Source: Chryseobacterium luteum (lineage in GTDB: Bacteria > Bacteroidota > Bacteroidia > Flavobacteriales > Weeksellaceae). From it: 64,000 nt of DNA. This document shows, one piece after another, positions 1 through 64,000 of the stretch (within the stretch, counting starts at the first letter, position 1; each line of letters opens with the position of its first letter). The stretch spans positions 124,001 through 188,000 of the forward strand of contig NZ_JPRO01000014.1 of the NCBI RefSeq assembly GCF_000737785.1. The letters run 5' to 3'. Under the pieces are notes generated by a model. That model was given only the letters and a program-made list of their open reading frames with translations. It did no database searches and was not told where the DNA came from. Position numbers and translations under genes: made by a program.

Positions 1-1
1 T

Positions 2-304
2 AAAACCAATTCATATGAATTTTCTTTTTCAGGAATTAAGAAACAATATAATCCTTTAGACTTTGAAAATATGCAGCCCAAGCCCATGGAGACTTCAAAA
101 AATAAATTGGATAAAGTATTTTTAGACTATTTTAATGATCCTTATAGAGAAATGAAATCCGGAAATATAAAAGCAAAATTCAAGGACGAACGTGGTAATG
201 ATATCGAACCCGATTTCAGGAAAATGACGAAAGAAACGCAGGACTATTTAATTAAAAAAAATAATCCAATAGAGCTTACAGATAGCATTCACTATCCAAA
301 ATAA
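2..304 (+). CDS. C-terminal end of an unknown protein (truncated by window edge)
   Basis: The reading frame is open from base 2 to a TAA at 304, so this is the last 100 residues of a gene that begins outside the window. An internal ATG at 71 is not needed as a start. The visible part is hydrophilic and rich in Lys, Asp, Glu and Asn, with no membrane segment and no motif I recognise. It ends in a short segment around IHYPK. No function is proposed. Confidence 0.6.
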   Translation, partial: KTNSYEFSFSGIKKQYNPLDFENMQPKPMETSKNKLDKVFLDYFNDPYREMKSGNIKAKFKDERGNDIEPDFRKMTKETQDYLIKKNNPIELTDSIHYPK

Positions 305-441
305 TCTGTAATACATACAGACCAACCAAGACTTTGAAACTAAAATCAATGATGCAAATCATTTTAATAGATCATCGTCAGATATCTGTCACCAAAAAAC
401 ATTCTCAAACTCTCAAACCCTCCCACACTCAAACCAAATCC

Positions 442-1746
442 TCACAAATCCGAAAAATACCCGTCCCGTTCATTTTCATATCTCCTGTTTTTTACTTCCC
501 CGATTTTCTGTTTCGTGTAAATGCTTTGGTGCCCCGAGAACATATAGGAAACCACACATGCAATAGCGATATAAACCCCGCATTCAGCCCCGAATAGCTC
601 AATTCCCATCAGCATGCAGGCCAGTGGAGTATTGGTAGCCCCCGCAAATACAGCGACAAATCCCATTCCTGCCAGCAGTCCAACCGGCAGCGGAATAAAA
701 ATAGATAAAGCACTTCCCAGTGTAGCTCCGATGAAAAACAAAGGAGTTACCTCACCGCCTTTAAATCCTGCCGAAAGTGTAACGACTGTAAAGACCATTT
801 TTAAAGCAAAATCATACAACGGGAGCTGCTTTTCAAAAGATTCAAGAATCACAGGAATGCCCAGTCCTATATATCTCGTTGTTCCTATGGCAAAAACGGC
901 AACAGCAACAATGATCCCGCCAATTACAGGACGGAATGGAGGATATTTGATCTTAGACTTAAAAACAGAACCTGCCCAATGGATCATTCTGCTGAAACCT
1001 GCAGCACAGATTCCAAAAGCGATTCCGGCAAGGATACTGTATAAAACAGGTAGGAATTCCAGTTTCGGAATAAGATCTATGTGGTAATGCGTATGCTTTA
1101 CATTCCAGAGGTTCGTGACTGAATCAGCCAGAACAGCTGATGCAAAAGCCGGGAAAATAGCATTATACCTTATTCTTCCAACCAGAAAAACTTCAAGCCC
1201 GAAAACTGCTCCGGCCAGCGGTGTTCCGAAAACAGACCCGAAACCTGCTGCAATGGCGGCGATGAGAAGAATCCTTCTTTCACTCTTGTCAAGCTTAAAA
1301 GGTTTGCTAAGCTGGTCTGCCATAGCTCCTGCCATCTGAAGTGCTGTTCCTTCGCGGCCCGCAGAACCACCGAATAAATGCGTAGCTATAGTTCCCAGAT
1401 AAACAAACGGTGCCATTTTGAATGGAATAGTCTCTTTCGGATCATGAATATTGTCAATCAGCAGGTTGTTTCCTGCTTCTACATCCTTTCCGTAGTAATA
1501 ATACAAAAGACCGATAAGAAAACCGGCAACAGGAAGCAGGGCAATGAGCCGGATATGATTTTCCCTGAAATGAGTTGCCCATTCCAAAGATACAAGGAAA
1601 CCCGCAGAAGCAGTTCCTGCCAAAATGCCAATGATGATACTGATACACAGCCACTTTATAATATAAGGCAGGGCAGGGTATTTTCTGAAAAAAAACAGGA
1701 TGTGAAAAATTGCTTTTTTAGATAATGTTCGTTGTGGTTTCGACAT
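442..1746 (-). CDS. CLC-family fluoride/proton antiporter (CLC-F type)
   Basis: A 434-residue CLC channel/transporter family membrane protein, probably exporting fluoride in exchange for protons at the inner membrane. The gating glutamate lies in GREGT (residues 130-134), where chloride-type CLCs have GREGP. The segment aligned with the chloride-type GSGIP motif reads GNNLL (92-96). A third signature, GFKGGEVTPLF, is at 327-337. From memory, GREGT/V in place of GREGP is a hallmark of the fluoride subclass. The decisive context is a fluoride riboswitch in the 5' leader (about 1780-1845) behind a clear promoter. It is the last gene of a leftward series but has its own promoter after the stop of the upstream gene. 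The alternative is an ordinary chloride CLC, which the riboswitch makes unlikely. Confidence 0.88.
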   Translation of the reverse strand: MSKPQRTLSKKAIFHILFFFRKYPALPYIIKWLCISIIIGILAGTASAGFLVSLEWATHFRENHIRLIALLPVAGFLIGLLYYYYGKDVEAGNNLLIDNIHDPKETIPFKMAPFVYLGTIATHLFGGSAGREGTALQMAGAMADQLSKPFKLDKSERRILLIAAIAAGFGSVFGTPLAGAVFGLEVFLVGRIRYNAIFPAFASAVLADSVTNLWNVKHTHYHIDLIPKLEFLPVLYSILAGIAFGICAAGFSRMIHWAGSVFKSKIKYPPFRPVIGGIIVAVAVFAIGTTRYIGLGIPVILESFEKQLPLYDFALKMVFTVVTLSAGFKGGEVTPLFFIGATLGSALSIFIPLPVGLLAGMGFVAVFAGATNTPLACMLMGIELFGAECGVYIAIACVVSYMFSGHQSIYTKQKIGEVKNRRYENERDGYFSDL

Positions 1747-1779
1747 AATAATCCTGATAAGTTATTCGTTAATAATCTC

Positions 1780-1845
1780 TTAATCAGGCGTCATCAGCTT
1801 CTGTAAAGCGGTTGGGTAAGGAAGAGCACCATTTCCTTTTGTCCT
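1780..1845 (-). promoter_or_regulatory. Fluoride riboswitch (crcB motif)
   Basis: Read on the minus strand, the leader has a GGAAATGGTGCTCTTCC block, then AACCGCTT, then AAGCTGATGACGCCTG. This matches the crcB-motif layout: a 5' stem, an ANCNGCY segment, and the highly conserved GCUGAUGNCNCC end. GCTT pairs with AAGC, and GGTG can pair with CGCC to form the pseudoknot helix. It sits just downstream of a TATATTTG promoter element and about 35 nt before the start of the CLC gene. Fluoride binding would be expected to switch on expression of the transporter. Confidence 0.9.
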
Positions 1846-1846
1846 G

Positions 1847-1854
1847 CAAATATA
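1847..1854 (-). promoter_or_regulatory. Promoter -7 element (TATATTTG) for the fluoride riboswitch/CLC unit
   Basis: The minus strand reads TATATTTG, a perfect match to the Bacteroidota -7 consensus TAnnTTTG. Transcription would begin close to 1842, exactly where the riboswitch starts. No convincing TTG -33 element was found at the usual distance. The promoter lies immediately after the upstream gene and slightly overlaps its 3' boundary region. Confidence 0.6.
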
Positions 1855-1858
1855 AACA

Positions 1859-2728
1859 TTATTTCAAAAAGAAACTGTTTTCAAGAATATACCTTTTGCT
1901 TATTTGGATACTTTCAAAAATATCTTTGTCACTTAAGTCCTGTTCTAGGAACCAATATTGAAGGCCTGCCTTTTCTTTTGCGCTGAATATTTTTTTGAAA
2001 TCAATCACTCCACTTCCGATTTCTGTAAAATCTTTCGTCCCCGCTTTCATATCTTTCACATGCCATAGAGGAAAACGGCCGGGATATTTTTCAAAATAAG
2101 TCAGGGGGTCAAATCCAGCCTTTGAAATCCAGTATAAATCCAGTTCCATTTTAACCAGGTCAGGAGACGTGTTTTCTAAAATAAAATCATAGACACTTTT
2201 GTGATCTTCCATTTTTTCAAATTCAAAATCGTGGTTATGATAAGCGAACTGAATTTTTGTGCTTTGGGTTATTTCACCGGATTTTTCAAGTAATTCAGGA
2301 AGCTTTTTATAGTTTTCAATGGTTCTTTCTTCAGGAAAAAGATAAGAGCATACCATATATCTGGAACCGATAAAATGCATGTCTTCTACAGCCTTTTCAA
2401 AGCCGTACAATAAAGTTCCCTCATCCTTATGGAACATACCTGTAGTATGGTGCGAGCTAATGACTTTTAAGCCGGTTTGCTGAAGGATAGTCCTGAACTC
2501 ATTTTTGTTTTTTCCGAAGAATGTACGGTTATATCCATAGATCTCCAGTTCTGTAAAACCCAACGAGGCCAGTTTTTCCAGTGCTTTCTCCGGGTTATCA
2601 GACATAGCATCCCGGATGGTATAAAGCTGAATGGCCAAAGGTTTCTTACGGCTGAGTTTAGAAATTCCACAGGAATATAAGCCCAGAAATCCTAATGATG
2701 AAAATTTAATGAAGTCTTTTCTCTGCAT
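1859..2728 (-). CDS. Sugar phosphate isomerase/epimerase-like TIM-barrel lipoprotein
   Basis: A 289-residue member of the AP-endonuclease-2-like TIM-barrel family (xylose isomerase-like). It begins with an export signal resembling Tat/lipoprotein signals (QRKDFIKF, then a hydrophobic stretch ending LYSC, Cys20). Family features include QLYTIRD near residue 35, the metal-site-like segments AYHNHDFEF and MELDLYW, and WHVKDM in the C-terminal half. It would act in the periplasm or at a membrane face on an unknown sugar. The start lies 2 bases beyond the thioesterase stop at 2731, so the two genes are probably cotranscribed. Confidence 0.75.
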   Translation of the reverse strand: MQRKDFIKFSSLGFLGLYSCGISKLSRKKPLAIQLYTIRDAMSDNPEKALEKLASLGFTELEIYGYNRTFFGKNKNEFRTILQQTGLKVISSHHTTGMFHKDEGTLLYGFEKAVEDMHFIGSRYMVCSYLFPEERTIENYKKLPELLEKSGEITQSTKIQFAYHNHDFEFEKMEDHKSVYDFILENTSPDLVKMELDLYWISKAGFDPLTYFEKYPGRFPLWHVKDMKAGTKDFTEIGSGVIDFKKIFSAKEKAGLQYWFLEQDLSDKDIFESIQISKRYILENSFFLK

Positions 2729-2730
2729 AC

Positions 2731-3198
2731 TTACAAAAAGGGTTTCATTTCATCCTCAATCTGTGTTCTCAGGTTCATCAGTCGTTTTGCGTACTCTTCC
2801 TGCTGTTTTTCCTCGTCTGTTTCAGGGACCCACGCAGGGACCGGCAGCTTTTTCCCGTTTTCATCCACCGCTACAAAAACAATAATACAGTGGGTTTTCT
2901 TATCAAAAGTAGGCTGTTTTAGGTTCCTTGAAAAAACATTGATTGAGATATGCATGCTCGATTTTCCGGTATAAATAACCTGTGCGTCTACTTTTACCAC
3001 TTCTCCGATCTTGATGGGCTCATAGAAACGGATTCCACCCACATAAACGGTTACTGAATAATTTCCGCTCCATGTCGTGGCGCACGCATAACCTGCCTGA
3101 TCAATCCATTTCATGACGCTTCCTCCATGTACGTTTCCCCCGTAATTCACATCTGAAGGCTCTGAAATAAACTGAAAAGTGATAGGCTTGTTCTGCAT
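2731..3198 (-). CDS. Acyl-CoA thioesterase, hotdog fold
   Basis: A 155-residue cytosolic protein of the acyl-CoA hydrolase (YciA/BACH) hotdog family, which hydrolyses acyl-CoA to fatty acid and CoA. The diagnostic segment is DVNYGGNVHGGSVMKWID (residues 17-34), with the catalytic Asp in WID. This is followed by the β-strand block with VTVYVGGIRF. Length is normal for a single-domain family member. It is the first gene of a leftward pair with the sugar-isomerase-like lipoprotein; no functional link between the two is evident. Confidence 0.85.
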   Translation of the reverse strand: MQNKPITFQFISEPSDVNYGGNVHGGSVMKWIDQAGYACATTWSGNYSVTVYVGGIRFYEPIKIGEVVKVDAQVIYTGKSSMHISINVFSRNLKQPTFDKKTHCIIVFVAVDENGKKLPVPAWVPETDEEKQQEEYAKRLMNLRTQIEDEMKPFL

Positions 3199-3254
3199 CT
3201 TTATAAAATTTGAATAAAGTTATTTAATAATTTCCAGAATCTTAGATTAAATCC

Positions 3255-3262
3255 TACTTTTG
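3255..3262 (+). promoter_or_regulatory. Promoter -7 element (TACTTTTG) for the ArsC-like gene
   Basis: TACTTTTG matches TAnnTTTG exactly and lies 58 nt before the ATG at 3320. No good -33 TTG is seen at 17-23 nt upstream, so the call rests on the -7 box and its location in the divergent intergenic region. Confidence 0.4.
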
Positions 3263-3319
3263 AAAGACAAAACTTCAATGAAGAAGGAAATTTAACAAAT
3301 AACAGATTTAAAAGTAACA

Positions 3320-3667
3320 ATGAAGAAAGTATTTTATCTCAATACATGCGATACATGCAGAAAAATTTTAGCAAAATTTAACCTTACCGGCTGGGAACTC
3401 CGGGAGATCAAAAAAGAGCCGCTCACTAAAGAGGAACTGGCTGCTATGCATAAAAAAACACAATCATACGAAGCTTTATTCAATAAAAAATCCACACAGA
3501 TCAAATTAAGAGAGCTGGATGTGAAATCTCTTGAAGAAAAAGATTTCGAAGAATTGCTGCTGGACCATTATACATTTTTAAAACGTCCTGTTTTTCTTAC
3601 AGACAATGAAATTTTTGTAGGGAATGATAAGAAAAATCTTGAAGCTTTGAGAGAATTTTTTACGTAA
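3320..3667 (+). CDS. ArsC-family thioredoxin-like reductase
   Basis: A 115-residue protein of the ArsC/Spx/YffB superfamily. It starts with a β-strand and the motif TCDTCRK (residues 9-15), placing the catalytic-type Cys in a CxxC. The KKEP and later RPVFLTDN segments fit the family, in which a cis-proline loop (RP) precedes the last strand. It may reduce arsenate or another thiol substrate. No ars regulator, efflux pump or other resistance gene is adjacent, so arsenate is not supported by context. Length is typical of the YffB/ArsC small forms. Confidence 0.75.
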   Translation: MKKVFYLNTCDTCRKILAKFNLTGWELREIKKEPLTKEELAAMHKKTQSYEALFNKKSTQIKLRELDVKSLEEKDFEELLLDHYTFLKRPVFLTDNEIFVGNDKKNLEALREFFT

Positions 3668-3671
3668 GTGA

Positions 3672-4016
3672 ATGAAATACCTGATTTCCATACTGCTTTT
3701 TATTTCTTTCAGCCTTGCGGGGCAAACGGTTTATAAAACACCTTCAGGAATGAAGTATCATCTTTCATCATGCAGAATGGTGAAAAATGTTTCATCCGGA
3801 CTTGAAATAAGTGAAGCACTGGTAATTGGGCTGCAACCCTGTAAAATCTGCAATCCTCCCAAAGCATCCGTGTATGGAATTGCTTCCGGTTCTAAAAAAG
3901 TAAACGGCACAAATAAAGGAAATCAGTGCCTGGGAAGAACAAAAGCAGGGACAAGATGTAAACATTATACCCGTATTGGAAATGATTACTGTTTTCAGCA
4001 TGTACCCGGGAAATAA
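3672..4016 (+). CDS. Secreted Cys-rich protein with C-terminal zinc-finger-like motif
   Basis: A 114-residue protein with a signal peptide (residues 1-17, cleavage likely after ...SLAG/Q). It starts 4 nt after the ArsC-like stop, so it is probably cotranscribed. The middle has a C-x(n)-CKIC pattern resembling small metal-binding domains. The C-terminal block QCLGRTKAGTRC...YCFQH has C-x8-C-x12-C-x2-H spacing and resembles small domains of unknown function found in Bacteroidota exported proteins (DUF5763-like, from memory). Function unknown; zinc binding is inference. Confidence 0.65.
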   Translation: MKYLISILLFISFSLAGQTVYKTPSGMKYHLSSCRMVKNVSSGLEISEALVIGLQPCKICNPPKASVYGIASGSKKVNGTNKGNQCLGRTKAGTRCKHYTRIGNDYCFQHVPGK

Positions 4017-4106
4017 TTGTTTTTAAAGTTTTTGTGATCAATATTTTCTGATTTATTTTAATGATTTAATTATTAAATACTTATATTTAGTGTTACCAAA
4101 AAAAAT

Positions 4107-4301
4107 ATGATCATGACAACAAAATTTTTAAAAACAAAGAATCTTAACAGATCAGCATTAAAAAAAATTAATGGGGCAGGCAAGGTCCTGGTTGTAAATT
4201 GCTTTACACTTTGCGGTCCTGGAGGTGGTGTTATTTCCAACAGACCGGGAATGGGAGATGCCTGTAATCCGGACAGATCTATCTGCTGTGTCTGTTATTA
4301 A
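4107..4301 (+). CDS. Cys-rich peptide precursor with double-glycine-like leader (bacteriocin-like)
   Basis: A 64-residue peptide (62 if the in-frame ATG at 4113 is used). The N-terminal half is a leader, NLNRSALKKINGAG (12-25), resembling the leaders of Bacteroidota bacteriocin-like precursors that are cut after a Gly pair. The core has six cysteines (32, 36, 53, 60, 61, 63), is Gly/Pro rich and ends in CCVCY. It is a lone gene followed by a strong terminator. A second peptide at 60358-60525 shares the leader and the distance to the first Cys-x3-Cys. No transporter or peptidase gene lies nearby. Activity as a toxin is inference; a signalling or structural peptide is possible. Confidence 0.7.
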   Translation: MIMTTKFLKTKNLNRSALKKINGAGKVLVVNCFTLCGPGGGVISNRPGMGDACNPDRSICCVCY

Positions 4302-4308
4302 CAACTAA

Positions 4309-4338
4309 AAAGAGACTGTAAAAACTACAGTCTCTTTT
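4309..4338. terminator. Bidirectional terminator between the Cys-rich peptide and gcvT
   Basis: A 12-bp perfect stem, AAAGAGACTGTA pairing with TACAGTCTCTTT around an AAAAC loop, flanked by A- and T-rich tracts. It can terminate the peptide gene on the plus strand and gcvT on the minus strand. Confidence 0.85.
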
Positions 4339-4360
4339 ATTTGAATATCTTTTGAACATA

Positions 4361-5437
4361 TTATACGAAAGGAGTTTTCACTACTTTTGCAGGAATGTTC
4401 TTATTTCTTACCTGGATAAAGATTTCAGAGTCAAGTTTGAAGTGAGGCTTGTCTACATAAGCCAGACCCAGACCGATCTTTTTCATTGGTGACTGTGTTC
4501 CTGATGTTACTTTACCAATCACATTTCCTTCTGCGTCCACTACAGGATAATCATGCCTTGGAACCCCTTTGTCCTGAAGCTCAAAGCCTACTAATTTCCT
4601 CGTAATACCTTCTTCTTTTTGCTTTGCAAATGTATCTTTGGAAACAAAATCCTTATCAAACTTTGTGATCCATCCTAATCCTGCTTCAATAGGCGAAGTG
4701 GTATCATCAATGTCGTTTCCGTAAAGGCAGAAGCCCTTTTCCAATCTTAAAGTATCTCTTGCGGCAAGTCCGGCAGGAATAATTCCTTCTGCTTCACCGG
4801 CATTCATGATCGCATCCCAAAGCTGTACAGCGTTTTCATTGCTGAAATAGATCTCAAAACCGCCGCTTCCCGTATAACCGGTATTCGAAATAATCACATT
4901 GTTTACTCCGGCAACGCTTCCCACCGTAAAGTTATAGTAAGGAATCTCAGAAAGATTAGTTTCCGTAAGCTTCTGTAAGATCTCCGTAGCTTTAGGCCCC
5001 TGGACAGCTAATAATGACATATCATCGGATGCATTGGTCATTTTAGCACCAAAAGTGTTGTATTTGGATATGTGGTTCCAGTCCTTATCTATATTTGATG
5101 CATTTACCACCACAAAATACTTATCGTCTTCCATTTTGTATACAATAAGGTCATCCACGATTCCTCCGTTTTCATTAGGGAGACATGAATATTGGGCTTT
5201 CCCGTTTTCCAAGGCATCTACATTATTGGTTGTAACAAACTGTAAAAGGTCTTTGGATCCCGGTCCCTCAATAAAAAACTGTCCCATGTGCGACACATCG
5301 AACAATCCTGCTTTTTCTCTTACGGCAAAATGTTCTTCCGTTACACCAGAATACTGTACAGGCATTTCAAAACCTGCAAAAGGTACGATTTTAGCGCCCA
5401 AAGAAACGTGTTTATCGTATAAGGCTGTTTTCTTCAT
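4361..5437 (-). CDS. gcvT: Aminomethyltransferase, glycine cleavage T protein
   Basis: A 358-residue tetrahydrofolate-dependent aminomethyltransferase. It takes the aminomethyl group from lipoylated H protein and makes 5,10-methylene-THF and ammonia. It aligns over the full expected length: [10 protein letters not shown] near the start, DVSHMGQF, the folate-site region [12 protein letters not shown], then [18 protein letters not shown] and the C-terminal barrel. It is the third gene of an idi - hypothetical - gcvT unit with short gaps (3 and 9 nt). No glycine riboswitch is visible in front of the operon. Other gcv genes are not in the window. Confidence 0.97.
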
Positions 5438-5446
5438 TTTTAATTC

Positions 5447-5917
5447 TTATTTCTTTATTTTAAAGCTGTTGAAAGTTTCGTTAAAAAGACTCATATAATT
5501 TCCGTTCCAGAATTTCTGGCCACAGTTGATGGAAACCAGATAGAGGTTTTTGTCTTTATGGAAAGCCCTGGTCACCCAGAAAAGTTTCTCTTTTTCATCA
5601 AAATACTCGTAAGAATATTCTGTATATCCTTTTCTGCCATTGCTTTCTTTTATTTTGCTCTCCTGATCCCGGGACTTATAAAGGTCCAGAATGAATTTTT
5701 TCATTTCCGCCTTTGGAAGATTCAGATCGTGGTATTCTGAAATGGTAATGGCACCGATTTCGCTGGAAGGGAAAATGTTGACAATATCGCTGTCATTGGT
5801 AGATCTCCAGCCTTCGGGGACGTTGATAGAGTAGCCGGGACTGTCATAAACCTTTGCTTTTTGGGCAAAAAACAGACTTGCCGATAAAAAAGCGGATACC
5901 CATAATATTTTTTTCAT
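5447..5917 (-). CDS. Secreted PsbP/DUF1795-like hypothetical protein
   Basis: A 156-residue protein with a signal peptide (cleavage likely after ...SLFFA/Q, about residue 18). The mature part starts with a strand and SINVPEGW, reminiscent of the PsbP/DcrB-like α/β fold in which a short peptide or lipoprotein presents a curved sheet. It lies between idi and gcvT with gaps of 3 and 9 nt and is likely cotranscribed. The function is unknown and its linkage to folate or isoprenoid metabolism may be incidental. Confidence 0.6.
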   Translation of the reverse strand: MKKILWVSAFLSASLFFAQKAKVYDSPGYSINVPEGWRSTNDSDIVNIFPSSEIGAITISEYHDLNLPKAEMKKFILDLYKSRDQESKIKESNGRKGYTEYSYEYFDEKEKLFWVTRAFHKDKNLYLVSINCGQKFWNGNYMSLFNETFNSFKIKK

Positions 5918-5920
5918 CGC

Positions 5921-6430
5921 TTAAAAATGGTGTTTATATTCTTCAAGGATAATTTTAAACCACTCTGTGAAATTTTCAGGATTTTTAGTGATTTCTTTAT
6001 CAAGTTCTTCCATGGAAATGAATCTTACTTCTTCCACTTCTTCCTTATTCAAATCGAAATCAGCTTCATAATTTCCTACAAACACGTGGTCGAGTTCATT
6101 TTCCCAAAGACCTCCTCCTACATCTGCTTTATAGATAAAGTAGAACTTTTCTGAAAGCTCCGTTTCAATGCCCAGTTCTTCTTTTATCCTGCGTCCGGCA
6201 GCTTGAAGATAGGTCTCATTCTCTCTTGGATGGGAGCATACTGCATTAGTCCATTTACCGGGAGAATGGTATTTTCCCGGTGCTCTTTTCTGGAGCAGCA
6301 TCTCACCTTTGCTGTTGAAGAGAAATACAGAAAATGCACGGTGCAGGACACCATTGATGTGGGCCTGCTGTTTATCCATAAGACCCAGAACTTCATCTTC
6401 AGGATTTACTAAAACTACAAATTCTTCCAT
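5921..6430 (-). CDS. idi: Isopentenyl-diphosphate delta-isomerase (type 1, Nudix)
   Basis: A 169-residue enzyme interconverting isopentenyl and dimethylallyl diphosphate. It shows GKWTNAVCSHP (catalytic Cys), the Nudix-like helix with RRIKEELGI, and WENELDHVF with the metal-binding Glu. The frame is open 24 codons further upstream, but I chose the ATG at 6430 because a TACATTTG promoter box sits at 6436-6443, inside that extension, and because family members begin near EEFVVLVN. First gene of the idi-hypothetical-gcvT operon. Confidence 0.93.
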   Translation of the reverse strand: MEEFVVLVNPEDEVLGLMDKQQAHINGVLHRAFSVFLFNSKGEMLLQKRAPGKYHSPGKWTNAVCSHPRENETYLQAAGRRIKEELGIETELSEKFYFIYKADVGGGLWENELDHVFVGNYEADFDLNKEEVEEVRFISMEELDKEITKNPENFTEWFKIILEEYKHHF

Positions 6431-6435
6431 TTCTA

Positions 6436-6443
6436 CAAATGTA
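6436..6443 (-). promoter_or_regulatory. Promoter -7 element (TACATTTG) for idi operon
   Basis: On the minus strand TACATTTG fits TAnnTTTG and ends 5 nt before the idi ATG. Transcription would begin at or just before the start codon, giving a leaderless or very short-leader mRNA. No clear -33 TTG is present. Confidence 0.45.
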
Positions 6444-6622
6444 AGCCTAATAAATGTATTTTGAAAATTTTTAGAGAACATCATATCACATACCATGAAC
6501 ACTGTAAAATTTACAATATGAAAAGAATCGTACAGTTAAAAGGCGATGCAAAACTGTTCTTTGATATAAAAATAATTATCTCAAAATGAATAAAGGTTTT
6601 ATGCTATAATAAGATAGTATTT

Positions 6623-7150
6623 GCCACGAATGCACGAATAAATATCACGGGATAAAAATATTAGTGTATTCGTGGCAATATGGGTATTTACTTGAATCTT
6701 TAAAGAAATACTTCCCAGAAAAAAAATATAGAACTCACTTCCGGTATTTCCTTAATGAATGCACAAATAAATAAGTTATCACGGCATAAAAATATTAGTG
6801 TATTCGTGGCAATATGGGTATTTTACTTGAATCTTTAAAGAAATGTTTCTTAGAAAAAAAATTATAGAACTTACTTCCGGTATTTCCTTAATGAATGCAC
6901 AAATAAATATCACGGGATAAAAATATTAGTGTATTCGTGGCAATATGGGTATTTAATTGAAGCTCTAAAGAAATACTTCCCAGAAAAAAAATATAGAACT
7001 CACTTCCGGTATTTCCTTAATGAATGCACAAATAAATATCACGGGATAAAAATATTAGTGTATTCATGGCAATATGAGGATTTCACCTGAAGTTAATACT
7101 TCTCAGAAAAAAAGAAATTGTAGAACTCACTTTTGATACTTAATGAATCC
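6623..7150. repeat. Four-copy ~130-bp tandem repeat array, non-coding
   Basis: The segment TATTCGTGGCAATATGGGTA recurs with its first matching bases at about 6671, 6805, 6936 and (as CATGGC, more diverged) 7065, giving spacings of 134, 131 and 129 bp. Each unit also carries ATCACGGGATAAAAATATTAG, the block AACTCACTTCCGGTATTTC and AATGAATGCACAAATAAAT. The first unit opens with GCCACGAATGCACGAAT, which is inverted relative to ATTCGTGGC, so that unit can form a hairpin. Units 1-3 are nearly identical; unit 4 is decayed. No reading frame runs through the units. It fills most of the 950-bp gap between idi and the HAD gene. Confidence 0.85.
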
Positions 7151-7334
7151 TCTGAGTTATTTACGGATCAGTTTGGGAGATAAACTTTAATTTCAGACCC
7201 AATGTATAAGAATTTAAATCACACTAAAAACGGAATAAAATTAACTAAAGCTAAATAAACAATAATATATTGTTTATTTTATTCATTAAATTACGCTTTT
7301 TGTGGTGTATTTTTAACATAAATCAAATTTGATA

Positions 7335-7364
7335 TTGGCCCTAAAGGTAAAAACCGTAACTTTG
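7335..7364 (+). promoter_or_regulatory. Promoter for the HAD-family gene
   Basis: TTG at 7335-7337, a 19-nt spacer, then TAACTTTG at 7357-7364, a full match to the Bacteroidota -33/-7 consensus. The start codon is at 7382, giving a leader of roughly 10 nt. Confidence 0.7.
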
Positions 7365-7381
7365 CATTTCAAAATTTAAGG

Positions 7382-7786
7382 ATGGAATTAGAATATAAAG
7401 AGCATATAAGTCCTATTCTTAAGGACGGGGTAAAAAATTATCTGATAGACATAGACGGTACCATTACAGACGATGTTCCGAACGAAGAACCGGAAAGAAT
7501 GGTTACCTGCAAACCTTATCCTGATGCACTGGAAACCATCAACAAATGGTATGACGAAGGACATCAGATCTGTTTCTTCACTTCAAGAACGGAAAACCTG
7601 AAACAGATTACCATCGACTGGCTGGATAACAACGGCTTCAAATACCACAGTGTGCTCTGCGGAAAACCGAGAGGAGGAAACTATCACTGGATAGACAATC
7701 ATCTGGTAAGAGCTACAAGATACAAAGGTAGGTTCACAGACCTTGTAGAAAAGCAGGTTACCATTGAAGTTTTCAAAGAAGATTAA
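7382..7786 (+). CDS. HAD-superfamily phosphatase-like protein
   Basis: A 134-residue HAD-like protein. The nucleophile motif is DIDGTITDD (residues 23-31), followed by FFTSR (motif II-like Thr/Ser), and WIDNH in the C-terminal part. It is short and has no large cap domain, so it may act on a sizable substrate or on a sugar phosphate; members have been annotated in databases as phosphoheptose-isomerase-related, which I cannot support from sequence. It has a consensus promoter and lies about 100 nt upstream of the serA-like gene. Confidence 0.7.
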   Translation: MELEYKEHISPILKDGVKNYLIDIDGTITDDVPNEEPERMVTCKPYPDALETINKWYDEGHQICFFTSRTENLKQITIDWLDNNGFKYHSVLCGKPRGGNYHWIDNHLVRATRYKGRFTDLVEKQVTIEVFKED

Positions 7787-7885
7787 GAAAACATATACAG
7801 AGATTTAAAAATTGAATGATAAAAGTGTACACACTGAAATTCTTTAATTTTTAAATCTTTTCACTTTTTAATATCAATTGTATTT

Positions 7886-8845
7886 ATGAAAGTTTTAGCA
7901 AACGACGGTCTGGATCAATCTGGAATTGATGCTCTGGCTGAAAAAGGTTTTGAAGTGATCACTGCAAAAGTTCCGCAGGAGTTTTTGGCAGATTACATTA
8001 ATGAGCATAAGATCCGTGCCCTGTTGGTAAGGAGTGCCACACAGGTAAGGAAAGATATTATTGACGGATGCCCGTCGATCGAGATTATCGGAAGAGGTGG
8101 TGTAGGGATGGATAATATTGATGTGGATTATGCAAGAGAAAAAGGAATCCATGTGATCAATACTCCTTCTGCTTCTTCAGAATCGGTTGCTGAACTTGTT
8201 TTTGCCCATTTATTTTCCGGCGCAAGATTCCTTCAGGATTCAAACAGAAAAATGCCTTTAGTAGGAGATACGGAATTTGCTAGTCTTAAAAAAGCATATA
8301 CTGCTGGTATCGAATTAAGAGGAAAGACCATCGGAATCGTTGGGATGGGAAGAATAGGACAGGAGGTTGCCAGAATTGCGCTGGGATTAGGCATGAGAGT
8401 GATTGCGGCGGATAATAATGTAGGAAAGGCAAGCATCAAAGTGAAATTCTACAACAATCAGTTCATCAATGTAGACATAGAAACCGAACCGCTTCAGGAT
8501 GTCCTGAAACATTCAGACTTCATCACGCTGCATGTTCCGGCTCAGAAGGAAGGGTATATGATCGGGAAAAATGAGTTTGACATCATGAAAGACGGTGTTG
8601 CTATTGTGAACTGTTCAAGAGGCGGTGTTATCGACGAATCTGCTCTAATTAATGCATTGGATTCAGGAAAGGTAAAATTTGCAGGATTAGATGTTTTTAT
8701 CAATGAACCTACGCCTTCTAAAGAAATACTGAAACATTCAAAGATTTCCATGACGCCTCATACGGGGGCATCTACCTTAGAAGCTCAGGACAGGATCGGG
8801 CTTTCTTTGGCAGAGCAGATCTCAAGTATCTTACAGATTCAGTAA
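7886..8845 (+). CDS. serA: D-3-phosphoglycerate dehydrogenase-like D-2-hydroxyacid dehydrogenase
   Basis: A 319-residue NAD-dependent D-2-hydroxyacid dehydrogenase, probably making 3-phosphohydroxypyruvate for serine synthesis. It has IGRGGVGMDNID (about residues 72-83), the Rossmann motif GIVGMGRIGQE, catalytic Arg in NCSRGGVIDE, and the Glu/His pair ending in TPHTGAST. It lacks the ACT regulatory domain of long SerA proteins, as is usual in flavobacteria. The exact substrate is inferred because serC is not adjacent. Followed by a terminator. Confidence 0.8.
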   Translation: MKVLANDGLDQSGIDALAEKGFEVITAKVPQEFLADYINEHKIRALLVRSATQVRKDIIDGCPSIEIIGRGGVGMDNIDVDYAREKGIHVINTPSASSESVAELVFAHLFSGARFLQDSNRKMPLVGDTEFASLKKAYTAGIELRGKTIGIVGMGRIGQEVARIALGLGMRVIAADNNVGKASIKVKFYNNQFINVDIETEPLQDVLKHSDFITLHVPAQKEGYMIGKNEFDIMKDGVAIVNCSRGGVIDESALINALDSGKVKFAGLDVFINEPTPSKEILKHSKISMTPHTGASTLEAQDRIGLSLAEQISSILQIQ

Positions 8846-8861
8846 TTGAACCCAATAAGAA

Positions 8862-8891
8862 CAAAAGCACTCCGGATCGGGGTGCTTTTTA
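8862..8891 (+). terminator. Terminator after the serA-like gene
   Basis: AAAAGCACTCC / GGGGTGCTTTTT form a stem with a short GGATC-type loop followed by T-rich sequence. It lies between the convergent serA-like and mscL genes and may serve both. Confidence 0.75.
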
Positions 8892-8892
8892 T

Positions 8893-9273
8893 TTATATAT
8901 TGTTTTTGCTTTTCAAAAGGTCTCTGATTTCTGCCAGTAATTTTTGATCTGCAGTAGGCCCGGCCGGTGCAGCCTCTTCTTTTTTAACGACTTTATTGGC
9001 CCCTTTGATGATCCAGAAAAGTACCATAGCAATACACAGAAAGCTGATCACGGCAGAAAGAAAATTTCCGTAAGTAACGCCGTTCCACGAAAGTTTTGAA
9101 ATATTTTCTGCACCTGCTGCCTTCAATGCAGGATTCAGTAAAAGCGGGGTAATGACATCTTCTACCAGTGAGGAAACAATTTTGCCGAACGCCCCGCCGA
9201 TGATCACACCGACAGCCAGGTCAAGTACATTGCCCTTAAAAGCAAAATCTTTAAAATCTTTAACAAATCCCAT
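8893..9273 (-). CDS. mscL: Large-conductance mechanosensitive channel
   Basis: A 126-residue inner-membrane channel that opens on membrane tension to release solutes during hypo-osmotic shock. The N-terminal amphipathic stretch FVKDFKDFAFKGNVLDLAVGV leads into TM1 with the Gly/Ala-rich pore sequence GVIIGGAFGKIVSSLVEDV. A periplasmic loop, TM2 (around residues 70-90) and a charged C-terminal helix follow. Length matches the family. It stands alone and ends against the shared terminator. Confidence 0.96.
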   Translation of the reverse strand: MGFVKDFKDFAFKGNVLDLAVGVIIGGAFGKIVSSLVEDVITPLLLNPALKAAGAENISKLSWNGVTYGNFLSAVISFLCIAMVLFWIIKGANKVVKKEEAAPAGPTADQKLLAEIRDLLKSKNNI

Positions 9274-9515
9274 AATTTATATTTTTTAGTTAGTATACAC
9301 ACAAAAATATAATTTAAAAATGTAAAAACATTACTTTTCAGCGTTTTTTGCGCCATGATTATTGAATTACCAGCTGTAATTTATTTGCCTTTTACTGTGA
9401 ATTTATTATTTTAATTGATATTTTACTGTTCTAATAATTTAACGCCAATTTTTACCACTACGATAAGCTGTAAAAGAAAACTTTCGTAATTTGGTTAAAA
9501 TTTTGACACTATCTT

Positions 9516-11033
9516 ATGAAAGTTTTTACCGCAGAACAAATACGCTATTGGGATCAGTTTACTATTTCGAACGAGCCTGTCTCATCCGTCCAGCTGATGG
9601 AACGAGCGTCAGAGGCGTTAGCCGGCTGGATTTCCGAAAACTGTAAAAATCACAAAAAAATGGTGATATTTTGCGGCAATGGAAATAATGGCGGCGATGG
9701 ATTAGCACTGGGAAGAATACTTTATATGAAAGGATTTGATGCAGACATTTTTGTGCAAAATCCTAAAGGAAAATTTTCTGATGATGCTTCGGTAAATTTG
9801 AAAAGGCTCCGGGATCTGTCCGGAATCTCGGTCAGAGACTTCAATGAAGCCGGTCAATATAACTTTGACAACAGAACTGTCATTATTGATGCCCTGTTTG
9901 GAACCGGACTGTCACGGCCGCTTGAAGGGGCATACAAACAAGTAGTTGACTTGTTAAACCAGAAAAGCTGTATTAAAATCTCCGTTGATATTCCTTCCGG
10001 GCTGCCCGCTGATGAGATATTTGAAAAAGAACCCATCATATTTAAGACTGACTATACATTAAGCTTTCAATGCTGGAAAAAAAGCTTTCTGCATCCCGAA
10101 ACAGGCCGGTATGCAGGGAAAGTAATCATCCTGGATATAGGATTGCATGCACAGTATTTAGAATCGGAAACCACTGAAAATTTTGTTATTGATGAAAAGC
10201 TTATCAGTGATATTTTTAAGCCCAGACAGGATTTCTCCCACAAAGGAACTTATGGAAAAGTGACAATTGCAGCCGGAAGCTATGGAAAAATAGGCGCAGC
10301 GGTATTGGCTACACGGTCTGCCTTAAAAACGGGTGCAGGACTTACCTTTACAATCGCTCCGGAATGTGGATATGAAATCCTACAGATCTCATGTCCCGAA
10401 GCTATGTTTATTGAAGGAGGAAGTAAAATGATTACAGATTTCGGATCAGAAGATACCACCGTTTATGGTATAGGCCCCGGCTTGGGAACTCATGAAGAGA
10501 CAGAAAAAGGCTTGCTGGAATTTTTAAAAAAACATCATAATCCCGTGGTTTTAGATGCCGATGCTCTGAATATTATTTCAAAGAATCAAACAAACTTAAA
10601 CCTGATTCCAAAATACTCTGTTATTACCCCGCATCCTAAAGAATTTGAAAGGTTATTCGGAAGTACGGAAAATTCTTTCGCAAGACTGAAGCTTGCCCGT
10701 GAAAAAGCAAAGGAATTCAATATTTATATGGTGTTGAAAGACCATCACACCCAGGTTGTTACCCCTGAAGGGAATATATTCTATAATATCACAGGGAATT
10801 CCGGGCTGGCAAAAGGCGGTAGCGGGGATATTCTTACCGGTATTCTTGCTTCATTGCTTGCCCAGGGCTATTCTGGAGAAAACGCATGTATCCTGGGAGT
10901 TTGGCTTCATGGGAGAGCCGCTGACCTTGCCGCTGAAAAATATTCCAAAGAATCGATGCTTCCTACGGATGTGATCAATACATTCGGAGATGTATTTGAA
11001 GAATTGAATAAAATAGCTCAGGTCAAACTGTGA
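9516..11033 (+). CDS. nnr: Bifunctional NAD(P)H-hydrate epimerase / ADP-dependent dehydratase
   Basis: A 505-residue metabolite-repair enzyme that converts damaged NAD(P)HX back to NAD(P)H. The N-terminal half (about 1-210) is the epimerase domain with FCGNGNNGGDGLALGR and DALFGTGLSRPL. The C-terminal half (about 230-500) is the ribokinase-like dehydratase with HKGTYGKV, VLDADALNI, TPHPKEF and GNSGLAKGGSGDILTG. Full length for the fused form. It is followed by a strong hairpin shared with the convergent lgt. Confidence 0.96.
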   Translation: MKVFTAEQIRYWDQFTISNEPVSSVQLMERASEALAGWISENCKNHKKMVIFCGNGNNGGDGLALGRILYMKGFDADIFVQNPKGKFSDDASVNLKRLRDLSGISVRDFNEAGQYNFDNRTVIIDALFGTGLSRPLEGAYKQVVDLLNQKSCIKISVDIPSGLPADEIFEKEPIIFKTDYTLSFQCWKKSFLHPETGRYAGKVIILDIGLHAQYLESETTENFVIDEKLISDIFKPRQDFSHKGTYGKVTIAAGSYGKIGAAVLATRSALKTGAGLTFTIAPECGYEILQISCPEAMFIEGGSKMITDFGSEDTTVYGIGPGLGTHEETEKGLLEFLKKHHNPVVLDADALNIISKNQTNLNLIPKYSVITPHPKEFERLFGSTENSFARLKLAREKAKEFNIYMVLKDHHTQVVTPEGNIFYNITGNSGLAKGGSGDILTGILASLLAQGYSGENACILGVWLHGRAADLAAEKYSKESMLPTDVINTFGDVFEELNKIAQVKL

Positions 11034-11039
11034 TAAAAT

Positions 11040-11078
11040 AAAAAGGGCAAATTCACTGATCTGCAAATTTGCCCTTTC
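11040..11078. terminator. Bidirectional terminator between nnr and lgt
   Basis: AAAGGGCAAATT pairs with AATTTGCCCTTT across an 11-13 nt loop, with flanking A and T runs. It lies between convergent genes. Confidence 0.8.
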
Positions 11079-11089
11079 CGCTTTTGAAA

Positions 11090-12358
11090 TTACTCCGGCT
11101 TTTCGTTCTCCGCCTGAGTGATTCTGAATTTTTTAGAAATAATCATGATAACAACTCCTGCAATCATAAACGGAATGGAAAGTACCTGTCCCGTATTCAG
11201 CCCCCCGATATGGATGAACTCGTCTCCCTGGGGTTCCTTCAGGAATTCTACAAAGAATCTTACAGCCCAAAGGACAATAAAGAACAGTCCGAACAGCCAT
11301 CCCTGCTGATATTTTTTGTTGGTTTTTTTGTATAATATCCATAACAGTACAAATAGCAGGAAATATCCGATAGCTTCAAGAAGCTGACCGGGATATCGGG
11401 GAACTGTAGGGCCATATTCACTGCTTTGCTGTGGGAACAGAATAGCAAGAGGAGAATTGGGATCAACTGCTTTTCCTATAATCTCCGAATTGAAAAAATT
11501 TCCTATTCTTACAAATGCACCTCCCAAAGCAACTACAATCCCAATTCTGTCATATACCCAGAACGGATTCTTCTTAATGATCTTAAATGAATAATATAAG
11601 GTAGTAAAGATCAAAGCTATGGTTGCTCCATGACTTGCCAGCCCGGAGAATCCTGTAAACTTAAACCCGTTTTTAGTGCTTATCGGCAGAAATACGCTCC
11701 AGAAATCTTCTTTGAATAATTCAGGCTGATAGAAAATAACATGGCCCAATCTTGCCCCTAAAATAGTTCCGATCAGCGTCCATGTGAAAAGCGGATCCAG
11801 GTATTTTGGATTGACATTATCGGTTTTGAAGATCTTTAGCATTAAAATATAGCCCAGACCGAAAGCAAAAACGAACATTAAGCTATAGAAATGAAGCGTA
11901 ACCGGGCCCAGCTGAATGCCTTTGGACGGATCCCAGATTTTAAAAGGCGTTTCCAGTGCTATACTTTCAGACCCGTTAATCGGTTTTGCTGTCTTTACGG
12001 CATATTTAAAATCAGTAATATTATCTTTTGTAGCAGGACTTTCTATCAGCTTAAAATTTTTATCGAAAAACTGATAGTGAAAGCTCTTATATTTCTCTAA
12101 GGTGGTAACACTGTAATTAAAGTAAGCCGGTTCAAAATTTGACTCATTCAGAATGACTAAAATGTTTTTATCTGTAGCCTTTTCCGGAAAAGCATTGAGG
12201 TCGCCTATTTCTGTGGTTGCATAGATCTTTACAGGAACACTGCTTTCATTGACTTTCAGGGTTCCGTCGGATAAACCTCCGGGGTAATTCTGGGCAAATG
12301 CAGATTGTGTAATGAATGCAAATACGATGAGGTAAATTCTGAAAACTAGATTACTCAT
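11090..12358 (-). CDS. lgt: Prolipoprotein diacylglyceryl transferase with N-terminal periplasmic domain
   Basis: A 422-residue inner-membrane enzyme that adds diacylglycerol to the lipobox Cys of prolipoproteins. The Lgt core occupies roughly residues 145-410: LHFYSLMFVFAF, HVIFYQPE, SGLASHGAT (active-site His region), the signature GGAFVRIGNFFNSEIIG, and PRYPGQLLEA. Typical Lgt proteins are about 260-300 residues. Here about 140 residues precede the core: a signal-like segment ending FAQ and a soluble β-rich region, presumably periplasmic. No alternative start close to the core is required by a promoter or RBS. Followed on the same strand upstream by yidD. Confidence 0.93.
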   Translation of the reverse strand: MSNLVFRIYLIVFAFITQSAFAQNYPGGLSDGTLKVNESSVPVKIYATTEIGDLNAFPEKATDKNILVILNESNFEPAYFNYSVTTLEKYKSFHYQFFDKNFKLIESPATKDNITDFKYAVKTAKPINGSESIALETPFKIWDPSKGIQLGPVTLHFYSLMFVFAFGLGYILMLKIFKTDNVNPKYLDPLFTWTLIGTILGARLGHVIFYQPELFKEDFWSVFLPISTKNGFKFTGFSGLASHGATIALIFTTLYYSFKIIKKNPFWVYDRIGIVVALGGAFVRIGNFFNSEIIGKAVDPNSPLAILFPQQSSEYGPTVPRYPGQLLEAIGYFLLFVLLWILYKKTNKKYQQGWLFGLFFIVLWAVRFFVEFLKEPQGDEFIHIGGLNTGQVLSIPFMIAGVVIMIISKKFRITQAENEKPE

Positions 12359-12380
12359 TTTCTATTGATTTAATAGTTTA

Positions 12381-12632
12381 TTACTGATTTAATTTTTTCG
12401 GTGGAACCGGGTCATAGCCGCTGCCTCCCCAAGGATGGCATTTTGAAATTCTTTTTACACCCATCCATAATCCCCGGAAAACACCATGCACCTGAAGTGC
12501 TTCCACCATATAATGAGAGCAGGTAGGTTCATAACGGCAGTTTTTGGGAAGCAGGGGCGAAATAAACCACTGGTAAAATTTTATTAAAATTACCAAAGGA
12601 AAACTGATGATTTTATTGAATGTAAGTTTCAA
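12381..12632 (-). CDS. yidD: Membrane protein insertion efficiency factor YidD
   Basis: An 83-residue member of the YidD family, a small membrane-associated protein aiding YidC-dependent insertion. It shows the full family signature: [31 protein letters not shown], and [17 protein letters not shown]. The start is TTG at 12632 and no ATG lies nearby in frame. A TATTTTTG promoter box ends only 7 nt upstream, implying a leaderless or nearly leaderless message. It precedes lgt by 22 nt. Confidence 0.95.
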
Positions 12633-12639
12633 AACAATG

Positions 12640-12647
12640 CAAAAATA
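12640..12647 (-). promoter_or_regulatory. Promoter -7 element (TATTTTTG) for yidD-lgt
   Basis: The minus strand reads TATTTTTG, matching TAnnTTTG. It ends 7 nt before the TTG start of yidD, so the predicted leader is only a few bases or absent. Confidence 0.45.
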
Positions 12648-12670
12648 GGGTAAAAAAATTAAAATTAGTT

Positions 12671-12678
12671 TAATTTTG
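12671..12678 (+). promoter_or_regulatory. Promoter -7 element (TAATTTTG) for rarA
   Basis: TAATTTTG matches TAnnTTTG and lies 57 nt before the chosen TTG start at 12736. It overlaps the more distal TTG (12676) that would otherwise begin the longest frame, which argues against that start. Confidence 0.45.
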
Positions 12679-12735
12679 TTAGAAGTTTCAGGGATTCAAA
12701 GCCTGAATCCGTTTATCAAAAAAAATAAAATTATC

Positions 12736-14013
12736 TTGAGCCAAAATACACCATTAGCCGAAAAATTAAGACCGAAAACCCTGGATGAAGTTCTCGGGCA
12801 GGAACATCTTACCGGCGAAAAAGGCACGATCAGGAAGATGATCGAAAACGATGCACTCAACTCACTGATTCTTTGGGGACCTCCGGGTACCGGGAAAACC
12901 ACGCTGGCTGAAATCATTTCAGAGCAATCAGGCCGGAAGTTTTATAAGCTTTCAGCGGTTTCTTCCGGGGTGAAAGATGTACGTGATGTGATTGAAGATG
13001 CCAAAAAGCAGAACCTGTTTTCTGGGAAATCTCCTATTTTGTTTATAGATGAGATCCACCGGTTCAATAAATCCCAGCAGGATTCGTTGTTGCATGCCGT
13101 TGAGAAAGGTTGGATCGTACTGATTGGCGCCACTACAGAAAATCCAAGCTTTGAAGTAGTGTCCGCACTTTTATCAAGAAGCCAGGTTTATATTCTGAAG
13201 GCGTTAAGCTATGAAAAGCTTGAAGAATTAGTCGATACTGCGACTCAACGATTCAATAATGATGAAGGAACCTCTTTTAAGATTGCTGAAAAAGGAGCAT
13301 TTATTCAGTATTCAGGAGGAGATGCCCGCAAGCTGATCAATTCTGTTGAACTTGTTCTTAATCAATATGTGAATTCAGATAAAGAAGAAATCAATAACTC
13401 TGATGTCCTGGAGATTCTGCAGGAAACAATGGCGCTCTATGATAAAAACGGTGAGCAGCATTATGATATTATTTCTGCTTTTATAAAATCTATGCGGGGA
13501 GGTGACCCGAACGGAGCTGTTTACTGGCTGGCAAGAATGATTGCAGGAGGCGAGGACATCAAGTTTATCGCACGGAGAATGCTTATTCTTGCAGCTGAAG
13601 ACATCGGACTGGCAAATCCCAATGCTTTGGTGATCGCCAATAACTGCTTCCAGGCAGTTAATGTGATAGGTAATCCGGAATCAAGGATCATTTTAAGTGA
13701 GACAGCAGTGTATCTTGCCGTATCTCCTAAAAGCAATTCGACCTATATGGCAATTAATGATGCATTGGCCCTTGTAAAACAAACTGGAAACCTTCCTGTG
13801 CCTTTACATCTCAGAAATGCTCCTACCAAGCTGATGAAAGATCTTGATTACGGTAAGGAATATAAATATGCTCATTCATACGAAGGTAATTTTGTAGACC
13901 AGGAATTTCTCCCCGAGGAAATTAAAAATGCGAAGCTTTACCAGCCGGGCAATAATGCTACAGAAAAGAAAATTTATGAAGAGCTTAAGAAAAAATGGAA
14001 TAACAGATACTAA
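12736..14013 (+). CDS. rarA: Replication-associated recombination protein A (AAA+ ATPase)
   Basis: A 425-residue clamp-loader-like AAA+ ATPase (RarA/MgsA/WRNIP1 family) acting at stalled replication forks. It begins near NTPLAEKLRPKTLDEVLGQ, then Walker A GPPGTGKTTL, Walker B ILFIDEIHRF, sensor region GATTENPSFE, and the MgsA C-terminal domain (KSMRGGDPNGAVYWLARM). I chose TTG at 12736 because the longer frame would start at a TTG inside the promoter box. Followed by a terminator. Confidence 0.94.
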   Translation: MSQNTPLAEKLRPKTLDEVLGQEHLTGEKGTIRKMIENDALNSLILWGPPGTGKTTLAEIISEQSGRKFYKLSAVSSGVKDVRDVIEDAKKQNLFSGKSPILFIDEIHRFNKSQQDSLLHAVEKGWIVLIGATTENPSFEVVSALLSRSQVYILKALSYEKLEELVDTATQRFNNDEGTSFKIAEKGAFIQYSGGDARKLINSVELVLNQYVNSDKEEINNSDVLEILQETMALYDKNGEQHYDIISAFIKSMRGGDPNGAVYWLARMIAGGEDIKFIARRMLILAAEDIGLANPNALVIANNCFQAVNVIGNPESRIILSETAVYLAVSPKSNSTYMAINDALALVKQTGNLPVPLHLRNAPTKLMKDLDYGKEYKYAHSYEGNFVDQEFLPEEIKNAKLYQPGNNATEKKIYEELKKKWNNRY

Positions 14014-14017
14014 AAGC

Positions 14018-14046
14018 AAAAGGATACCCTGAAGGTATCCTTTCTT
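14018..14046 (+). terminator. Terminator after rarA
   Basis: AAAGGATACC pairs with GGTATCCTTT around a CTGAA-type loop, followed by T-rich sequence. It lies between convergent rarA and the 14068 gene. Confidence 0.8.
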
Positions 14047-14067
14047 AATATGATATAATTTTATATT

Positions 14068-14508
14068 CTATTTTAAAGCGCTTGTGCTTAGGAATATCGT
14101 TTTACGTCCGTTGTGGTCTTTAACTTCTACATTGCCCATGATGTCACCATAGATTTTCATGCTGCTGTCAGAAAACTCATACCCCTCAATAAAAACCGGT
14201 GTGTTTTCAGGAAGTCCGTACTGTGAGTTCAGCTGAGCCAGAGAAACTCTGTCCAAACCTTCATAGCCGTTTTTAATTTTAAATTCCGTCAGGCCTTTTT
14301 CTGCAATGAAGCTGTATTTTTTTAAATCCTGAGGCAGTGCTGAAGGACCTTTATAAACATTTGAGCTCTGAACAACAGCTTTTCTTGCATTAAACATGCC
14401 CATTGTTCCTACAATATCATTGGCAACAGCAAACTTGACAGAAGGATTCTTCTGGGCAGATAATACTGCGGATGATAATATTAAAAAAGAATAGAGTATT
14501 TTTTTCAT
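14068..14508 (-). CDS. Secreted hypothetical protein
   Basis: A 146-residue protein with a clear signal peptide (residues 1-18, ending VLSA/Q). The mature part is mixed α/β without cysteines or a motif I recognise; it includes a PVFIEGYEFSDSSMKIYGD segment that looks like a β-hairpin. It is a lone gene transcribed toward the rarA terminator. No function is proposed. Confidence 0.55.
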   Translation of the reverse strand: MKKILYSFLILSSAVLSAQKNPSVKFAVANDIVGTMGMFNARKAVVQSSNVYKGPSALPQDLKKYSFIAEKGLTEFKIKNGYEGLDRVSLAQLNSQYGLPENTPVFIEGYEFSDSSMKIYGDIMGNVEVKDHNGRKTIFLSTSALK

Positions 14509-14805
14509 AACCAGACTATGTAACTGTTAAAAACTTGATAAATATAATTAATTTTTACAGAATGTGAATTAATTTTTACGATATTTTAAATATTGTTTTG
14601 AAATAACGGCTTTCAGGAAAGAAAATTATATATGGAGATTAATAAGAAAATCTGCTGATGGATTTTAGAATACAAACTGGAGGCGGAGAGAAGTCAACCA
14701 TTAAGTTGGCTTTAATAATTCCATTTACAAGAAATGATAATCCAGTCATTGAATTACAAACCAAATTATCGGAGATAAATTCTTCCGGCCTTTGAAATTT
14801 GAAAT

Positions 14806-17013
14806 TTAACCCTCTTTCTCATCCTCCTTTTTATCAACCATGTTTTTGATAATGTTTTTCAGCCTTTGGAAAGTAAAAGAACTTAGCAGCAGAATGATTC
14901 CAAGTATAATAAATGCGGTAATTCTCGAAATATTATCCATCTGCCAGACATCGTAGCTGTAAAGCTTCAGAACCATGATCCCTGTAAGCACAAAGCCGAT
15001 CCTACCGTACTCCGGGATATTCTTTTTTAAGCTTGTATAAATAAAAATACTCGCAAGAACAGTCCATATAATCGGAAGGTAAAGAATGGTAAAATGTTCT
15101 TTTGTTTTATAGATAAGTGAAGTATCATTCACGGAATTCAGAATATAAGTATGGTAGAATCCACAGCTTACAGCAATAACAAGCGTTACCGAAATCACCC
15201 AGTAAGAGATCTTTGTTTTATAGAAATCCGTGTTGGAAGCTGTATTCCACAGCACATATGTAAAAGGAACCCAATGAAGAAGGTGGATCATATAGAATCC
15301 GGATGTAAGCTTTTTCTGTAAAACTGCCGTAACGACCGCTGATGCTGCAAATGAAGCATTTAAAGCAATCAGGATAAGGAGCAGATAAATAAGTCCTGTC
15401 TGGATTATACCGTCAATACCCAGTCTTCTTTTCAATACCAATAGTACAAAAATGTAATAAATGCTGAACAGCAGCCCAATACTTGTAACAGCCGGCCATG
15501 GCATATCTGAAATATGATAGATAATCTCCAGCAGAAGAGCAATATATATGATGCTGTAGCTTACAATTGTAAAAACGTTTTCAAAAAAGCCGTCTTCCGG
15601 TTTCTGGATTTTGTTGATATTTTTTAGTAAAAAAAGATTGACAACTGTTGTAGTAACAGTCACCAGGCTGGTTAAAAATACCGGATTAAATACAATGCCC
15701 ATATTATCTTTGTCCAGATATTCCGACCAGGTCAGGATCTGTGCAATGATCACGAGAGGAAAGAGAACATAAAAGCATGTTTTGAAGATACTGTGTCCGC
15801 TTTTTTTCCAGATGTAAAGCAGAAGTGATGCCTCCACAGCCCAAACACTTGTAATGAGATGACTCTTGAACTGAAGAGCGACAGCTATCGTAACAAGGCT
15901 GATCGTAAGCCCAGCAAAAATAGAGTAGCTGTATCCAAAATTCTTTTTCCCGTACTCCCTTAAAAGCAGCAGTGCATTTACACCGGCAAAAAGCAGCGGG
16001 AAAATAATAACCGGTTCATAGCTTAACGTGTTGAATATATAGATTAAACCGATAATGCTGGAAAAATTAATCAGCACAAGCATTAAAGTATCCCAGGGCG
16101 AAAGTATATTTCTTTTGATATGATCCTGAAGCGCGAAAATGTAAAAAATAATATAGTTGATGATATAAAAAACAATACTGAGCAGCTCAGGCTGTCGTAA
16201 AGTCCAAAAGAAGAGGTAAATGCTGGTAAAAACAAATGAGGTCCATCCCACACTTTTCCAGTGTTTCAGAAATGCGGTCGTCAGCATGCCGACATTCAGG
16301 AGTGTAAGGTAAGTGAAAAGGAAAAGATAATTACTCTGTCCTGTACTGATCATCAAAGGAGCTGAAAATCCTCCGAGCATTGCAAAAATAATAAGCACCT
16401 CGCTTTTATAATAATAAGCCAGAGCGATAAAAACTACCGTGACAAGAGTCGTAATGATAAAAGCCGTATTCTGGCTGAACAGATGGTATTCCCGGAAAGC
16501 AATGGTAGTGGTGAAATATAAAACGGCAATTCCACCTCCCGTAATGATGGATGCAAAAACAGCATAATTCTTCCTGAGAAAATGTCCGGCCAGCATAATT
16601 CCTGCTCCTACAGCCAGGCCTATTCCAGCTCTTGCGGTTTCCCCGATCCAGTTTTTGTCTATAGCATATTTTACAAAATAACCAATTCCCAGAACAAGCG
16701 TGAAAATACCGATAATGGTCAGGATATTTTGCTTTAAAAAGTCAAAAACAGGTTCCAGCCAATCCTTTTGAGGCTGCAAAGGAAGCTGATCAGGAGTATT
16801 GGTTGTAGGGATTATGGTTTCCTGTGTCTGATGAAGTTCTGCTGGTATATCTGAAACAGGCTGTTGGTGGATAACTGTATTCTGTTGAGGCTGGTTGATT
16901 TTTAAATTCAGATCATGAACTTCTTTCTCAAGCCTCCTGATTTTATTATTAAGATTGCTGAAGATAAAAAAGATAATAACTATAATCAGTATGGTCAGAA
17001 GAAATCCACTCAT
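14806..17013 (-). CDS. DUF2339 polytopic membrane protein
   Basis: A 735-residue integral membrane protein with an N-terminal membrane anchor, a short coiled-coil-like segment (about 22-40) and a Gln/Pro-rich linker. About 20 or more hydrophobic segments follow from residue 90 to 725. The order anchor - coiled coil - linker - multi-spanning body, with the GETARAGIGLAVGAG segment after the second helix, fits the DUF2339 family. The biochemical function is unknown. The 297-bp gap between it and the next gene downstream (14509-14805) holds only a 13-bp direct repeat (14546-14558 and 14567-14579) and no gene. Confidence 0.75.
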   Translation of the reverse strand: MSGFLLTILIIVIIFFIFSNLNNKIRRLEKEVHDLNLKINQPQQNTVIHQQPVSDIPAELHQTQETIIPTTNTPDQLPLQPQKDWLEPVFDFLKQNILTIIGIFTLVLGIGYFVKYAIDKNWIGETARAGIGLAVGAGIMLAGHFLRKNYAVFASIITGGGIAVLYFTTTIAFREYHLFSQNTAFIITTLVTVVFIALAYYYKSEVLIIFAMLGGFSAPLMISTGQSNYLFLFTYLTLLNVGMLTTAFLKHWKSVGWTSFVFTSIYLFFWTLRQPELLSIVFYIINYIIFYIFALQDHIKRNILSPWDTLMLVLINFSSIIGLIYIFNTLSYEPVIIFPLLFAGVNALLLLREYGKKNFGYSYSIFAGLTISLVTIAVALQFKSHLITSVWAVEASLLLYIWKKSGHSIFKTCFYVLFPLVIIAQILTWSEYLDKDNMGIVFNPVFLTSLVTVTTTVVNLFLLKNINKIQKPEDGFFENVFTIVSYSIIYIALLLEIIYHISDMPWPAVTSIGLLFSIYYIFVLLVLKRRLGIDGIIQTGLIYLLLILIALNASFAASAVVTAVLQKKLTSGFYMIHLLHWVPFTYVLWNTASNTDFYKTKISYWVISVTLVIAVSCGFYHTYILNSVNDTSLIYKTKEHFTILYLPIIWTVLASIFIYTSLKKNIPEYGRIGFVLTGIMVLKLYSYDVWQMDNISRITAFIILGIILLLSSFTFQRLKNIIKNMVDKKEDEKEG

Positions 17014-17115
17014 TCTTTAGTTTTTATCAAATATAAATAAATGTAACAGTATAAAAAATTAATCCACCACATATTCTGTGATGGATTAACTATGCAGAGT
17101 GATTAAATTGATCTG

Positions 17116-17823
17116 TTAATTGGATACTTTGTAAATATAAAAAGATCCTATACTGGTGCTCAGTATTGATCCATCCAAAAGAGAAGATCCCGTAAGCCCG
17201 AATGAGATTTTATCTCCAGCCTGAAACGTATAAAGTGAATTAAGGGAGCCTTCAGAAATCGTCAAGCTTAAGAGAAGTGGAACTGTAATCCCGCTGAATA
17301 CACGGTTGTCAATAAGAGTAGCTACTCCTGCTCTGTCCCTTAAGATACCTATCCCCGGCGTATTGGTAAGAACAGCTGCCTGAAGGCCTGCACCATAACG
17401 GAAAGAAAATCCTACAGCATATACACCATTAGATGGTACGGTATACGTATGATCAGTATCGGAGAATAAAGCTGCAGATCCCAATGATCTTTCAGAAGCT
17501 AAGAAGTTGACAGATCTGAATCCCGTCGGGAAAAGCCCCAGACTGATCAGGGTGAGCCCTGAGGTTTTCTTCGCTGCGTATACGGAAGAGTTGACAGCTG
17601 AATCGTAAAGTAGTTGCGGATCGGCTTTAGAAACCTGTGCAGTTCCGGTATTAACTACTAAAAGTTCATAACCCGGAAGGGTTGGGGTAACAGGTGTATC
17701 ACGCACCTTCATCGTTCCATTTACATCTAATGTAGCACTTGGCGCAGATGTATTAATCCCAACTTGGGAAAATGTGGGAATAAAAGATAATCCCAGAAAC
17801 AGGCTGTAAAGTTTGGTTTTCAT
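17116..17823 (-). CDS. Secreted C1q/TNF-like jelly-roll protein with adhesin-type N terminus
   Basis: A 235-residue secreted protein. The signal peptide ends near FS/Q (residue 20). Immediately after it is VGINTSAPSATLDVNGTMKV, the short repeat seen at the start of Bacteroidota surface and tail-fibre-like proteins. The C-terminal ~150 residues are β-rich, with features of a C1q-like trimeric domain (YTVPSNGVYAVGFSFRYG, FQAGDKISFGLTGSS). I chose the ATG at 17823 because it directly precedes the signal peptide; the frame is open 24 codons further. Probably a surface or extracellular binding protein; the ligand is unknown. Confidence 0.65.
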   Translation of the reverse strand: MKTKLYSLFLGLSFIPTFSQVGINTSAPSATLDVNGTMKVRDTPVTPTLPGYELLVVNTGTAQVSKADPQLLYDSAVNSSVYAAKKTSGLTLISLGLFPTGFRSVNFLASERSLGSAALFSDTDHTYTVPSNGVYAVGFSFRYGAGLQAAVLTNTPGIGILRDRAGVATLIDNRVFSGITVPLLLSLTISEGSLNSLYTFQAGDKISFGLTGSSLLDGSILSTSIGSFYIYKVSN

Positions 17824-18138
17824 AATTAATTTTTTAATTAGTTTTCGGGTAAGTAATGCAAAAAACACACCTTGTATTATGACATTTACATACATTTGTT
17901 GATGATAATGTAAATGTTTTAAACATAGGCTTATTATTTTAATATATAAATCTCTGTAGTAGTTTACATATCATTATTTTTTAATTGCATGAAACAAAAG
18001 TAAATTATTTATTTTAATATTTATGTATATTCATAATTAATTATTTCATCAATATTTATAATTCCCACATTAGGGACGGCTTGATCTGTAATTATTTATA
18101 GTATTTAAACCTGTTTGTTGTATCAGCTGGATAATAAT
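17824..18138. other. AT-rich gap with a 9-bp inverted repeat
   Basis: No gene was found. ACATTTACA (17882-17890) and TGTAAATGT (17909-17917) form an inverted repeat with an 18-nt spacer, about 60-95 nt upstream of the C1q-like gene. It could be an operator or simply AT-rich sequence. The rest is low-complexity AT-rich DNA. Confidence 0.4.
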
Positions 18139-18172
18139 CAAAAAAACACTGCCTTAAGAGCAGTGTCAATTG
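18139..18172 (-). terminator. Terminator after pheA
   Basis: On the minus strand ACACTGC and GCAGTGT form a stem around a CTTAAG-type loop, followed by a run of seven T. It is 18 nt beyond the pheA stop. Confidence 0.8.
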
Positions 18173-18189
18173 ATTCAGGTGAATATTTT

Positions 18190-19038
18190 TTAACTTTCGA
18201 GAAGAAATTCTTTATAATTTCCCAGAAAATCTACTTCTGCATTGATAGATTTTAGTTCCAGTAATGCATTTCCGTGAAGTACCTCATCCCACTTTCCAAC
18301 GACATTGATGAAGAAGAAATAATTGCCCAGACCTGTTTTCAGCGTTCGGGATTCAATTTTGCTGAGGTTCATTTTTCTCCAGGCAAAAACAGAAAGTACC
18401 TGGTGAAGTCCACCGGCATGATCTTCCGGAAGATTGATCAGCATACCGGATTTTTCACCCAAAACTTCAAGGCTGTCATTATGGTATTTTGTGTGATCTT
18501 TGGATATCACAATAAACCGGGTGTGGTTCTGCTCAAAATCCTGGATATTTCTGTTAACGATTTTCAGCCCGTATAAATTGGCTGCAAACTGATTGGCGAC
18601 CGCTGCAATTTTGAGATCCCTATTTTCGGAAACATATTTTGCTGCAGCTGCTGTAGAAGAAAAATCCTGCCTGGTTATTTCTTTATATTGAGTGTCCAGA
18701 AAATGGAAGCTTTGCGCCAAAGCCTGCGGATGCGAGTATATTTTTTCCACTTCATCCACAGTATTCTCAGGATGGATCATCAGGTGATGGGCAATAGGCA
18801 TCACGCCTTCCGCTTCAATCTTGATGGAGGGTGTTTTGTATAAATAATCCAGCGTCATAGAAACGGTTCCCTCAATAGAGTTTTCCAAAGGGACTACGGC
18901 TTTTTCGGCTTCTCCGCTTTGAACAGCATTAAAGCAGTCCAGGATATTAGCCTGTGGTAAAAGTTCTTCCCCCGGAAAAAGCTGTGTAGCGGCAAGCTGT
19001 GTGAAACTTGCATGAGGCCCCAGAAAAGCAATCTTCAT
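18190..19038 (-). CDS. pheA: Prephenate dehydratase
   Basis: A 282-residue monofunctional prephenate dehydratase converting prephenate to phenylpyruvate for phenylalanine synthesis. The catalytic domain spans about 1-180 with FLGPHASFTQLAA, VVPLENSIEGTVS and NHTRFIVIS. The C-terminal ACT domain (about 195-280) has GGLHQVLSVFAWRKMNLSKIESR, the GALV/ESRP-type phenylalanine-binding region, so feedback inhibition is expected. No chorismate mutase domain is fused. It stands alone in this window. Confidence 0.95.
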   Translation of the reverse strand: MKIAFLGPHASFTQLAATQLFPGEELLPQANILDCFNAVQSGEAEKAVVPLENSIEGTVSMTLDYLYKTPSIKIEAEGVMPIAHHLMIHPENTVDEVEKIYSHPQALAQSFHFLDTQYKEITRQDFSSTAAAAKYVSENRDLKIAAVANQFAANLYGLKIVNRNIQDFEQNHTRFIVISKDHTKYHNDSLEVLGEKSGMLINLPEDHAGGLHQVLSVFAWRKMNLSKIESRTLKTGLGNYFFFINVVGKWDEVLHGNALLELKSINAEVDFLGNYKEFLLES

Positions 19039-19149
19039 AATTTATTATTTATAATTGTAAATGATATTGGAAGTGCAAAGATGCAAATTAGTTTAAAAAC
19101 AACATCTTTCATGCTGTCCTTTTTCTAACCTTTACTTTCTGCTGAAGTC

Positions 19150-19560
19150 TTACCTCTCCCAGTTCTCCTCAATAAGCTTCATAAGAAAATCAGGACACCT
19201 TATAATTTTATTGGTTTTTGCATCTAAAAAGAACAAAGTAGTGGATGCTTCGGTGATTTTAACCTTTTCTTCGTTGAAAATTTCATACTCAAACTCTATT
19301 CTTACTCCCGGTATTTTTTTTACATACGTATGGATTTCTAATTTTTGATCATACAGCGCCGGGCGGATGTACTTAATTTTATAGTCGGAAACCGGAAGCC
19401 AAATTCCTTGGTTTTCAATTTCATCGTATGAGATTCCTATGCTTCTGAAGAGTTCTACTCTGCCAATTTCGAAGTACTGTGCATAGTTCCCGTAGTACAC
19501 ATATTTCATAGGGTCTGTTTCAGCATAACGTACTCTTAATGAGTGTGTTGTATGTATCAT
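19150..19560 (-). CDS. Acyl-CoA thioesterase, 4-hydroxybenzoyl-CoA thioesterase/YbgC type
   Basis: A 136-residue hotdog-fold thioesterase. The catalytic motif RVRYAETDPMKYVYYGNYAQYFE (starting at residue 9) has the active-site Asp in ETD and the GNY..YFE helix typical of the YbgC/4HBT family. Length is normal. It would hydrolyse short acyl-CoA or acyl-ACP. It runs divergently from dnaA and 111 nt upstream of pheA; no link between these is apparent. Confidence 0.85.
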   Translation of the reverse strand: MIHTTHSLRVRYAETDPMKYVYYGNYAQYFEIGRVELFRSIGISYDEIENQGIWLPVSDYKIKYIRPALYDQKLEIHTYVKKIPGVRIEFEYEIFNEEKVKITEASTTLFFLDAKTNKIIRCPDFLMKLIEENWER

Positions 19561-19696
19561 TTTTAGTCTTTAATTATACATACAAATATATTTTTAAATA
19601 ATCAATACCCGCAATATTTTTTTTTGAAAAGAAAAAATTGGACCTTTGTCTCCCTTCTACAAAAAGTACTAACAAAGATTTAATCGGGGCATAAAT

Positions 19697-21151
19697 ATGG
19701 ATGAAAATTTAATGATGATATGGCAGAAATGCATTCAGTTCATGCGGGATAATTTGAACGCAGCTGAAGACAATTCTGATCTTAAGAAGCTTGAAAAATC
19801 CTTCGACATGCTATTCGATAAGGTACAGCCGCTTTCGCTGGTTGCCAATAACCTTACGCTTATAGTGCCGAGCGATTTTTACAAGGAATATATTGAGGAT
19901 AATTACCTGTCCCTGCTTTCTGCTGCCCTGAAGAAAAATCTTGGAAAAGGAGTGAAATTGTGGTACTCAGTAATGGAAAACAGGCCTACCGGAGAGGAAA
20001 AGCCAGTGACAATGAACATGAAGGGGAAAAGCGTTCCCACCCCGAAAATGCAGGAAACAATGCCGCAGGGATTCTCTGCCAATATTGTTAATCCTTTTGT
20101 AGTGCCAGGAATCAGAAAAGTAAATATAGATTCTAACCTGAAGTCTGACTACTCTTTCGATAATTATATAGAAGGAGAAAGTAATAAATTTGCTGCTACG
20201 GTAGCAAGATCTATTGCTAAAAGACCGGGAGCAACGGCTTTCAACCCATTATTTCTTCACGGAGGATACGGGGTTGGAAAAACACACCTGGGGCAGGCTG
20301 TAGGCCTTGAAGTGAAAAGTCAGTTTCCCGATAAAGTAGTTCTTTATCTGTCTTCTGAAAAATTCATCCAACAGTTCATTTCTGCCGCGAAAGCTCATAA
20401 ACAGACTGAATTTGCCAACTTCTACCAGATGGTGGATGTTCTGATCATTGATGATATTCAGTTCCTGTCAGGTAAATCTGCCACACAGGACAGTTTCTTC
20501 CACATCTTTGACCATCTGCACCAGAACGGAAAACAGATCATCCTTACATCAGATAAGGCGCCTGCTGATATTATGGATATTCAGGAAAGAATTGTTTCCC
20601 GTTTCAAATGGGGGCTTTCTGCTGAAATCAAATCTCCGGATCTTTCCACAAGAAGACAGATCATCGTAGACAAGTTAAGCAGAGACGGAATCGTTCTTCC
20701 CGGTGATATGCTTGATTTCCTTGCGGCAGAAGCTAAGACCAATGTAAGAGAGCTTATCGGGGTAATTAACTCTGTCATTGCTTATTCTACGGTTTATAAA
20801 ACAGACTTAAGCCTTGAATTGCTGAAAGATACGATCAATAAGATTGCTGCCAACCAGAAGAAAGTCATCAATATCCCTTACATTCAGGAAGTGGTGTGCG
20901 ATTATTTTGGAATCAAAAAAGAACAGCTTCTTTCCAAAACCAGAAAAAGAGAAATCGCTCTTCCAAGACAATTGGCGATGTATTTCTCAAAGGAGTTAAC
21001 GAATGCTACCTTTACAAAGATCGGTGAGGAAATGGGCGGAAAAGACCATTCAACGGTAATGTATGCCTGTGATACCATTAAAGATGTATCGAAAATTGAT
21101 AAAGAAGTCAAAAAGTACGTTAAAGACCTTGCGGAAAGAATCAAAAAATAG
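19697..21151 (+). CDS. dnaA: Chromosomal replication initiator protein DnaA
   Basis: A 484-residue AAA+ initiator that binds oriC and opens it. The N-terminal interaction domain (about 1-90) and a linker are followed by the AAA+ core with Walker A GGYGVGKTH (about 189-197) and Walker B VLIIDDIQFLSGK. The C-terminal DNA-binding domain has the signature MGGKDHSTVMYACDTI near residue 450. I found no cluster of TTATCCACA-type boxes in the 136-bp upstream gap, so the origin is probably elsewhere. The downstream order LMW phosphatase - methyltransferase is typical of flavobacteria. Confidence 0.98.
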   Translation: MDENLMMIWQKCIQFMRDNLNAAEDNSDLKKLEKSFDMLFDKVQPLSLVANNLTLIVPSDFYKEYIEDNYLSLLSAALKKNLGKGVKLWYSVMENRPTGEEKPVTMNMKGKSVPTPKMQETMPQGFSANIVNPFVVPGIRKVNIDSNLKSDYSFDNYIEGESNKFAATVARSIAKRPGATAFNPLFLHGGYGVGKTHLGQAVGLEVKSQFPDKVVLYLSSEKFIQQFISAAKAHKQTEFANFYQMVDVLIIDDIQFLSGKSATQDSFFHIFDHLHQNGKQIILTSDKAPADIMDIQERIVSRFKWGLSAEIKSPDLSTRRQIIVDKLSRDGIVLPGDMLDFLAAEAKTNVRELIGVINSVIAYSTVYKTDLSLELLKDTINKIAANQKKVINIPYIQEVVCDYFGIKKEQLLSKTRKREIALPRQLAMYFSKELTNATFTKIGEEMGGKDHSTVMYACDTIKDVSKIDKEVKKYVKDLAERIKK

Positions 21152-21281
21152 AAAATAATTTAATCTGAATATTGAAATGGAGAATAGCTGTATTCTTCAT
21201 TTTTTATTTAGTTTTGTTCCAGATGAAAGTTGCAAAATCTTTTAATAATTAAATCATTTAATCTTTCAATTGAAAAGTGAT

Positions 21282-21731
21282 ATGAAAATATTGATGGTCT
21301 GCCTCGGAAATATTTGCAGAAGCCCTTTAGCAGAAGGTATTATGAAGATAAAAGTTCCTGAAAGCTTTTTTGTAGACTCAGCGGGAACGATCTCCCTGCA
21401 TGAAGGGGAACATCCGGATAAAAGAGCGATAAAGACAGCTGCGAACCATAATATTGATATTTCAAAACAGAAATCGAGACCGGTTACCAAGGCGGATTTT
21501 GATACTTTTGATAAGATATTCTGTATGGACATTGACGTATATGAAGATGTGATCTCAAAAGCACAGAATGAAGAACAGCGCCGGAAAGTATCATTATTTA
21601 TGTCTGCATTAGGGGATCATGAAAATGCAGAAGTTCCGGATCCGTACTGGGGAGATATGAATGATTTTGAAGCGGTTTTCCAGTTGCTGGACAGAGGTTG
21701 TGATGCTATTAAGAACCAAATCCTGTCATAA
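21282..21731 (+). CDS. Low-molecular-weight protein-tyrosine phosphatase
   Basis: A 149-residue LMW-PTP. The P-loop CLGNICRSP (about residues 7-15) has the nucleophilic Cys and the Arg of CX5R, and PDPYW near the C terminus contains the general-acid Asp. It may dephosphorylate phosphotyrosine proteins, for example in polysaccharide export control, but no partner kinase is adjacent. A TTG 4 codons upstream could start the same frame; the ATG at 21282 is preferred. It is followed directly by the NTF2-like gene. Confidence 0.92.
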   Translation: MKILMVCLGNICRSPLAEGIMKIKVPESFFVDSAGTISLHEGEHPDKRAIKTAANHNIDISKQKSRPVTKADFDTFDKIFCMDIDVYEDVISKAQNEEQRRKVSLFMSALGDHENAEVPDPYWGDMNDFEAVFQLLDRGCDAIKNQILS

Positions 21732-21732
21732 T

Positions 21733-22236
21733 ATGAAGCCATTAATTCTCCTGCTTTTTTTAAGCTTTAATTTTTCTTTTGCCCAAATCCGTGATGAAAC
21801 TGCGATCCGTAAACTGATGGATGAATTCATGCAGTGCATCAGGACCCGGGATGAAGCCAGATTTTCTTCTTTATTTCAGGAACCTGTGCTTTGGACCGGA
21901 ATTTATACCGACAGGACCCAGGCAAAACGTCTGGAAAAAGATCCTAAGGCAGAATATTATTTTACGGATGATTATAAAGCCTTTATCAGAAGTTTTAAAG
22001 ATGATAAATCTGAAGAAAGATTTGACAATATCAAAATCATTGAAGATGGAGCAATAGCTTCTGCCAGCTTCGATTACAGCTTCTGGTACGACGGAAAAAT
22101 GGAGAACTGGGGAAAAGAGATCTGGACCCTGATGAAGATCCACGGAACATGGAAAATTACTTCGGTGACCTTCTCCATGGATCTCGCGAAATATTTCCCT
22201 CAGCCTTCACTTAAAGAAAGAACTAAAAAACAATAA
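21733..22236 (+). CDS. Secreted NTF2/SnoaL-like protein
   Basis: A 167-residue protein with a signal peptide ending FSFA/Q (about residue 17). The mature part follows the NTF2-like cone fold: an α-helix with RKLMDEFMQCIRTRDEARFSSLF, then strands ending WTLMKIHGTWKITSVTFS. Such domains bind small ligands or have lost activity. It starts 1 nt after the phosphatase stop and 1 nt before the methyltransferase ATG, so the three are one operon. The 44438 gene encodes a similar domain in the starch locus. Confidence 0.65.
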   Translation: MKPLILLLFLSFNFSFAQIRDETAIRKLMDEFMQCIRTRDEARFSSLFQEPVLWTGIYTDRTQAKRLEKDPKAEYYFTDDYKAFIRSFKDDKSEERFDNIKIIEDGAIASASFDYSFWYDGKMENWGKEIWTLMKIHGTWKITSVTFSMDLAKYFPQPSLKERTKKQ

Positions 22237-22237
22237 A

Positions 22238-22936
22238 ATGCTTTTTTTACTCCCAGCCTATTTATCAGAAAACACTTCTATTACTCATTTTTCACCTGTT
22301 CTGAAAGATTATATCATGCAGACGGATTATTTCTTTGTAGAAAATGAAAAAACCGCCAGAAAGGTTATTAAATTCTTTGCTCCCGAAAAGAAACAGTCTG
22401 ATCTGAAACTGTTTTTATTGGACAAATACACGGAAAATGCTGATATTAAAGAAGCCCAGAGCCTGATGCTGCAGGGACAGGACTTCGGACTGCTTTCTGA
22501 GGCGGGCCTTCCATGCATCGCAGATCCCGGAAACCTGATTGTGAAATGGTGTCACGAGAAAAATATCAGGGTGATTCCTGTTTCAGGACCTTCATCCATC
22601 ATTCTTGCTTTGATTTCGAGTGGATTTAATGGGCAGGAATTTACTTTTCATGGATATCTTCCGATAGATAAAGGAGAAAAGAAAAAACAGATCCAGCGCC
22701 TGGAAAGCCTGGTACAGCAAACCGGATATTCCCAGATCTTTATGGAAACCCCTTACAGAAATAATCCGCTTTTTGAAGACCTGACCAAGTTTTTATCACC
22801 GAATACCAAGCTTTGCATCGCAGCCAATATCAACGATCCGGAGCATGAATTCATTCAGACAAAAACCATCAACGACTGGAAAAAAGCTAAACCGGAGCTT
22901 CACAAAATTCCTGCGGTATTTGTCCTGGGGAAATAG
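22238..22936 (+). CDS. RsmI-like SAM-dependent methyltransferase (tetrapyrrole methylase fold)
   Basis: A 232-residue member of the tetrapyrrole methylase family close to RsmI, which 2'-O-methylates C1402 of 16S rRNA. GLLSEAGLPCIADPGN (about residues 88-103) and VSGPSSIILALISSGFNG are the SAM-binding and family signatures, and METPYRNNPLFEDL follows. RsmI proteins usually have about 270-290 residues; this flavobacterial paralogue is shorter at both ends. rRNA as substrate is inferred from the family. Confidence 0.8.
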   Translation: MLFLLPAYLSENTSITHFSPVLKDYIMQTDYFFVENEKTARKVIKFFAPEKKQSDLKLFLLDKYTENADIKEAQSLMLQGQDFGLLSEAGLPCIADPGNLIVKWCHEKNIRVIPVSGPSSIILALISSGFNGQEFTFHGYLPIDKGEKKKQIQRLESLVQQTGYSQIFMETPYRNNPLFEDLTKFLSPNTKLCIAANINDPEHEFIQTKTINDWKKAKPELHKIPAVFVLGK

Positions 22937-23051
22937 TTTCTCTGACATCATTGTGAACCATAAAGCAATCCCTACAGTAATTTTTCTATATTGTAGAGAT
23001 TGTTTTGTTGCATTATTGAGTCTTACATTTTCTTTACTCAAGCGTTTTTAC

Positions 23052-23128
23052 TCTCGCAGATTTAGCAGATCAAGCAGATCCTTTTGCATAATTATTATAA
23101 ATCTGCCCGATCTGCTAAATCTGCGAGA
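23052..23128. repeat. Palindromic dispersed element (TCTCGCAGATTTAGCAGAT family)
   Basis: A 19-bp arm at 23052-23070 is perfectly inverted at 23110-23128, with about 39 nt between them. Related AATCTGC/AATC(A)GCGAGA sequences occur at 31240-31305, 49945-50005 and 63920-63940. It lies 115 nt beyond the RsmI-like stop and could form a long RNA hairpin. No gene is present in the 327-bp gap 22937-23263. Confidence 0.75.
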
Positions 23129-23263
23129 TAAATAAATCATTTATCTCAATTTCCTACTGCCATTCGTAATAGGGCTCTACCCATGAAAAACATTTAACAG
23201 CCCTTAACATGCCCTTTGCATCATTCTTGCTCTATACAGTTTATAACACCAAAAAAATAAATT

Positions 23264-23641
23264 ATGTCTGACAAGAAATTAGCAGGACTTTGGATCGATA
23301 CGGAAAAAGCAGTGGTTGTAAAAAACCATGATGCTCAGAATGCATTTATGTTTTTCCTTTGTAGTCCGGTTAAAGCAGAAATACAGCATGGAAACTCAAG
23401 TGAAAATGCCGCCAATAATGCCGAACGTACCAACAAGGTAAAGTTCTTTAAAGAAATAGAACACCTTCTGACCAATTCTCAGGAAGTCTATATTACAGGC
23501 CCCGGAACCATTCAGGAGGAACTTAAAAAATATCTTCATGATACCGCCCAATTTAAAAATTTGACGATAACATTGGATACGGCACAAAAAATGTCGGACG
23601 AGGAGGTGTTAGAGACCGTAAAAGGTTTTTATAATTCTTAA
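23264..23641 (+). CDS. Small protein with possible eRF1/Dom34-like fold
   Basis: A 125-residue cytosolic protein. The pattern LAGLWIDTEKAVVV at the start, VYITGPGTIQEELKKYL in the middle and a C-terminal VLETVKGFY recalls the bacterial release-factor-like (BaeRF / translational machinery protein) family, in which WID..A and GPG..K..L segments recur. That family is thought to be related to eRF1/Dom34. The match is by eye only, so function is open. It stands alone, with its own terminator. Confidence 0.5.
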   Translation: MSDKKLAGLWIDTEKAVVVKNHDAQNAFMFFLCSPVKAEIQHGNSSENAANNAERTNKVKFFKEIEHLLTNSQEVYITGPGTIQEELKKYLHDTAQFKNLTITLDTAQKMSDEEVLETVKGFYNS

Positions 23642-23658
23642 ATCATTGATCATGCAAT

Positions 23659-23695
23659 AAAAATCCGGATATCAGCAATGGTATCCGGATTTTTA
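23659..23695 (+). terminator. Terminator after the 23264 gene
   Basis: AAATCCGGATA and TATCCGGATTT form an 11-bp stem around TCAGCAATGG-type loop sequence, followed by T-rich DNA. Confidence 0.8.
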
Positions 23696-23713
23696 TATCT
23701 ATTCAAAGGTATA

Positions 23714-24598
23714 TTATTTTTTTGTTCTTCCCGGTTTCCATTTTCTCCATAAGAAGAAGATGACAGGAATAATAAGTAAGAATGGCCATAAAGAAATAAT
23801 TCCCAGCAGAAAACTCATAAAACTGTTCCAGCCCTCTGTCACAGAATCTGCAAAGCGGCTTCCAAAACCGATCTTTGAAGTTGCAGAGCTTCTCACTTTC
23901 TCTTTATATAAACTCAGATTAAGAGTGCTGTATTTCACACGGTCATCAATGACGCGGAGCCTGCCTTCAGCAACATCAATTTCATCTTCCAGTTCGCGGA
24001 TGGTTTCCTGAATTTCAATCATATCTTTCGTGGTAGAAGCACTTCGGAGCATATCGCGGTATTTCTCGAGATAGATCTTTTTATTGGTTAATTTAATAGA
24101 AACATCAGTGTATTCTTCAGTAACATCATCGGACGAAATATTTTTGGACAAGACTGAACCCACACCATCAGAAAATGAATTGACCAATGCATCAAAATTT
24201 TTATGCGGTACACGGATAACAAGATCCAGATTATCATCCATATCTGTATTCTGGAACTGCTCATTTTGGATATAAGCATCATTCTTCTTCAGAATATCTC
24301 CAACCTGATTCTGGGCTTTTTTAATATCCCCAACCTGGATTTTCATGTTCCCGTTTTTAATGATCTTTTTAGCAATAGTGTCGATCTTCTTTGGAGCTAT
24401 GGAAGGTTGAGGCGATTTATTTTCTTCCGGTAGTAATTTTTCAGTAATAGTATTCGGAGGAGCAACCATCTCATATTCAGCGACAGCGACAGCTTTATCA
24501 GCAGATGCTGCCGGAGAGGAATTAACAGCTTCCGGTTCGGATTTCTTGCATCCGCTCATCAAAAGAACCAGGCATAAAGGTAGAAATAATTTGGTCAT
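23714..24598 (-). CDS. DUF4349 lipoprotein with C-terminal membrane segment
   Basis: A 294-residue lipoprotein (lipobox LMSGC, Cys17). After a low-complexity linker the DUF4349 core appears: KNGNMKIQVGDIKKAQNQV, a long α-helical/coiled segment with ELEDEIDVAEGRLRVIDDRVKYS (about 200-225), then a transmembrane helix (about 262-282) and a basic tail. The combination of lipid anchor and C-terminal TM is typical of the family, whose role is unknown. It is monocistronic. Confidence 0.75.
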   Translation of the reverse strand: MTKLFLPLCLVLLMSGCKKSEPEAVNSSPAASADKAVAVAEYEMVAPPNTITEKLLPEENKSPQPSIAPKKIDTIAKKIIKNGNMKIQVGDIKKAQNQVGDILKKNDAYIQNEQFQNTDMDDNLDLVIRVPHKNFDALVNSFSDGVGSVLSKNISSDDVTEEYTDVSIKLTNKKIYLEKYRDMLRSASTTKDMIEIQETIRELEDEIDVAEGRLRVIDDRVKYSTLNLSLYKEKVRSSATSKIGFGSRFADSVTEGWNSFMSFLLGIISLWPFLLIIPVIFFLWRKWKPGRTKK

Positions 24599-24747
24599 AC
24601 ATATTTTTCTTGAATCTTATCAAAAATTATGCTTAAATCTCCATTTTGTTATAAATTGATATGATTTGTTAGAAATGATTGGGATTTATTTATTTTTAAT
24701 AGGTTTGAAAACAGTATGAAATCTAAATTATTTTCTATTTTTAATGA

Positions 24748-25815
24748 ATGAAAAAAAGTCTTTTAGCATTCGTGTTTTCTCCATTTTTAATATACGCCCA
24801 GGAAGTCCCGAAACTTACCGATGAAATGGCAGCTAAACTATTGGAAAAGCCGCTTCACTGCATCAGCCAGGAATATCCAAATAAAACGGCACACATCATC
24901 AATAATGCCGGCGAAGTTACTTTGACGCCAAAAGATCTTCACCCAAGCTTTTACGGCTGTTTCGACTGGCACAGTTCCGTTCACGGACACTGGATGTTGG
25001 TAAGGCTTCTGAAAACTAAACCCAATCTGGCTAATGCAAAAGAGATTGAAAAGATTCTTGACCATTCGTTAAGTAAAGAAAATCTGAAGGCTGAGGCCGA
25101 TTATTTCACAAAATATCAGCTTACAACCACTTTTGAAAGAACCTATGGCTGGGCCTGGCTGCTGAAGCTTGATGAAGAGCTGACAACATGGAATCATCCC
25201 AAAGCTAAGATCTGGCACGAGAACATAAAACCTCTTACCGATCAGATTTTGAAATCTTGGAAAGTCTATCTTCCGAAACAGACGTATCCGAACAGAACCG
25301 GAGTTCACCCGAATACAGCCTTTGGCCTGGCCTTCGCCATCGATTGGGCGGTCGCAAATCATGATAAGGAATTCGAGAACCAGCTGAAAGAAAAAGCAAA
25401 ATATTTTTATGGAAAAGATGAGAAAACGCCTGCTTACCTGGAACCTGACGGATCAGACTTCTTTTCGCCCAGCCTTGAAATTGCAGATCTGATGAGAAGA
25501 GTACTGCCGCAAAAAGAATTTGTCCTGTGGCTGAACAGTTTTTATGAGAAAAGAAGTTTGGAGAATATTGAAAAAATCCCTGTTGTAAGTGATCTTAGCG
25601 ATTATCAGACCGTTCACCTGGTTGGGCTTTCTTTCTCCAAGGCATGGTGCATGAAAGGAATATCAAAGGCTCTTCCGGAGGGCCATCCATTAAAAAAAGA
25701 TTTTAAGAAAACGGCAGATGTATTTCTGGCTAACGGACTTCCTTTATTGTTTCAGGGGAACTATGGCGGAGACCACTGGCTGGCGAGTTTTGCGGTTTAT
25801 TCCCTGGAAGATTAA
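24748..25815 (+). CDS. DUF2891 secreted protein
   Basis: A 355-residue exported protein with a signal peptide (ending IYA/Q, about residue 17). The family core starts with LLEKPLHCISQEYPNK and HPSFYGCFDWHSSVHGHWMLVRLL (about residues 67-90), and ends with GNYGGDHWLASFAVYSL. The DUF2891 fold is an α/α barrel with conserved Trp/His residues suggestive of carbohydrate or peptide enzymes, but no reaction is known to me. It is followed after 38 nt by an AraC regulator. Confidence 0.8.
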   Translation: MKKSLLAFVFSPFLIYAQEVPKLTDEMAAKLLEKPLHCISQEYPNKTAHIINNAGEVTLTPKDLHPSFYGCFDWHSSVHGHWMLVRLLKTKPNLANAKEIEKILDHSLSKENLKAEADYFTKYQLTTTFERTYGWAWLLKLDEELTTWNHPKAKIWHENIKPLTDQILKSWKVYLPKQTYPNRTGVHPNTAFGLAFAIDWAVANHDKEFENQLKEKAKYFYGKDEKTPAYLEPDGSDFFSPSLEIADLMRRVLPQKEFVLWLNSFYEKRSLENIEKIPVVSDLSDYQTVHLVGLSFSKAWCMKGISKALPEGHPLKKDFKKTADVFLANGLPLLFQGNYGGDHWLASFAVYSLED

Positions 25816-25818
25816 AGG

Positions 25819-25849
25819 TTGTAAGCACAGAATATATTGGCTACATTTG
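25819..25849 (+). promoter_or_regulatory. Promoter for the AraC regulator
   Basis: TTG at 25819-25821, a 20-nt spacer, then TACATTTG at 25842-25849. Both elements match the consensus. The ATG at 25854 follows within 5 nt, so the message would be leaderless or nearly so. Confidence 0.6.
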
Positions 25850-25853
25850 TGTT

Positions 25854-26699
25854 ATGTCAGCCTTAGAAAAATTTGGTGTTGAAATTTTTACCCAGCATAA
25901 TATTTTCGAGAGAATTTCTGCGGATAAACCTTTCCGTCCGGAAAATCCTGCTTTTATCTTTATTAAATCGGGTACTATAAAGCTCCGTCAGCATTTCAGC
26001 GATCTGGAGCTTTCCGCCAATATGTTTATGGTGACCGACCCGCAGACAGTGTATGAAATGGTTTCCGTAAGTGGTGATTTCCAGTCGAGGATGGTATCTT
26101 ACAAAAGAGAATTTATTTCTGCACTGTCACTGAAATTCAACAGGCTGATTACCTACCGCTATTTCCGCCAGCAGATGAACAAAGGTGTTCCTTTTCCTGA
26201 AAATGAAATGGAGGTAGTCTGGAAAAGCGTCAATTTCCTTAAATATATCCTGGATTCGGATACGGAAATGCTCTATCAAAAAGAGATGGTAGAACATCTT
26301 TTCTCTGTTTTCTGCTATCAGATGGCGGGAATTATTTCCAAGGAGGATAATAATTTCATGAACCAGATGTCCAGGCAGGAAGAGATCGTTTTTGTATTTC
26401 TGACGGATCTTGCGGAACATCATCTCACAGAAAAAACCGTTGAGTTTTATGCCGAACGGCAGTCAGTTACAACCAGACATCTTTCCTCGGTAGTGAAATC
26501 CATTACCGGAAAATCTGCCAGCCAGATCATTGCTTTAATTGTGATGAATGAGGCAAAAGTGCTTTTGAACTCCTCCAATAAACCTGTTGCGGAGATTTCT
26601 TCAATCCTGGGTTTTAGCGATCAGTATGCTTTTTCCCACTTTTTCAAAAAGCATCTTGAACTGAGCCCGAGACAGTACAGACATCAGTTCGAAAGCTAA
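25854..26699 (+). CDS. AraC-family transcriptional regulator
   Basis: A 281-residue regulator. The N-terminal ~150 residues form a cupin-like ligand-sensing domain (FIFIKSGTIKLRQH...), and the C-terminal ~100 residues carry two helix-turn-helix units ending VAEISSILGFSDQYAFSHFFKKHLELSPRQYR, the AraC signature. It is encoded 89 nt upstream of the TolC/HlyD/MFS operon in the same direction, so it is the probable regulator of that pump; a 22-bp palindrome lies across the pump promoter. Its own promoter is consensus. Confidence 0.9.
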   Translation: MSALEKFGVEIFTQHNIFERISADKPFRPENPAFIFIKSGTIKLRQHFSDLELSANMFMVTDPQTVYEMVSVSGDFQSRMVSYKREFISALSLKFNRLITYRYFRQQMNKGVPFPENEMEVVWKSVNFLKYILDSDTEMLYQKEMVEHLFSVFCYQMAGIISKEDNNFMNQMSRQEEIVFVFLTDLAEHHLTEKTVEFYAERQSVTTRHLSSVVKSITGKSASQIIALIVMNEAKVLLNSSNKPVAEISSILGFSDQYAFSHFFKKHLELSPRQYRHQFES

Positions 26700-26727
26700 A
26701 ATCTTACATTTGAACATCTTTTTCCAA

Positions 26728-26749
26728 AATTCAAACATTTGTTTGAATT
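26728..26749. promoter_or_regulatory. 22-bp palindromic operator candidate
   Basis: AATTCAAACA and TGTTTGAATT form perfect 10-bp arms separated by TT. It covers the -33 element of the efflux-operon promoter, so a protein bound here would block RNA polymerase. AraC proteins more often use direct repeats, so a dimeric regulator of another family (TetR or MarR like) could be the binder. Confidence 0.6.
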
Positions 26750-26768
26750 CGTTGATGCTATAACTTTG
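26738..26768 (+). promoter_or_regulatory. Promoter of the tolC-hlyD-mfs operon
   Basis: TTTG at 26738-26741, a 19-nt spacer and TAACTTTG at 26761-26768, a perfect consensus. The first gene starts at 26789, giving a short leader of about 15 nt. Confidence 0.75.
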
Positions 26769-26788
26769 CCTTCGTAAAACAAGGTAAA

Positions 26789-28099
26789 ATGACAAATAAC
26801 ATAAAAACAGCACTGTCAATCGTGATAGCTCTATTCCCTGCGCTGTTTTTTTCTCAACAGATCAAACAGATGACCGCAGGTGAAGCTGCCGATATGGCCG
26901 TGAAAAACCACCAGCAGTTGAAAGTGGCTGCTCAGAATATTGATATTGCAAAACAGAATACAAATATTGCAAAACTTCAAAAGCTTCCCAATATTACAGC
27001 TTCTACAAGCCAGTTCTATTTAGGAGACGCTGTAGCCATAGATAAAGATTTTTCAAACTCAACCAATATTCCAATGCCTCATTACGGAAGCTCATATGCT
27101 GTACAGGCAACCCAGCTGATCTTTAAAGGAGGTTTGGTGAACAAGTCCATTGAAATGGCAGGCCTTCGTGAGCAGCTTTCAGAATTGGATCTGGAAAAAA
27201 ACAAGCTTGATGTGAAATTTCTCGTGATTTCCAATTATCTGGATGTCTACAAAATGGTCAATCAGGAAACTGTTTTTCAAAATAACAAAAAACTGGCTCA
27301 GGAACGGCTGAAAAATATCCAGAAGTTCTACCAGCAGGGCATGGTAACCCGTAACGAGGTCATCCGTGGAGAACTGGCCATTAAAAATCTGGATCAGGGA
27401 ATTCTGACCCTTACAAACAATAAAAAGATTCTTAATTATAATTTGAATATCGCATTAGGACTTCCTTCCGATACAGAGATCGTTCCCGTTGAAAGCCTGG
27501 AGGATAAAGAATCCGGTATCGGTATGGATTACTATATGGATCTTGCCCACGACAGCAATCCTCAGCTGAAATCGGCAAAGAAAAACATTGATGTTGCTGA
27601 TAAAAACATAGAGATCATTAAAACGGATCAGCTGCCTACACTTTCCGGATTCGGAGGATATACTTTACAGCGTCCGGTTACGACAAGAAATCCTGTTTTG
27701 GATATGTATTCAGGAGGATGGCAGGCAGGCGTTTCACTGAGCTATAATATTGATAATTTATATAAAACAAAAGAAAAAGTAAAGCTTGGTGAACTGCAGA
27801 AAACACAGGCAGGTGATGCCGTGACACTGGTTCAGCAGAACGTAGATATGGCAGTAAATGCAGCTTATGTAAAGTATCAGGAATCTATTCAGCAAGCCGA
27901 CATTCTTAATGATTCAAAGAGACTGGCAGAAGAAAACTACAAGATCACAGAAGCCAAGTATTTAAACCAACTGGCGGTACAGGCTGAAATGATAGATGCG
28001 CAGAATCAGAAGCTCCAGTCGGAACTGGATTATGCCAATGCAGAGATCAATGTACTGTATCAATATTATAACCTGCTGAAAGCTGCAGGGACGCTTTAA
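26789..28099 (+). CDS. TolC-family outer-membrane efflux protein
   Basis: A 436-residue outer-membrane channel subunit. A signal peptide (about 1-22, ending FFS/Q) is followed by two OEP repeats, each with long coiled-coil helices (AAQNIDIAKQNTNIAKLQKLPNI..., later QQNVDMAVNAAYVKYQESIQQADI) and amphipathic strands. It forms the exit duct for the HlyD/MFS pair encoded next, with a 23-nt gap. Length and layout are normal for the family. Confidence 0.92.
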   Translation: MTNNIKTALSIVIALFPALFFSQQIKQMTAGEAADMAVKNHQQLKVAAQNIDIAKQNTNIAKLQKLPNITASTSQFYLGDAVAIDKDFSNSTNIPMPHYGSSYAVQATQLIFKGGLVNKSIEMAGLREQLSELDLEKNKLDVKFLVISNYLDVYKMVNQETVFQNNKKLAQERLKNIQKFYQQGMVTRNEVIRGELAIKNLDQGILTLTNNKKILNYNLNIALGLPSDTEIVPVESLEDKESGIGMDYYMDLAHDSNPQLKSAKKNIDVADKNIEIIKTDQLPTLSGFGGYTLQRPVTTRNPVLDMYSGGWQAGVSLSYNIDNLYKTKEKVKLGELQKTQAGDAVTLVQQNVDMAVNAAYVKYQESIQQADILNDSKRLAEENYKITEAKYLNQLAVQAEMIDAQNQKLQSELDYANAEINVLYQYYNLLKAAGTL

Positions 28100-28122
28100 T
28101 TTTAAAACTGAAAATCAAGATA

Positions 28123-29241
28123 ATGGAAAACAAGGAACAAACCACTCAAAATACTCAGGTCGCACCGGCACAGTCAGGGGTAGCCGTTAAAAAAAAACAG
28201 AATAAAAAGAATAAGATCAGGGCCGTAATTTCTAATATTGGTGTGTTTTTGATCATAGGATTCGGGCTTTTCTGGCTGGTCCGCGAATATTTCCACATCG
28301 GAGACAAAACGTATACGGAAGCAGCACAGGTAGAGGAATTCATCAACCCAATTAATACAAGGGTTTCAGCTTATATCAAAGACATAAAATTCATCGAACA
28401 CCAGAAGGTTAAAAAAGGGGATACCCTGGTTATTCTGGATAAAAATGAATTATTAACCCAGTTAGGCCAGGCGGAAGCTGCTTATCAGAATGCAATGGCA
28501 CAGAGATCGGCAACCAGTTCGTCTGTTAATACTGTTTCGAACAATGTCAGTGTCATGGAATCTAATATAGCTGGTGCCAAAGCCAGATTATGGAATGCAG
28601 AACAGAATTTAAACAGGTATAAAAATCTTCTTGCGGCAGAAGCGGTGACCAGACAGCAATACGATCAGATCAAAACAGAATATGATGCCCAGAAAGCATC
28701 GTATGAGACCTTAGTGAATCAGAAACAGTCTGCTAATCTTTCCACAACTGAGGTTAAAAGCAAATTAGGAATTAATGATGCAGAGATCAAAAGAACAAAA
28801 TCTGCACTGGATATGGCAAAGATCAATCTTTCCTATACGGTGATCACAGCGCCGTATGACGGAATTATGGGACGCAGAACAATCTCTGAAGGCCAATTGA
28901 TACAGCCGGGCCAGCAGGTAGCCACCATCGTTCTGAACGGTCAGAAATGGGTAACGGCCAATTTCCTGGAAAGCCAGATGCCGAATATTAGGATCGGGGA
29001 GAAGATGATGATGACCGCTGATGCTTTGGGAGGAAAGAAATTTGAAGGCGTTGTAACAGCTATTTCCGCGGCGACAGGTTCAAGATATTCAAGTGTTCCT
29101 ACAGATAATTCCACGGGTAATTTCATTAAAGTACAGCAAAGAATTCCCGTAAGAATAGAATTTACAGCTTCCAACAAAAAAGAAGACCTGGAAAAACTGA
29201 GCGCGGGGATGAATATGAATGTGAATATTAATCAGGATTGA
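28123..29241 (+). CDS. HlyD/EmrA-family membrane fusion protein
   Basis: A 372-residue periplasmic adaptor. It has a single inner-membrane helix (about 34-54), a lipoyl-like half-domain (KVKKGDTLVILDKNEL), a long coiled coil (about 100-225), and a β-barrel part beginning APYDGIMGRRTISEGQLIQPGQQV. It would link the inner-membrane MFS pump to the TolC channel. It lies between those genes; the gap to the MFS gene (226 nt) is larger than usual and contains no gene, but a GC-richer hairpin-prone stretch (29280-29340). Confidence 0.92.
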   Translation: MENKEQTTQNTQVAPAQSGVAVKKKQNKKNKIRAVISNIGVFLIIGFGLFWLVREYFHIGDKTYTEAAQVEEFINPINTRVSAYIKDIKFIEHQKVKKGDTLVILDKNELLTQLGQAEAAYQNAMAQRSATSSSVNTVSNNVSVMESNIAGAKARLWNAEQNLNRYKNLLAAEAVTRQQYDQIKTEYDAQKASYETLVNQKQSANLSTTEVKSKLGINDAEIKRTKSALDMAKINLSYTVITAPYDGIMGRRTISEGQLIQPGQQVATIVLNGQKWVTANFLESQMPNIRIGEKMMMTADALGGKKFEGVVTAISAATGSRYSSVPTDNSTGNFIKVQQRIPVRIEFTASNKKEDLEKLSAGMNMNVNINQD

Positions 29242-29466
29242 AAGATTTAAAAATTTAATGATTGAAAGATTTTAGAAGGGAAACCGGAGGTCAGAAAATG
29301 GAAGGTGATGCAGGCGGAAATCACTTCCGGTTCCTCCCGGATAATTTTTAATTTTTCAAACAGAACTTATTTGGAATGCAGAAGTATGCTGACAAAGAGA
29401 AACTTCCGTCTCCTATCCTCTGGCTTTAGTCCTTCCTCTAACCTTTAATATCTAATTTCTAAATTC

Positions 29467-31059
29467 ATGTACAACAAAGGATTATATAACGACTGGGTAC
29501 CCAAACCCGTACAGCTGCTGCTCATCGTACTGCTATTGGCAGTGGTGATGCCGCTTGGCGGGGTGTATACCGGAAACATCAGTTATCTGGTGAACGGTAC
29601 CGGGGCCATGACAGAATATTTTATGTGGGCGAATTATGCCACAACAATAGGAATGGGAGCCTGTATGCCGATCGTTCTCAGAATGAAGATGAGATTCAAG
29701 GTGAGAGATAAAATGACGGTATTGCTTGTTCTTCTGGGAATACTGAGCTATATCAACGGAACTACGATGCAGCCAATGGTTTTCGTATTTACGGCTTTAT
29801 TTATCGGCTTTTTAAAGATGATGGTGACAATAGAGCTGTTCCTTCCGTTAATGATGATGATTGGGAACAGGGGGATGTTTTACGGGCTGTTTTACACCTT
29901 TGTTTTGGTGATGAATCAGGTGGTGGCGTATTATGCAGTAGTAGTTTCCATTAATTATAACTGGCAGCATTTCTATGTAATTGCAGCGGTATTGTGTTTT
30001 ATCCTTGCCCTGATCCACTGGATCTTTATGCATGATAAGTATTTTGCCTTAAAAGTTCCGCTGCATTATATCGACTGGATGAGTATCATGTTATTCGTTT
30101 CTACGTTTATGTTTTCTGCTTATGTATTTTCTTTCGGGAAACAGCAGGACTGGTGGAATTCAAGGAATATTATCAATTCAAGTATGGCTGCTTTTGTAAG
30201 CTTTGCTTTGTTGGTGATCCGCCAGTTTACCTTAAAAAGGCCTTATTTATCATTCAAGATCTTTACAAAAAATAATGTGCAGCATGGTCTGTTTATGCTG
30301 TTGTGGCTGGGAATGTTCCTGGGAACGACTTCACTTCAGAATATCTTTGCAGTAGGAGTGCTGGGATATGATCAGCTTACGAATGCAGGACTGAATATGC
30401 TCATGATTCCCGGAATTATCCTGGCAGGAGTGCTTGCCGTATTCTGGTTCAAAAAAGAAATACCATTGAAAATGTACATCTTCTCGGGGTTTTCGGCGAT
30501 GATGGGGTATGCATTGATTATGTACTTTTCGATGGTTTTGGAATTCAATTATGAGAACTGGTATCTGCCCATGTTTTTAAAAGGATACGGAATGGGCTCA
30601 CTGTTCATTTCAGTGTGGTTCTATACCCTGGACAAACTTGAATTGGATAACATGCTGGCTGCCATTGGATTGGTGCTTGTATGGAGAACTTTTCTGGCGG
30701 TGGGATTCTTTTCAGCATTGTATTCATGGTTTCAGTACCGTTTCCAGGTAACAGCGGTAGGAGATCTCGCGGTTTATATTGATGGAATGACGGTTACACC
30801 CCAGACTTTAGCAGCGAATATGAAATTGCTTCAGCTGAATGCCATTATCATATCCGGCAAAAAGATCTTCGGATATATTATTTTGACAGGTTTCGGAGTA
30901 TTGCTTTATGTAATGACGCATCATTTCGGAAGGGAGAGATTCCAGTATTTGAGATTCATCAGAGTTCTTGGCGGTAAGTCTGTCATTGCAAGAAGAAGAC
31001 TCCGCGAAAGAAAAAAAATAATAGAAGAAATAAAAGACGCAGCCGGACCTGCGATATAA
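29467..31059 (+). CDS. MFS efflux transporter, EmrB/DHA2-like
   Basis: A 530-residue polytopic membrane protein with about 14 hydrophobic segments, the number expected for DHA2-family drug:H+ antiporters. It lacks a strong motif C, but follows the layout of EmrB-like proteins in Bacteroidota and carries a basic C-terminal tail. With the preceding TolC and HlyD proteins it forms a tripartite pump. The substrate cannot be read from the sequence. The start is the first ATG after the long intergenic stretch. Confidence 0.85.
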   Translation: MYNKGLYNDWVPKPVQLLLIVLLLAVVMPLGGVYTGNISYLVNGTGAMTEYFMWANYATTIGMGACMPIVLRMKMRFKVRDKMTVLLVLLGILSYINGTTMQPMVFVFTALFIGFLKMMVTIELFLPLMMMIGNRGMFYGLFYTFVLVMNQVVAYYAVVVSINYNWQHFYVIAAVLCFILALIHWIFMHDKYFALKVPLHYIDWMSIMLFVSTFMFSAYVFSFGKQQDWWNSRNIINSSMAAFVSFALLVIRQFTLKRPYLSFKIFTKNNVQHGLFMLLWLGMFLGTTSLQNIFAVGVLGYDQLTNAGLNMLMIPGIILAGVLAVFWFKKEIPLKMYIFSGFSAMMGYALIMYFSMVLEFNYENWYLPMFLKGYGMGSLFISVWFYTLDKLELDNMLAAIGLVLVWRTFLAVGFFSALYSWFQYRFQVTAVGDLAVYIDGMTVTPQTLAANMKLLQLNAIIISGKKIFGYIILTGFGVLLYVMTHHFGRERFQYLRFIRVLGGKSVIARRRLRERKKIIEEIKDAAGPAI

Positions 31060-31079
31060 AGATACCTTGTTTTTCACGA

Positions 31080-31115
31080 GTAAGATCCTGGGCTTTACGA
31101 AGTCCGGGGTCTTAC
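31080..31115 (+). terminator. Hairpin at the end of the efflux operon
   Basis: A 16-bp stem (with several G.U pairs) formed by GTAAGATCCTGGGCTT and AAGTCCGGGGTCTTAC around a TACG tetraloop. The T run after it is short (GTTTTATGG), so termination may be partial. Confidence 0.55.
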
Positions 31116-31168
31116 GTTTTATGGATAGAAACAAGAAATTACAGGCCTTTATTGATTAGTTTTAGCTA

Positions 31169-31324
31169 AGAGCCTGTTTAAATTCATATTTAATGAAAAT
31201 AATTATGAAAAATAATTATTAATATTTGTCACGCAGATTAAGGAAATTTCGCAGATCTATTTCAGTTTTAAAAATCTGCATAATCTGTCAAATCAGCGAG
31301 ATTTTAAAAATTTAAACAGCCTCT
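31169..31324. mobile_element. 156-bp MITE-like element with terminal inverted repeats
   Basis: The left end AGAGCCTGTTTAAATT (31169-31184) is inverted at the right end AATTTAAACAGCCTCT (31309-31324) with one mismatch. The body holds AATCTGC/AATCAGCGAGATT sequence shared with elements at 23052, 49945 and 63920, and the same right end recurs at 63960-63975. There is no coding sequence inside. No clear target-site duplication was found. The 399-bp gap 31060-31458 otherwise holds only the operon-end hairpin and the methyltransferase promoter. Confidence 0.6.
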
Positions 31325-31433
31325 AAATTTTAAAAGGACGAATTGTTCCGGAAGTCATCAGAAAGAACGCATTACTGACCATTAAATCAGGGTTTATCTG
31401 TATCAACCATCACTTCATCATTCAGAAAACTCT

Positions 31434-31441
31434 TATCTTTG
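31434..31441 (+). promoter_or_regulatory. Promoter -7 element (TATCTTTG) for the methyltransferase
   Basis: TATCTTTG matches TAnnTTTG and ends 17 nt before the ATG at 31459. No consensus -33 was found. Confidence 0.45.
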
Positions 31442-31458
31442 CACTTTTAAAGACAGCA

Positions 31459-32163
31459 ATGAAAGATTTAATGGGTAAGGCGGTCCGGGATTATTTTCAC
31501 AACGAAAATCCTGAAGATCTGCAGACAGAAACTTCAATTTCCGAACTGGACGAGCTTCCGGTAGACTATCTTTTCAGAGATTTTGAAGATATGAATGATA
31601 TTGAGCAGAAAGCGCTGGAGCTTGCTCAGGGAAAAGTGCTGGACATTGGTGCCGGTGCGGGTTCCCATGCTCTGTATCTTCAGAATGAAAGGAATCTGGA
31701 TATTTTGGCACTGGATATTTCACCAAAATCTATTGAGGTTTGTCAATTAAGAGGTGTTCAAAAAACAATCTGCACAAATATTCTTGATTTTTCAGGCGAT
31801 GCTTTCGATACTGTTTTACTCCTGATGAATGGGACAGGAATTTTTGAAAGCTTAACGAAAATTGATGCTTATCTTAAAAAATTATATTCTTTATTAAATG
31901 AAAACGGTCAGATTTTAATTGACAGTACAGATATTTTATATATGTTCGATCGCGATGAAGACGGCGGAGTTTTAATTCCAGCAGGCGGATATTACGGTGA
32001 ATTGGATTATATTGTTCATTACAAAGGTGAGTCGGAAGATCCTATAAAATGGCTGTATCTCGATTTTGATACATTAAAAAATGCAGCAGAAAATAATGGT
32101 TTTGCGATTGAAAAAGTTTTGCAGGATGAAGATTCTTATCTGGCAAAACTTATGAAGAAATAA
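31459..32163 (+). CDS. Class I SAM-dependent methyltransferase
   Basis: A 234-residue Rossmann-fold methyltransferase. Motif I is VLDIGAGAGSHALYLQ (about residues 59-74), and motif II has LDILALDISPKSIEV. The rest follows the class I fold without a substrate-defining domain. Length is normal for small-molecule methyltransferases. It stands alone between the pump operon and metG, sharing a bidirectional terminator with the latter. Confidence 0.8.
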   Translation: MKDLMGKAVRDYFHNENPEDLQTETSISELDELPVDYLFRDFEDMNDIEQKALELAQGKVLDIGAGAGSHALYLQNERNLDILALDISPKSIEVCQLRGVQKTICTNILDFSGDAFDTVLLLMNGTGIFESLTKIDAYLKKLYSLLNENGQILIDSTDILYMFDRDEDGGVLIPAGGYYGELDYIVHYKGESEDPIKWLYLDFDTLKNAAENNGFAIEKVLQDEDSYLAKLMKK

Positions 32164-32186
32164 CTGTCTGTTCGCAATAAAAAACA

Positions 32187-32214
32187 AAAAGACGCATAAA
32201 TCATGCGTCTTTTC
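32187..32214. terminator. Bidirectional terminator between the methyltransferase and metG
   Basis: AAAGACGCAT pairs with ATGCGTCTTT around AAATC, with A- and T-rich flanks. It serves two convergent genes. Confidence 0.85.
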
Positions 32215-32236
32215 TTATATCTGAAATGTTGAAAAA

Positions 32237-34270
32237 TTATCCTATTTCAATACCGTTTTCCACGGTTTCATCAGGAGTTACAAAAGATAACTTTCCGTCT
32301 GCTTTTGTGGTTAATAATAACATTCCCTGAGATTCAATTCCTCTGATTTTTCTTGGAGCAAGATTTAATAAGATCATTACCTGCTTTCCGATCACCTCTT
32401 CCGGAGTGAAGCTTTCTGCAACCCCTGAAACAACCGTTCTTACGTCTACACCTGTATCTACTTTAAGTTTTAGCAGCTTATCAGCTTTTTCTACTTTTTC
32501 AGCTTCTAAAATGGTAGCCGTTCTCAGGTCGATTTTCGTAAAATCATCAAAAGAGATTTCTTCTTTCATAGGATTTGCGTTAGGGTTTGTCTTTTTATTG
32601 TTTTGTTTTGTATTTTCCAGTTTCTGGATTTGGGCTTCGATTACTTCGTCTTCAATTTTTGAGAAAAGAAGGGATGATTCGTTGATTTTATGTCCAGTTT
32701 CAATTAAAACAGATTTTGTTTCAACATCGCTCCAGTTTGATTTTTCAACATTGAACATATTCAATAGCTTTTCAGAGCTGAAAGGCATAAACGGTTCACA
32801 TAACTGAGCTAAAGCAACAGCAATCTGAGATCCTACAAATAAAGATTGTGCCGCTTTTGCAGGATTATCTTTAATTGTTTTCCAGGGTTCTTCCGTTTGA
32901 AGATATTGATTTCCGAAACGAGCCAGATTCATTAAAGCCGTTAAAGAATTTCTGAATTCATAATTTTCCAGGAATCCTGAAATTTCTTTTGCCGACTTAT
33001 TAATTTCTTTTAATTCAGGCGAATTCACATCACCCTGAGGAATTACACCGTCATAATATTTATGAACTAAAACCGCAACTCTGTTGATGAAATTTCCAAA
33101 AATCCCAACCAATTCAGAATTATTTTTAGTCTGAAAATCCTTCCACGTAAAATTATTATCTTTTGTTTCCGGAGCAGAAGATAATAAAGCATATCTCAGT
33201 ACATCTTGCTGTCCCGGAAAATCTTCAACATATTCGTGTGCCCAGACTGCCCAGTTTCTTGACGTTGAAATTTTATCGTTTTCAAGATTTAAAAATTCAA
33301 AAGCAGGAACATTTTTCGGCATGATATAATCTCCGTGAGCCTTCATCATGGCAGGGAAAATAATACAGTGAAAAACAATATTATCCTTTCCGATAAAATG
33401 AACCAGGTCACTCTCTTCGCTTTGCCAGTAATCTTTCCAGTCTTTTCCGTTTTTCTCTGCCCATTCTTTGGTGAACGAAATATATCCAATTGGCGCGTCA
33501 AACCAAACGTAAAGTACTTTCCCTTCAGCATTCGGAAGCGGAACAGGAACTCCCCAGTTCAGGTCTCTGGTCATGGCACGAGGCTTCAAACCATCATTTA
33601 ACCACGATTTAACCTGCCCGTAAACGTTGGGTTTCCAGTCATCCTTATGACCTTCAATGATCCATTCGTTCAGGAAGTCTTCGTATTCATTTAATGGCAA
33701 ATACCAGTTTTTTGTTTCTTTTAAAATAGGAACATTTCCGCTCAACATTGATTTAGGATTGATCAGTTCTGACGGTGAAAGGGTAGAGCCACATCTCTCG
33801 CACTGATCTCCGTAAGCGTTTTCGTTACCGCAATTCGGGCACGTTCCTACGATATATCTATCGGCTAAAAACTCATTGGCCTGTTCATCAAAATATTGCT
33901 CAGAAACTTCTTCCGTGAATTTTCCTTTATCATGAAGGGTTCTAAAGAAGTCCTGACTTGTTGCATAATGTTTTTTAGAAGTCGTTCTCGAATATTCATC
34001 GAAAGAAATCCCCAAATCTGAAAAAGATTTTTTAATGACCTCATGATATTGATCTACAATATTTTGTGGAGTAACTCCTTCTTTTTTGGCTCTTATGGTA
34101 ATAGGAATTCCGTGCTCATCTGAACCACAGATAAACGCGACATCTTTTCCTGATCTTCTCTGAAATCTTGCGTAAACATCCGCAGGAATATAAACACCTG
34201 CCAAATGCCCTATATGAACCGGTCCGTTTGCATAAGGCAAAGCTGCCGTAATCATTTTTCTGTTTGACAT
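32237..34270 (-). CDS. metG: Methionyl-tRNA synthetase
   Basis: A 677-residue class I synthetase charging tRNA-Met. The HIGH motif is in PYANGPVHIGHLAG (residues 11-25). The zinc knuckle CPNCGNENAYGDQCERCGS is at about 144-162. The KMSKS loop appears as LENDKISTSR near 330. The C-terminal ~110 residues form the tRNA-binding EMAP-like domain (FDDFTKIDLRTATILEAEKV), used for dimerisation. Length is typical of the long form. It has a near-consensus promoter at 34291-34298. Confidence 0.98.
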   Translation of the reverse strand: MSNRKMITAALPYANGPVHIGHLAGVYIPADVYARFQRRSGKDVAFICGSDEHGIPITIRAKKEGVTPQNIVDQYHEVIKKSFSDLGISFDEYSRTTSKKHYATSQDFFRTLHDKGKFTEEVSEQYFDEQANEFLADRYIVGTCPNCGNENAYGDQCERCGSTLSPSELINPKSMLSGNVPILKETKNWYLPLNEYEDFLNEWIIEGHKDDWKPNVYGQVKSWLNDGLKPRAMTRDLNWGVPVPLPNAEGKVLYVWFDAPIGYISFTKEWAEKNGKDWKDYWQSEESDLVHFIGKDNIVFHCIIFPAMMKAHGDYIMPKNVPAFEFLNLENDKISTSRNWAVWAHEYVEDFPGQQDVLRYALLSSAPETKDNNFTWKDFQTKNNSELVGIFGNFINRVAVLVHKYYDGVIPQGDVNSPELKEINKSAKEISGFLENYEFRNSLTALMNLARFGNQYLQTEEPWKTIKDNPAKAAQSLFVGSQIAVALAQLCEPFMPFSSEKLLNMFNVEKSNWSDVETKSVLIETGHKINESSLLFSKIEDEVIEAQIQKLENTKQNNKKTNPNANPMKEEISFDDFTKIDLRTATILEAEKVEKADKLLKLKVDTGVDVRTVVSGVAESFTPEEVIGKQVMILLNLAPRKIRGIESQGMLLLTTKADGKLSFVTPDETVENGIEIG

Positions 34271-34290
34271 TTATAGTAAAGTTTTAAGTA

Positions 34291-34298
34291 CAAAGATA
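34291..34298 (-). promoter_or_regulatory. Promoter -7 element (TATCTTTG) for metG
   Basis: On the minus strand TATCTTTG matches TAnnTTTG and lies about 20 nt before the metG ATG. No good -33 TTG is seen. Confidence 0.5.
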
Positions 34299-34314
34299 AG
34301 AATTATCTCACGAA

Positions 34315-34500
34315 AGTGTCTCATATCCGGTTATAATAACTTTATAAGACGGTATGAAAGGCTGAGACATTATATCCGGTTAAGCATTTGTTTAACTTTT
34401 CGTCAGTTTTCTCAATATGCTATGTTTCGCATATGTTAACGTAATGTTATGAAAAACAGACGTTTGGTTAATAACAGAGCTATAATTTACGTAAAATTAT
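34315..34500. promoter_or_regulatory. Regulatory region upstream of the starch locus
   Basis: ATATCCGGTTA occurs as a direct repeat at 34323-34333 and 34372-34382, 49 bp apart. GTCTCA (34317-34322) and TGAGAC (34363-34368) form an inverted pair around the first copy. An imperfect palindrome, TATAATTTAC/GTAAAATTAT, lies at 34481-34500. No consensus TAnnTTTG box was found before the susC start, so control may depend on an activator or on a distant promoter. The 326-bp gap 34271-34596 contains no gene. Confidence 0.35.
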
Positions 34501-34596
34501 CTAAAATTTCGATAATATTATATTAATTCTGATTTTTTTTTAAATTGCAAGGCTGGTTGTACAGCACTTAAAAAAACGAAACTAAAAAATGATATT

Positions 34597-37350
34597 GTGA
34601 AAAATTTTACAACGGTACTAAAAATTGCTCCCGCTTTTTTATTGGCCAGTTCAATAATGCATGCGCAGGACTCTATAACCAAAGAAAAGAAAATAGAGGA
34701 AGTTGTATTGATCGGATACGGTAAGCAGAAAAAGTCTGATCTTACAGGTTCCATTACTTCTGTTAGTGCAAAAGACTTCAACGGAGGGGCCACTTCTGCA
34801 GGTCAGCTGATTCAGGGCAAAACACCTGGTGTACAGATCACCAACAACAGTGGTGCTCCGGGATCAGGAACCAAAATCAGGATCAGAGGAACATCTTCTT
34901 TAAGTGGTGAAAACTCTCCATTGATTGTTATTGACGGAGTTCCTCAGGATTTTGTAGGAATGAATGGGGTTTCCGATCCCCTATCCCTGATCAATCCCAA
35001 TGATATTGAAACATTTGATATTCTGAAGGATGCTTCCGCTACCGCTATCTATGGTAACAGAGCTTCCAACGGGGTTATCCTGATTACAACCAAAAAAGGA
35101 AGTGCAGGAAAGTTTAAGGTAAATTTCTCAACGGTGACCTCGGTTTCTACCAAAATGGGAAATGTAGATGTACTGACAGCACAGGAGTTTAGAGACTTTG
35201 TTAATACCTATGCACCGGCAAACTATAAAACTAAACTTGGAAATGCAGATACTAACTGGCAGGACAAAATATACCAGGCAGCATGGGGAACAGACAATAA
35301 CGTAGCTCTCTCAGGAGGTATCAAAGGTTTGCCTTACCGTTTATCATTAGGGTATAATGAGCAGAATGGTATTGTAAGATCAAATTCTTTCCGCAGAACC
35401 TCAGTAGGCTTGAACTTAAATCCTAAATTTTTAGATAATCATTTATCAGTAAATGTGAATGCAAAGGGAACTTTTACAGATAACAGATTTGTAGACAGCG
35501 GAGTCATCAAAGCCGCTACTTATTTTGATCCTACACAGCCTGTGTATTCAGGGAATTCCAACTACGGAGGATATTATGAATGGTTGGATTCAGGATCAGC
35601 AACAGGATATAATGTGAATGCCAATACCAATCCTCTTGGATTAATTAACGGTGTACGAGATGTATCATCTGTGACGAGAGGATTGGGAAATATTCAGTTA
35701 GATTATAAACTCCACTTTCTTCCTGATCTGCATTTTAACGTAAATGCAGGTTATGATTACACAAAAAGTGAAGGACATAAATTTAAAGATGCAATTTACA
35801 GACCTGGTTATGGCGATAAGGGAAGTTCGAATTTCTACTCGATGGAAAAGAAAAACAAACTCTTGGAAACCTACTTTAATTATGTTAAAAATATAAGTGC
35901 AATCAATACTGGTGTTGACATTACAGCAGGATATGCTTATCAGGATTTCCGTTTGAATATTCCAGGAGCTATTACCTATAAAGGGACCGGAATCAATGCG
36001 CAGGACCTGAATTTTGAAACACAAAACACACTGGTCTCTTTTTATGGAAGAGCAATTTTTACGGTAGCCAACAAATACATTATTTCAGGATCTGCACGTA
36101 GAGACGGTTCTTCCAGATTCTTTAACGGGACAAGAGATAATGTGTGGGGTGTCTTTCCAGGGGTTTCTTTAGCCTGGAAGCTTAACGAAGAAAATTTCAT
36201 CAAAAATATTTCCGCAATCAGTACGTTGAAACTGAGGGTAGGATGGGGGAAAACAGGACAGCAGGAGCTTCCTGCACTGGGAGTTAATGGAAATAAGCCC
36301 AATAATTATCCTGCGTTTGCCTCGTACAATCCTAGTTATCCGGGAGCTGGCTATCAATTTGGGAATGAGTACTATTTTATGTTCAGACCTGCTAATTATA
36401 ATCCTAATCTTACCTGGGAGACAACCACTACGAAAAATATAGGATTGGATTTTGGTTTTGTTCAAAGTAGAATTACCGGATCTATCGACCTTTTCCGAAA
36501 AGACACTAAGGATCTATTGGTATATGCTGATGAAGCGGCTGGAGGCTTAAGTAATGCCAGCTGGCAGAACGTAGGAGATATGAAGAATGAAGGTATTGAA
36601 GGAAGTATCACCGTAATTCCTGTTAAAAATGAAAAAACTACATGGGAAGTAAGCTTTAATGCAACCCATTACAAACCAATTGTAACTAAATTGAAAGACA
36701 GAGCAGATGAATCATTCAATATGGAAGTTGGCGGTATTGAGGGAGGTGCCGGAAACAGGATTCAGGCAAATGCTGTGGGATATGCTCCCAATTCATTCTG
36801 GGTGTATCAGCAGGTATATGATACTAACGGAAAGCCTGTAGACGGAGCGTTTGTAGACAGAAATTCAGATGGCGTAATCAATACAAAAGATATGTACTAT
36901 TACAAGTCCACTACTCCGGATATGATTTTAGGTTTTTCCACTAAAGTATCTCATAAAAACTGGGATTTTGCGCTTAGTGCAAGAGCAGTAATAGGAAACT
37001 ATGTTTATAACAATATGGCATCCAATAGCTCCTTACAGTCTTCTTCTAGCAATGAATATCTTCAAAATGTATTCTCCACTGCTCCGGAATATAAATTCTC
37101 TTTACCTCAATATAAATCAGATATTTATGTTGAAAATGCTTCGTTCCTAAGATTGGATAATATCAATATTGGCTATAATTTCGGGGAAATTTTCTCTAAA
37201 GGAAGCAATCTGAAAGTATACGGTATGGCTCAGAACGTTTTTGTAGTTACCAAATATACAGGAGTAGATCCTGAAGTTTTTGGAAATATAGACAACGGAT
37301 ATTATCAGATGCCTAGAATATATTCTTTAGGCTTTAATTTTCAATTTTAA
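34597..37350 (+). CDS. susC: SusC/RagA-family TonB-linked outer-membrane transporter
   Basis: A 917-residue TonB-dependent β-barrel importing glycans with SusD. Start is GTG at 34597, then a signal peptide (ending HA/Q, about residue 24). The mature protein goes almost directly into the plug domain (EEVVLIGYGKQKKSDLTGSI, KTPGVQI, RGTSSLSG, IYGNRASNGVILITTKKG) and then the barrel ending in an aromatic Phe (SLGFNFQF). The ~90-residue carboxypeptidase-D-like domain found at the N terminus of many SusC proteins is absent, which fits the shorter length. The downstream enzymes point to starch or maltodextrin as ligand. Confidence 0.95.
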   Translation: MKNFTTVLKIAPAFLLASSIMHAQDSITKEKKIEEVVLIGYGKQKKSDLTGSITSVSAKDFNGGATSAGQLIQGKTPGVQITNNSGAPGSGTKIRIRGTSSLSGENSPLIVIDGVPQDFVGMNGVSDPLSLINPNDIETFDILKDASATAIYGNRASNGVILITTKKGSAGKFKVNFSTVTSVSTKMGNVDVLTAQEFRDFVNTYAPANYKTKLGNADTNWQDKIYQAAWGTDNNVALSGGIKGLPYRLSLGYNEQNGIVRSNSFRRTSVGLNLNPKFLDNHLSVNVNAKGTFTDNRFVDSGVIKAATYFDPTQPVYSGNSNYGGYYEWLDSGSATGYNVNANTNPLGLINGVRDVSSVTRGLGNIQLDYKLHFLPDLHFNVNAGYDYTKSEGHKFKDAIYRPGYGDKGSSNFYSMEKKNKLLETYFNYVKNISAINTGVDITAGYAYQDFRLNIPGAITYKGTGINAQDLNFETQNTLVSFYGRAIFTVANKYIISGSARRDGSSRFFNGTRDNVWGVFPGVSLAWKLNEENFIKNISAISTLKLRVGWGKTGQQELPALGVNGNKPNNYPAFASYNPSYPGAGYQFGNEYYFMFRPANYNPNLTWETTTTKNIGLDFGFVQSRITGSIDLFRKDTKDLLVYADEAAGGLSNASWQNVGDMKNEGIEGSITVIPVKNEKTTWEVSFNATHYKPIVTKLKDRADESFNMEVGGIEGGAGNRIQANAVGYAPNSFWVYQQVYDTNGKPVDGAFVDRNSDGVINTKDMYYYKSTTPDMILGFSTKVSHKNWDFALSARAVIGNYVYNNMASNSSLQSSSSNEYLQNVFSTAPEYKFSLPQYKSDIYVENASFLRLDNINIGYNFGEIFSKGSNLKVYGMAQNVFVVTKYTGVDPEVFGNIDNGYYQMPRIYSLGFNFQF

Positions 37351-37362
37351 ATAATAATTGCG

Positions 37363-38964
37363 ATGAAACTAAATACAATCAAACTTAAAAATATAGTACT
37401 GCCTCTTTCTGCCGCATTTTTACTGACTACAGCGTCATGCGTTAATGATTTGGAAAGAGAACCAATAACAGATGTTACTTCTGCAAGTATCTATAAGGAT
37501 TTTTCAAACTATAAAAATATTTTAGCAAAACTTTATGGAGGTCTTGCTATGGGGGGACAGATAAGTGGGGATGGTGATCAGCCGGATAGTGATATTAATG
37601 GGATTAACGGAGGTTTTTCACAATATACAAGGTTATTATATACCCTTAATGTAATCACTACCGATGAAGCTGTAATAGGCTGGAATGATGGAAACCTGCA
37701 TACGCTTCATAAAATGACATGGGATGCTTCCAATGAATTTATTGCAGCCATGTATTACAGAGTTTACACGGAAATTGCTTTTTGTAATGAATTCCTGAGA
37801 AATGTTACAGACGAAAAATTAGCTGCAAATAATATTACCGGAGATAACCTTGTTCAGGCAAAATTAATGAGAGCAGAAGCCCGTTTCCTGAGAGCACAAT
37901 CCTATTACCATGCTATAGATATGTTCGGGAATGTTCCTTTTGTAGATGAAACCTATCTTCCGGGATCAGCAAATCCACCACAGAGAATAGACAGAAAATC
38001 ATTATTTAATTTTATTGAATCTGAATTGGTTGCGGTAGCAGCAGAGTTGAAAGATCCTAAAACCAATGAGTATGGAAGAGCAGATAAAGCGGCTGCATGG
38101 TCATTATTGGCAAAATTATATTTAAATGCAGAAGTATATACAGGAACACAGAGAAATACCGATTGTATTACTTACTGTAACAAAGTAATTGCGGCAGGCT
38201 ATTCTTTAAAGCCAAAATATGATGATCTGTTTCTTGCTGATAATAATATAAGTAATCCTGAACAAATCCTAAGTGTAAATTTTGACGGGATCAATACTCA
38301 GACCAATGGCGGAACAACCTATTTGGTACACGCAGCAGTAGGCGGAGGTATGAAGGCTTCTGATTTTGGAATCAACGGAGGCTGGAGTGGTATCAGAACT
38401 ACCAAGGCATTTGTAAACCTGTTTCCAATTAATGGAACTGATAAAAGAGGAAGATTTTTTACAGCAGGACAGAATTTGGAAATTAATGATCTCGGATCTT
38501 TTACTGATGGTTATGCATTTATCAAATATAAAAATGTTAAAAGTACCGGAACAGTTGGTGCACATGACAACTGGGTAGAAGCTGATATTCCTCTATACCG
38601 ATTGGCAGATATCTATCTGATGTATGCTGAAGCCGTTCTTAGAGGCGGTGGCGGTGGTAGCCAGGCGACGGCAGTCACTTACGTTAATCAGTTAAGAGAA
38701 CGTGCTTACGGTAATACAAGTGGAAATGTAACCTCAATAAATCTGAATTTCATTTTAGATGAAAGAGCAAGAGAACTGTCTTGGGAAACAACCAGAAGAT
38801 CAGATCTAGTCCGTTTCAACAAGTATACCACAGGAGATTACCTATGGCCATGGAAAGGAAATGTAAAAGATGGAAAAGCTGTAGAAAGCTATAGAAATCT
38901 TTTCCCTATTCCAAATAAAGATATTATAGCCAATCCTAATCTGATTCAGAATCCTGGTTACTAA
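37363..38964 (+). CDS. susD: SusD/RagB-family surface glycan-binding lipoprotein
   Basis: A 533-residue lipoprotein (lipobox TTASC, Cys26) that caps SusC and binds oligosaccharide at the cell surface. The tetratricopeptide-like segments and RAEARFLRAQSYYHAIDMFGNVPFVDE (about 170-196) match SusD. The later PLYRLADIYLMYAEAVLRGG and LNFILDERARELSWE are family hallmarks. It follows susC by 12 nt and is followed by the SusE-like gene after 19 nt, so the three are cotranscribed. Confidence 0.95.
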   Translation: MKLNTIKLKNIVLPLSAAFLLTTASCVNDLEREPITDVTSASIYKDFSNYKNILAKLYGGLAMGGQISGDGDQPDSDINGINGGFSQYTRLLYTLNVITTDEAVIGWNDGNLHTLHKMTWDASNEFIAAMYYRVYTEIAFCNEFLRNVTDEKLAANNITGDNLVQAKLMRAEARFLRAQSYYHAIDMFGNVPFVDETYLPGSANPPQRIDRKSLFNFIESELVAVAAELKDPKTNEYGRADKAAAWSLLAKLYLNAEVYTGTQRNTDCITYCNKVIAAGYSLKPKYDDLFLADNNISNPEQILSVNFDGINTQTNGGTTYLVHAAVGGGMKASDFGINGGWSGIRTTKAFVNLFPINGTDKRGRFFTAGQNLEINDLGSFTDGYAFIKYKNVKSTGTVGAHDNWVEADIPLYRLADIYLMYAEAVLRGGGGGSQATAVTYVNQLRERAYGNTSGNVTSINLNFILDERARELSWETTRRSDLVRFNKYTTGDYLWPWKGNVKDGKAVESYRNLFPIPNKDIIANPNLIQNPGY

Positions 38965-38983
38965 CTTTTAATACTGTTAAAAA

Positions 38984-40093
38984 ATGAAAAATTTATTTAA
39001 AATACTAGCTGTAGCTTGCATCGGGGTATTGATGGTTTCCTGCGAAAAAGATGAAGATCAGGCGGTTATTAATGAAACAGCCACCGGTAAAATTTCTTCC
39101 GACAAAAACACAATAATTCTTAATGAGCTCATTGCCAACGATGCTGTAATCAATTTTACATGGACAAAGCCGACGTTTAATATTGCTGTAGTTCCAAGTC
39201 AGGAAATAGAATTTGGAATCAAGGGAGACAATTTTAAAAAAACTGCTGCTGTCAATTTTTCCAATGATGTAAAATCGGTAGCGGTTACCCATGCAGCAAT
39301 GAATGCAGCAATGTTCAATATTGGAGCAGTGCCGGATGTTGTAAATGATATTGAAGCAAGACTAAAAACATCAGTAGGATCAGCAGCTTTCTATTCAAAT
39401 GTTATAGCACTTAAAGTAACACCTTATACTCCAAACCCGGATTTAGTCTATCCTAAAATCAATGTACCTGGAAGTTATGCAGGAGCAGCGGGCTATGCAG
39501 ATTGGACTCCGGGAAATTCTCCAAATTTATTCTCACCTGCTAAAAACGATCAGTACAGAGGATTTATTTATGTAACAGCACCTAACAGCGAGTATAAATT
39601 CACCATCAATCAGGATTGGGCAGGCGATAAAGGAGACGACGGAACTTTCACAGGAAAGTTATTAGAAACAGGAGAAGTGAATGTAAAAGCGGCAACAGCA
39701 GGAACATACTATGTTAAAGTGGATTGGGCTGCCAATACCTATTCCTCAGTTCTTGCCAAATTTGGGGTTATTGGAGATGCTACTCCTACTGGATGGAACT
39801 CAGATACAGATTTTGTATATAATCCGGCTACCAAAACTTATGTGATCAATTCCATTATGCTGAACAGTACAGGACTGTTTAAATTCAGGGCAAACGATGA
39901 CTGGGCATTGAAATTCCAGCCTAAAAAAGATGATCAGACTCTGGTTTCAGGAAAAGCTGTGCAAAGCTACTTCAATGCTGAAAATACAGTAGATGGTGAT
40001 CCGGGCTATAAAGTATCTGAAGCAGGAAATTATAAAATAGAATTGGATTTGCATAATTCAGCATATTACAAGCTGACTATTACAAAGTTGTAA
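38984..40093 (+). CDS. SusE/SusF-like starch-binding lipoprotein
   Basis: A 369-residue lipoprotein (MVSC, Cys20). The N-terminal SusE-type domain (about 30-140) is followed by two starch-binding-like domains. The first contains DQYRGFIYVTAPNSEYKFTINQDWAGDKGDDGTF, the second begins VIGDATPTGWNSDTDFVYN and includes KFRANDDWALKF. It would hold starch at the outer surface. A strong hairpin follows 16 nt after the stop. Confidence 0.88.
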   Translation: MKNLFKILAVACIGVLMVSCEKDEDQAVINETATGKISSDKNTIILNELIANDAVINFTWTKPTFNIAVVPSQEIEFGIKGDNFKKTAAVNFSNDVKSVAVTHAAMNAAMFNIGAVPDVVNDIEARLKTSVGSAAFYSNVIALKVTPYTPNPDLVYPKINVPGSYAGAAGYADWTPGNSPNLFSPAKNDQYRGFIYVTAPNSEYKFTINQDWAGDKGDDGTFTGKLLETGEVNVKAATAGTYYVKVDWAANTYSSVLAKFGVIGDATPTGWNSDTDFVYNPATKTYVINSIMLNSTGLFKFRANDDWALKFQPKKDDQTLVSGKAVQSYFNAENTVDGDPGYKVSEAGNYKIELDLHNSAYYKLTITKL

Positions 40094-40108
40094 GACATAA
40101 AATAATTT

Positions 40109-40147
40109 GATAAAGTGTTGCTTTACCGCAGCACTTTATCTATTTTT
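40109..40147 (+). terminator. Terminator-like hairpin between susE and the GH97 gene
   Basis: ATAAAGTGTTGC and GCAGCACTTTAT form a 12-bp stem (one G.U) around TTTACC, followed by TCTATTTTT. It may separate surface-binding genes from the enzyme genes or reduce read-through. Confidence 0.7.
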
Positions 40148-40166
40148 AAGTTTATAAATAATCATT

Positions 40167-42323
40167 ATGAAGAAAATTACAGTTGGAGCACTTTTGCTCT
40201 CAATGATGTTTGTAGGTGTACATGCACAGTCTTTGAAATCACCGGATGGGAAGTTTGAAATGAATTTCCAGCTGAAACAGGGAGTACCTTATTACAATCT
40301 GAAATATAATGGTGCTGTAGTGGTAGAAGATTCTAAGTTAGGATTAAGATTATTTAAAGACTCAGCCATCAAATTTGCTTCCGAAATTGCGAAAGCTGAA
40401 GATGCAAAATTTGACCTGAACAAAGGGTTCACGAAAACAGATGAAAAACGTGACTCCAAAAACGAAACCTGGCAGCCGGTGCTCGGGGAAAAGAAAAACT
40501 ATATCAATCATTACAATGAACTGGCGGTTACCCTTGATCAGGCTTCTACAAGCAGAAGTATTGTTGTAAAATTCAGGCTTTTTAATGATGGTCTTGGGTT
40601 CAGATATGAATTTCCGCAGCAGAAAAACCTGAATTATTTCGTGATCAGAGAAGAAGATTCCGAAATCGACTTTCCTACGGACATGAAAGCATGGTGGATT
40701 GTTGCAGACTATGATTCCCAGGAATACCAATACCAGGAAACGAAGATCTCTGAAATTCCTTCCCAATGGGATAAAGCATTCGATGCCAATGCCTCACAGG
40801 CTCTCGTTAAAAATGCTGTACAGTCTCCATTGATGCTTAAAAAAGAAGGTAAAGATCCTTTGTATGTTAATGTTGCAGAAGCAGCTGTTTTAGATTATCC
40901 CGCTTCCCATCTTGAAGTGGATGCTCAGAATTTTAAATTCAAAACACACCTTACTGCAGACAGGCAGGGAGCAAAAGGATATATCCAAACCCCTTCAGTA
41001 ACGCCATGGAGAACCATTATCGTTTCCCCGAAAGCAGAAGAGGTGATGGAATCCAAAATGATCTTTAATCTTAATGAACCTACAAAATATAAAGACACTT
41101 CCTATATTCACCCTACAAAATATATGGGGGTATGGTGGGAAATGATCATCGGGAAATCCCAGTGGGCTTATTCTACCGCGGAAAATGTACATCTGGACAA
41201 AACAGATTTCTCAAAACTTACCCCGAACGGAAAACACGCTGCTAACAATACAAAAGTTAAAGAATATATTGATTTCGCGGCTGAAAACGGTTTTCAGGGT
41301 CTTTTAATTGAAGGCTGGAATATCGGTTGGGAAGACTGGTTCGGTCATTCCAAAGAATTTGTTTTCGATTTCATTACACCTTATCCTGATTTTGACATTA
41401 AAATGTTAAATGAATATGCTCATTCTAAAGGAATTAAGCTCATCATGCACCACGAAACTTCGGGTTCTGCAACGAACTATGAAAGATGGGCAGACAAAGC
41501 ATTCCAATTGATGAACAAATACGGTTACGATGCAGTTAAAACAGGTTATGTTGGAGACATCATTCCAAGAGGAGAGCATCATTATTCTCAATGGACAATC
41601 AATCATTTCTACAGAATTGCTGAAAAAGCAAATGAGTATAAAATCATGGTCAATTCTCACGAATCTGTGCGTCCGACGGGAGAAAGCCGTACCTATCCGA
41701 ACTACATTTCTGCAGAAGCAGCCAGAGGAACGGAGTATGAAGCATTCGGGGGAAATAAACCCGATCACCAGACCGTTCTTCCGTTCACAAGATGGATGGG
41801 TGGTTCTATGGATTATACGCCGGGAATTTTCCAGACCAAATTAGACTATTATTTCCCTGGAGATAAGCGTTTCGTGAAAACTACACTTGCCAAACAGCTT
41901 GCTTTATATGTAACCATGTACATGCCTCTCCAGATGGCGGCAGATCTTCCTGAAAACTATAAAAAGCACATGGATGCTTTCCAGTTTATCAAAGATGTGG
42001 CAGCTGACTGGGACGATACAAAAATTTTATCGGCAGAACCCGGAGATTATGTCATCACAGCCAGAAAAGCGAAAGGGACTGACAATTGGTTTGTAGGAGG
42101 TATTACCGATGAAAATAAACGTGAATATACCGTAGATTTCTCTTTCTTAGATAAAGGCAAAAAATATGAGATCACCGTTTACGAAGATGGAAAAGATGCA
42201 GATTATATCGACAATCCTCAAAGCTATAACATCTACAAAAAGGAGATCACAAGCAAGTCTAAAATTAATTTTAAAATGGTAAGAAGCGGCGGTTTCGCTG
42301 TTTCTATTAAACCTGTAAAATAA
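40167..42323 (+). CDS. susB: Glycoside hydrolase family 97 alpha-glucosidase (SusB-like)
   Basis: A 718-residue periplasmic enzyme with a signal peptide ending HA/Q (about 20). The order is an N-terminal β-sandwich, a central TIM barrel and a small C-terminal β domain, as in SusB, the calcium-dependent inverting α-glucosidase that releases glucose from maltooligosaccharides. Family features include YMGVWWEM, LLIEGWNIGWE, HHETSGSATNYERW, VKTGYVGDI and MVNSHESVRPTGESRTYPN. The Glu residues of HHE and NSHE fit the inverting subgroup. Confidence 0.93.
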   Translation: MKKITVGALLLSMMFVGVHAQSLKSPDGKFEMNFQLKQGVPYYNLKYNGAVVVEDSKLGLRLFKDSAIKFASEIAKAEDAKFDLNKGFTKTDEKRDSKNETWQPVLGEKKNYINHYNELAVTLDQASTSRSIVVKFRLFNDGLGFRYEFPQQKNLNYFVIREEDSEIDFPTDMKAWWIVADYDSQEYQYQETKISEIPSQWDKAFDANASQALVKNAVQSPLMLKKEGKDPLYVNVAEAAVLDYPASHLEVDAQNFKFKTHLTADRQGAKGYIQTPSVTPWRTIIVSPKAEEVMESKMIFNLNEPTKYKDTSYIHPTKYMGVWWEMIIGKSQWAYSTAENVHLDKTDFSKLTPNGKHAANNTKVKEYIDFAAENGFQGLLIEGWNIGWEDWFGHSKEFVFDFITPYPDFDIKMLNEYAHSKGIKLIMHHETSGSATNYERWADKAFQLMNKYGYDAVKTGYVGDIIPRGEHHYSQWTINHFYRIAEKANEYKIMVNSHESVRPTGESRTYPNYISAEAARGTEYEAFGGNKPDHQTVLPFTRWMGGSMDYTPGIFQTKLDYYFPGDKRFVKTTLAKQLALYVTMYMPLQMAADLPENYKKHMDAFQFIKDVAADWDDTKILSAEPGDYVITARKAKGTDNWFVGGITDENKREYTVDFSFLDKGKKYEITVYEDGKDADYIDNPQSYNIYKKEITSKSKINFKMVRSGGFAVSIKPVK

Positions 42324-42355
42324 TTTTGTTTTGAATCTCTATTAAGTCAGTACAA

Positions 42356-42423
42356 ATCAATAGGAGTAGGCTTTAGCCCACTTTAGAATAAACGAAATGT
42401 AGAACAGCTTTAGCCAAAACTTA
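42356..42423. repeat. Dispersed repeat, AATAGGAG(C/T)(G/A)GGCTTTAGCCC type
   Basis: AATCAATAGGAGTAGGCTTTAGCCCACTTT is followed by CTTTAGCC-containing sequence. Closely related copies occur at 46461-46528 and, truncated, at 49351-49375. All lie in the starch/GMC region, between genes. Confidence 0.7.
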
Positions 42424-42427
42424 TAAG

Positions 42428-42461
42428 ACCTTACAGATAAAGCTTTTCTGTAAGGTTTTTA
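42428..42461 (+). terminator. Terminator-like hairpin between the GH97 and GH13 genes
   Basis: ACCTTACAGA and TCTGTAAGGT form a 10-bp stem, followed by TTTTTAAA. It lies 20 nt before the GH13 start codon. Confidence 0.7.
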
Positions 42462-42480
42462 AATCAGAATACAATTACAA

Positions 42481-44331
42481 ATGAAAAAAATATACACAAT
42501 TTTTGCCCTTTCAGCAGCTTCTGTCGCTTTTTCCCAGATTCAGAAAGTAGAACCTGCCTTTTGGTGGAAAGGAATGAAAAATCCTGAGCTTCAGATTTTA
42601 GTATACGGAAAAAATATCGCCGGTAATGACATTGAGCTTTCAGACGGAATCAAAGTGAAAAATATTCAGAAAGTTGAAAATCCAAACTATGTTTTTCTTA
42701 CGGTAAACACAAGTGAGATCAATGTTCCGAAATTTAAAATCAATATCAAAAATAAAAACAAAATCATTGATTCTTATCCTTACGAACTGAAACAGAGAAA
42801 TGCAAATTCTGCCGGTCGAAAAGGATTTAGCAGTTCAGATGTGATTTATCTTGTTGTTCCGGATCGTTTTGCGAACGGAAATCCTAAAAATGATAGCCAG
42901 CCCGATGTTTTTGAAAAAGCCGACAGAAATTTTGACGGTGGAAGACACGGCGGAGATTTACAGGGGATTATTCAGAATCTGGATTATATAAAAGAACTGG
43001 GGGCTACCACATTTTGGTCGACTCCATTAACTGAGGATAATGAGAAAACCTATTCTTACCACGGCTATGCCTCAAGTGATTTATATAAAATAGATTCACG
43101 TTTTGGGACCAATGAAGATTTTTTCCGTCTTTCCGATGAGCTTCACAAAAGAGATATGAAGCTCATTATGGATTTTGTCCCGAACCATTGGGGGCTGCAT
43201 CATTGGATGATACAGGATCTGCCTTCCAAAGACTGGATTCATTACTGGAATGATGGTGAAAAAGGATTCAAAAGAAGCAATTACAGACAGGCTGCACATT
43301 TTGATCCCAATGCATCAAAATCAGATATAGAAGGATGTGTCAATGGCTGGTTCGATACTACGATGCCGGATATGAATGACAGTAATCCATTAGTAGTCAA
43401 TTATTTGGTTCAAAATGCAATTTGGTGGACGGAAGCTGCCAATCTCGACGGAATCCGTGTTGATACCTATCCGTATAATAACCGTGAAGGCGTTACCCAA
43501 TGGACAAAACGTGTAATGAATGAATATCCTGGTTTTAATATCGTAGGAGAAACACTGATGCACAGTCCTGCTCATATTGCCTATTGGCAGAAAGACAGTA
43601 AAGTTGGAGCGATTGAAGGATTCAATTCATATTTACCTTCTGTCATGGATTTTCCGTTACACGATATCATGGCAACTGCAGTTAACGAATCAAAAGAAGA
43701 ATGGGATAAAGGACTCGTGAGAGTTTATGATGTGCTGACCAACGATTTTTTATACCCCGATATCAATAACCTCTTGATTTTAGTAGGAAACCATGATGTC
43801 AATAGGATAAATGATGCCTTTAAAGGTGATATTGGAAAGTATAAACTTGTGCTTTCAATGATTGCCACAATGAGAGGAATTCCACAAATTTATTACGGAG
43901 ACGAAATAGGAATGCAGGGCAGCAAAACAGTTGGAGACGGAGATATCCGCAGAGATTTTCCCGGAGGATGGAAAGACGATAAGCAAAATGCCTTTACCGA
44001 AAGCGGCAGAACAGGTGTTCAGAAAGATTATTTTGATTTTACAAAAAAACTTTTGAACTGGAGAAAAAATAAACCTGTTATTCATACCGGAAAAACAAAG
44101 CATTTTGCACCCGAAAATAATGTATATGTCTATTTCCGCTACAATGAAAAAGAGAGTGTGATGGTGGTAATTAACAATAATGAAAAAGAACAGTCTTTAG
44201 ATTTAAAACGTTTTGCTGAATCTTTGAGTAACATAAAAAAAGGAAAAGATATCATTTCAGGAAAAGAACTGACTTTACAAAATAGTTTGACAATACCCTC
44301 AAAAACTTCGATGGTTATCGAATTAAAATAA
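42481..44331 (+). CDS. susA: Glycoside hydrolase family 13 neopullulanase/cyclomaltodextrinase-like (SusA-like)
   Basis: A 616-residue exported α-amylase-family enzyme (signal ending FS/Q, about 18). An N-terminal β domain (about 20-110) precedes the catalytic barrel. Region I MDFVPNHWG, region II GIRVDTYPY (nucleophile Asp), region III IVGETL (acid/base Glu) and region IV LVGNHDVNR (third Asp) are all present. The C-terminal β domain follows. It would open maltodextrins in the periplasm. It follows GH97, as in the Bacteroides susBA order. Confidence 0.93.
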   Translation: MKKIYTIFALSAASVAFSQIQKVEPAFWWKGMKNPELQILVYGKNIAGNDIELSDGIKVKNIQKVENPNYVFLTVNTSEINVPKFKINIKNKNKIIDSYPYELKQRNANSAGRKGFSSSDVIYLVVPDRFANGNPKNDSQPDVFEKADRNFDGGRHGGDLQGIIQNLDYIKELGATTFWSTPLTEDNEKTYSYHGYASSDLYKIDSRFGTNEDFFRLSDELHKRDMKLIMDFVPNHWGLHHWMIQDLPSKDWIHYWNDGEKGFKRSNYRQAAHFDPNASKSDIEGCVNGWFDTTMPDMNDSNPLVVNYLVQNAIWWTEAANLDGIRVDTYPYNNREGVTQWTKRVMNEYPGFNIVGETLMHSPAHIAYWQKDSKVGAIEGFNSYLPSVMDFPLHDIMATAVNESKEEWDKGLVRVYDVLTNDFLYPDINNLLILVGNHDVNRINDAFKGDIGKYKLVLSMIATMRGIPQIYYGDEIGMQGSKTVGDGDIRRDFPGGWKDDKQNAFTESGRTGVQKDYFDFTKKLLNWRKNKPVIHTGKTKHFAPENNVYVYFRYNEKESVMVVINNNEKEQSLDLKRFAESLSNIKKGKDIISGKELTLQNSLTIPSKTSMVIELK

Positions 44332-44437
44332 ACAGCACACATACTTCTCCTTTGAAATTTGCTGAGTGAAATGCCTTTGCGAACTTAAAAAAGCTTAGTA
44401 GTAAAAAGAAAAACTTTGCGTTAAAATTAATTTAAAC

Positions 44438-44953
44438 ATGAAAAAAACTACAATATTATTTACCTTCATCTTATTTGTATGGAGCTTTACAACCCTATCA
44501 GCTCAGTCAAAATTTGAAAAAGAAAAAACAGAAATCAGCAAAATGCTGGATGATTTCAATATCGCTGCCGCCAAAGCTGATTTTACGGCTTATTTTAATT
44601 TTTATGCCGACGAATCCACATTTATAGGAACAGATGCCACAGAAGTTTGGGATAAAAAAGCTTTTATGGTTTGGGCAAAACCTTATTTTGATAAAAAGAA
44701 AACCTGGAATTTCACTTCCCTTAAAAGAAATATCTATTTCAGCAAAGACGGAAAACTGGCCTGGTTTGACGAATTATTGGATACTCAAATGAAAATCTGT
44801 CGCGGTTCAGGGGTCGTTGAAAAAATCAGCGGAGTTTGGAAAGTGAAGCAGTATGTTCTTTCTGTAACCGTTCCCAATGAAATTGTGGATAAAGTGGTTG
44901 TGGAAAAAACTAAGATTGAAGATGTATTAATCGAAAAATTAAGATCAGAATAA
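44438..44953 (+). CDS. Secreted NTF2/SnoaL-like protein in the starch locus
   Basis: A 171-residue exported protein (signal ending LSA/Q, about 22). The mature part has the NTF2-like α+β layout (SKMLDDFNIAAAKADFTAYFNFYADESTFIG, then strands ending VWKVKQYVLSV). It overlaps the transporter gene by one base (TAATG), so both are translationally coupled. Its role in sugar use is not known. It is distantly like the 21733 protein. Confidence 0.7.
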   Translation: MKKTTILFTFILFVWSFTTLSAQSKFEKEKTEISKMLDDFNIAAAKADFTAYFNFYADESTFIGTDATEVWDKKAFMVWAKPYFDKKKTWNFTSLKRNIYFSKDGKLAWFDELLDTQMKICRGSGVVEKISGVWKVKQYVLSVTVPNEIVDKVVVEKTKIEDVLIEKLRSE

Positions 44954-46356
44954 TGGAGCCGTCACACAGTTCACTTTCAGGAAGAAAAAAACCGAATCTT
45001 TCTATGGCCCAGATCATTAATATGAGCATGGGATTTTTGGGAATCCAGATGGCTTTCGGTTTACAAAACGGAAATGCGAGTAGGATTTTAGCTAATTTCG
45101 GAGCAGATGTGCACGAATTATCATGGTTTTGGCTGGTTGCTCCAATTACAGGTTTGATTGTTCAGCCGATCATTGGTCATATGGGCGACCACACCTGGAG
45201 TCCGCTTGGCAGAAGAAAGCCTTATTTTCTAATTGGTGCAGTTTTGTGCGCGATTGGTTTGGTTATGCTTCCAAATGCAGCTTCTGCAACCCAAATGATG
45301 GCGGCCAATGTGTTATTGTTGGCGGTAATTTTTCTGGCCATGATGGATGCTTCCATCAATGTTGCAATGGAACCTTTCCGTGCTTTGGTGGGAGATATGC
45401 TTCCAAAACATCAGGCAACAATCGGGTTTTCCGTTCAGACTATTTTAATAGGAATCGGGGCAGTTATCGGTTCTGATTTACCGAATTGGTTAACAAAATG
45501 GGGCGTTTCAAACGTTGCTCCAAAAGGCTTTGTGGCAGATAATGTAATTTATGCCTTTTACATCGGCGCGGCGGTTTTAATTTTATCAATTTTATACACA
45601 ATTATCACCACCAAGGAATATTCACCGGAAGAATTTGCCTCGTTTGAAGGCGGAAAACCAATCGTAAAAAATGAATCGAAATTCTCAGATATTTTTAAAG
45701 ATTTTAAAAATGCTCCTTCTCAAATGAAGAAATTGGGAATTGTACAGTTTTTTTCCTGGTTTGCTTTGTTTACGATGTGGGTTTTTACGACAAGTGCTTT
45801 GGCGACTCATCATTTCATGCTTTCGCCTGATGATACACATTCCGCAGAGTTTAATAAAGCTGGAGATTTAACGGGAAGTTTATTCGGAAGCTATAATTTC
45901 TACGCCATTTTCTTTGCTTTTGCTTTGACGCCGATTGCTAAATTTATAGGTAAAAAACAAACGCACGCATTAGCTTTAACTTGTGGCGGATTGGGCTTGA
46001 TTTCAATGTATTTCATTAAAGATATCAACAATCTCTGGATTTCAATGGTCGGCTTGGGTTTTGCCTGGGCAAGCATTTTAGCAATGCCTTATGCGATGCT
46101 AATTGACTCGATTCCGCAAAGGAAAATGGGAGTTTATATGGGGATTTTCAACTTTTTTATTGTCATTCCACAAATTATTAACGGAATTTTCGGCGGTCCG
46201 ATCGTAAGCAATATTTTCGGAAATCAGGCAATGGATTATGTAGTGGTCGGTGGTGTTTGTATGCTGATCGGAGCAGTCGTTACCATGATTTTCATTAAAT
46301 CAGAAGACGAAACACCGAAAGAAATCGAAGAGGAAATTCAGCAGGTACATTTTTAA
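44953..46356 (+). CDS. MFS sugar transporter, SLC45/maltose type
   Basis: A 467-residue, ~12-TM inner-membrane transporter. The loop after TM2 reads GHMGDHTWSPLGRRKPYFLIG, the hallmark of the SLC45/sucrose-maltose symporter group. It lies in the starch locus and overlaps the NTF2-like gene by one base, so maltose or maltodextrin uptake into the cytoplasm is the likely role. Start is the ATG in TAATG; length is normal. Confidence 0.87.
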   Translation: MEPSHSSLSGRKKPNLSMAQIINMSMGFLGIQMAFGLQNGNASRILANFGADVHELSWFWLVAPITGLIVQPIIGHMGDHTWSPLGRRKPYFLIGAVLCAIGLVMLPNAASATQMMAANVLLLAVIFLAMMDASINVAMEPFRALVGDMLPKHQATIGFSVQTILIGIGAVIGSDLPNWLTKWGVSNVAPKGFVADNVIYAFYIGAAVLILSILYTIITTKEYSPEEFASFEGGKPIVKNESKFSDIFKDFKNAPSQMKKLGIVQFFSWFALFTMWVFTTSALATHHFMLSPDDTHSAEFNKAGDLTGSLFGSYNFYAIFFAFALTPIAKFIGKKQTHALALTCGGLGLISMYFIKDINNLWISMVGLGFAWASILAMPYAMLIDSIPQRKMGVYMGIFNFFIVIPQIINGIFGGPIVSNIFGNQAMDYVVVGGVCMLIGAVVTMIFIKSEDETPKEIEEEIQQVHF

Positions 46357-46652
46357 TTTTTAGGAATTAGGGTTTTGATAATACTCAAAATTCCCCTTCT
46401 TGAAGAATTAATAGAATCAATACTAAAAATTCATTAAGATTAACCAAAATTTTTAAACATCAATAGGAGCGGGCTTTAGCCCGCTTTTTCATGAATCCCA
46501 ACGAAGGCTTTAGCCCAAACTCATATATCAAATTTCATATTATTTACGATACCATTTTTCAATATCTATTCACACAATCTATTGAAATTTAATTTTTTAT
46601 TAAGCTCGTCAAAGTTTTAAATCTTTAATTTAGATGGATCAAATTAAGAAAA
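46357..46652. other. Gap with a REP-like hairpin between the starch locus and the GMC gene
   Basis: It holds a perfect hairpin AGCGGGC-TTTAG-type core (AGCGGGCTTTAGCCCGCT, 46468-46485) with a T run, part of the dispersed repeat 46461-46528. It may end the starch operon. No gene is seen in the 296 bp. Confidence 0.6.
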
Positions 46653-48185
46653 ATGTACGATATCATTATAATAGGAAGCGGAGCAGGAGGCGCAACAATG
46701 GCTTATCGGCTGGCAGATACAGGAAAAAAAATCCTTGTCATTGAAAGGGGAGATTTTGTGCCCGTAGAAAAAGAAAACTGGGATTCTGTAGAAGTTTTCG
46801 AGAAAAACAGATATACAACGACAGATTTGTGGCTTGATAAACACAATAAACCTTTTCGTCCCGGAATGCATTACAACGTCGGCGGAAATACCAAATTTTA
46901 CGGAGCCGCTTTATTTCGTTTGAGAGAAGAGGACTTTAAAGAAATACAGCATTATGGCGGAATTTCTCCGGCTTGGCCCATTCAATATCAGGATTTGAAG
47001 GATTATTATCTCGAAGCAGAAAAGCTGTTTCACGTTCATGGTAAAAGAGGCTCAGATCCTACCGAACCTTTTGATTCTGAGCCTTATCCGAATCCGCCCT
47101 TACCGCATGAGCCGAGAATTCAGGAAGTTGTTGATGAATTGATTAATTACGGATGGCATCCGTTTAATTTACCGGTCGGAGTTAATTTTAAACCTCATGA
47201 AACCGCAAATGCACCTTACACATTAGACCGTTTCGATGGTTTTCCCGATGCAGCCGAAAGAAAAGGCGATGCCCATCTTTGTTCATTAACAAAAGCATTG
47301 GAATATCCGAATGTAGAATTAATGGTCAATACAAAAGTGTTGCGATTAAATACAAACGAAGATGGAACCAAGATCACCGATATTGTTGTTGAACAAAATG
47401 GTGAAACAAAAACCCTGACCTCAGATTTGATTGTTCTTTCGGCAGGTGCAATCAATTCTGCTGCACTTCTTTTAGAAAGTGAAAATGATAAATTCCCCAA
47501 TGGACTTGCTAATTCTTCAGATCAGGTCGGGCGAAATTATATGTTTCATCAAAACACCGCATTGGTCGCATTATACACAGAATCCAATCATACAAAATTC
47601 GGAAAAACATTCGGAATTAATGATTTTTACCACGCCAGTAAAGATTATGAATTTCCGCTGGGACACATCCAGATGCTCGGAAAATCGGACGAGCATCAGA
47701 TCAAAGCAGACAGCCCCGTTGCCGCACCCGGTTTTACGTTTGAATTAATGGCACAACACGCCGTAGATTTTTGGCTGACCTCAGAAGATCTCCCTGATCC
47801 TGAAAATAGAGTAACGGTTGAAAACGGACAAATTAAAATCACTTACAGCCCAAATAATGAAAAAGGACATGCATTGTTAAAAGCGGAACTCATTAAAGCC
47901 CTCAAAGCTTCCGGTAAATTTGAAAGCTTTTTATTTAAAGGAATTTATTTCAGCAAAGGAATGGATATCGCGTCACCTGCCCATCAAAACGGAACCACAA
48001 AAATGGGACTTGATCCCAAAACTTCGGTGGTAGATCCCAATTGTAAAGCGCACGATTTAGAAAATCTGTACATTGTCGATGGCGGATTTTTCGTCTCAAG
48101 CGGAGCTGTAAATCCTGCCTTGACAATTATTGCAATGGCTTTAAAGGTGGGAGATCATCTTAAAAATAATGTTCTGAAATCATGA
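46653..48185 (+). CDS. GMC-family FAD-dependent oxidoreductase
   Basis: A 510-residue flavoprotein. The FAD Rossmann motif is IIIGSGAGGATMAYRL (5-20), with the adenine-binding Glu at the end of strand 2 (VIER). GGNTKFYGAALFRLR is the second GMC signature. The catalytic His/Asn pair lies in PAHQNGTTKMG and SGAVNPALTIIAMA near the C terminus. Such enzymes oxidise alcohols or sugars. There is no signal peptide. It overlaps the MFS gene by 4 nt (ATGA), suggesting that the transporter brings in its substrate; the substrate itself is unknown. Confidence 0.87.
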   Translation: MYDIIIIGSGAGGATMAYRLADTGKKILVIERGDFVPVEKENWDSVEVFEKNRYTTTDLWLDKHNKPFRPGMHYNVGGNTKFYGAALFRLREEDFKEIQHYGGISPAWPIQYQDLKDYYLEAEKLFHVHGKRGSDPTEPFDSEPYPNPPLPHEPRIQEVVDELINYGWHPFNLPVGVNFKPHETANAPYTLDRFDGFPDAAERKGDAHLCSLTKALEYPNVELMVNTKVLRLNTNEDGTKITDIVVEQNGETKTLTSDLIVLSAGAINSAALLLESENDKFPNGLANSSDQVGRNYMFHQNTALVALYTESNHTKFGKTFGINDFYHASKDYEFPLGHIQMLGKSDEHQIKADSPVAAPGFTFELMAQHAVDFWLTSEDLPDPENRVTVENGQIKITYSPNNEKGHALLKAELIKALKASGKFESFLFKGIYFSKGMDIASPAHQNGTTKMGLDPKTSVVDPNCKAHDLENLYIVDGGFFVSSGAVNPALTIIAMALKVGDHLKNNVLKS

Positions 48186-49348
48186 ATTCCAGAATAGTTC
48201 AAATCGTCATCATCTTTTTATTAGCTTTCTTTACGGGAGTTAATTTTGTCGTGTTTCCAGCTCTGGGAACGGCTTTCACAGATTCTTCGCTTTTTGGGCT
48301 TTCATCTTCGCAGTTCGGGAATTTATTCATTCCGCAGGTGATTTGTATTATCATTTCGTGTTTAGGAGCTCCTTTTTTGGTGAATAAATTCGGTCCGAAG
48401 ATCATTTTGGTGGCCGGATTATTATTAATGATTACTTCAACAGGAATTTTGTGGATGCTTCAGTTTTTCATGAATGATAAATCGTTGCTGTTTCCGGTTT
48501 TAATGATTCTGGTGGCGTTCACGGGTTCGGGTTTTGGACTGTCAATCACAACTTTAAATCCTTTAGCCGCAAGTTTATTTGAAAATAATAAATCTTCTGC
48601 GATCTTAATATTACAGTTTTTAGTCGGACTGGGAACTTCAACTTCTCCAATGATGATGAATTTAATTGGAAATGTAAAAAACTGGATGTACGTTCCTGTA
48701 AGTATCTTTGTTTTAGTTTCAATAATTTTTGTCCTTTTTTTATTTTTAAAACTGGAAAAAGGAACGTTTTTCGAGCTTCCCAAACACTTTAAAATTCCAT
48801 CCAAGTTGTGGATTTTCTTTATCGCAATCGTTCTGTACGGCTTTATTGAAGGAACTTTCGGAAGTTTTGGAGCGATAATTCTTAAAAATCAAGGATTGGA
48901 TAATAATAAAGCGAGTTTGGGACTGTCATTATTCTGGGGCGGAATAGCTTTAAACCGTCTGCTTTTCGGAATTTTCTCAAAAAATAACGATCTGTCTTAC
49001 CTATTCCTATTCTCACCTTTAATTGTTGCAGGATTGCTCTTACTTTTATTAATCTACCCCAACGTAAGTATCATAATATTAATGATGTTCCTGATCGGAT
49101 TTTTCATGGGAAGTATATTTCCGGGATCTATTGGCTGGGGAACGGTAGAATTTCCAACGTTGTCCGTTTTAGTATCCGGATTTTTGATGGCAGCCAACCA
49201 AATCGGAACAGGAATTATCACTAATGTTTTAGGCAGTTTTTCTAAAGAAACGACAGTTATTTTCCAATTTCTCATCGTATGCATGATCCTCATCTGTGTT
49301 CTGCTTTTCTATTTAAAGAGAAACTCTAAAATAAAAGAAGCCTTTTAA
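48182..49348 (+). CDS. MFS transporter coupled to the GMC oxidoreductase
   Basis: A 388-residue, ~12-TM membrane protein whose ATGA overlap with the GMC gene shows translational coupling. The pattern of two six-helix bundles and the conserved Gly-rich turns fit a sugar-type major facilitator; the substrate is not identifiable. Its C-terminal 22 residues (CMILICVLLFYLKRNSKIKEAF) are repeated, with synonymous DNA changes, in a remnant at 49639-49713. Confidence 0.82.
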   Translation: MNSRIVQIVIIFLLAFFTGVNFVVFPALGTAFTDSSLFGLSSSQFGNLFIPQVICIIISCLGAPFLVNKFGPKIILVAGLLLMITSTGILWMLQFFMNDKSLLFPVLMILVAFTGSGFGLSITTLNPLAASLFENNKSSAILILQFLVGLGTSTSPMMMNLIGNVKNWMYVPVSIFVLVSIIFVLFLFLKLEKGTFFELPKHFKIPSKLWIFFIAIVLYGFIEGTFGSFGAIILKNQGLDNNKASLGLSLFWGGIALNRLLFGIFSKNNDLSYLFLFSPLIVAGLLLLLLIYPNVSIIILMMFLIGFFMGSIFPGSIGWGTVEFPTLSVLVSGFLMAANQIGTGIITNVLGSFSKETTVIFQFLIVCMILICVLLFYLKRNSKIKEAF

Positions 49349-49350
49349 TT

Positions 49351-49638
49351 CAATAGGAGCGGGCTTTACACCATCGTTTTTTAATGACCAGGGAAGCTGT
49401 AGCGTTAAGAAAATAAGTTCTGAGAGCGTTAAGAAAATTCTACTGTTTGAAGCGCGACACAAATCCTGAATCGAAGAACTCATATTGAATTCGCGCAAGT
49501 TTTAGAATTTTTAGTGAACAGAAATTATTTTTAGCGGAAGATTCCAGTCTTGAACTTTTGGTCCTTTTGTTTCAAGACAAAAGGACATATTAAAATTGTC
49601 AATGGCCATTATAAAAATTCACTATTAACAATTCAACC
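49351..49638. repeat. Intergenic debris with a truncated REP-like repeat and an inverted repeat
   Basis: CAATAGGAGCGGGCTTTA (49351-49368) is a broken copy of the dispersed repeat at 42356 and 46461. At about 49560-49588 GTCCTTTTG and CAAAAGGAC flank TTTCAAGA-like sequence, an inverted repeat. No gene is present. Confidence 0.55.
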
Positions 49639-49713
49639 ATCATTTGTATGATTCTCATTTGCGTTTTGCTTTTCTATTTAAAAAGAAACTCTAAAATAAA
49701 AGAGGCTTTTTAA
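49639..49713 (+). pseudogene. Remnant of a second copy of the MFS transporter 3' end
   Basis: The frame reads IICMILICVLLFYLKRNSKI followed by KEAF and a stop. That matches the last residues of the intact transporter ending at 49348. The DNA differs at several third positions (for example ATTCTCATTTGCG versus ATCCTCATCTGTG), so this is an old paralogous end, not a fresh duplication. It has no start and no upstream homology. It is followed immediately by a terminator (49720-49748). Confidence 0.75.
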
Positions 49714-49719
49714 AATAAC

Positions 49720-49748
49720 AAAAGCGGATCAATTCAAATCCGCTTTTA
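49720..49748 (+). terminator. Terminator after the transporter remnant
   Basis: AAAAGCGGAT and ATCCGCTTTT form a 10-bp stem around CAATTCAA, followed by T-rich sequence. It may have been the original end of the GMC/MFS operon. Confidence 0.8.
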
Positions 49749-50201
49749 ATTTACTATAATCAGAAAACTTAATAATCTTAACAACTTAATTTAATCTTGA
49801 AAGACTGGGGTGAAGACCTCGTAAACATATTTTTGGAACTCCGTAAAAGAAGGGAAAGGCACGTAAGGCTTTAGCTAAACCTAAAATTCACGGCTGATCT
49901 GTTGTGCCTTTAGAAAAATAAATCTTGTGTAATGTGTTCTCCCACAGATCTTACAGATATCCACACTTATAAATCTGCACAATCTGCCAAATCAGCGAGA
50001 GATAAAAAACATAGCACAATCAATTTTATCTTCAATAAAATCATAGTACCTTAAAACAGAAGAGCAGGAATAAATTGATGTCTTTGCGTTTAATCAAAAC
50101 AATTATATTTCACTTCAGCCAAAGCCCAAAATCCTTTCTTAACCTACATCAACATTTCCAATACCCTATATCCCTACATTTGTACTATAAATAATCACAG
50201 T
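49749..50201. repeat. Gap with a dispersed AATCTGC/AATCAGCGAGA element
   Basis: CCCACAGATCTTACAGATATCCA (about 49942-49964) and AAATCTGCACAATCTGCCAAATCAGCGAGAGATA (about 49971-50005) resemble elements at 23052 and 31169. The pirin promoter lies at the end. No gene is seen in the 453 bp. Confidence 0.5.
50175..50182 (+). promoter_or_regulatory. Promoter -7 element (TACATTTG) for the pirin gene
   Basis: TACATTTG matches TAnnTTTG and ends 19 nt before the ATG at 50202. No -33 TTG of good quality was found. Confidence 0.5.
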
Positions 50202-50930
50202 ATGAAAACAGTATATCATAAAGCAGATTCAAGAGGCCATGCAGACCACGGCTGGCTAAACAGTTACCACACATTCAGCTTTGCCAATTATCAGAACAAA
50301 GACAGAATGAATTTCGGGGTATTGAGAGTATTGAACGACGATACCGTTTCACAGGGAATGGGATTCGGGACACACCCTCACAGGGATATGGAAATTATAT
50401 CAATTCCTTTGGAAGGAGATTTGGAACACAAAGATTCAATAGGAACCACTGCCGTTATCAAAAAAGGAGAGATCCAGGTAATGAGCGCAGGAACAGGTGT
50501 AATGCACAGCGAATACAATAAAAATAAAGATGAGGCAGTAAAATTTCTGCAGATCTGGGTTTTTCCTAAAGAACAGAACGTTGAACCGCGATACGACCAG
50601 AAAAGCATCAAAGAAGGCGAAAAAATCAACGGGTTCCAGCAGATCTTATCCCCAAACAAAAATGATGACGGAGTTTGGATCCATCAGGATGCCTGGTTCA
50701 ATCTGGCTAACTTCAAGGCAGGAAACGGAAAAAACTATATGCTTAATAAAAAAGACAATGGAGTGTATGCCTTTGTTTTAAAGGGAAGTGCCAAAGTAGG
50801 AGACAGGATATTGAATGAAAGAGACGGATTGGGAATCTGGGATACCCAGAGCTTTAATATTGAAGCAGTAGAAGATGCTGAAATCCTGTTAATGGAAGTG
50901 CCGATGGAACTCCCTGCTTATTTAAAATAA
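50202..50930 (+). CDS. Pirin-family cupin protein (possible quercetinase)
   Basis: A 242-residue double cupin. The N-terminal metal site is in MGFGTHPHRDMEIISIPLEGDLEHKDSIG and the later VMSAGTGVMHSEYNK; His and Glu ligands are visible. Some bacterial pirins cleave quercetin; others act in redox or transcription control. The C-terminal cupin lacks an obvious metal site. It stands alone with a consensus -7 box. Confidence 0.88.
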   Translation: MKTVYHKADSRGHADHGWLNSYHTFSFANYQNKDRMNFGVLRVLNDDTVSQGMGFGTHPHRDMEIISIPLEGDLEHKDSIGTTAVIKKGEIQVMSAGTGVMHSEYNKNKDEAVKFLQIWVFPKEQNVEPRYDQKSIKEGEKINGFQQILSPNKNDDGVWIHQDAWFNLANFKAGNGKNYMLNKKDNGVYAFVLKGSAKVGDRILNERDGLGIWDTQSFNIEAVEDAEILLMEVPMELPAYLK

Positions 50931-51077
50931 CAAATAGAATATATTTTTTGTCATCTTACCGGATGTTGACGCTTCTATGTTCGTAAAAATAACATTAGGT
51001 TATCAAAAAAGCCTTTGCGGTCTTTTTGTTAAAAATAAAGACAAAGAATAATCAATAGATTAAAAAATATACAGTAA

Positions 51078-51629
51078 ATGAAAGTTTTAGCAATAGCGGG
51101 AAGCAATTCTGATGCTTCAATGAACAGACAGTTAGTAGCTTACGCATCATCACTTTTTGAAAATGCAGAAGCGGAGGTGGTAGACTTGAATCCTTTCGAA
51201 ATGCCAATTTATAAGCATGAAAGAGAGCTGGCTGGTGGTATTCCTCAGGAAGCCCACGATTTTGCATCAAAAATTGACGGAGCAAATGTTCTTTTGGTTT
51301 CATTACCTGAGCATAACGGAACATACTCTACAGCATTCAAAAATGTGTTCGACTGGGTATCGAGAATCAAGGACAGAACAGTATGGAATGAAGTGCCCAT
51401 GTTACTCATGTCTACCGCTCCAGGAGCAAGAGGCGGAGCCGGCGTTTTAGAAGCCGCATCGAAGCGTTTCCCTTTCCACGGTGGAAATATTGTAGAAACT
51501 TTTTCACTTCCTTTCTTTAATGACAACTTTGATAAAGCGGTACAGAAGATTTCTAATGAAGAGAAAGACAGTGAATTAAAGGACAAAATCAAAAAGATTG
51601 CAGCCATTGAAACCATCCTTGAAAAATAG
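51078..51629 (+). CDS. NADPH-dependent FMN reductase
   Basis: A 183-residue flavodoxin-like reductase. IAGSNSDASMNRQL (about 5-18) is the FMN phosphate loop, LPEHNGTYSTAFKNVFDWVSR (about 76-96) is the family signature, and STAPGARGG binds the isoalloxazine end. It would reduce FMN, quinones or azo compounds with NADPH. It is followed at once by the promoter of the purM mini-gene. Confidence 0.9.
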   Translation: MKVLAIAGSNSDASMNRQLVAYASSLFENAEAEVVDLNPFEMPIYKHERELAGGIPQEAHDFASKIDGANVLLVSLPEHNGTYSTAFKNVFDWVSRIKDRTVWNEVPMLLMSTAPGARGGAGVLEAASKRFPFHGGNIVETFSLPFFNDNFDKAVQKISNEEKDSELKDKIKKIAAIETILEK

Positions 51630-51631
51630 AA

Positions 51632-51662
51632 TTTGAATATTAATTTAAAATTACTATTTTTG
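51632..51662 (+). promoter_or_regulatory. Promoter of the small transcription unit before purM
   Basis: TTTG at 51632-51635, a 19-nt spacer and TATTTTTG at 51655-51662. This is a full consensus promoter, placed right behind the FMN reductase stop. Confidence 0.7.
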
Positions 51663-51675
51663 CAAAAAGAAAAAG

Positions 51676-51750
51676 ATGAAAATTCAGACCACTTTTAAAG
51701 AATGTTTCTCAGAGAAAGGGAAAACTGTGGGCTCTGAAATTCTGAGATAA
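51676..51750 (+). CDS. 24-residue small ORF in a self-contained transcription unit
   Basis: ATG at 51676 opens 24 codons, beginning MKIQTTFKECF and ending SEILR. An A-rich stretch of the kind used in flavobacterial leaders precedes it. The unit runs from a consensus promoter to a strong terminator, about 130 nt in all. It could encode a small protein, be a leader peptide that controls purM, or be incidental in a small RNA. No relative is recognised. Confidence 0.4.
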   Translation: MKIQTTFKECFSEKGKTVGSEILR

Positions 51751-51757
51751 AATACCG

Positions 51758-51795
51758 GCCGATAATCTACCAAGATTGTCGGCTTTTTTATTTTC
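51758..51795 (+). terminator. Terminator between the small unit and purM
   Basis: GCCGATAATCT and AGATTGTCGGC form an 11-bp stem (one T.G) around the tetraloop ACCA, followed by TTTTTTATTTT. It lies 136 nt before purM, so it either ends the small unit or acts as an attenuator. Confidence 0.85.
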
Positions 51796-51930
51796 TAAAA
51801 TCGATATAAAAAGTAATTATAGAAATAAAATGTATCAATATACCAATGTACCAGTTTTTTGGTTTTCCAAACAAGATGATTGTTGCATTGTTAAACTGAC
51901 TACATTGCTACATTAATAAAATTATTAAGC

Positions 51931-52923
51931 ATGAGCAACACTTACAAATCAGCAGGCGTAGACAAAGAAGAAGGATACAAAACGGTTGACAAGATCAAAA
52001 AAGCAGTAGGCGAAACCCACAACTCAAATGTATTGAACCATTTGGGGAGTTTTGGAGCTTTCTATGAGATCGGAGGATATAAAAATCCTGTGCTGGTTTC
52101 AGGAACAGACGGAGTGGGAACCAAGCTGAAAGTAGCTTTGGATACCAAACAGTACGACTCTATCGGTATCGACTGTTTCGCCATGTGTGCCAATGATATC
52201 CTTTGCCACGGAGCAAAACCGTTATTCTTCCTGGATTATCTGGCTTGCGGAAAACTTGATTCGGAAATCGCTGCGGAGATTGTTCTTGGAATGGTAAAAG
52301 CATGTAAAGACAACAACTGTGCACTGATCGGTGGAGAAACTGCTGAAATGCCGGGAATGTACCAGCCTGGAGATTATGATGTTGCAGGATTCTGTGTAGG
52401 AATCGTAGAAAAGGACCAGATCATTGACGGTTCCGGTATCAAGGCAGGAAATAAAATTATTGCCCTTCCAAGCTCAGGATTCCACTCCAACGGATTCTCA
52501 TTGGTAAGAAAAGTATTTCCGGACTTCCATGAAGAATTTGAAGGAAAACCTTTATATGAAACCCTTTTAGTGCCTACAAGACTTTACTACAAAGACATTC
52601 ATAAAGTGTTGGAAGAAGTAAAAGTTTGTGGTATTGCCCATATTACAGGTGGTGGCCTTTACGAGAATGTTCCTAGGATCATTCCTGAAGGATTATGTGC
52701 TTCCATAGATGCTGCGAAGATTAAAATTCCTGGCGTTATGGTTGAACTGGAAAAAAGAGGCGGTGTACCCCGTGAAGAAATGTTCGGAACTTTCAATATG
52801 GGAGTAGGTATGGTCATTGTTACAGATGCAGACCATGCTGAAAAAGTATTGCATCTTCTGGATGATGCTTACGAAATCGGAGAAATTACAGAAGGAAGCG
52901 AAAAAATAGATTTAAAATTTTAG
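51931..52923 (+). CDS. purM: Phosphoribosylformylglycinamidine cyclo-ligase (AIR synthetase)
   Basis: A 330-residue enzyme that closes the imidazole ring in purine synthesis (FGAM + ATP to AIR). The PurM signatures are SGTDGVGTKLKVA (about 50-62), DCFAMCANDILCHGA, LIGGETAEMPGMYQPGDYD and IALPSSGFHSNGFSLVRK. Length is slightly short of the E. coli enzyme but complete. It begins the rightward purine cluster. The gap to purN holds two palindromic repeats. Confidence 0.97.
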   Translation: MSNTYKSAGVDKEEGYKTVDKIKKAVGETHNSNVLNHLGSFGAFYEIGGYKNPVLVSGTDGVGTKLKVALDTKQYDSIGIDCFAMCANDILCHGAKPLFFLDYLACGKLDSEIAAEIVLGMVKACKDNNCALIGGETAEMPGMYQPGDYDVAGFCVGIVEKDQIIDGSGIKAGNKIIALPSSGFHSNGFSLVRKVFPDFHEEFEGKPLYETLLVPTRLYYKDIHKVLEEVKVCGIAHITGGGLYENVPRIIPEGLCASIDAAKIKIPGVMVELEKRGGVPREEMFGTFNMGVGMVIVTDADHAEKVLHLLDDAYEIGEITEGSEKIDLKF

Positions 52924-52925
52924 GA

Positions 52926-53017
52926 GCTTAATCCCGCTTTCCGCTATATCTTTTTCGTTACGGCCTCCGCTTCGCTCCGGCCTCCACGAAAAAGGATGCC
53001 GCTGCAATCGGGGCTAG
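52926..53017. repeat. Dispersed palindromic element between purM and purN
   Basis: ATCCCGCTTTCCGCTATATC and GGATGCCGCTGCAATCGGGGCTA flank TTTTTCGT...ACGAAAAA arms and a GC-rich CGGCCTCCGC core. From memory, this layout (ATCCCGCT...AATCGGGGCTA) is a common intergenic repeat in flavobacteria. It is followed directly by a second palindrome at 53032-53064. Confidence 0.7.
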
Positions 53018-53031
53018 TTAATAACAGTCAA

Positions 53032-53064
53032 AGCCTTGTCAGGGTTTTAAACCTTGACAAGGCT
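53032..53064. repeat. 33-bp palindrome AGCCTTGTCAGGG...
   Basis: AGCCTTGTCA (53032-53041) pairs with TGACAAGGCT (53055-53064) around GGGTTTTAAACCT. It is a perfect 10-bp arm with a further near-palindromic core. It lies 12 nt before purN. Confidence 0.75.
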
Positions 53065-53076
53065 CACAAAATAAAA

Positions 53077-53646
53077 ATGAAAAATATAGTCATTTTAGTT
53101 TCTGGTTCAGGAACCAATCTTCAGAGAATTATTGATACCATTGATAATGGAGAAATCCAAAACGCAAAAGTATCTTTAGTCGTTGCAGACAGAGAATGTT
53201 ACGGATTGGAAAGAGCCAAAAATCACAATATAGAAAACGTTCTCATTCCAAGAGGAAAGAATTTCAGCAGTGAATTGGGGAGAGTAATTCCAAAAGATAC
53301 AGATCTGATCGTGTTGGCAGGATTCCTATCCATCCTGAAACCTGAATTCTGTGAGAACTGGGACGGTAAAATCATCAATATCCACCCGGCACTGCTTCCG
53401 AAATTCGGAGGAAAAGGGATGTGGGGCATGCATGTTCACAATGCCGTTATTGAAGCCGGAGAAAAAGAAAGCGGGGCAACCGTACATTTTGTAACTCCGG
53501 GAATTGATGAAGGAGAAGCCATTCTTCAAAAATCATTTGAAGTAACAGCAGATGATACCCCGGAAACAATAGCAGAGAAAGTACACCATATTGAATATGA
53601 AATATTTCCAAAAGCAATCAACAAGGTCTTGGGAAACAATTCGTAG
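53077..53646 (+). CDS. purN: Phosphoribosylglycinamide formyltransferase
   Basis: A 189-residue enzyme transferring the formyl group of 10-formyl-THF to GAR. It starts MKNIVILVSGSGTNLQ (ATG at 53077 chosen; the open frame extends 27 codons upstream into the repeats, which is not coding). Active-site segments are IINIHPALLPKFGG (Asn/His) and TVHFVTPGIDEG (Asp). Length matches the family. It is separated from purM only by repeats, so cotranscription is possible. Confidence 0.95.
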   Translation: MKNIVILVSGSGTNLQRIIDTIDNGEIQNAKVSLVVADRECYGLERAKNHNIENVLIPRGKNFSSELGRVIPKDTDLIVLAGFLSILKPEFCENWDGKIINIHPALLPKFGGKGMWGMHVHNAVIEAGEKESGATVHFVTPGIDEGEAILQKSFEVTADDTPETIAEKVHHIEYEIFPKAINKVLGNNS

Positions 53647-54003
53647 GATCTAAATTTCCCTCCCTTGGAGAGGTGTCAAAAATTCAAAGAATTTTTGACG
53701 GGGTGGTTTTAAAATACTCACCCTTCGCTGAGTGAAACGCCCTTGAGGACAAAAAAACATTCAGCATTAATAAAAGAACTTAGCGCTCTTTGCGTTAAAA
53801 AGCAACATTCAATTGGTCATTACGTAGGAATCTAAACATGTTAAGACGCTTCCGGCATGACAAACAGAACATAAGAAAACACATTTAGATTTTAAATATT
53901 TCGAAAAAAAGCAAAAAATCTAAGTAAAATAAAGTAAAACCGGAGGTGAAAGACCCGGTTTACAGTTTGAAATAGCTGTGAAAAGTAAAAAATTGAAAGT
54001 AAA
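53647..54003. repeat. Gap filled by dispersed repeats before purH
   Basis: GTCAAAAATTC/GAATTTTTGAC (about 53675-53699) is an inverted repeat set in CCTCCCTTGGAGAGGTG...GGGGTGGTTTT. CTTTGCGTTAAAAA-type sequence (about 53790) recurs near 44410. AAACCGG...CCGGTTT (about 53938-53962) is a small hairpin. ATGTTAAGACGC...CATGACAAAC resembles sequence near 50946 on the other strand. No gene is seen. Confidence 0.6.
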
Positions 54004-55521
54004 ATGAGTAAAAAGAGAGTTTTAATCAGTGTTTCTGACAAAAGCGGATTGATCGAGTTCGCTCAGTTCCTGGAAGCCCGGAATTATGAGTTGATTTCTA
54101 CAGGAGGAACGTTCAAACATTTGAAAGACGCTGGCTTAAATCCGATTCAGATCGATGAGGTGACCAATTTCCCTGAAATGCTGGACGGAAGAGTGAAAAC
54201 CCTTCACCCGAAAGTGCACGGAGGTCTTTTAGCAGTTCGTTCCAATGAAGAACACATGAGAACCGTTCAGGAACACGGAATTGATCTGATCGACATGGTG
54301 ATCGTAAACCTTTACCCTTTCTTTGAAAATGTAAACAAAGACATTTCCTTACACGAAAAGGTAGAATTCATCGACATCGGAGGTCCTTCAATGCTTCGTT
54401 CTGCCGCTAAGAACTTTGATTCTGTAACAGTAATTACTGACGTTGAAGATTATTCGACTGTAAAAATTGAAATGGAACAGAACGGTGACACGTACATTGA
54501 AACACGTAAAAAGCTTGCAGGAAAAGTATTCAACCTTACTTCAGCTTACGACGGTGCTATTTCAAGAATGCTTTTAGATGAAGAATATCCTGCGTATCTT
54601 AATGCTTCCTATAAAAAGGCAGCTGACTTAAGATATGGCGAAAACCCTCACCAAACTGCTGCTTACTACGTTTCTACGTTTGAGAACGGTGCGATGAAAG
54701 ATTTCGAACAGCTTGGCGGTAAAGAGCTTTCCTTCAATAACCTTCGTGATATGGACCTTTGCTGGAAAGTAGTTACGGAATTCAAAGAAGAAATGGCATG
54801 TTGCGCCGTGAAGCATTCTACCCCTTGTGGTGTTGCGATCGGAACTTCAGCACTCGATACTTACCAGAAAACTTTCGAATGTGATCCTGTTTCTATTTTT
54901 GGCGGAATTGTTGCTATGAACTACAAGATCGATGCGGCAACAGCTGAAGAACTGAACAAGACGTTCCTTGAGATCGTAATGGCTCCGGAATTTGATGAAG
55001 AAGCTCTTGAAGTTTTAAGAAAAAAGAAAAACCTGAGAATTATAAAGATCGTTAACCCTGTTTCCGACAAGCAGACATGGGTGAAGATTGACGGCGGTAT
55101 CCTGGTTCAGGACAATGACACTCATTTCTCTGATGATATCAAGGTTGTAACTGAGGTGCAGCCTTCGGAAGAGCAGAAGAAAGCCCTTCTTTTCTCCCAG
55201 AGAGTCGTGAAGTATGTAAAATCAAATGCAATTGTTGTTTCCAACGGTATTCAGGCCTTCGGAATCGGTGGCGGACAGGTGAACAGAATCTGGGCTACCC
55301 AACAGGCCATCGAAAGAGCAAAAGAAAAATTCACAGGAGATCTTGTTTTGGCTTCTGACGCATTCTTCCCTTTCCGTGATGTGGTAGATTTCTGTGCAGC
55401 AGAAGGTATCAAAGCCATCATTCAGCCGGGAGGAAGTGTAAAAGATCAGGACAGTATTGAAGCTGCCAATGAGCACGGTATCCCGATGATGTTTACCGGA
55501 GTTAGACATTTTTTACATTAA
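54004..55521 (+). CDS. purH: Bifunctional AICAR formyltransferase / IMP cyclohydrolase
   Basis: A 505-residue enzyme performing the last two steps to IMP. The N-terminal IMP cyclohydrolase domain (about 1-195) starts [13 protein letters not shown] and has [15 protein letters not shown]. The C-terminal transformylase domain has [22 protein letters not shown] (catalytic Lys/His), and ends [28 protein letters not shown]. Length is normal. Confidence 0.98.
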
Positions 55522-55549
55522 TTAAAATAGAATTAAAAATAATTGGGGA

Positions 55550-55581
55550 TTGTATTTATAGCATTCAAAATTATATATTTG
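55550..55581 (+). promoter_or_regulatory. Promoter for purD
   Basis: TTG at 55550-55552, a 21-nt spacer and TATATTTG at 55574-55581. A full consensus, 28 nt before the ATG at 55609. It shows that purD is transcribed separately from purH. Confidence 0.7.
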
Positions 55582-55608
55582 TAAAATAGACTAGATAATA
55601 AATAAAGT

Positions 55609-56847
55609 ATGAGAATATTAATCATAGGTGAAGGCGGTAGAGAATCTGCTTTAGCGGCAAAACTTCAGAATGACCCGAGAATTTCTAAAATGTTTTTTGC
55701 TAACGGTAATGCTACCACCGATGTAATAGGGAAAAATGTTCATTTATCAGAGATCAAAGAACTGAGAGATTTCGCCATTAAAGAAAAGGTGGATCTTACG
55801 ATCGTAGGTCCGGAAGCTCCTCTTGTAGCAGGGCTGAAGGATGAATTCAAAAAACACGATCTTAAAGTTTTCGGTCCCAACCAAAAAGTAGCAAGCCTGG
55901 AAGGAAGTAAGGCTTTCTCTAAGAAATTTATGCAGACCTATGATATCAAGACAGCCAAGGCTGTGGTATTTGATTCATATAATGATGCTAAAGAATATGT
56001 TCAGACACAGCAGTATCCTTTGGTGGTGAAGGCAAGCGGTCTGGCAGGCGGAAAAGGTGTTGTGATTTGCGACAACCTTGAAGAAGCTGAAGCTACGATC
56101 CACGACTTCATGATCAGAAGAATTTATGGAGATGCAGGCATCCGTCTGGTTATTGAAGAATATTTAGAAGGTTTTGAAGCTTCCATCATTGCATTCTCAA
56201 ACGGTGAAAAACTTTTCCCTTGTGTGGCTGCAAAAGATTACAAAAAAGCAGGAAACGGAGATACGGGACCTAATACCGGTGGTATGGGATCTGTTGCACC
56301 AAGCCCTGAATTTACCCAGGAGCACTATGCTGATTTTGAGAAAAACATCTTACAGCCTACCATCAACGGTCTTAAAGGAGAAGGATTCGGCTTTAAAGGA
56401 ATCATTTTCTTCGGATTGATGGTGACTAAAAACGGAGCTTATCTTCTTGAATACAATATGAGATTCGGAGATCCTGAAACTCAGGTATTGATGGCATTAA
56501 TGGAAAACAACCTTCTTGATGTTATCCAGGATTGTATGGAAGGAAAAGACATTCAGCTTAAGTTTAAAGACGAAAAAGCAGTTTGCCTTGTTATGTGTTC
56601 CGGAGGTTACCCGAGGAATATAGAAACAGGCTACGAAATTGTAGGCGAAGACAAACTGAAACATTCTAAACTTCTTTATGCAGGAGCAGTGAAAAAAGGC
56701 GATAAAGTAGTTTCCAACGGCGGACGGGTTCTGAACGTGGTGGCTACCGGAGCGACTTACGATGATGCCCGCAAAAAAGTGTACGAAGATGCAGCCCACA
56801 TTCATTTCGATTACGGATTCTACAGAGAAGACATCGGAAAGTTTTAA
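55609..56847 (+). CDS. purD: Phosphoribosylamine-glycine ligase (GAR synthetase)
   Basis: A 412-residue ATP-grasp enzyme joining phosphoribosylamine and glycine. The N-terminal Rossmann part starts MRILIIGEGGRESALAAKL. The ATP-grasp core has GLAGGKGVVICDN, EEYLEGFEASIIAFSNG and YNMRFGDPETQVLM. The length is within the family's range, slightly shorter than the common 420-430 residues. Its own promoter and terminator frame it as a single-gene unit. Confidence 0.97.
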   Translation: MRILIIGEGGRESALAAKLQNDPRISKMFFANGNATTDVIGKNVHLSEIKELRDFAIKEKVDLTIVGPEAPLVAGLKDEFKKHDLKVFGPNQKVASLEGSKAFSKKFMQTYDIKTAKAVVFDSYNDAKEYVQTQQYPLVVKASGLAGGKGVVICDNLEEAEATIHDFMIRRIYGDAGIRLVIEEYLEGFEASIIAFSNGEKLFPCVAAKDYKKAGNGDTGPNTGGMGSVAPSPEFTQEHYADFEKNILQPTINGLKGEGFGFKGIIFFGLMVTKNGAYLLEYNMRFGDPETQVLMALMENNLLDVIQDCMEGKDIQLKFKDEKAVCLVMCSGGYPRNIETGYEIVGEDKLKHSKLLYAGAVKKGDKVVSNGGRVLNVVATGATYDDARKKVYEDAAHIHFDYGFYREDIGKF

Positions 56848-56858
56848 AATAAATCGCG

Positions 56859-56892
56859 AAAAAAGATTTGGAACATTTCCAAGTCTTTTTTT
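56859..56892 (+). terminator. Terminator after purD
   Basis: AAAAAAGATTTGGAA and TTCCAAGTCTTTTTT form a 14-15-bp stem (one mismatch) around CAT, followed by T and G. Confidence 0.8.
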
Positions 56893-57001
56893 GTAAAACA
56901 CTTGAGAGAGCAGTAAGCGAAATAAAGGACAAAAGCTTACTGACTATAGCTTATAGCCTAAAGCTTTTATCATTTATCAATCATCAATTATCATTTATAA
57001 A

Positions 57002-58531
57002 ATGAACAACGGTATTATCATATTAGATTTCGGATCACAGTACAACCAGCTTATCGGAAGAAGAATCCGTGAAATGGGGGTATATTCTGAAATCCTTCCT
57101 TTCAATACACCCTTACAGGATATTTTAGCAAGACAGCCAAAGGGAATTATCCTTTCCGGAGGACCAAGTTCTGTGAATGCAGAAAATGCTCACTTAGTAG
57201 AAAAAGAACTGTACGAACAAGGCGTTCCTGTTTTGGGAATCTGCTACGGAATGCAGCTTACCGCTTATCTTTTGGGCGGGAAAGTTCATAAAGGTGAAAA
57301 AGGAGAATACGGAAAAGCACATTTGGATATCATTAAAGAAAGTTCTTTGTTAAAAGGGGTTACTCAGAATTCAATTGTATGGATGAGCCACTTTGACGAA
57401 GTAGGAGAACTGCCTGCCGGTTTTGAATTAAACGCAAAATCCGGTGTAATAGCTTCAATTTCAAATGAAGAAAGAAAAATCTATTGCGTTCAGTTCCATC
57501 CTGAAGTTTCCCATACAGAAGAAGGCGGAAAAATGCTTGAAAACTTTGTTTTCGCGATCTGTAATGCTGAGAAAAACTGGAAACTGACAAACTATATCGA
57601 AAAAACAGTTGAAGAAATCCGTGAAAAAGTAGGAGACAGCAGAGTGATCCTCGGACTTTCAGGAGGTGTTGACTCTTCTGTAGCAGCGGTTTTAATTCAC
57701 AAAGCGATCGGTGATCAGCTGACGTGCATCTTCGTTGATACAGGTTTATTAAGGAAAGAAGAAGGCCAGAAAGTAATGGACAACTATGGAGAACACTTCC
57801 ATATGAACATTAAAATGGTTGATGCCAAAGAAAGATTCCTTTCAAAATTAGCTGGGGTAGACGATCCGGAGCAGAAAAGAAAGATCATCGGAAACGAGTT
57901 TATTCATGTTTTTGATGAAGAATCCCATAAAATTGAAGGTGCTAAATTCTTAGCCCAGGGAACCATCTATCCTGACGTTATCGAAAGCCAGTCTGTGAAT
58001 GGCCCATCCGCAGTGATCAAGTCTCACCACAACGTAGGCGGACTTCCTGAAGATATGGAATTTGAATTACTGGAACCATTAAGAGAGCTTTTCAAAGATG
58101 AGGTAAGAAAAGTAGGTGAGGAGCTGGGAATTCCACATCATTTGGTACACAGACATCCTTTCCCGGGTCCCGGATTGGGAATCAGGGTATTAGGTGCTGT
58201 AGATGCTGAAAAAGTGAAAATTCTTCAGGAAGCTGATGATATTTTCATTGAAGAATTATACAAAAACGACCTTTACGAAAAAGTATCTCAGGCCTTCGTA
58301 GTCCTTCTTCCTGTGAAATCAGTAGGAGTAATGGGAGATGAAAGAACTTACGAATACACTGCTGTAGTCCGTTCTGCCAACACCATCGACTTTATGACGG
58401 CAACGTGGAGCAGACTTCCTTATGAGTTCCTGGATACGGTATCCAGCAGGATCATCAACGAAGTAAGAGGAATAAACAGAGTAGCTTATGATATTTCAAG
58501 CAAGCCACCTGCAACGATTGAGTGGGAGTAA
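57002..58531 (+). CDS. guaA: GMP synthase (glutamine-hydrolysing)
   Basis: A 509-residue enzyme converting XMP to GMP. The class I glutamine amidotransferase domain has the nucleophile Cys81 in GICYGMQL and the His/Glu pair in QFHPEVSH (near 170). The PP-loop synthetase domain has GLSGGVDSSV (near 218), and the C-terminal dimerisation domain contains HRHPFPGPGLGIRVLG and ends PPATIEWE. Length is typical. It starts after a 150-bp gap and is followed by a terminator. Confidence 0.98.
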   Translation: MNNGIIILDFGSQYNQLIGRRIREMGVYSEILPFNTPLQDILARQPKGIILSGGPSSVNAENAHLVEKELYEQGVPVLGICYGMQLTAYLLGGKVHKGEKGEYGKAHLDIIKESSLLKGVTQNSIVWMSHFDEVGELPAGFELNAKSGVIASISNEERKIYCVQFHPEVSHTEEGGKMLENFVFAICNAEKNWKLTNYIEKTVEEIREKVGDSRVILGLSGGVDSSVAAVLIHKAIGDQLTCIFVDTGLLRKEEGQKVMDNYGEHFHMNIKMVDAKERFLSKLAGVDDPEQKRKIIGNEFIHVFDEESHKIEGAKFLAQGTIYPDVIESQSVNGPSAVIKSHHNVGGLPEDMEFELLEPLRELFKDEVRKVGEELGIPHHLVHRHPFPGPGLGIRVLGAVDAEKVKILQEADDIFIEELYKNDLYEKVSQAFVVLLPVKSVGVMGDERTYEYTAVVRSANTIDFMTATWSRLPYEFLDTVSSRIINEVRGINRVAYDISSKPPATIEWE

Positions 58532-58553
58532 CTCTCACTGAAGTTTTAAAATA

Positions 58554-58586
58554 ATAATCCTGCTCTTTATGAGGGCAGGATTTTTG
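58554..58586 (+). terminator. Terminator after guaA
   Basis: AATCCTGC and GCAGGATT form a stem with TCTTTATGAGG in the loop, followed by TTTTTG. Confidence 0.8.
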
Positions 58587-58730
58587 TTATATGAGTTGAA
58601 AATTGTTTATACAAAATGATAAAAATAGATTACTGAATGAATCTTACTGTATATTTTCATTTAAGATTATGTTTGTATAATAAATTTTTCAGCTAATTAT
58701 TTTTCACTAAATTTAAGTAAAATTACGTCA

Positions 58731-60239
58731 ATGCAAATAGAAACAAGAGCCCTGACCCTTCAGGATTATGATGAACTGGTAATAACAATGAAACGCGCCT
58801 ATCCGCAGATGTCCGAATCTATTTGGTCTAAAAAGAGCATCGAAAAGCTCACCAGGATATTCCCCAAAGGTCAGATCTGTATCACTGTAGACGGAAAACT
58901 GGCCGCTGTCGCACTTTCCATTATTGTGAATTATGACGAGTTCGGGGATGATCACACTTATGTAGATATTACAGGAAATTATACGTTCAATACCCATCTT
59001 TCCACGGGAAATGTACTCTACGGGATTGAAGTTTTTGTAGATCCTGAATTCCGCGAACTGCGCCTGGGAAGGAGATTATATGACGCCAGAAAAGAATTAT
59101 GTGAACTGCTTAACCTGAAATCCATTATTCTCGGCGGAAGAATTCCAAACTACCATAAATACAGTGACGAACTTTCCCCAAGAGAATACATCCGCAGAGT
59201 AAGAGATAAGGAAATTTACGATCCTGTACTGTCTTTCCAGCTTTCCAATAACTTTCTTCCCATCAAGATCCTTAAAAAATATCTTCCCGAAGATGAATCT
59301 TCACTGGAAAATGCCGTTTTGCTTCAATGGAACAACATCTATTACAGCAAAAAACCCAATACGATGCAGGACAGCATCATCCGTTTGGGACTTGTGCAGT
59401 GGCAGATGAGACATTTTAAAAATATTGATGCCTTTTATGAGCAGGTAGAATTTTTTGTCAATGTGATGGGCGACTACAAATCCGATTTTGTCCTTTTCCC
59501 GGAACTGTTCAATACCCCCTTGCTGGCACCATTCAACAAGCTTTCAGAAAGAGACAGTATGATAGAATTGGCTAAATTAAGCGAGGAAATCAAAAATAAA
59601 ATTTCTGAACTGGCCATCAGCTACAATGTCAATATCATTTCCGGAAGTATGCCTGTTTTTGATAGTGATCATAACGATCTCTATAACGTAAGTTATCTTT
59701 TACACCGTGACGGCCGTATCGACGAATACCGGAAGATCCACATCACCCCGAACGAAAGAAAATACTACGGAATGAAAGGCGGAAACGAGATCAGGGTTTT
59801 CGATACCGACTGCGGAAAAATAGGTCTCGTGATCTGCTATGACGTAGAATTTCCCGAACTGCCTAGAATTCTTGCCGACCAGGGAATGAAAATTCTTTTC
59901 GTGCCTTATCTTACCGATACCCAAAATGCTTATATCAGAGTACGTCACTGTGCAGCAGCAAGAGCTATCGAAAATGAATGCTACGTTGCTATTGCAGGCT
60001 GTGTCGGGAACCTTCCGGGTGTAAACAATATGGATATCCAGTTTGGGCAGGCTGCCGTATTTACCCCTTCGGATTTTGCCTTCCCGTCTAATGGCGTAAA
60101 AGGAGAAGCAACTCCCAACACCGAAATGACCCTCATTGTAGACGTAGACCTTAATCTTCTCAAAGATCTCCATCATAACGGCTCTGTTCAGGTGATGAAT
60201 GACCGCAGAAAAGATCTTTATGAAACCTACCTTAAATAA
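58731..60239 (+). CDS. GNAT acetyltransferase-nitrilase fusion protein
   Basis: A 502-residue two-domain protein. Residues about 1-210 form a GNAT N-acetyltransferase (acetyl-CoA loop ELRLGRRLYDAR at 109-120). Residues about 216-500 form a carbon-nitrogen hydrolase with the Glu-Lys-Cys triad: Glu258 in LFPELF, Lys335 in YRKIH, Cys369 in VICYDVEFPE. The two chemistries could acetylate an amine and hydrolyse an amide of the same metabolite. Similar fusions exist in many bacteria; the substrate is unknown. It is monocistronic. Confidence 0.92.
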   Translation: MQIETRALTLQDYDELVITMKRAYPQMSESIWSKKSIEKLTRIFPKGQICITVDGKLAAVALSIIVNYDEFGDDHTYVDITGNYTFNTHLSTGNVLYGIEVFVDPEFRELRLGRRLYDARKELCELLNLKSIILGGRIPNYHKYSDELSPREYIRRVRDKEIYDPVLSFQLSNNFLPIKILKKYLPEDESSLENAVLLQWNNIYYSKKPNTMQDSIIRLGLVQWQMRHFKNIDAFYEQVEFFVNVMGDYKSDFVLFPELFNTPLLAPFNKLSERDSMIELAKLSEEIKNKISELAISYNVNIISGSMPVFDSDHNDLYNVSYLLHRDGRIDEYRKIHITPNERKYYGMKGGNEIRVFDTDCGKIGLVICYDVEFPELPRILADQGMKILFVPYLTDTQNAYIRVRHCAAARAIENECYVAIAGCVGNLPGVNNMDIQFGQAAVFTPSDFAFPSNGVKGEATPNTEMTLIVDVDLNLLKDLHHNGSVQVMNDRRKDLYETYLK

Positions 60240-60250
60240 AGGCAATATCA

Positions 60251-60290
60251 ATACAAATATCCTGTTCAGTTTGGACAGGATATTTTGTAT
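60251..60290 (+). terminator. Terminator after the GNAT-nitrilase gene
   Basis: AATATCCTGT and ACAGGATATT pair around TCAGTTTGG, with ATACAAA/TTTTGTAT extending the stem. It starts 12 nt after the stop. Confidence 0.8.
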
Positions 60291-60310
60291 GACACTAATT
60301 TCTCTTAAAA

Positions 60311-60336
60311 CAAAAAGAGCAGATCAACTCTGCTCT
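60311..60336 (-). terminator. Terminator after the minus-strand Cys-rich peptide
   Basis: On the minus strand AGAGCAGA and TCTGCTC form a short stem around GTTGA, followed by TTTTTG. It is 21 nt beyond the peptide's stop. Confidence 0.75.
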
Positions 60337-60357
60337 ATGTTTAAAATAAGTTCTTTT

Positions 60358-60525
60358 TTACAAATACTGAGGACATACCACGGCCGGGCATATCAATTTC
60401 GGGCATCTTGGTCTTCCGTCATCCGGGCAGCACTTGTTTGAACAGTTTCCGCCGATAATAATACCGCTTCCGTTAATTCCTTTTAATTGTTCTCTTGAAA
60501 GTTTGTTGTTACGTAAATTTTTCAT
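60358..60525 (-). CDS. Cys-rich peptide precursor with the same leader type (bacteriocin-like)
   Basis: A 55-residue peptide on the minus strand. The leader KLSREQLKGINGSG (8-21) closely matches NLNRSALKKINGAG of the 4107-4301 peptide. The core has six cysteines (28, 32, 33, 41, 46, 51), Pro-rich. In both peptides Asn-Cys follows the second Gly of ING(A/S)G at exactly 7 residues and Cys-x3-Cys comes next; the rest of the core is unrelated. It has its own terminator; no maturation gene is nearby. The start ATG is preceded by an A-rich leader. A bacteriocin role is inference. Confidence 0.75.
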   Translation of the reverse strand: MKNLRNNKLSREQLKGINGSGIIIGGNCSNKCCPDDGRPRCPKLICPAVVCPQYL

Positions 60526-60655
60526 TTTTAAATATTTTATAGGTTAGTTTGATCAGTATAAAGATAAAAAAATCCTTTAAATAATATTGTGAATGTCATT
60601 TTTTTTCGTTTTGTTAGAAAAAATCTGTTTAAACTTATATTTTATACAGTTGGCC

Positions 60656-60821
60656 AATCGCAAAGGTGCAAATGATATTATAAAAGCTATTTTAAGGCGA
60701 AAAGACTTTATCTGCTATAAAATTTCTCACTTTTTATTATAAAGCTTTTACTGAAAATCTTTGATTTTTTTTGCGCCTGAAAACATCCATACAGTTTAAA
60801 ACTTGGTGCCTTTGCGGTTTT
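60656..60821. repeat. Large imperfect inverted repeat of the CGCAAAGG type
   Basis: TCGCAAAGGTGCAAA and AAGGCGAAAAGACTTTATCTG on the left are mirrored by AAATCTTTGATTTTTTTTGCGCCT and GTGCCTTTGCGG on the right, with about 60-90 nt of AT-rich DNA between. It makes up the middle of the 405-bp gap 60526-60930. Pieces with the same CTTTGCG core occur near 44375-44425, 51014 and 53790. No gene was found. Confidence 0.5.
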
Positions 60822-60930
60822 CCAACAAAAAAGTTTAAACAAATTCAAAAAAATAAGCTAAGAATATAATTTTTTTTTCAACATATTATTAAAATTTACT
60901 ATCTTCACTGATCAATTTAAATACAATATA

Positions 60931-61134
60931 ATGACAGGAACAGTAAAATGGTTTAACGAAACAAAAGGTTTTGGTTTTATTACACCAGACGGAGGCGGAA
61001 ACGATATTTTTTGCCATCATTCAGCCATTCAGTCTTCAGGCCTTAGAACTTTGAAAGAGGGGCAGGCAGTAGAATTTGAGATTAAAGAAGGTAAAAAAGG
61101 ACCTGAAGCAGACAATGTTAAAGTAGTAGGATAA
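60931..61134 (+). CDS. Cold-shock-domain protein
   Basis: A 67-residue single-domain RNA chaperone. [22 protein letters not shown] carries RNP1 (KGFGFI); RNP2 reads DIFCHHSAI, where the common form is DVFVHFSAI. The length is typical for CspA-family proteins. The long 5' region could allow cold regulation, but no element is recognisable. It is followed by a strong terminator. Confidence 0.95.
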
Positions 61135-61158
61135 TAACTTATTAAGATATTGTTGAAA

Positions 61159-61189
61159 TAAAGCTGCCATCCCAGGCAGCTTTTTTTTT
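61159..61189 (+). terminator. Terminator after the cold-shock gene
   Basis: AAAGCTGCC and GGCAGCTTT form a 9-bp stem around ATCCCA, followed by a run of T. Confidence 0.85.
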
Positions 61190-61533
61190 GGGCCACAATT
61201 AAGAGCTTTAAAATATTTAAAATGATCGCAGAAGAAATTTTTACTTTTTTGTAAATTCTTTTGATTCAGTTATCAATTCAATCAGACAGATGGACCCGAT
61301 AGCTTAATCAGTGATACAACGGCGACCCTTTGCTTCCCTGAAAGCAGAAAGAATGAAACAGAAGCTTTACATAAAAAAATGGAATAAGATAAGTTTGAAA
61401 AGTTCATCATTTCCCCTCAGATCAAAGACAATTCTATCTCTACTTCACCGTGCGGTTTACCGTTTAAATTAAAATAAAAAAACAGCAATAGGAACAATTT
61501 TTGGAGTAATTTGCATCAACTATTTAGAAATAT
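61190..61533. other. Gap with possible gene debris
   Basis: The 344-bp region has no complete frame. From about 61320 to 61476 one frame reads protein-like text with a single internal stop (LCFPESRKNETEALHKKME, stop, then DKFEKFIISPQIKDNSI and TSPCGLPFKLK before a stop at 61476), which could be the tail of a decayed gene. It could equally be chance. Confidence 0.2.
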
Positions 61534-63183
61534 ATGTTTGACAAGCAGCAACGAAAACTGAAAAGATCAGCCAGGCTCATTTCCGTACTCAGTAAATACG
61601 GATTCAAAGATATGCTGGCAAGGATGAACACAGGAAATAAGCAGGAACAGCTTTCTGTGGATCCGGATGAGGTTATTTCTAAAGGGACGGTATACGAAAG
61701 GATAAGACTGGTGCTGGAAGAGCTTGGGCCTACCTTTGTAAAGCTTGGCCAGACATTCAGCAACAGGGAAGACCTGCTTCCGCCTGAACTGATCCAGGAG
61801 CTGCAGAAGCTTCAGGACAAAGTGGATATGGTAGATATGGATGTAGAAGAAATTCTGGAAAATGAATTCAATATATCCGTGAAAGATCATTTTCTGGAAA
61901 TTCAGAAAGAACCTTTGGCCACAGCATCTATTGCACAGGTTTACAAAGCGGTTTTACTGGATGGGAGTACTGTGATCCTCAAGCTTAAAAAAGCTGATGT
62001 ACAGACCGTTATTGAAGATGATCTGCTTCTCATAAAAGACCTGGAAAAACTGATTTCCGCCTATTCCGAAATAGGAGAAAAGCTCAATCTGAAACAGGCG
62101 ATTTCCACTTTTGAAAAATCTTTGCTGGAAGAGGTTTCCCTGATCAACGAAAAGGAAAATATCCTGCATTTTGCCCGGAATTTTAAGAACCATAAGGAAA
62201 CATATGTCCCGAAGATCTATGAAGAATATTCCAACAATAATATTCTCTGCATGGAGTTTATCGACGGGATCAAAGTGACCGACAAAGTTTCTCTTTTGGC
62301 TCATGATATTGATCCTGTAAAAGTATCGGAAGTAGGACTCAGACTGTTTGTTTCACAGATTCTGGATTACGGTTTTTTTCATGCCGACCCGCATGCCGGT
62401 AATATCCTGGTGAAAAAAGACGGGAAAATCGTTTTTATTGATTTTGGTGCGGTAGGAAAGATCCAGCCGAATGATAAGGAAATTCTTGAAAGTCTGATCG
62501 TAAGCTTTGTCGCTAAAAATTCACATAAAATTGTCCGCTATCTCAAAAAAATGGCGGTCAGCTACGAAATTCCCGATGAAAGAAGATTTGAAAACGATGT
62601 GGAAGATATTCTCAACTTCGTGCACAGCTCATCGCTGCAGGATATCAATGTTCAGGTGATCATCAATAAAATGAAAGATATTCTGAAGGACAACAGGCTT
62701 TATATGCCCGATTATTTTTATCTTCTGTTTAAAGGAATCAGCCTGATAGAAGGAGTTGGCAGAACAATCAATCCGGATCTGGATATCGTGAAAAGTCTTC
62801 ATCCTTACACCAGGAAAATCTTTACGAAAAAGATCAAGCCCAAGAATCTTTTAAAAACCGGAATGGACAGAATGATGAATTTCACGGATAATGTAGATGA
62901 AATTCCCAAAGAACTCAGATCTGTACTTCAGAAACTGGATGATAATAAATTCACGGTTTCCAGCGAGATTAAAAATATTGAAAAAACCAACCAGCTGATC
63001 AAATCCAGTATCATCAATTTAATTCTGGCTATGGTTTTGGGAGCTAATATGATTGCCACAGCGATTGTTTTTGTTTCAGAATCTGGTCCGCGGATAGGGG
63101 AAATGTCTTTAGTTGCGGTATTGGGCTTTGTACTTTCCATTATACTGGTTCTGGTACTTCTGCTGAGGGTTACCAGGAAATAA
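61534..63183 (+). CDS. ABC1/UbiB-family atypical kinase
   Basis: A 549-residue protein of the AarF/UbiB/ABC1 family, proposed ATPases needed for quinone synthesis or lipid homeostasis. The family motif LGPTFVKLGQTFSNREDLLP (about 68-87) precedes the kinase-like core, with ASIAQVYKAVLLDGSTVILKLKK (Lys), EEVSLINEKENI, MEFIDGIKV, FFHADPHAGNILV (catalytic loop) and VFIDFGAVGKI (metal-binding Asp). Two C-terminal membrane helices (about 490-545) anchor it. Ubiquinone is not made by flavobacteria, so menaquinone is more likely if quinone is involved. Confidence 0.92.
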   Translation: MFDKQQRKLKRSARLISVLSKYGFKDMLARMNTGNKQEQLSVDPDEVISKGTVYERIRLVLEELGPTFVKLGQTFSNREDLLPPELIQELQKLQDKVDMVDMDVEEILENEFNISVKDHFLEIQKEPLATASIAQVYKAVLLDGSTVILKLKKADVQTVIEDDLLLIKDLEKLISAYSEIGEKLNLKQAISTFEKSLLEEVSLINEKENILHFARNFKNHKETYVPKIYEEYSNNNILCMEFIDGIKVTDKVSLLAHDIDPVKVSEVGLRLFVSQILDYGFFHADPHAGNILVKKDGKIVFIDFGAVGKIQPNDKEILESLIVSFVAKNSHKIVRYLKKMAVSYEIPDERRFENDVEDILNFVHSSSLQDINVQVIINKMKDILKDNRLYMPDYFYLLFKGISLIEGVGRTINPDLDIVKSLHPYTRKIFTKKIKPKNLLKTGMDRMMNFTDNVDEIPKELRSVLQKLDDNKFTVSSEIKNIEKTNQLIKSSIINLILAMVLGANMIATAIVFVSESGPRIGEMSLVAVLGFVLSIILVLVLLLRVTRK

Positions 63184-63309
63184 ATAAGAAGCCGGAAATC
63201 AGATTTTAGAAGTTTAGCCGGGAAACTTAGAGATCCCCAATAGGAACTCAAATTCAATACCTCACAATTTACATCACAAAACCCGCCCTGCGAAACAAAT
63301 AACAAACCT

Positions 63310-63819
63310 ATGAAAAAACTTATTTTAATGACTCTTGCTTTCTGCAGTTCATTATTTATTGCTCAGGAATCCGTTGAAAAAGGTATTTCCGGAGATTTCG
63401 ACGGCAATGGAACCAAAGAATATGCCTACACCAAAGTCAGTGACTGTACTGATGAATGTGACGGAAAATGTGAAACGACCATTTATTTCAGTGATAAAAA
63501 AATAAAGCCGTTCATCATTTCACCTGCTTATGACGGTACTTTATACAACCTGGGAGATCTCAATGATGACGGAAAAGATGAGATCGGTTTTTACCCGGGC
63601 TGGTGTACAAGCTGCTGGCATGCTTTTCATGTGTATACATTGAGTAAAAAAGGCTGGAAACCTTTGGTGCCATCTATTTCCACGCACTGCACACAGTGGG
63701 AAGAAGAGAAATTTCCGATCAGAAAAGACCCTGAAAAGAAAGGATATGTGATCATAACTTCAAGTATATGGAAAGATGATGATATTAAAATTGAAAGTAC
63801 AAGCGTGAAGCTGAAATGA
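63310..63819 (+). CDS. Secreted protein with EF-hand-like D-rich loops
   Basis: A 169-residue exported protein (signal ending FIA/Q, about 19). Two loops, GDFDGNGTKEYAY (30-42) and GDLNDDGKDEIGF, have the DxDxNG/DxNxDG pattern of calcium-binding EF-hand or FG-GAP/VCBS repeats. The body contains five or more Cys, including DCTDECDGKC and PGWCTSCWH, which could form disulphides after export. The role is unknown. It stands alone, 126 nt after the ABC1 gene. Confidence 0.6.
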   Translation: MKKLILMTLAFCSSLFIAQESVEKGISGDFDGNGTKEYAYTKVSDCTDECDGKCETTIYFSDKKIKPFIISPAYDGTLYNLGDLNDDGKDEIGFYPGWCTSCWHAFHVYTLSKKGWKPLVPSISTHCTQWEEEKFPIRKDPEKKGYVIITSSIWKDDDIKIESTSVKLK

Positions 63820-63822
63820 GTT

Positions 63823-63975
63823 TCCGGTTGTAGTGTTGGAGGGTTTGAGGGTTATTGTGTTTGAGAGTTTAGAGTGATGATACTTGCCAGGTAAGTGAAG
63901 CCGTTTATTTATTTCAGTTGTAAAAATCTGCGAAATCTCCAAATAAGATAGATTTTAAAAATTTAAACAGCCTCT
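63823..63975. repeat. Dispersed repeat, right-end copy and CTCAAAC-type sequence
   Basis: AATTTAAACAGCCTCT at 63960-63975 is identical to the right end of the element at 31169-31324, and AAAAATCTGCGAAATCTCC upstream is related to its body. A degenerate left end may start near 63897. At about 63832-63875 GGAGGGTTTGAGGG / GTTTGAGAGTTTAGAG is the reverse complement of CTCAAACTCTCAAACCCTCC at about 405-425. Confidence 0.55.
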
Positions 63976-64000
63976 TAAACCTAAAACCTTAGTTCTTGAA

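Follow-up and report, generated by a model that had tools for sequence, protein, structure and literature searches.

We conclude that the short promoter-ORF-terminator unit upstream of purM in Chryseobacterium luteum is a conserved cis-acting attenuator leader of a purine operon, an assignment that we regard as well supported. Judging from its sequence, we favor the more specific reading, at a probability of about 0.62, that the unit is a ribosome-coupled transcription attenuator forming the 5' leader of the purM-purN-purH-purD-guaA run. The order of promoter, open frame, terminator, and purM is common to many genera, as seen in the sequence and by comparison of genomes. A mechanism based on ribosome position at this leader is probable, and the sensing of purine nucleotides via polymerase pausing is our guess by analogy.

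Anatomy of the leader and its RNA

The leader lies in a window of 64,000 nt (the whole stretch of contig NZ_JPRO01000014.1 that was analyzed), between the genes for an FMN reductase and purM (Table 1). The initial annotation of this interval had described a TTTG-N19-TATTTTTG promoter, an A-rich leader, a 24-codon ORF, and a terminator, all of which are borne out. The promoter was matched to what we take to be the Bacteroidota consensus; of 88 distinct promoter regions from relatives, 65 carry a TTG/TTTG-like element 17 to 21 nt 5' of the -7 box. The terminator had been called an 11-bp GC-rich hairpin with a T run. Both terminator and T run are present, but the stem comprises 12 pairs (5 G-C) around a loop of 4 and is not GC-rich overall. 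Its first pair lies 6 nt after the stop codon of the ORF. A complete unit of ~130 nt had also been proposed: the parts do follow one another in order, and the RNA would be ~120 nt long if counted from a start near position 51667, but the unit is probably the 5' leader of a longer operon rather than free-standing.

TABLE 1 Features of the purM leader and neighboring genes, in window coordinates
Feature	Position	Strand	Basis
FMN reductase, NADPH-dependent	stop codon ends 51629		Pfam FMN_red
Promoter, Bacteroidota type: TTTG (51632-51635), 19-nt spacer, TATTTTTG (51655-51662)	51632..51662	+	sequence
A-rich 5' UTR	51667..51675	+	sequence; start site inferred from box spacing
Leader ORF, 24 codons, ATG 51676, peptide MKIQTTFKECFSEKGKTVGSEILR, stop TAA 51748-51750	51676..51750	+	
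Predicted ORF-closing hairpin: 51683-51692 with 51727-51730 and 51733-51738	51683..51738	+	fold
Predicted inner hairpin of ORF	51705-51710 with 51718-51723	+	fold
Linker between hairpin and terminator, 8/18 bases A, includes last codons and stop	51739..51756	+	sequence
Intrinsic terminator: 12-pair stem (51757-51784), six T (51784-51789)	51757..51789	+	sequence
purM, AIR synthetase, first gene of presumed operon	51931..52923	+	Pfam AIRS, AIRS_C
purN	53077..53646	+	Pfam Formyl_trans_N
purH	54004..55521	+	Pfam AICARFT_IMPCHas, MGS
purD	55609..56847	+	Pfam GARS_N, GARS_A, GARS_C
guaA	57002..58531	+	Pfam GATase, GMP_synt_C

A gap of 141 nt (51790-51930) separates the terminator from purM. Positions 51820-51925, like the same gap in some relatives, hold AT-rich repeat-like sequence with variants of ATTGTTACATTGTTAAACTGATACATTG (by eye), perhaps an intergenic repeat. 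Going by gene order, guaA is possibly the last purine gene of the presumed purM-purN-purH-purD-guaA operon. An Rfam Flavo-1 RNA (67 bits) is found in the purM-purN interval on the - strand, antisense, at window positions 52926-53019.

The RNA of this sequence, terminator included, folds better than its shuffles (z -3.25), and the ORF by itself (L001) folds no better than shuffles (z -0.21). Across 36 diverged representatives, the 5' third of the ORF shares a mean of 12.3 expected pairs with its 3' third, versus 5.7 in shuffles, the ORF ends pair above shuffles (P <=0.1) in 22, and the ORF folding energy has a mean z of -1.46, with 22 of the 36 below -1. Consensus folding of four sets with RNAalifold gave the long ORF hairpin in one; the other three, one of which is a mixed set, gave mostly the terminator and a short inner hairpin. 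Covariation was sought in 21 Epilithonimonas-type leaders, where both partners had changed in 3 of 27 pairs, a number that shuffles also reach. The covariation is weak, and we therefore grade a hairpin formed by the ORF ends, as modeled, as likely, short of proven. The predicted hairpin at 51683..51738 is a possible candidate for an RNA polymerase pause hairpin.

Conservation of the leader and its reading frame

The initial annotation had proposed conservation in relatives as a check, and the element is indeed retained. A DNA search with positions 51630-51800 as the query matched 98 of 98 genomes in the genus sample, once each, with the match spanning most of the query. For the wider family, 171 of the 246 sampled genomes returned a hit, though many of the hits were short stretches of promoter or terminator. 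purM lies 3' of the element, on the same strand, in 64 of 64 loci fetched by element sequence. In three loci (L051, L059, and L062), purM follows the leader though the reductase was not found in the fetched stretch; as read from the sequences, the leader stays with purM while the gene 5' of it changes.

Because sequence similarity alone was to be avoided as a criterion, the family was also searched with the purM protein, which matched in 140 of 148 genomes and 30 of 33 genus labels, and the upstream regions were then fetched (295 regions, with some genomes present more than once). For 17 of the 30 labels, sampled genomes show the promoter-ORF-terminator anatomy upstream of purM. It was not seen in those of the other 13; with one to several genomes read per genus, a genus scored here as leaderless may carry it elsewhere. 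In three of these 13 labels, purF lies directly 5' of purM (by label: L102; L113, L132, L135, L301, and L302; L120), and the same holds for all 15 loci (L255-L269) that belong to other families of the order. Some further leaderless regions have a promoter box 19 to 53 nt before purM. In the leader-bearing locus L134, the end of purF is found further upstream, beyond the reductase, an arrangement that fits the leader having arisen when purM was separated from purF.

The terminator pattern is present in 252 of the 295 regions. This is a lower bound, since the 43 regions lacking the pattern, which also include the 15 loci of other families, contain at least two leaders with a variant terminator (L086, and L277 by eye). 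Of the 252, 250 have an ORF with its start 10 to 27 nt past the promoter box and its end anywhere from 14 nt ahead of the GCCG core of the stem to 8 nt within it. Its stop lies 5 to 7 nt before the core in 229 of these 250, its length is 23 to 32 codons (24 codons in 189), and its stop codon is TAA in 239, TAG in 7, and TGA in 4. Among 37 diverged representatives, 36 have the ORF, and L133 is without the frame; dinucleotide shuffles of the 36 yielded such an ORF in ~9% of trials (3.2 expected versus 36 seen). The ORF of L206 has a frameshift. The encoded peptides are nearly all different between genera (MKIQTTFKECFSEKGKTVGSEILR here, and MKPQRLHSPKEIFQNFGSGIFAEIKY, MNKNLQHFGTLILQEIGKLKYAAK, and MKIIKQFKEKHQSSRTIGKDKSVCPLNLR in others), with 125 distinct peptides among 140 distinct leaders. 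The frame is kept and the peptide changes; we therefore infer selection for being translated more than for the peptide.

The GCCGA...TCGGC core of the terminator is kept in sequence as well as in pairing, across genera with little likeness in the ORF. A genome-wide terminator family was considered and rejected, as the pattern GCCGA-N8-22-TCGGCTTTTT occurs only twice in the whole genome, the leader copy included. When named collections were searched with the terminator pattern alone, 115 of 116 stretches held a leader or a remnant of one (36 of the 116 were judged by ORF and purM). An intact ORF is found in 114 of the 115, each of them with a TAA stop, and among the 109 leader stretches in which purM was also present, 108 have it no more than 240 nt away. 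At L198, more than 600 nt separate leader and purM, an interval that apparently holds an inserted gene. The remaining stretch, from Marinomonas ushuaiensis (L178, 2903-2933), a species outside the family, has the terminator pattern with neither purM nor a leader ORF; the pattern there comes after what is apparently the end of an ordinary gene.

A stop codon close to a terminator is not in itself unusual in this genome: among 190 ordinary gene ends in 1.5 Mb, the stop lies -10 to +9 nt from the terminator stem in 35, with a median distance of 21 nt. What is special is that this closeness is kept for a short frame before a biosynthetic operon.

Mechanism and alternative explanations

The case for action in cis comes from the placement of promoters. 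Of the 177 distinct terminator-purM gaps, only 3 contain a complete TTG-type promoter, and 33 others contain a lone -7-like box with no full promoter; 12 of the gaps are 45 nt or shorter, the shortest being 24 nt. In six loci checked, from two genera (L099, L117, L118, L124, L126, and L128), the gene 5' of the leader is divergent, and the closest promoter located for purM is thus that of the leader. Where that promoter is the sole one for purM, RNA polymerase must cross the terminator to make purM. In Chryseobacterium, the reductase is on the same strand and just 5' of the promoter, and read-through from it is therefore possible. With a loosened pattern, 44 of these 177 gaps were found to contain a block resembling GTTTGAAATAAATCT. 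It was rejected as an operator: the exact pattern occurs once in this genome, elsewhere, after an unrelated gene.

We propose the following mechanism. RNA polymerase would start ~9 nt before the ATG, and a ribosome would trail it along the 24 codons and melt the internal hairpin of the ORF on its way. A ribosome that is close behind when it reaches the stop codon would cover the first arm of the terminator stem, which would mask the terminator and allow purM to be transcribed. Were the ribosome late, absent, or already gone, the terminator would form and an RNA of ~120 nt would be released; this short terminated RNA may accumulate as a by-product. The ORF hairpin and the A-rich linker may pace the polymerase. 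The most likely signal, a guess from the pyrBI analogy, would be low purine nucleotides, which would slow RNA polymerase and raise purM. The ribosome-coupled reading is favored because 6 nt separate the stop codon from the stem and because of an effect of stop proximity in E. coli described in sections of PMC4824070: shortening the distance from the stop codon to a downstream terminator from 28 to 5 nt lowered the efficiency of the terminator from ~90% to <10%, and the effect was lost when translation was uncoupled.

The linker evidence is weaker. The 14 nt before the stem average 58% A and 16% U in the 140 distinct purM leaders, versus 44% A and 31% U at control terminators of the same genome. 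Because 31% of the 355 controls are as A-rich as the purM leaders, the A-richness is suggestive only. This ordinary composition would suit a constitutive damper, in which the promoter and a leaky terminator set a low level of purM and the ORF keeps the RNA translated and stable. We consider such a damper unlikely, though it is the strongest of the alternatives, as it does not account for the retention of frame, length, and stop-to-stem spacing alongside a changing peptide. The initial annotation had itself left three options open: a small RNA, a small protein, or an attenuator that tunes purM. A small RNA acting independently elsewhere, with purM served by another promoter, would account for the promoter and terminator and for the better-than-shuffled fold of the terminated RNA. 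That option has lost ground and now appears quite improbable, given that purM adjoins the element in every locus fetched by element sequence, that a full promoter rarely precedes purM, and that the RNA body differs between genera, hence no seed is kept.

A gene for a functional small protein is very improbable for its part. The ORF is kept, and the synonymous-rate check suggested by the initial annotation came out partly in its favor: for Chryseobacterium-type leaders (60 distinct of 102 ORFs), pN/pS is lowest in frame, at 0.55 versus 0.79 and 0.74 in the other frames. However, peptides of different genera share little, Pfam gave no match for the peptide encoded at 51676..51750, and the RNA hairpin may account for part of the constraint. 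It is highly improbable that the ORF is a control-codon leader peptide of the his/trp type that senses aminoacyl-tRNA; a leader ORF with a terminator is present, and glutamine makes up 6.9% of residues after the first, but the longest run of a single residue in the 125 peptides is 2, and a second structure excluding the terminator was not seen by eye. Least probable of all is a metabolite riboswitch ending in the terminator. Its position in cis and the terminator before a biosynthetic operon would fit; no Rfam family reaches its gathering score at the leader, however, no conserved core is seen beyond the terminator, and the ORF occupies the space of an aptamer. The attenuator option, by comparison, is strengthened by the linkage to purM, the scarcity of other complete promoters before purM, and a stop codon within ribosome reach of the terminator.

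The pyrB leader and other known systems

A scan of 1.504 Mb of the genome, with 355 terminators, for the combination of promoter, short ORF, and terminator returned six units of this shape, some of which are probably due to chance. Two of the six stand directly before a gene identified as biosynthetic, namely, purM and pyrB. The pyrB leader (L314:3950-4060; contig C14, ~251950-252060) has a 23-codon ORF, MNKRVFISLDLPGESALYDIYYY, and a U-rich tract; its terminator lies 25 nt before pyrB, behind which carA is found (Pfam). Among 113 matching genomes, the 30 best-scoring pyrB loci (L317-L346, from four genus labels) were read: all 30 have a terminator ahead of pyrB, and 29 have a short ORF of 21 to 36 codons. 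There, pyrB lies 21 to 41 nt past the terminator, and U makes up 50 to 86% of the 14 nt preceding the stem. The E. coli pyrBI attenuator is built in the same way, from a short ORF, a U-rich tract, and a terminator. The pyrB and purM leaders of this family share the order of promoter, short ORF, and terminator, but their sequences are unrelated, and the region before the stem is 50 to 86% U in the former versus 16% U and 58% A in the latter.

In E. coli pyrBI and pyrE, the terminator lies near the end of a leader ORF, the distance between ribosome and polymerase decides termination, and the operons serve nucleotide synthesis. The purM leader is similar in its leader ORF, in the position of its terminator near the ORF end, and in standing before a nucleotide-synthesis operon. 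It differs in that the operon is for purines, the linker is A-rich and U-poor, and the phylum is another. We consider it possible, tentatively and by analogy, that the purM leader is a purine counterpart of pyrBI, in which low ATP or GTP would slow polymerase in the A-rich linker past the ORF hairpin, the ribosome would catch up at the stop codon and mask the terminator, and purMNHD-guaA would be made. If so, the same genomes would regulate pyrimidine synthesis through a U-tract and purine synthesis through an A-tract in one type of device, and sensing of NTPs could be tested directly on the purM and pyrB leaders that are paired in a single genome. A clade of Weeksellaceae would then control purine synthesis by a leader ORF and terminator, instead of relying solely on a repressor or riboswitch, and its sensor would lie within sequence that annotation overlooks.

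The pyrBI system is also discussed in sections of PMC4824070. Another comparison is the mgtM leader ORF of the Salmonella mgtCBR operon, for which parts of PMC3641672 report an unconserved peptide, retained adenines and stem-loops, and a response to ATP. The lack of peptide conservation resembles the purM leader, but at mgtM high ATP raises expression, via alternative stem-loops, and the operon is concerned with virulence and Mg (PMC3641672, same parts). In Flavobacterium psychrophilum, from a related family, leader-peptide attenuators with short ORFs have been proposed in parts of PMC9723704; these are short-ORF leaders as well, but of amino acid operons.

The purM leader fits no Rfam family. 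The best match in a permissive Rfam search, the trpB motif RF04312, also has a hairpin followed by a terminator; it was rejected at 27.3 bits (gathering score, 59), with the match falling mostly on a generic terminator. 6S RNA (RF01685, 6S-Flavo) was likewise rejected, its sole reported match in the genome lying elsewhere, at 45.3 bits (gathering score, 85). Our search of open-access titles and main texts found no printed description of a purM leader peptide or of purM attenuation in Bacteroidetes, and purM has 0 occurrences in the accessible main-text sections of PMC9723704, PMC8632094, PMC7366714, PMC2965389, and PMC13209784.

Elsewhere in the genome, no similar leader was seen by eye upstream of purC or guaB, and purF lies behind purC in one cluster. 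A small gene separates purC and purF there (L412/L415; contig C13, ~85117-87742); its product presumably resembles the four-helix 23S rRNA intervening-sequence protein. The window also contains a fluoride riboswitch (Rfam RF01734, 48.1 bits) at positions 1778-1845 on the - strand.
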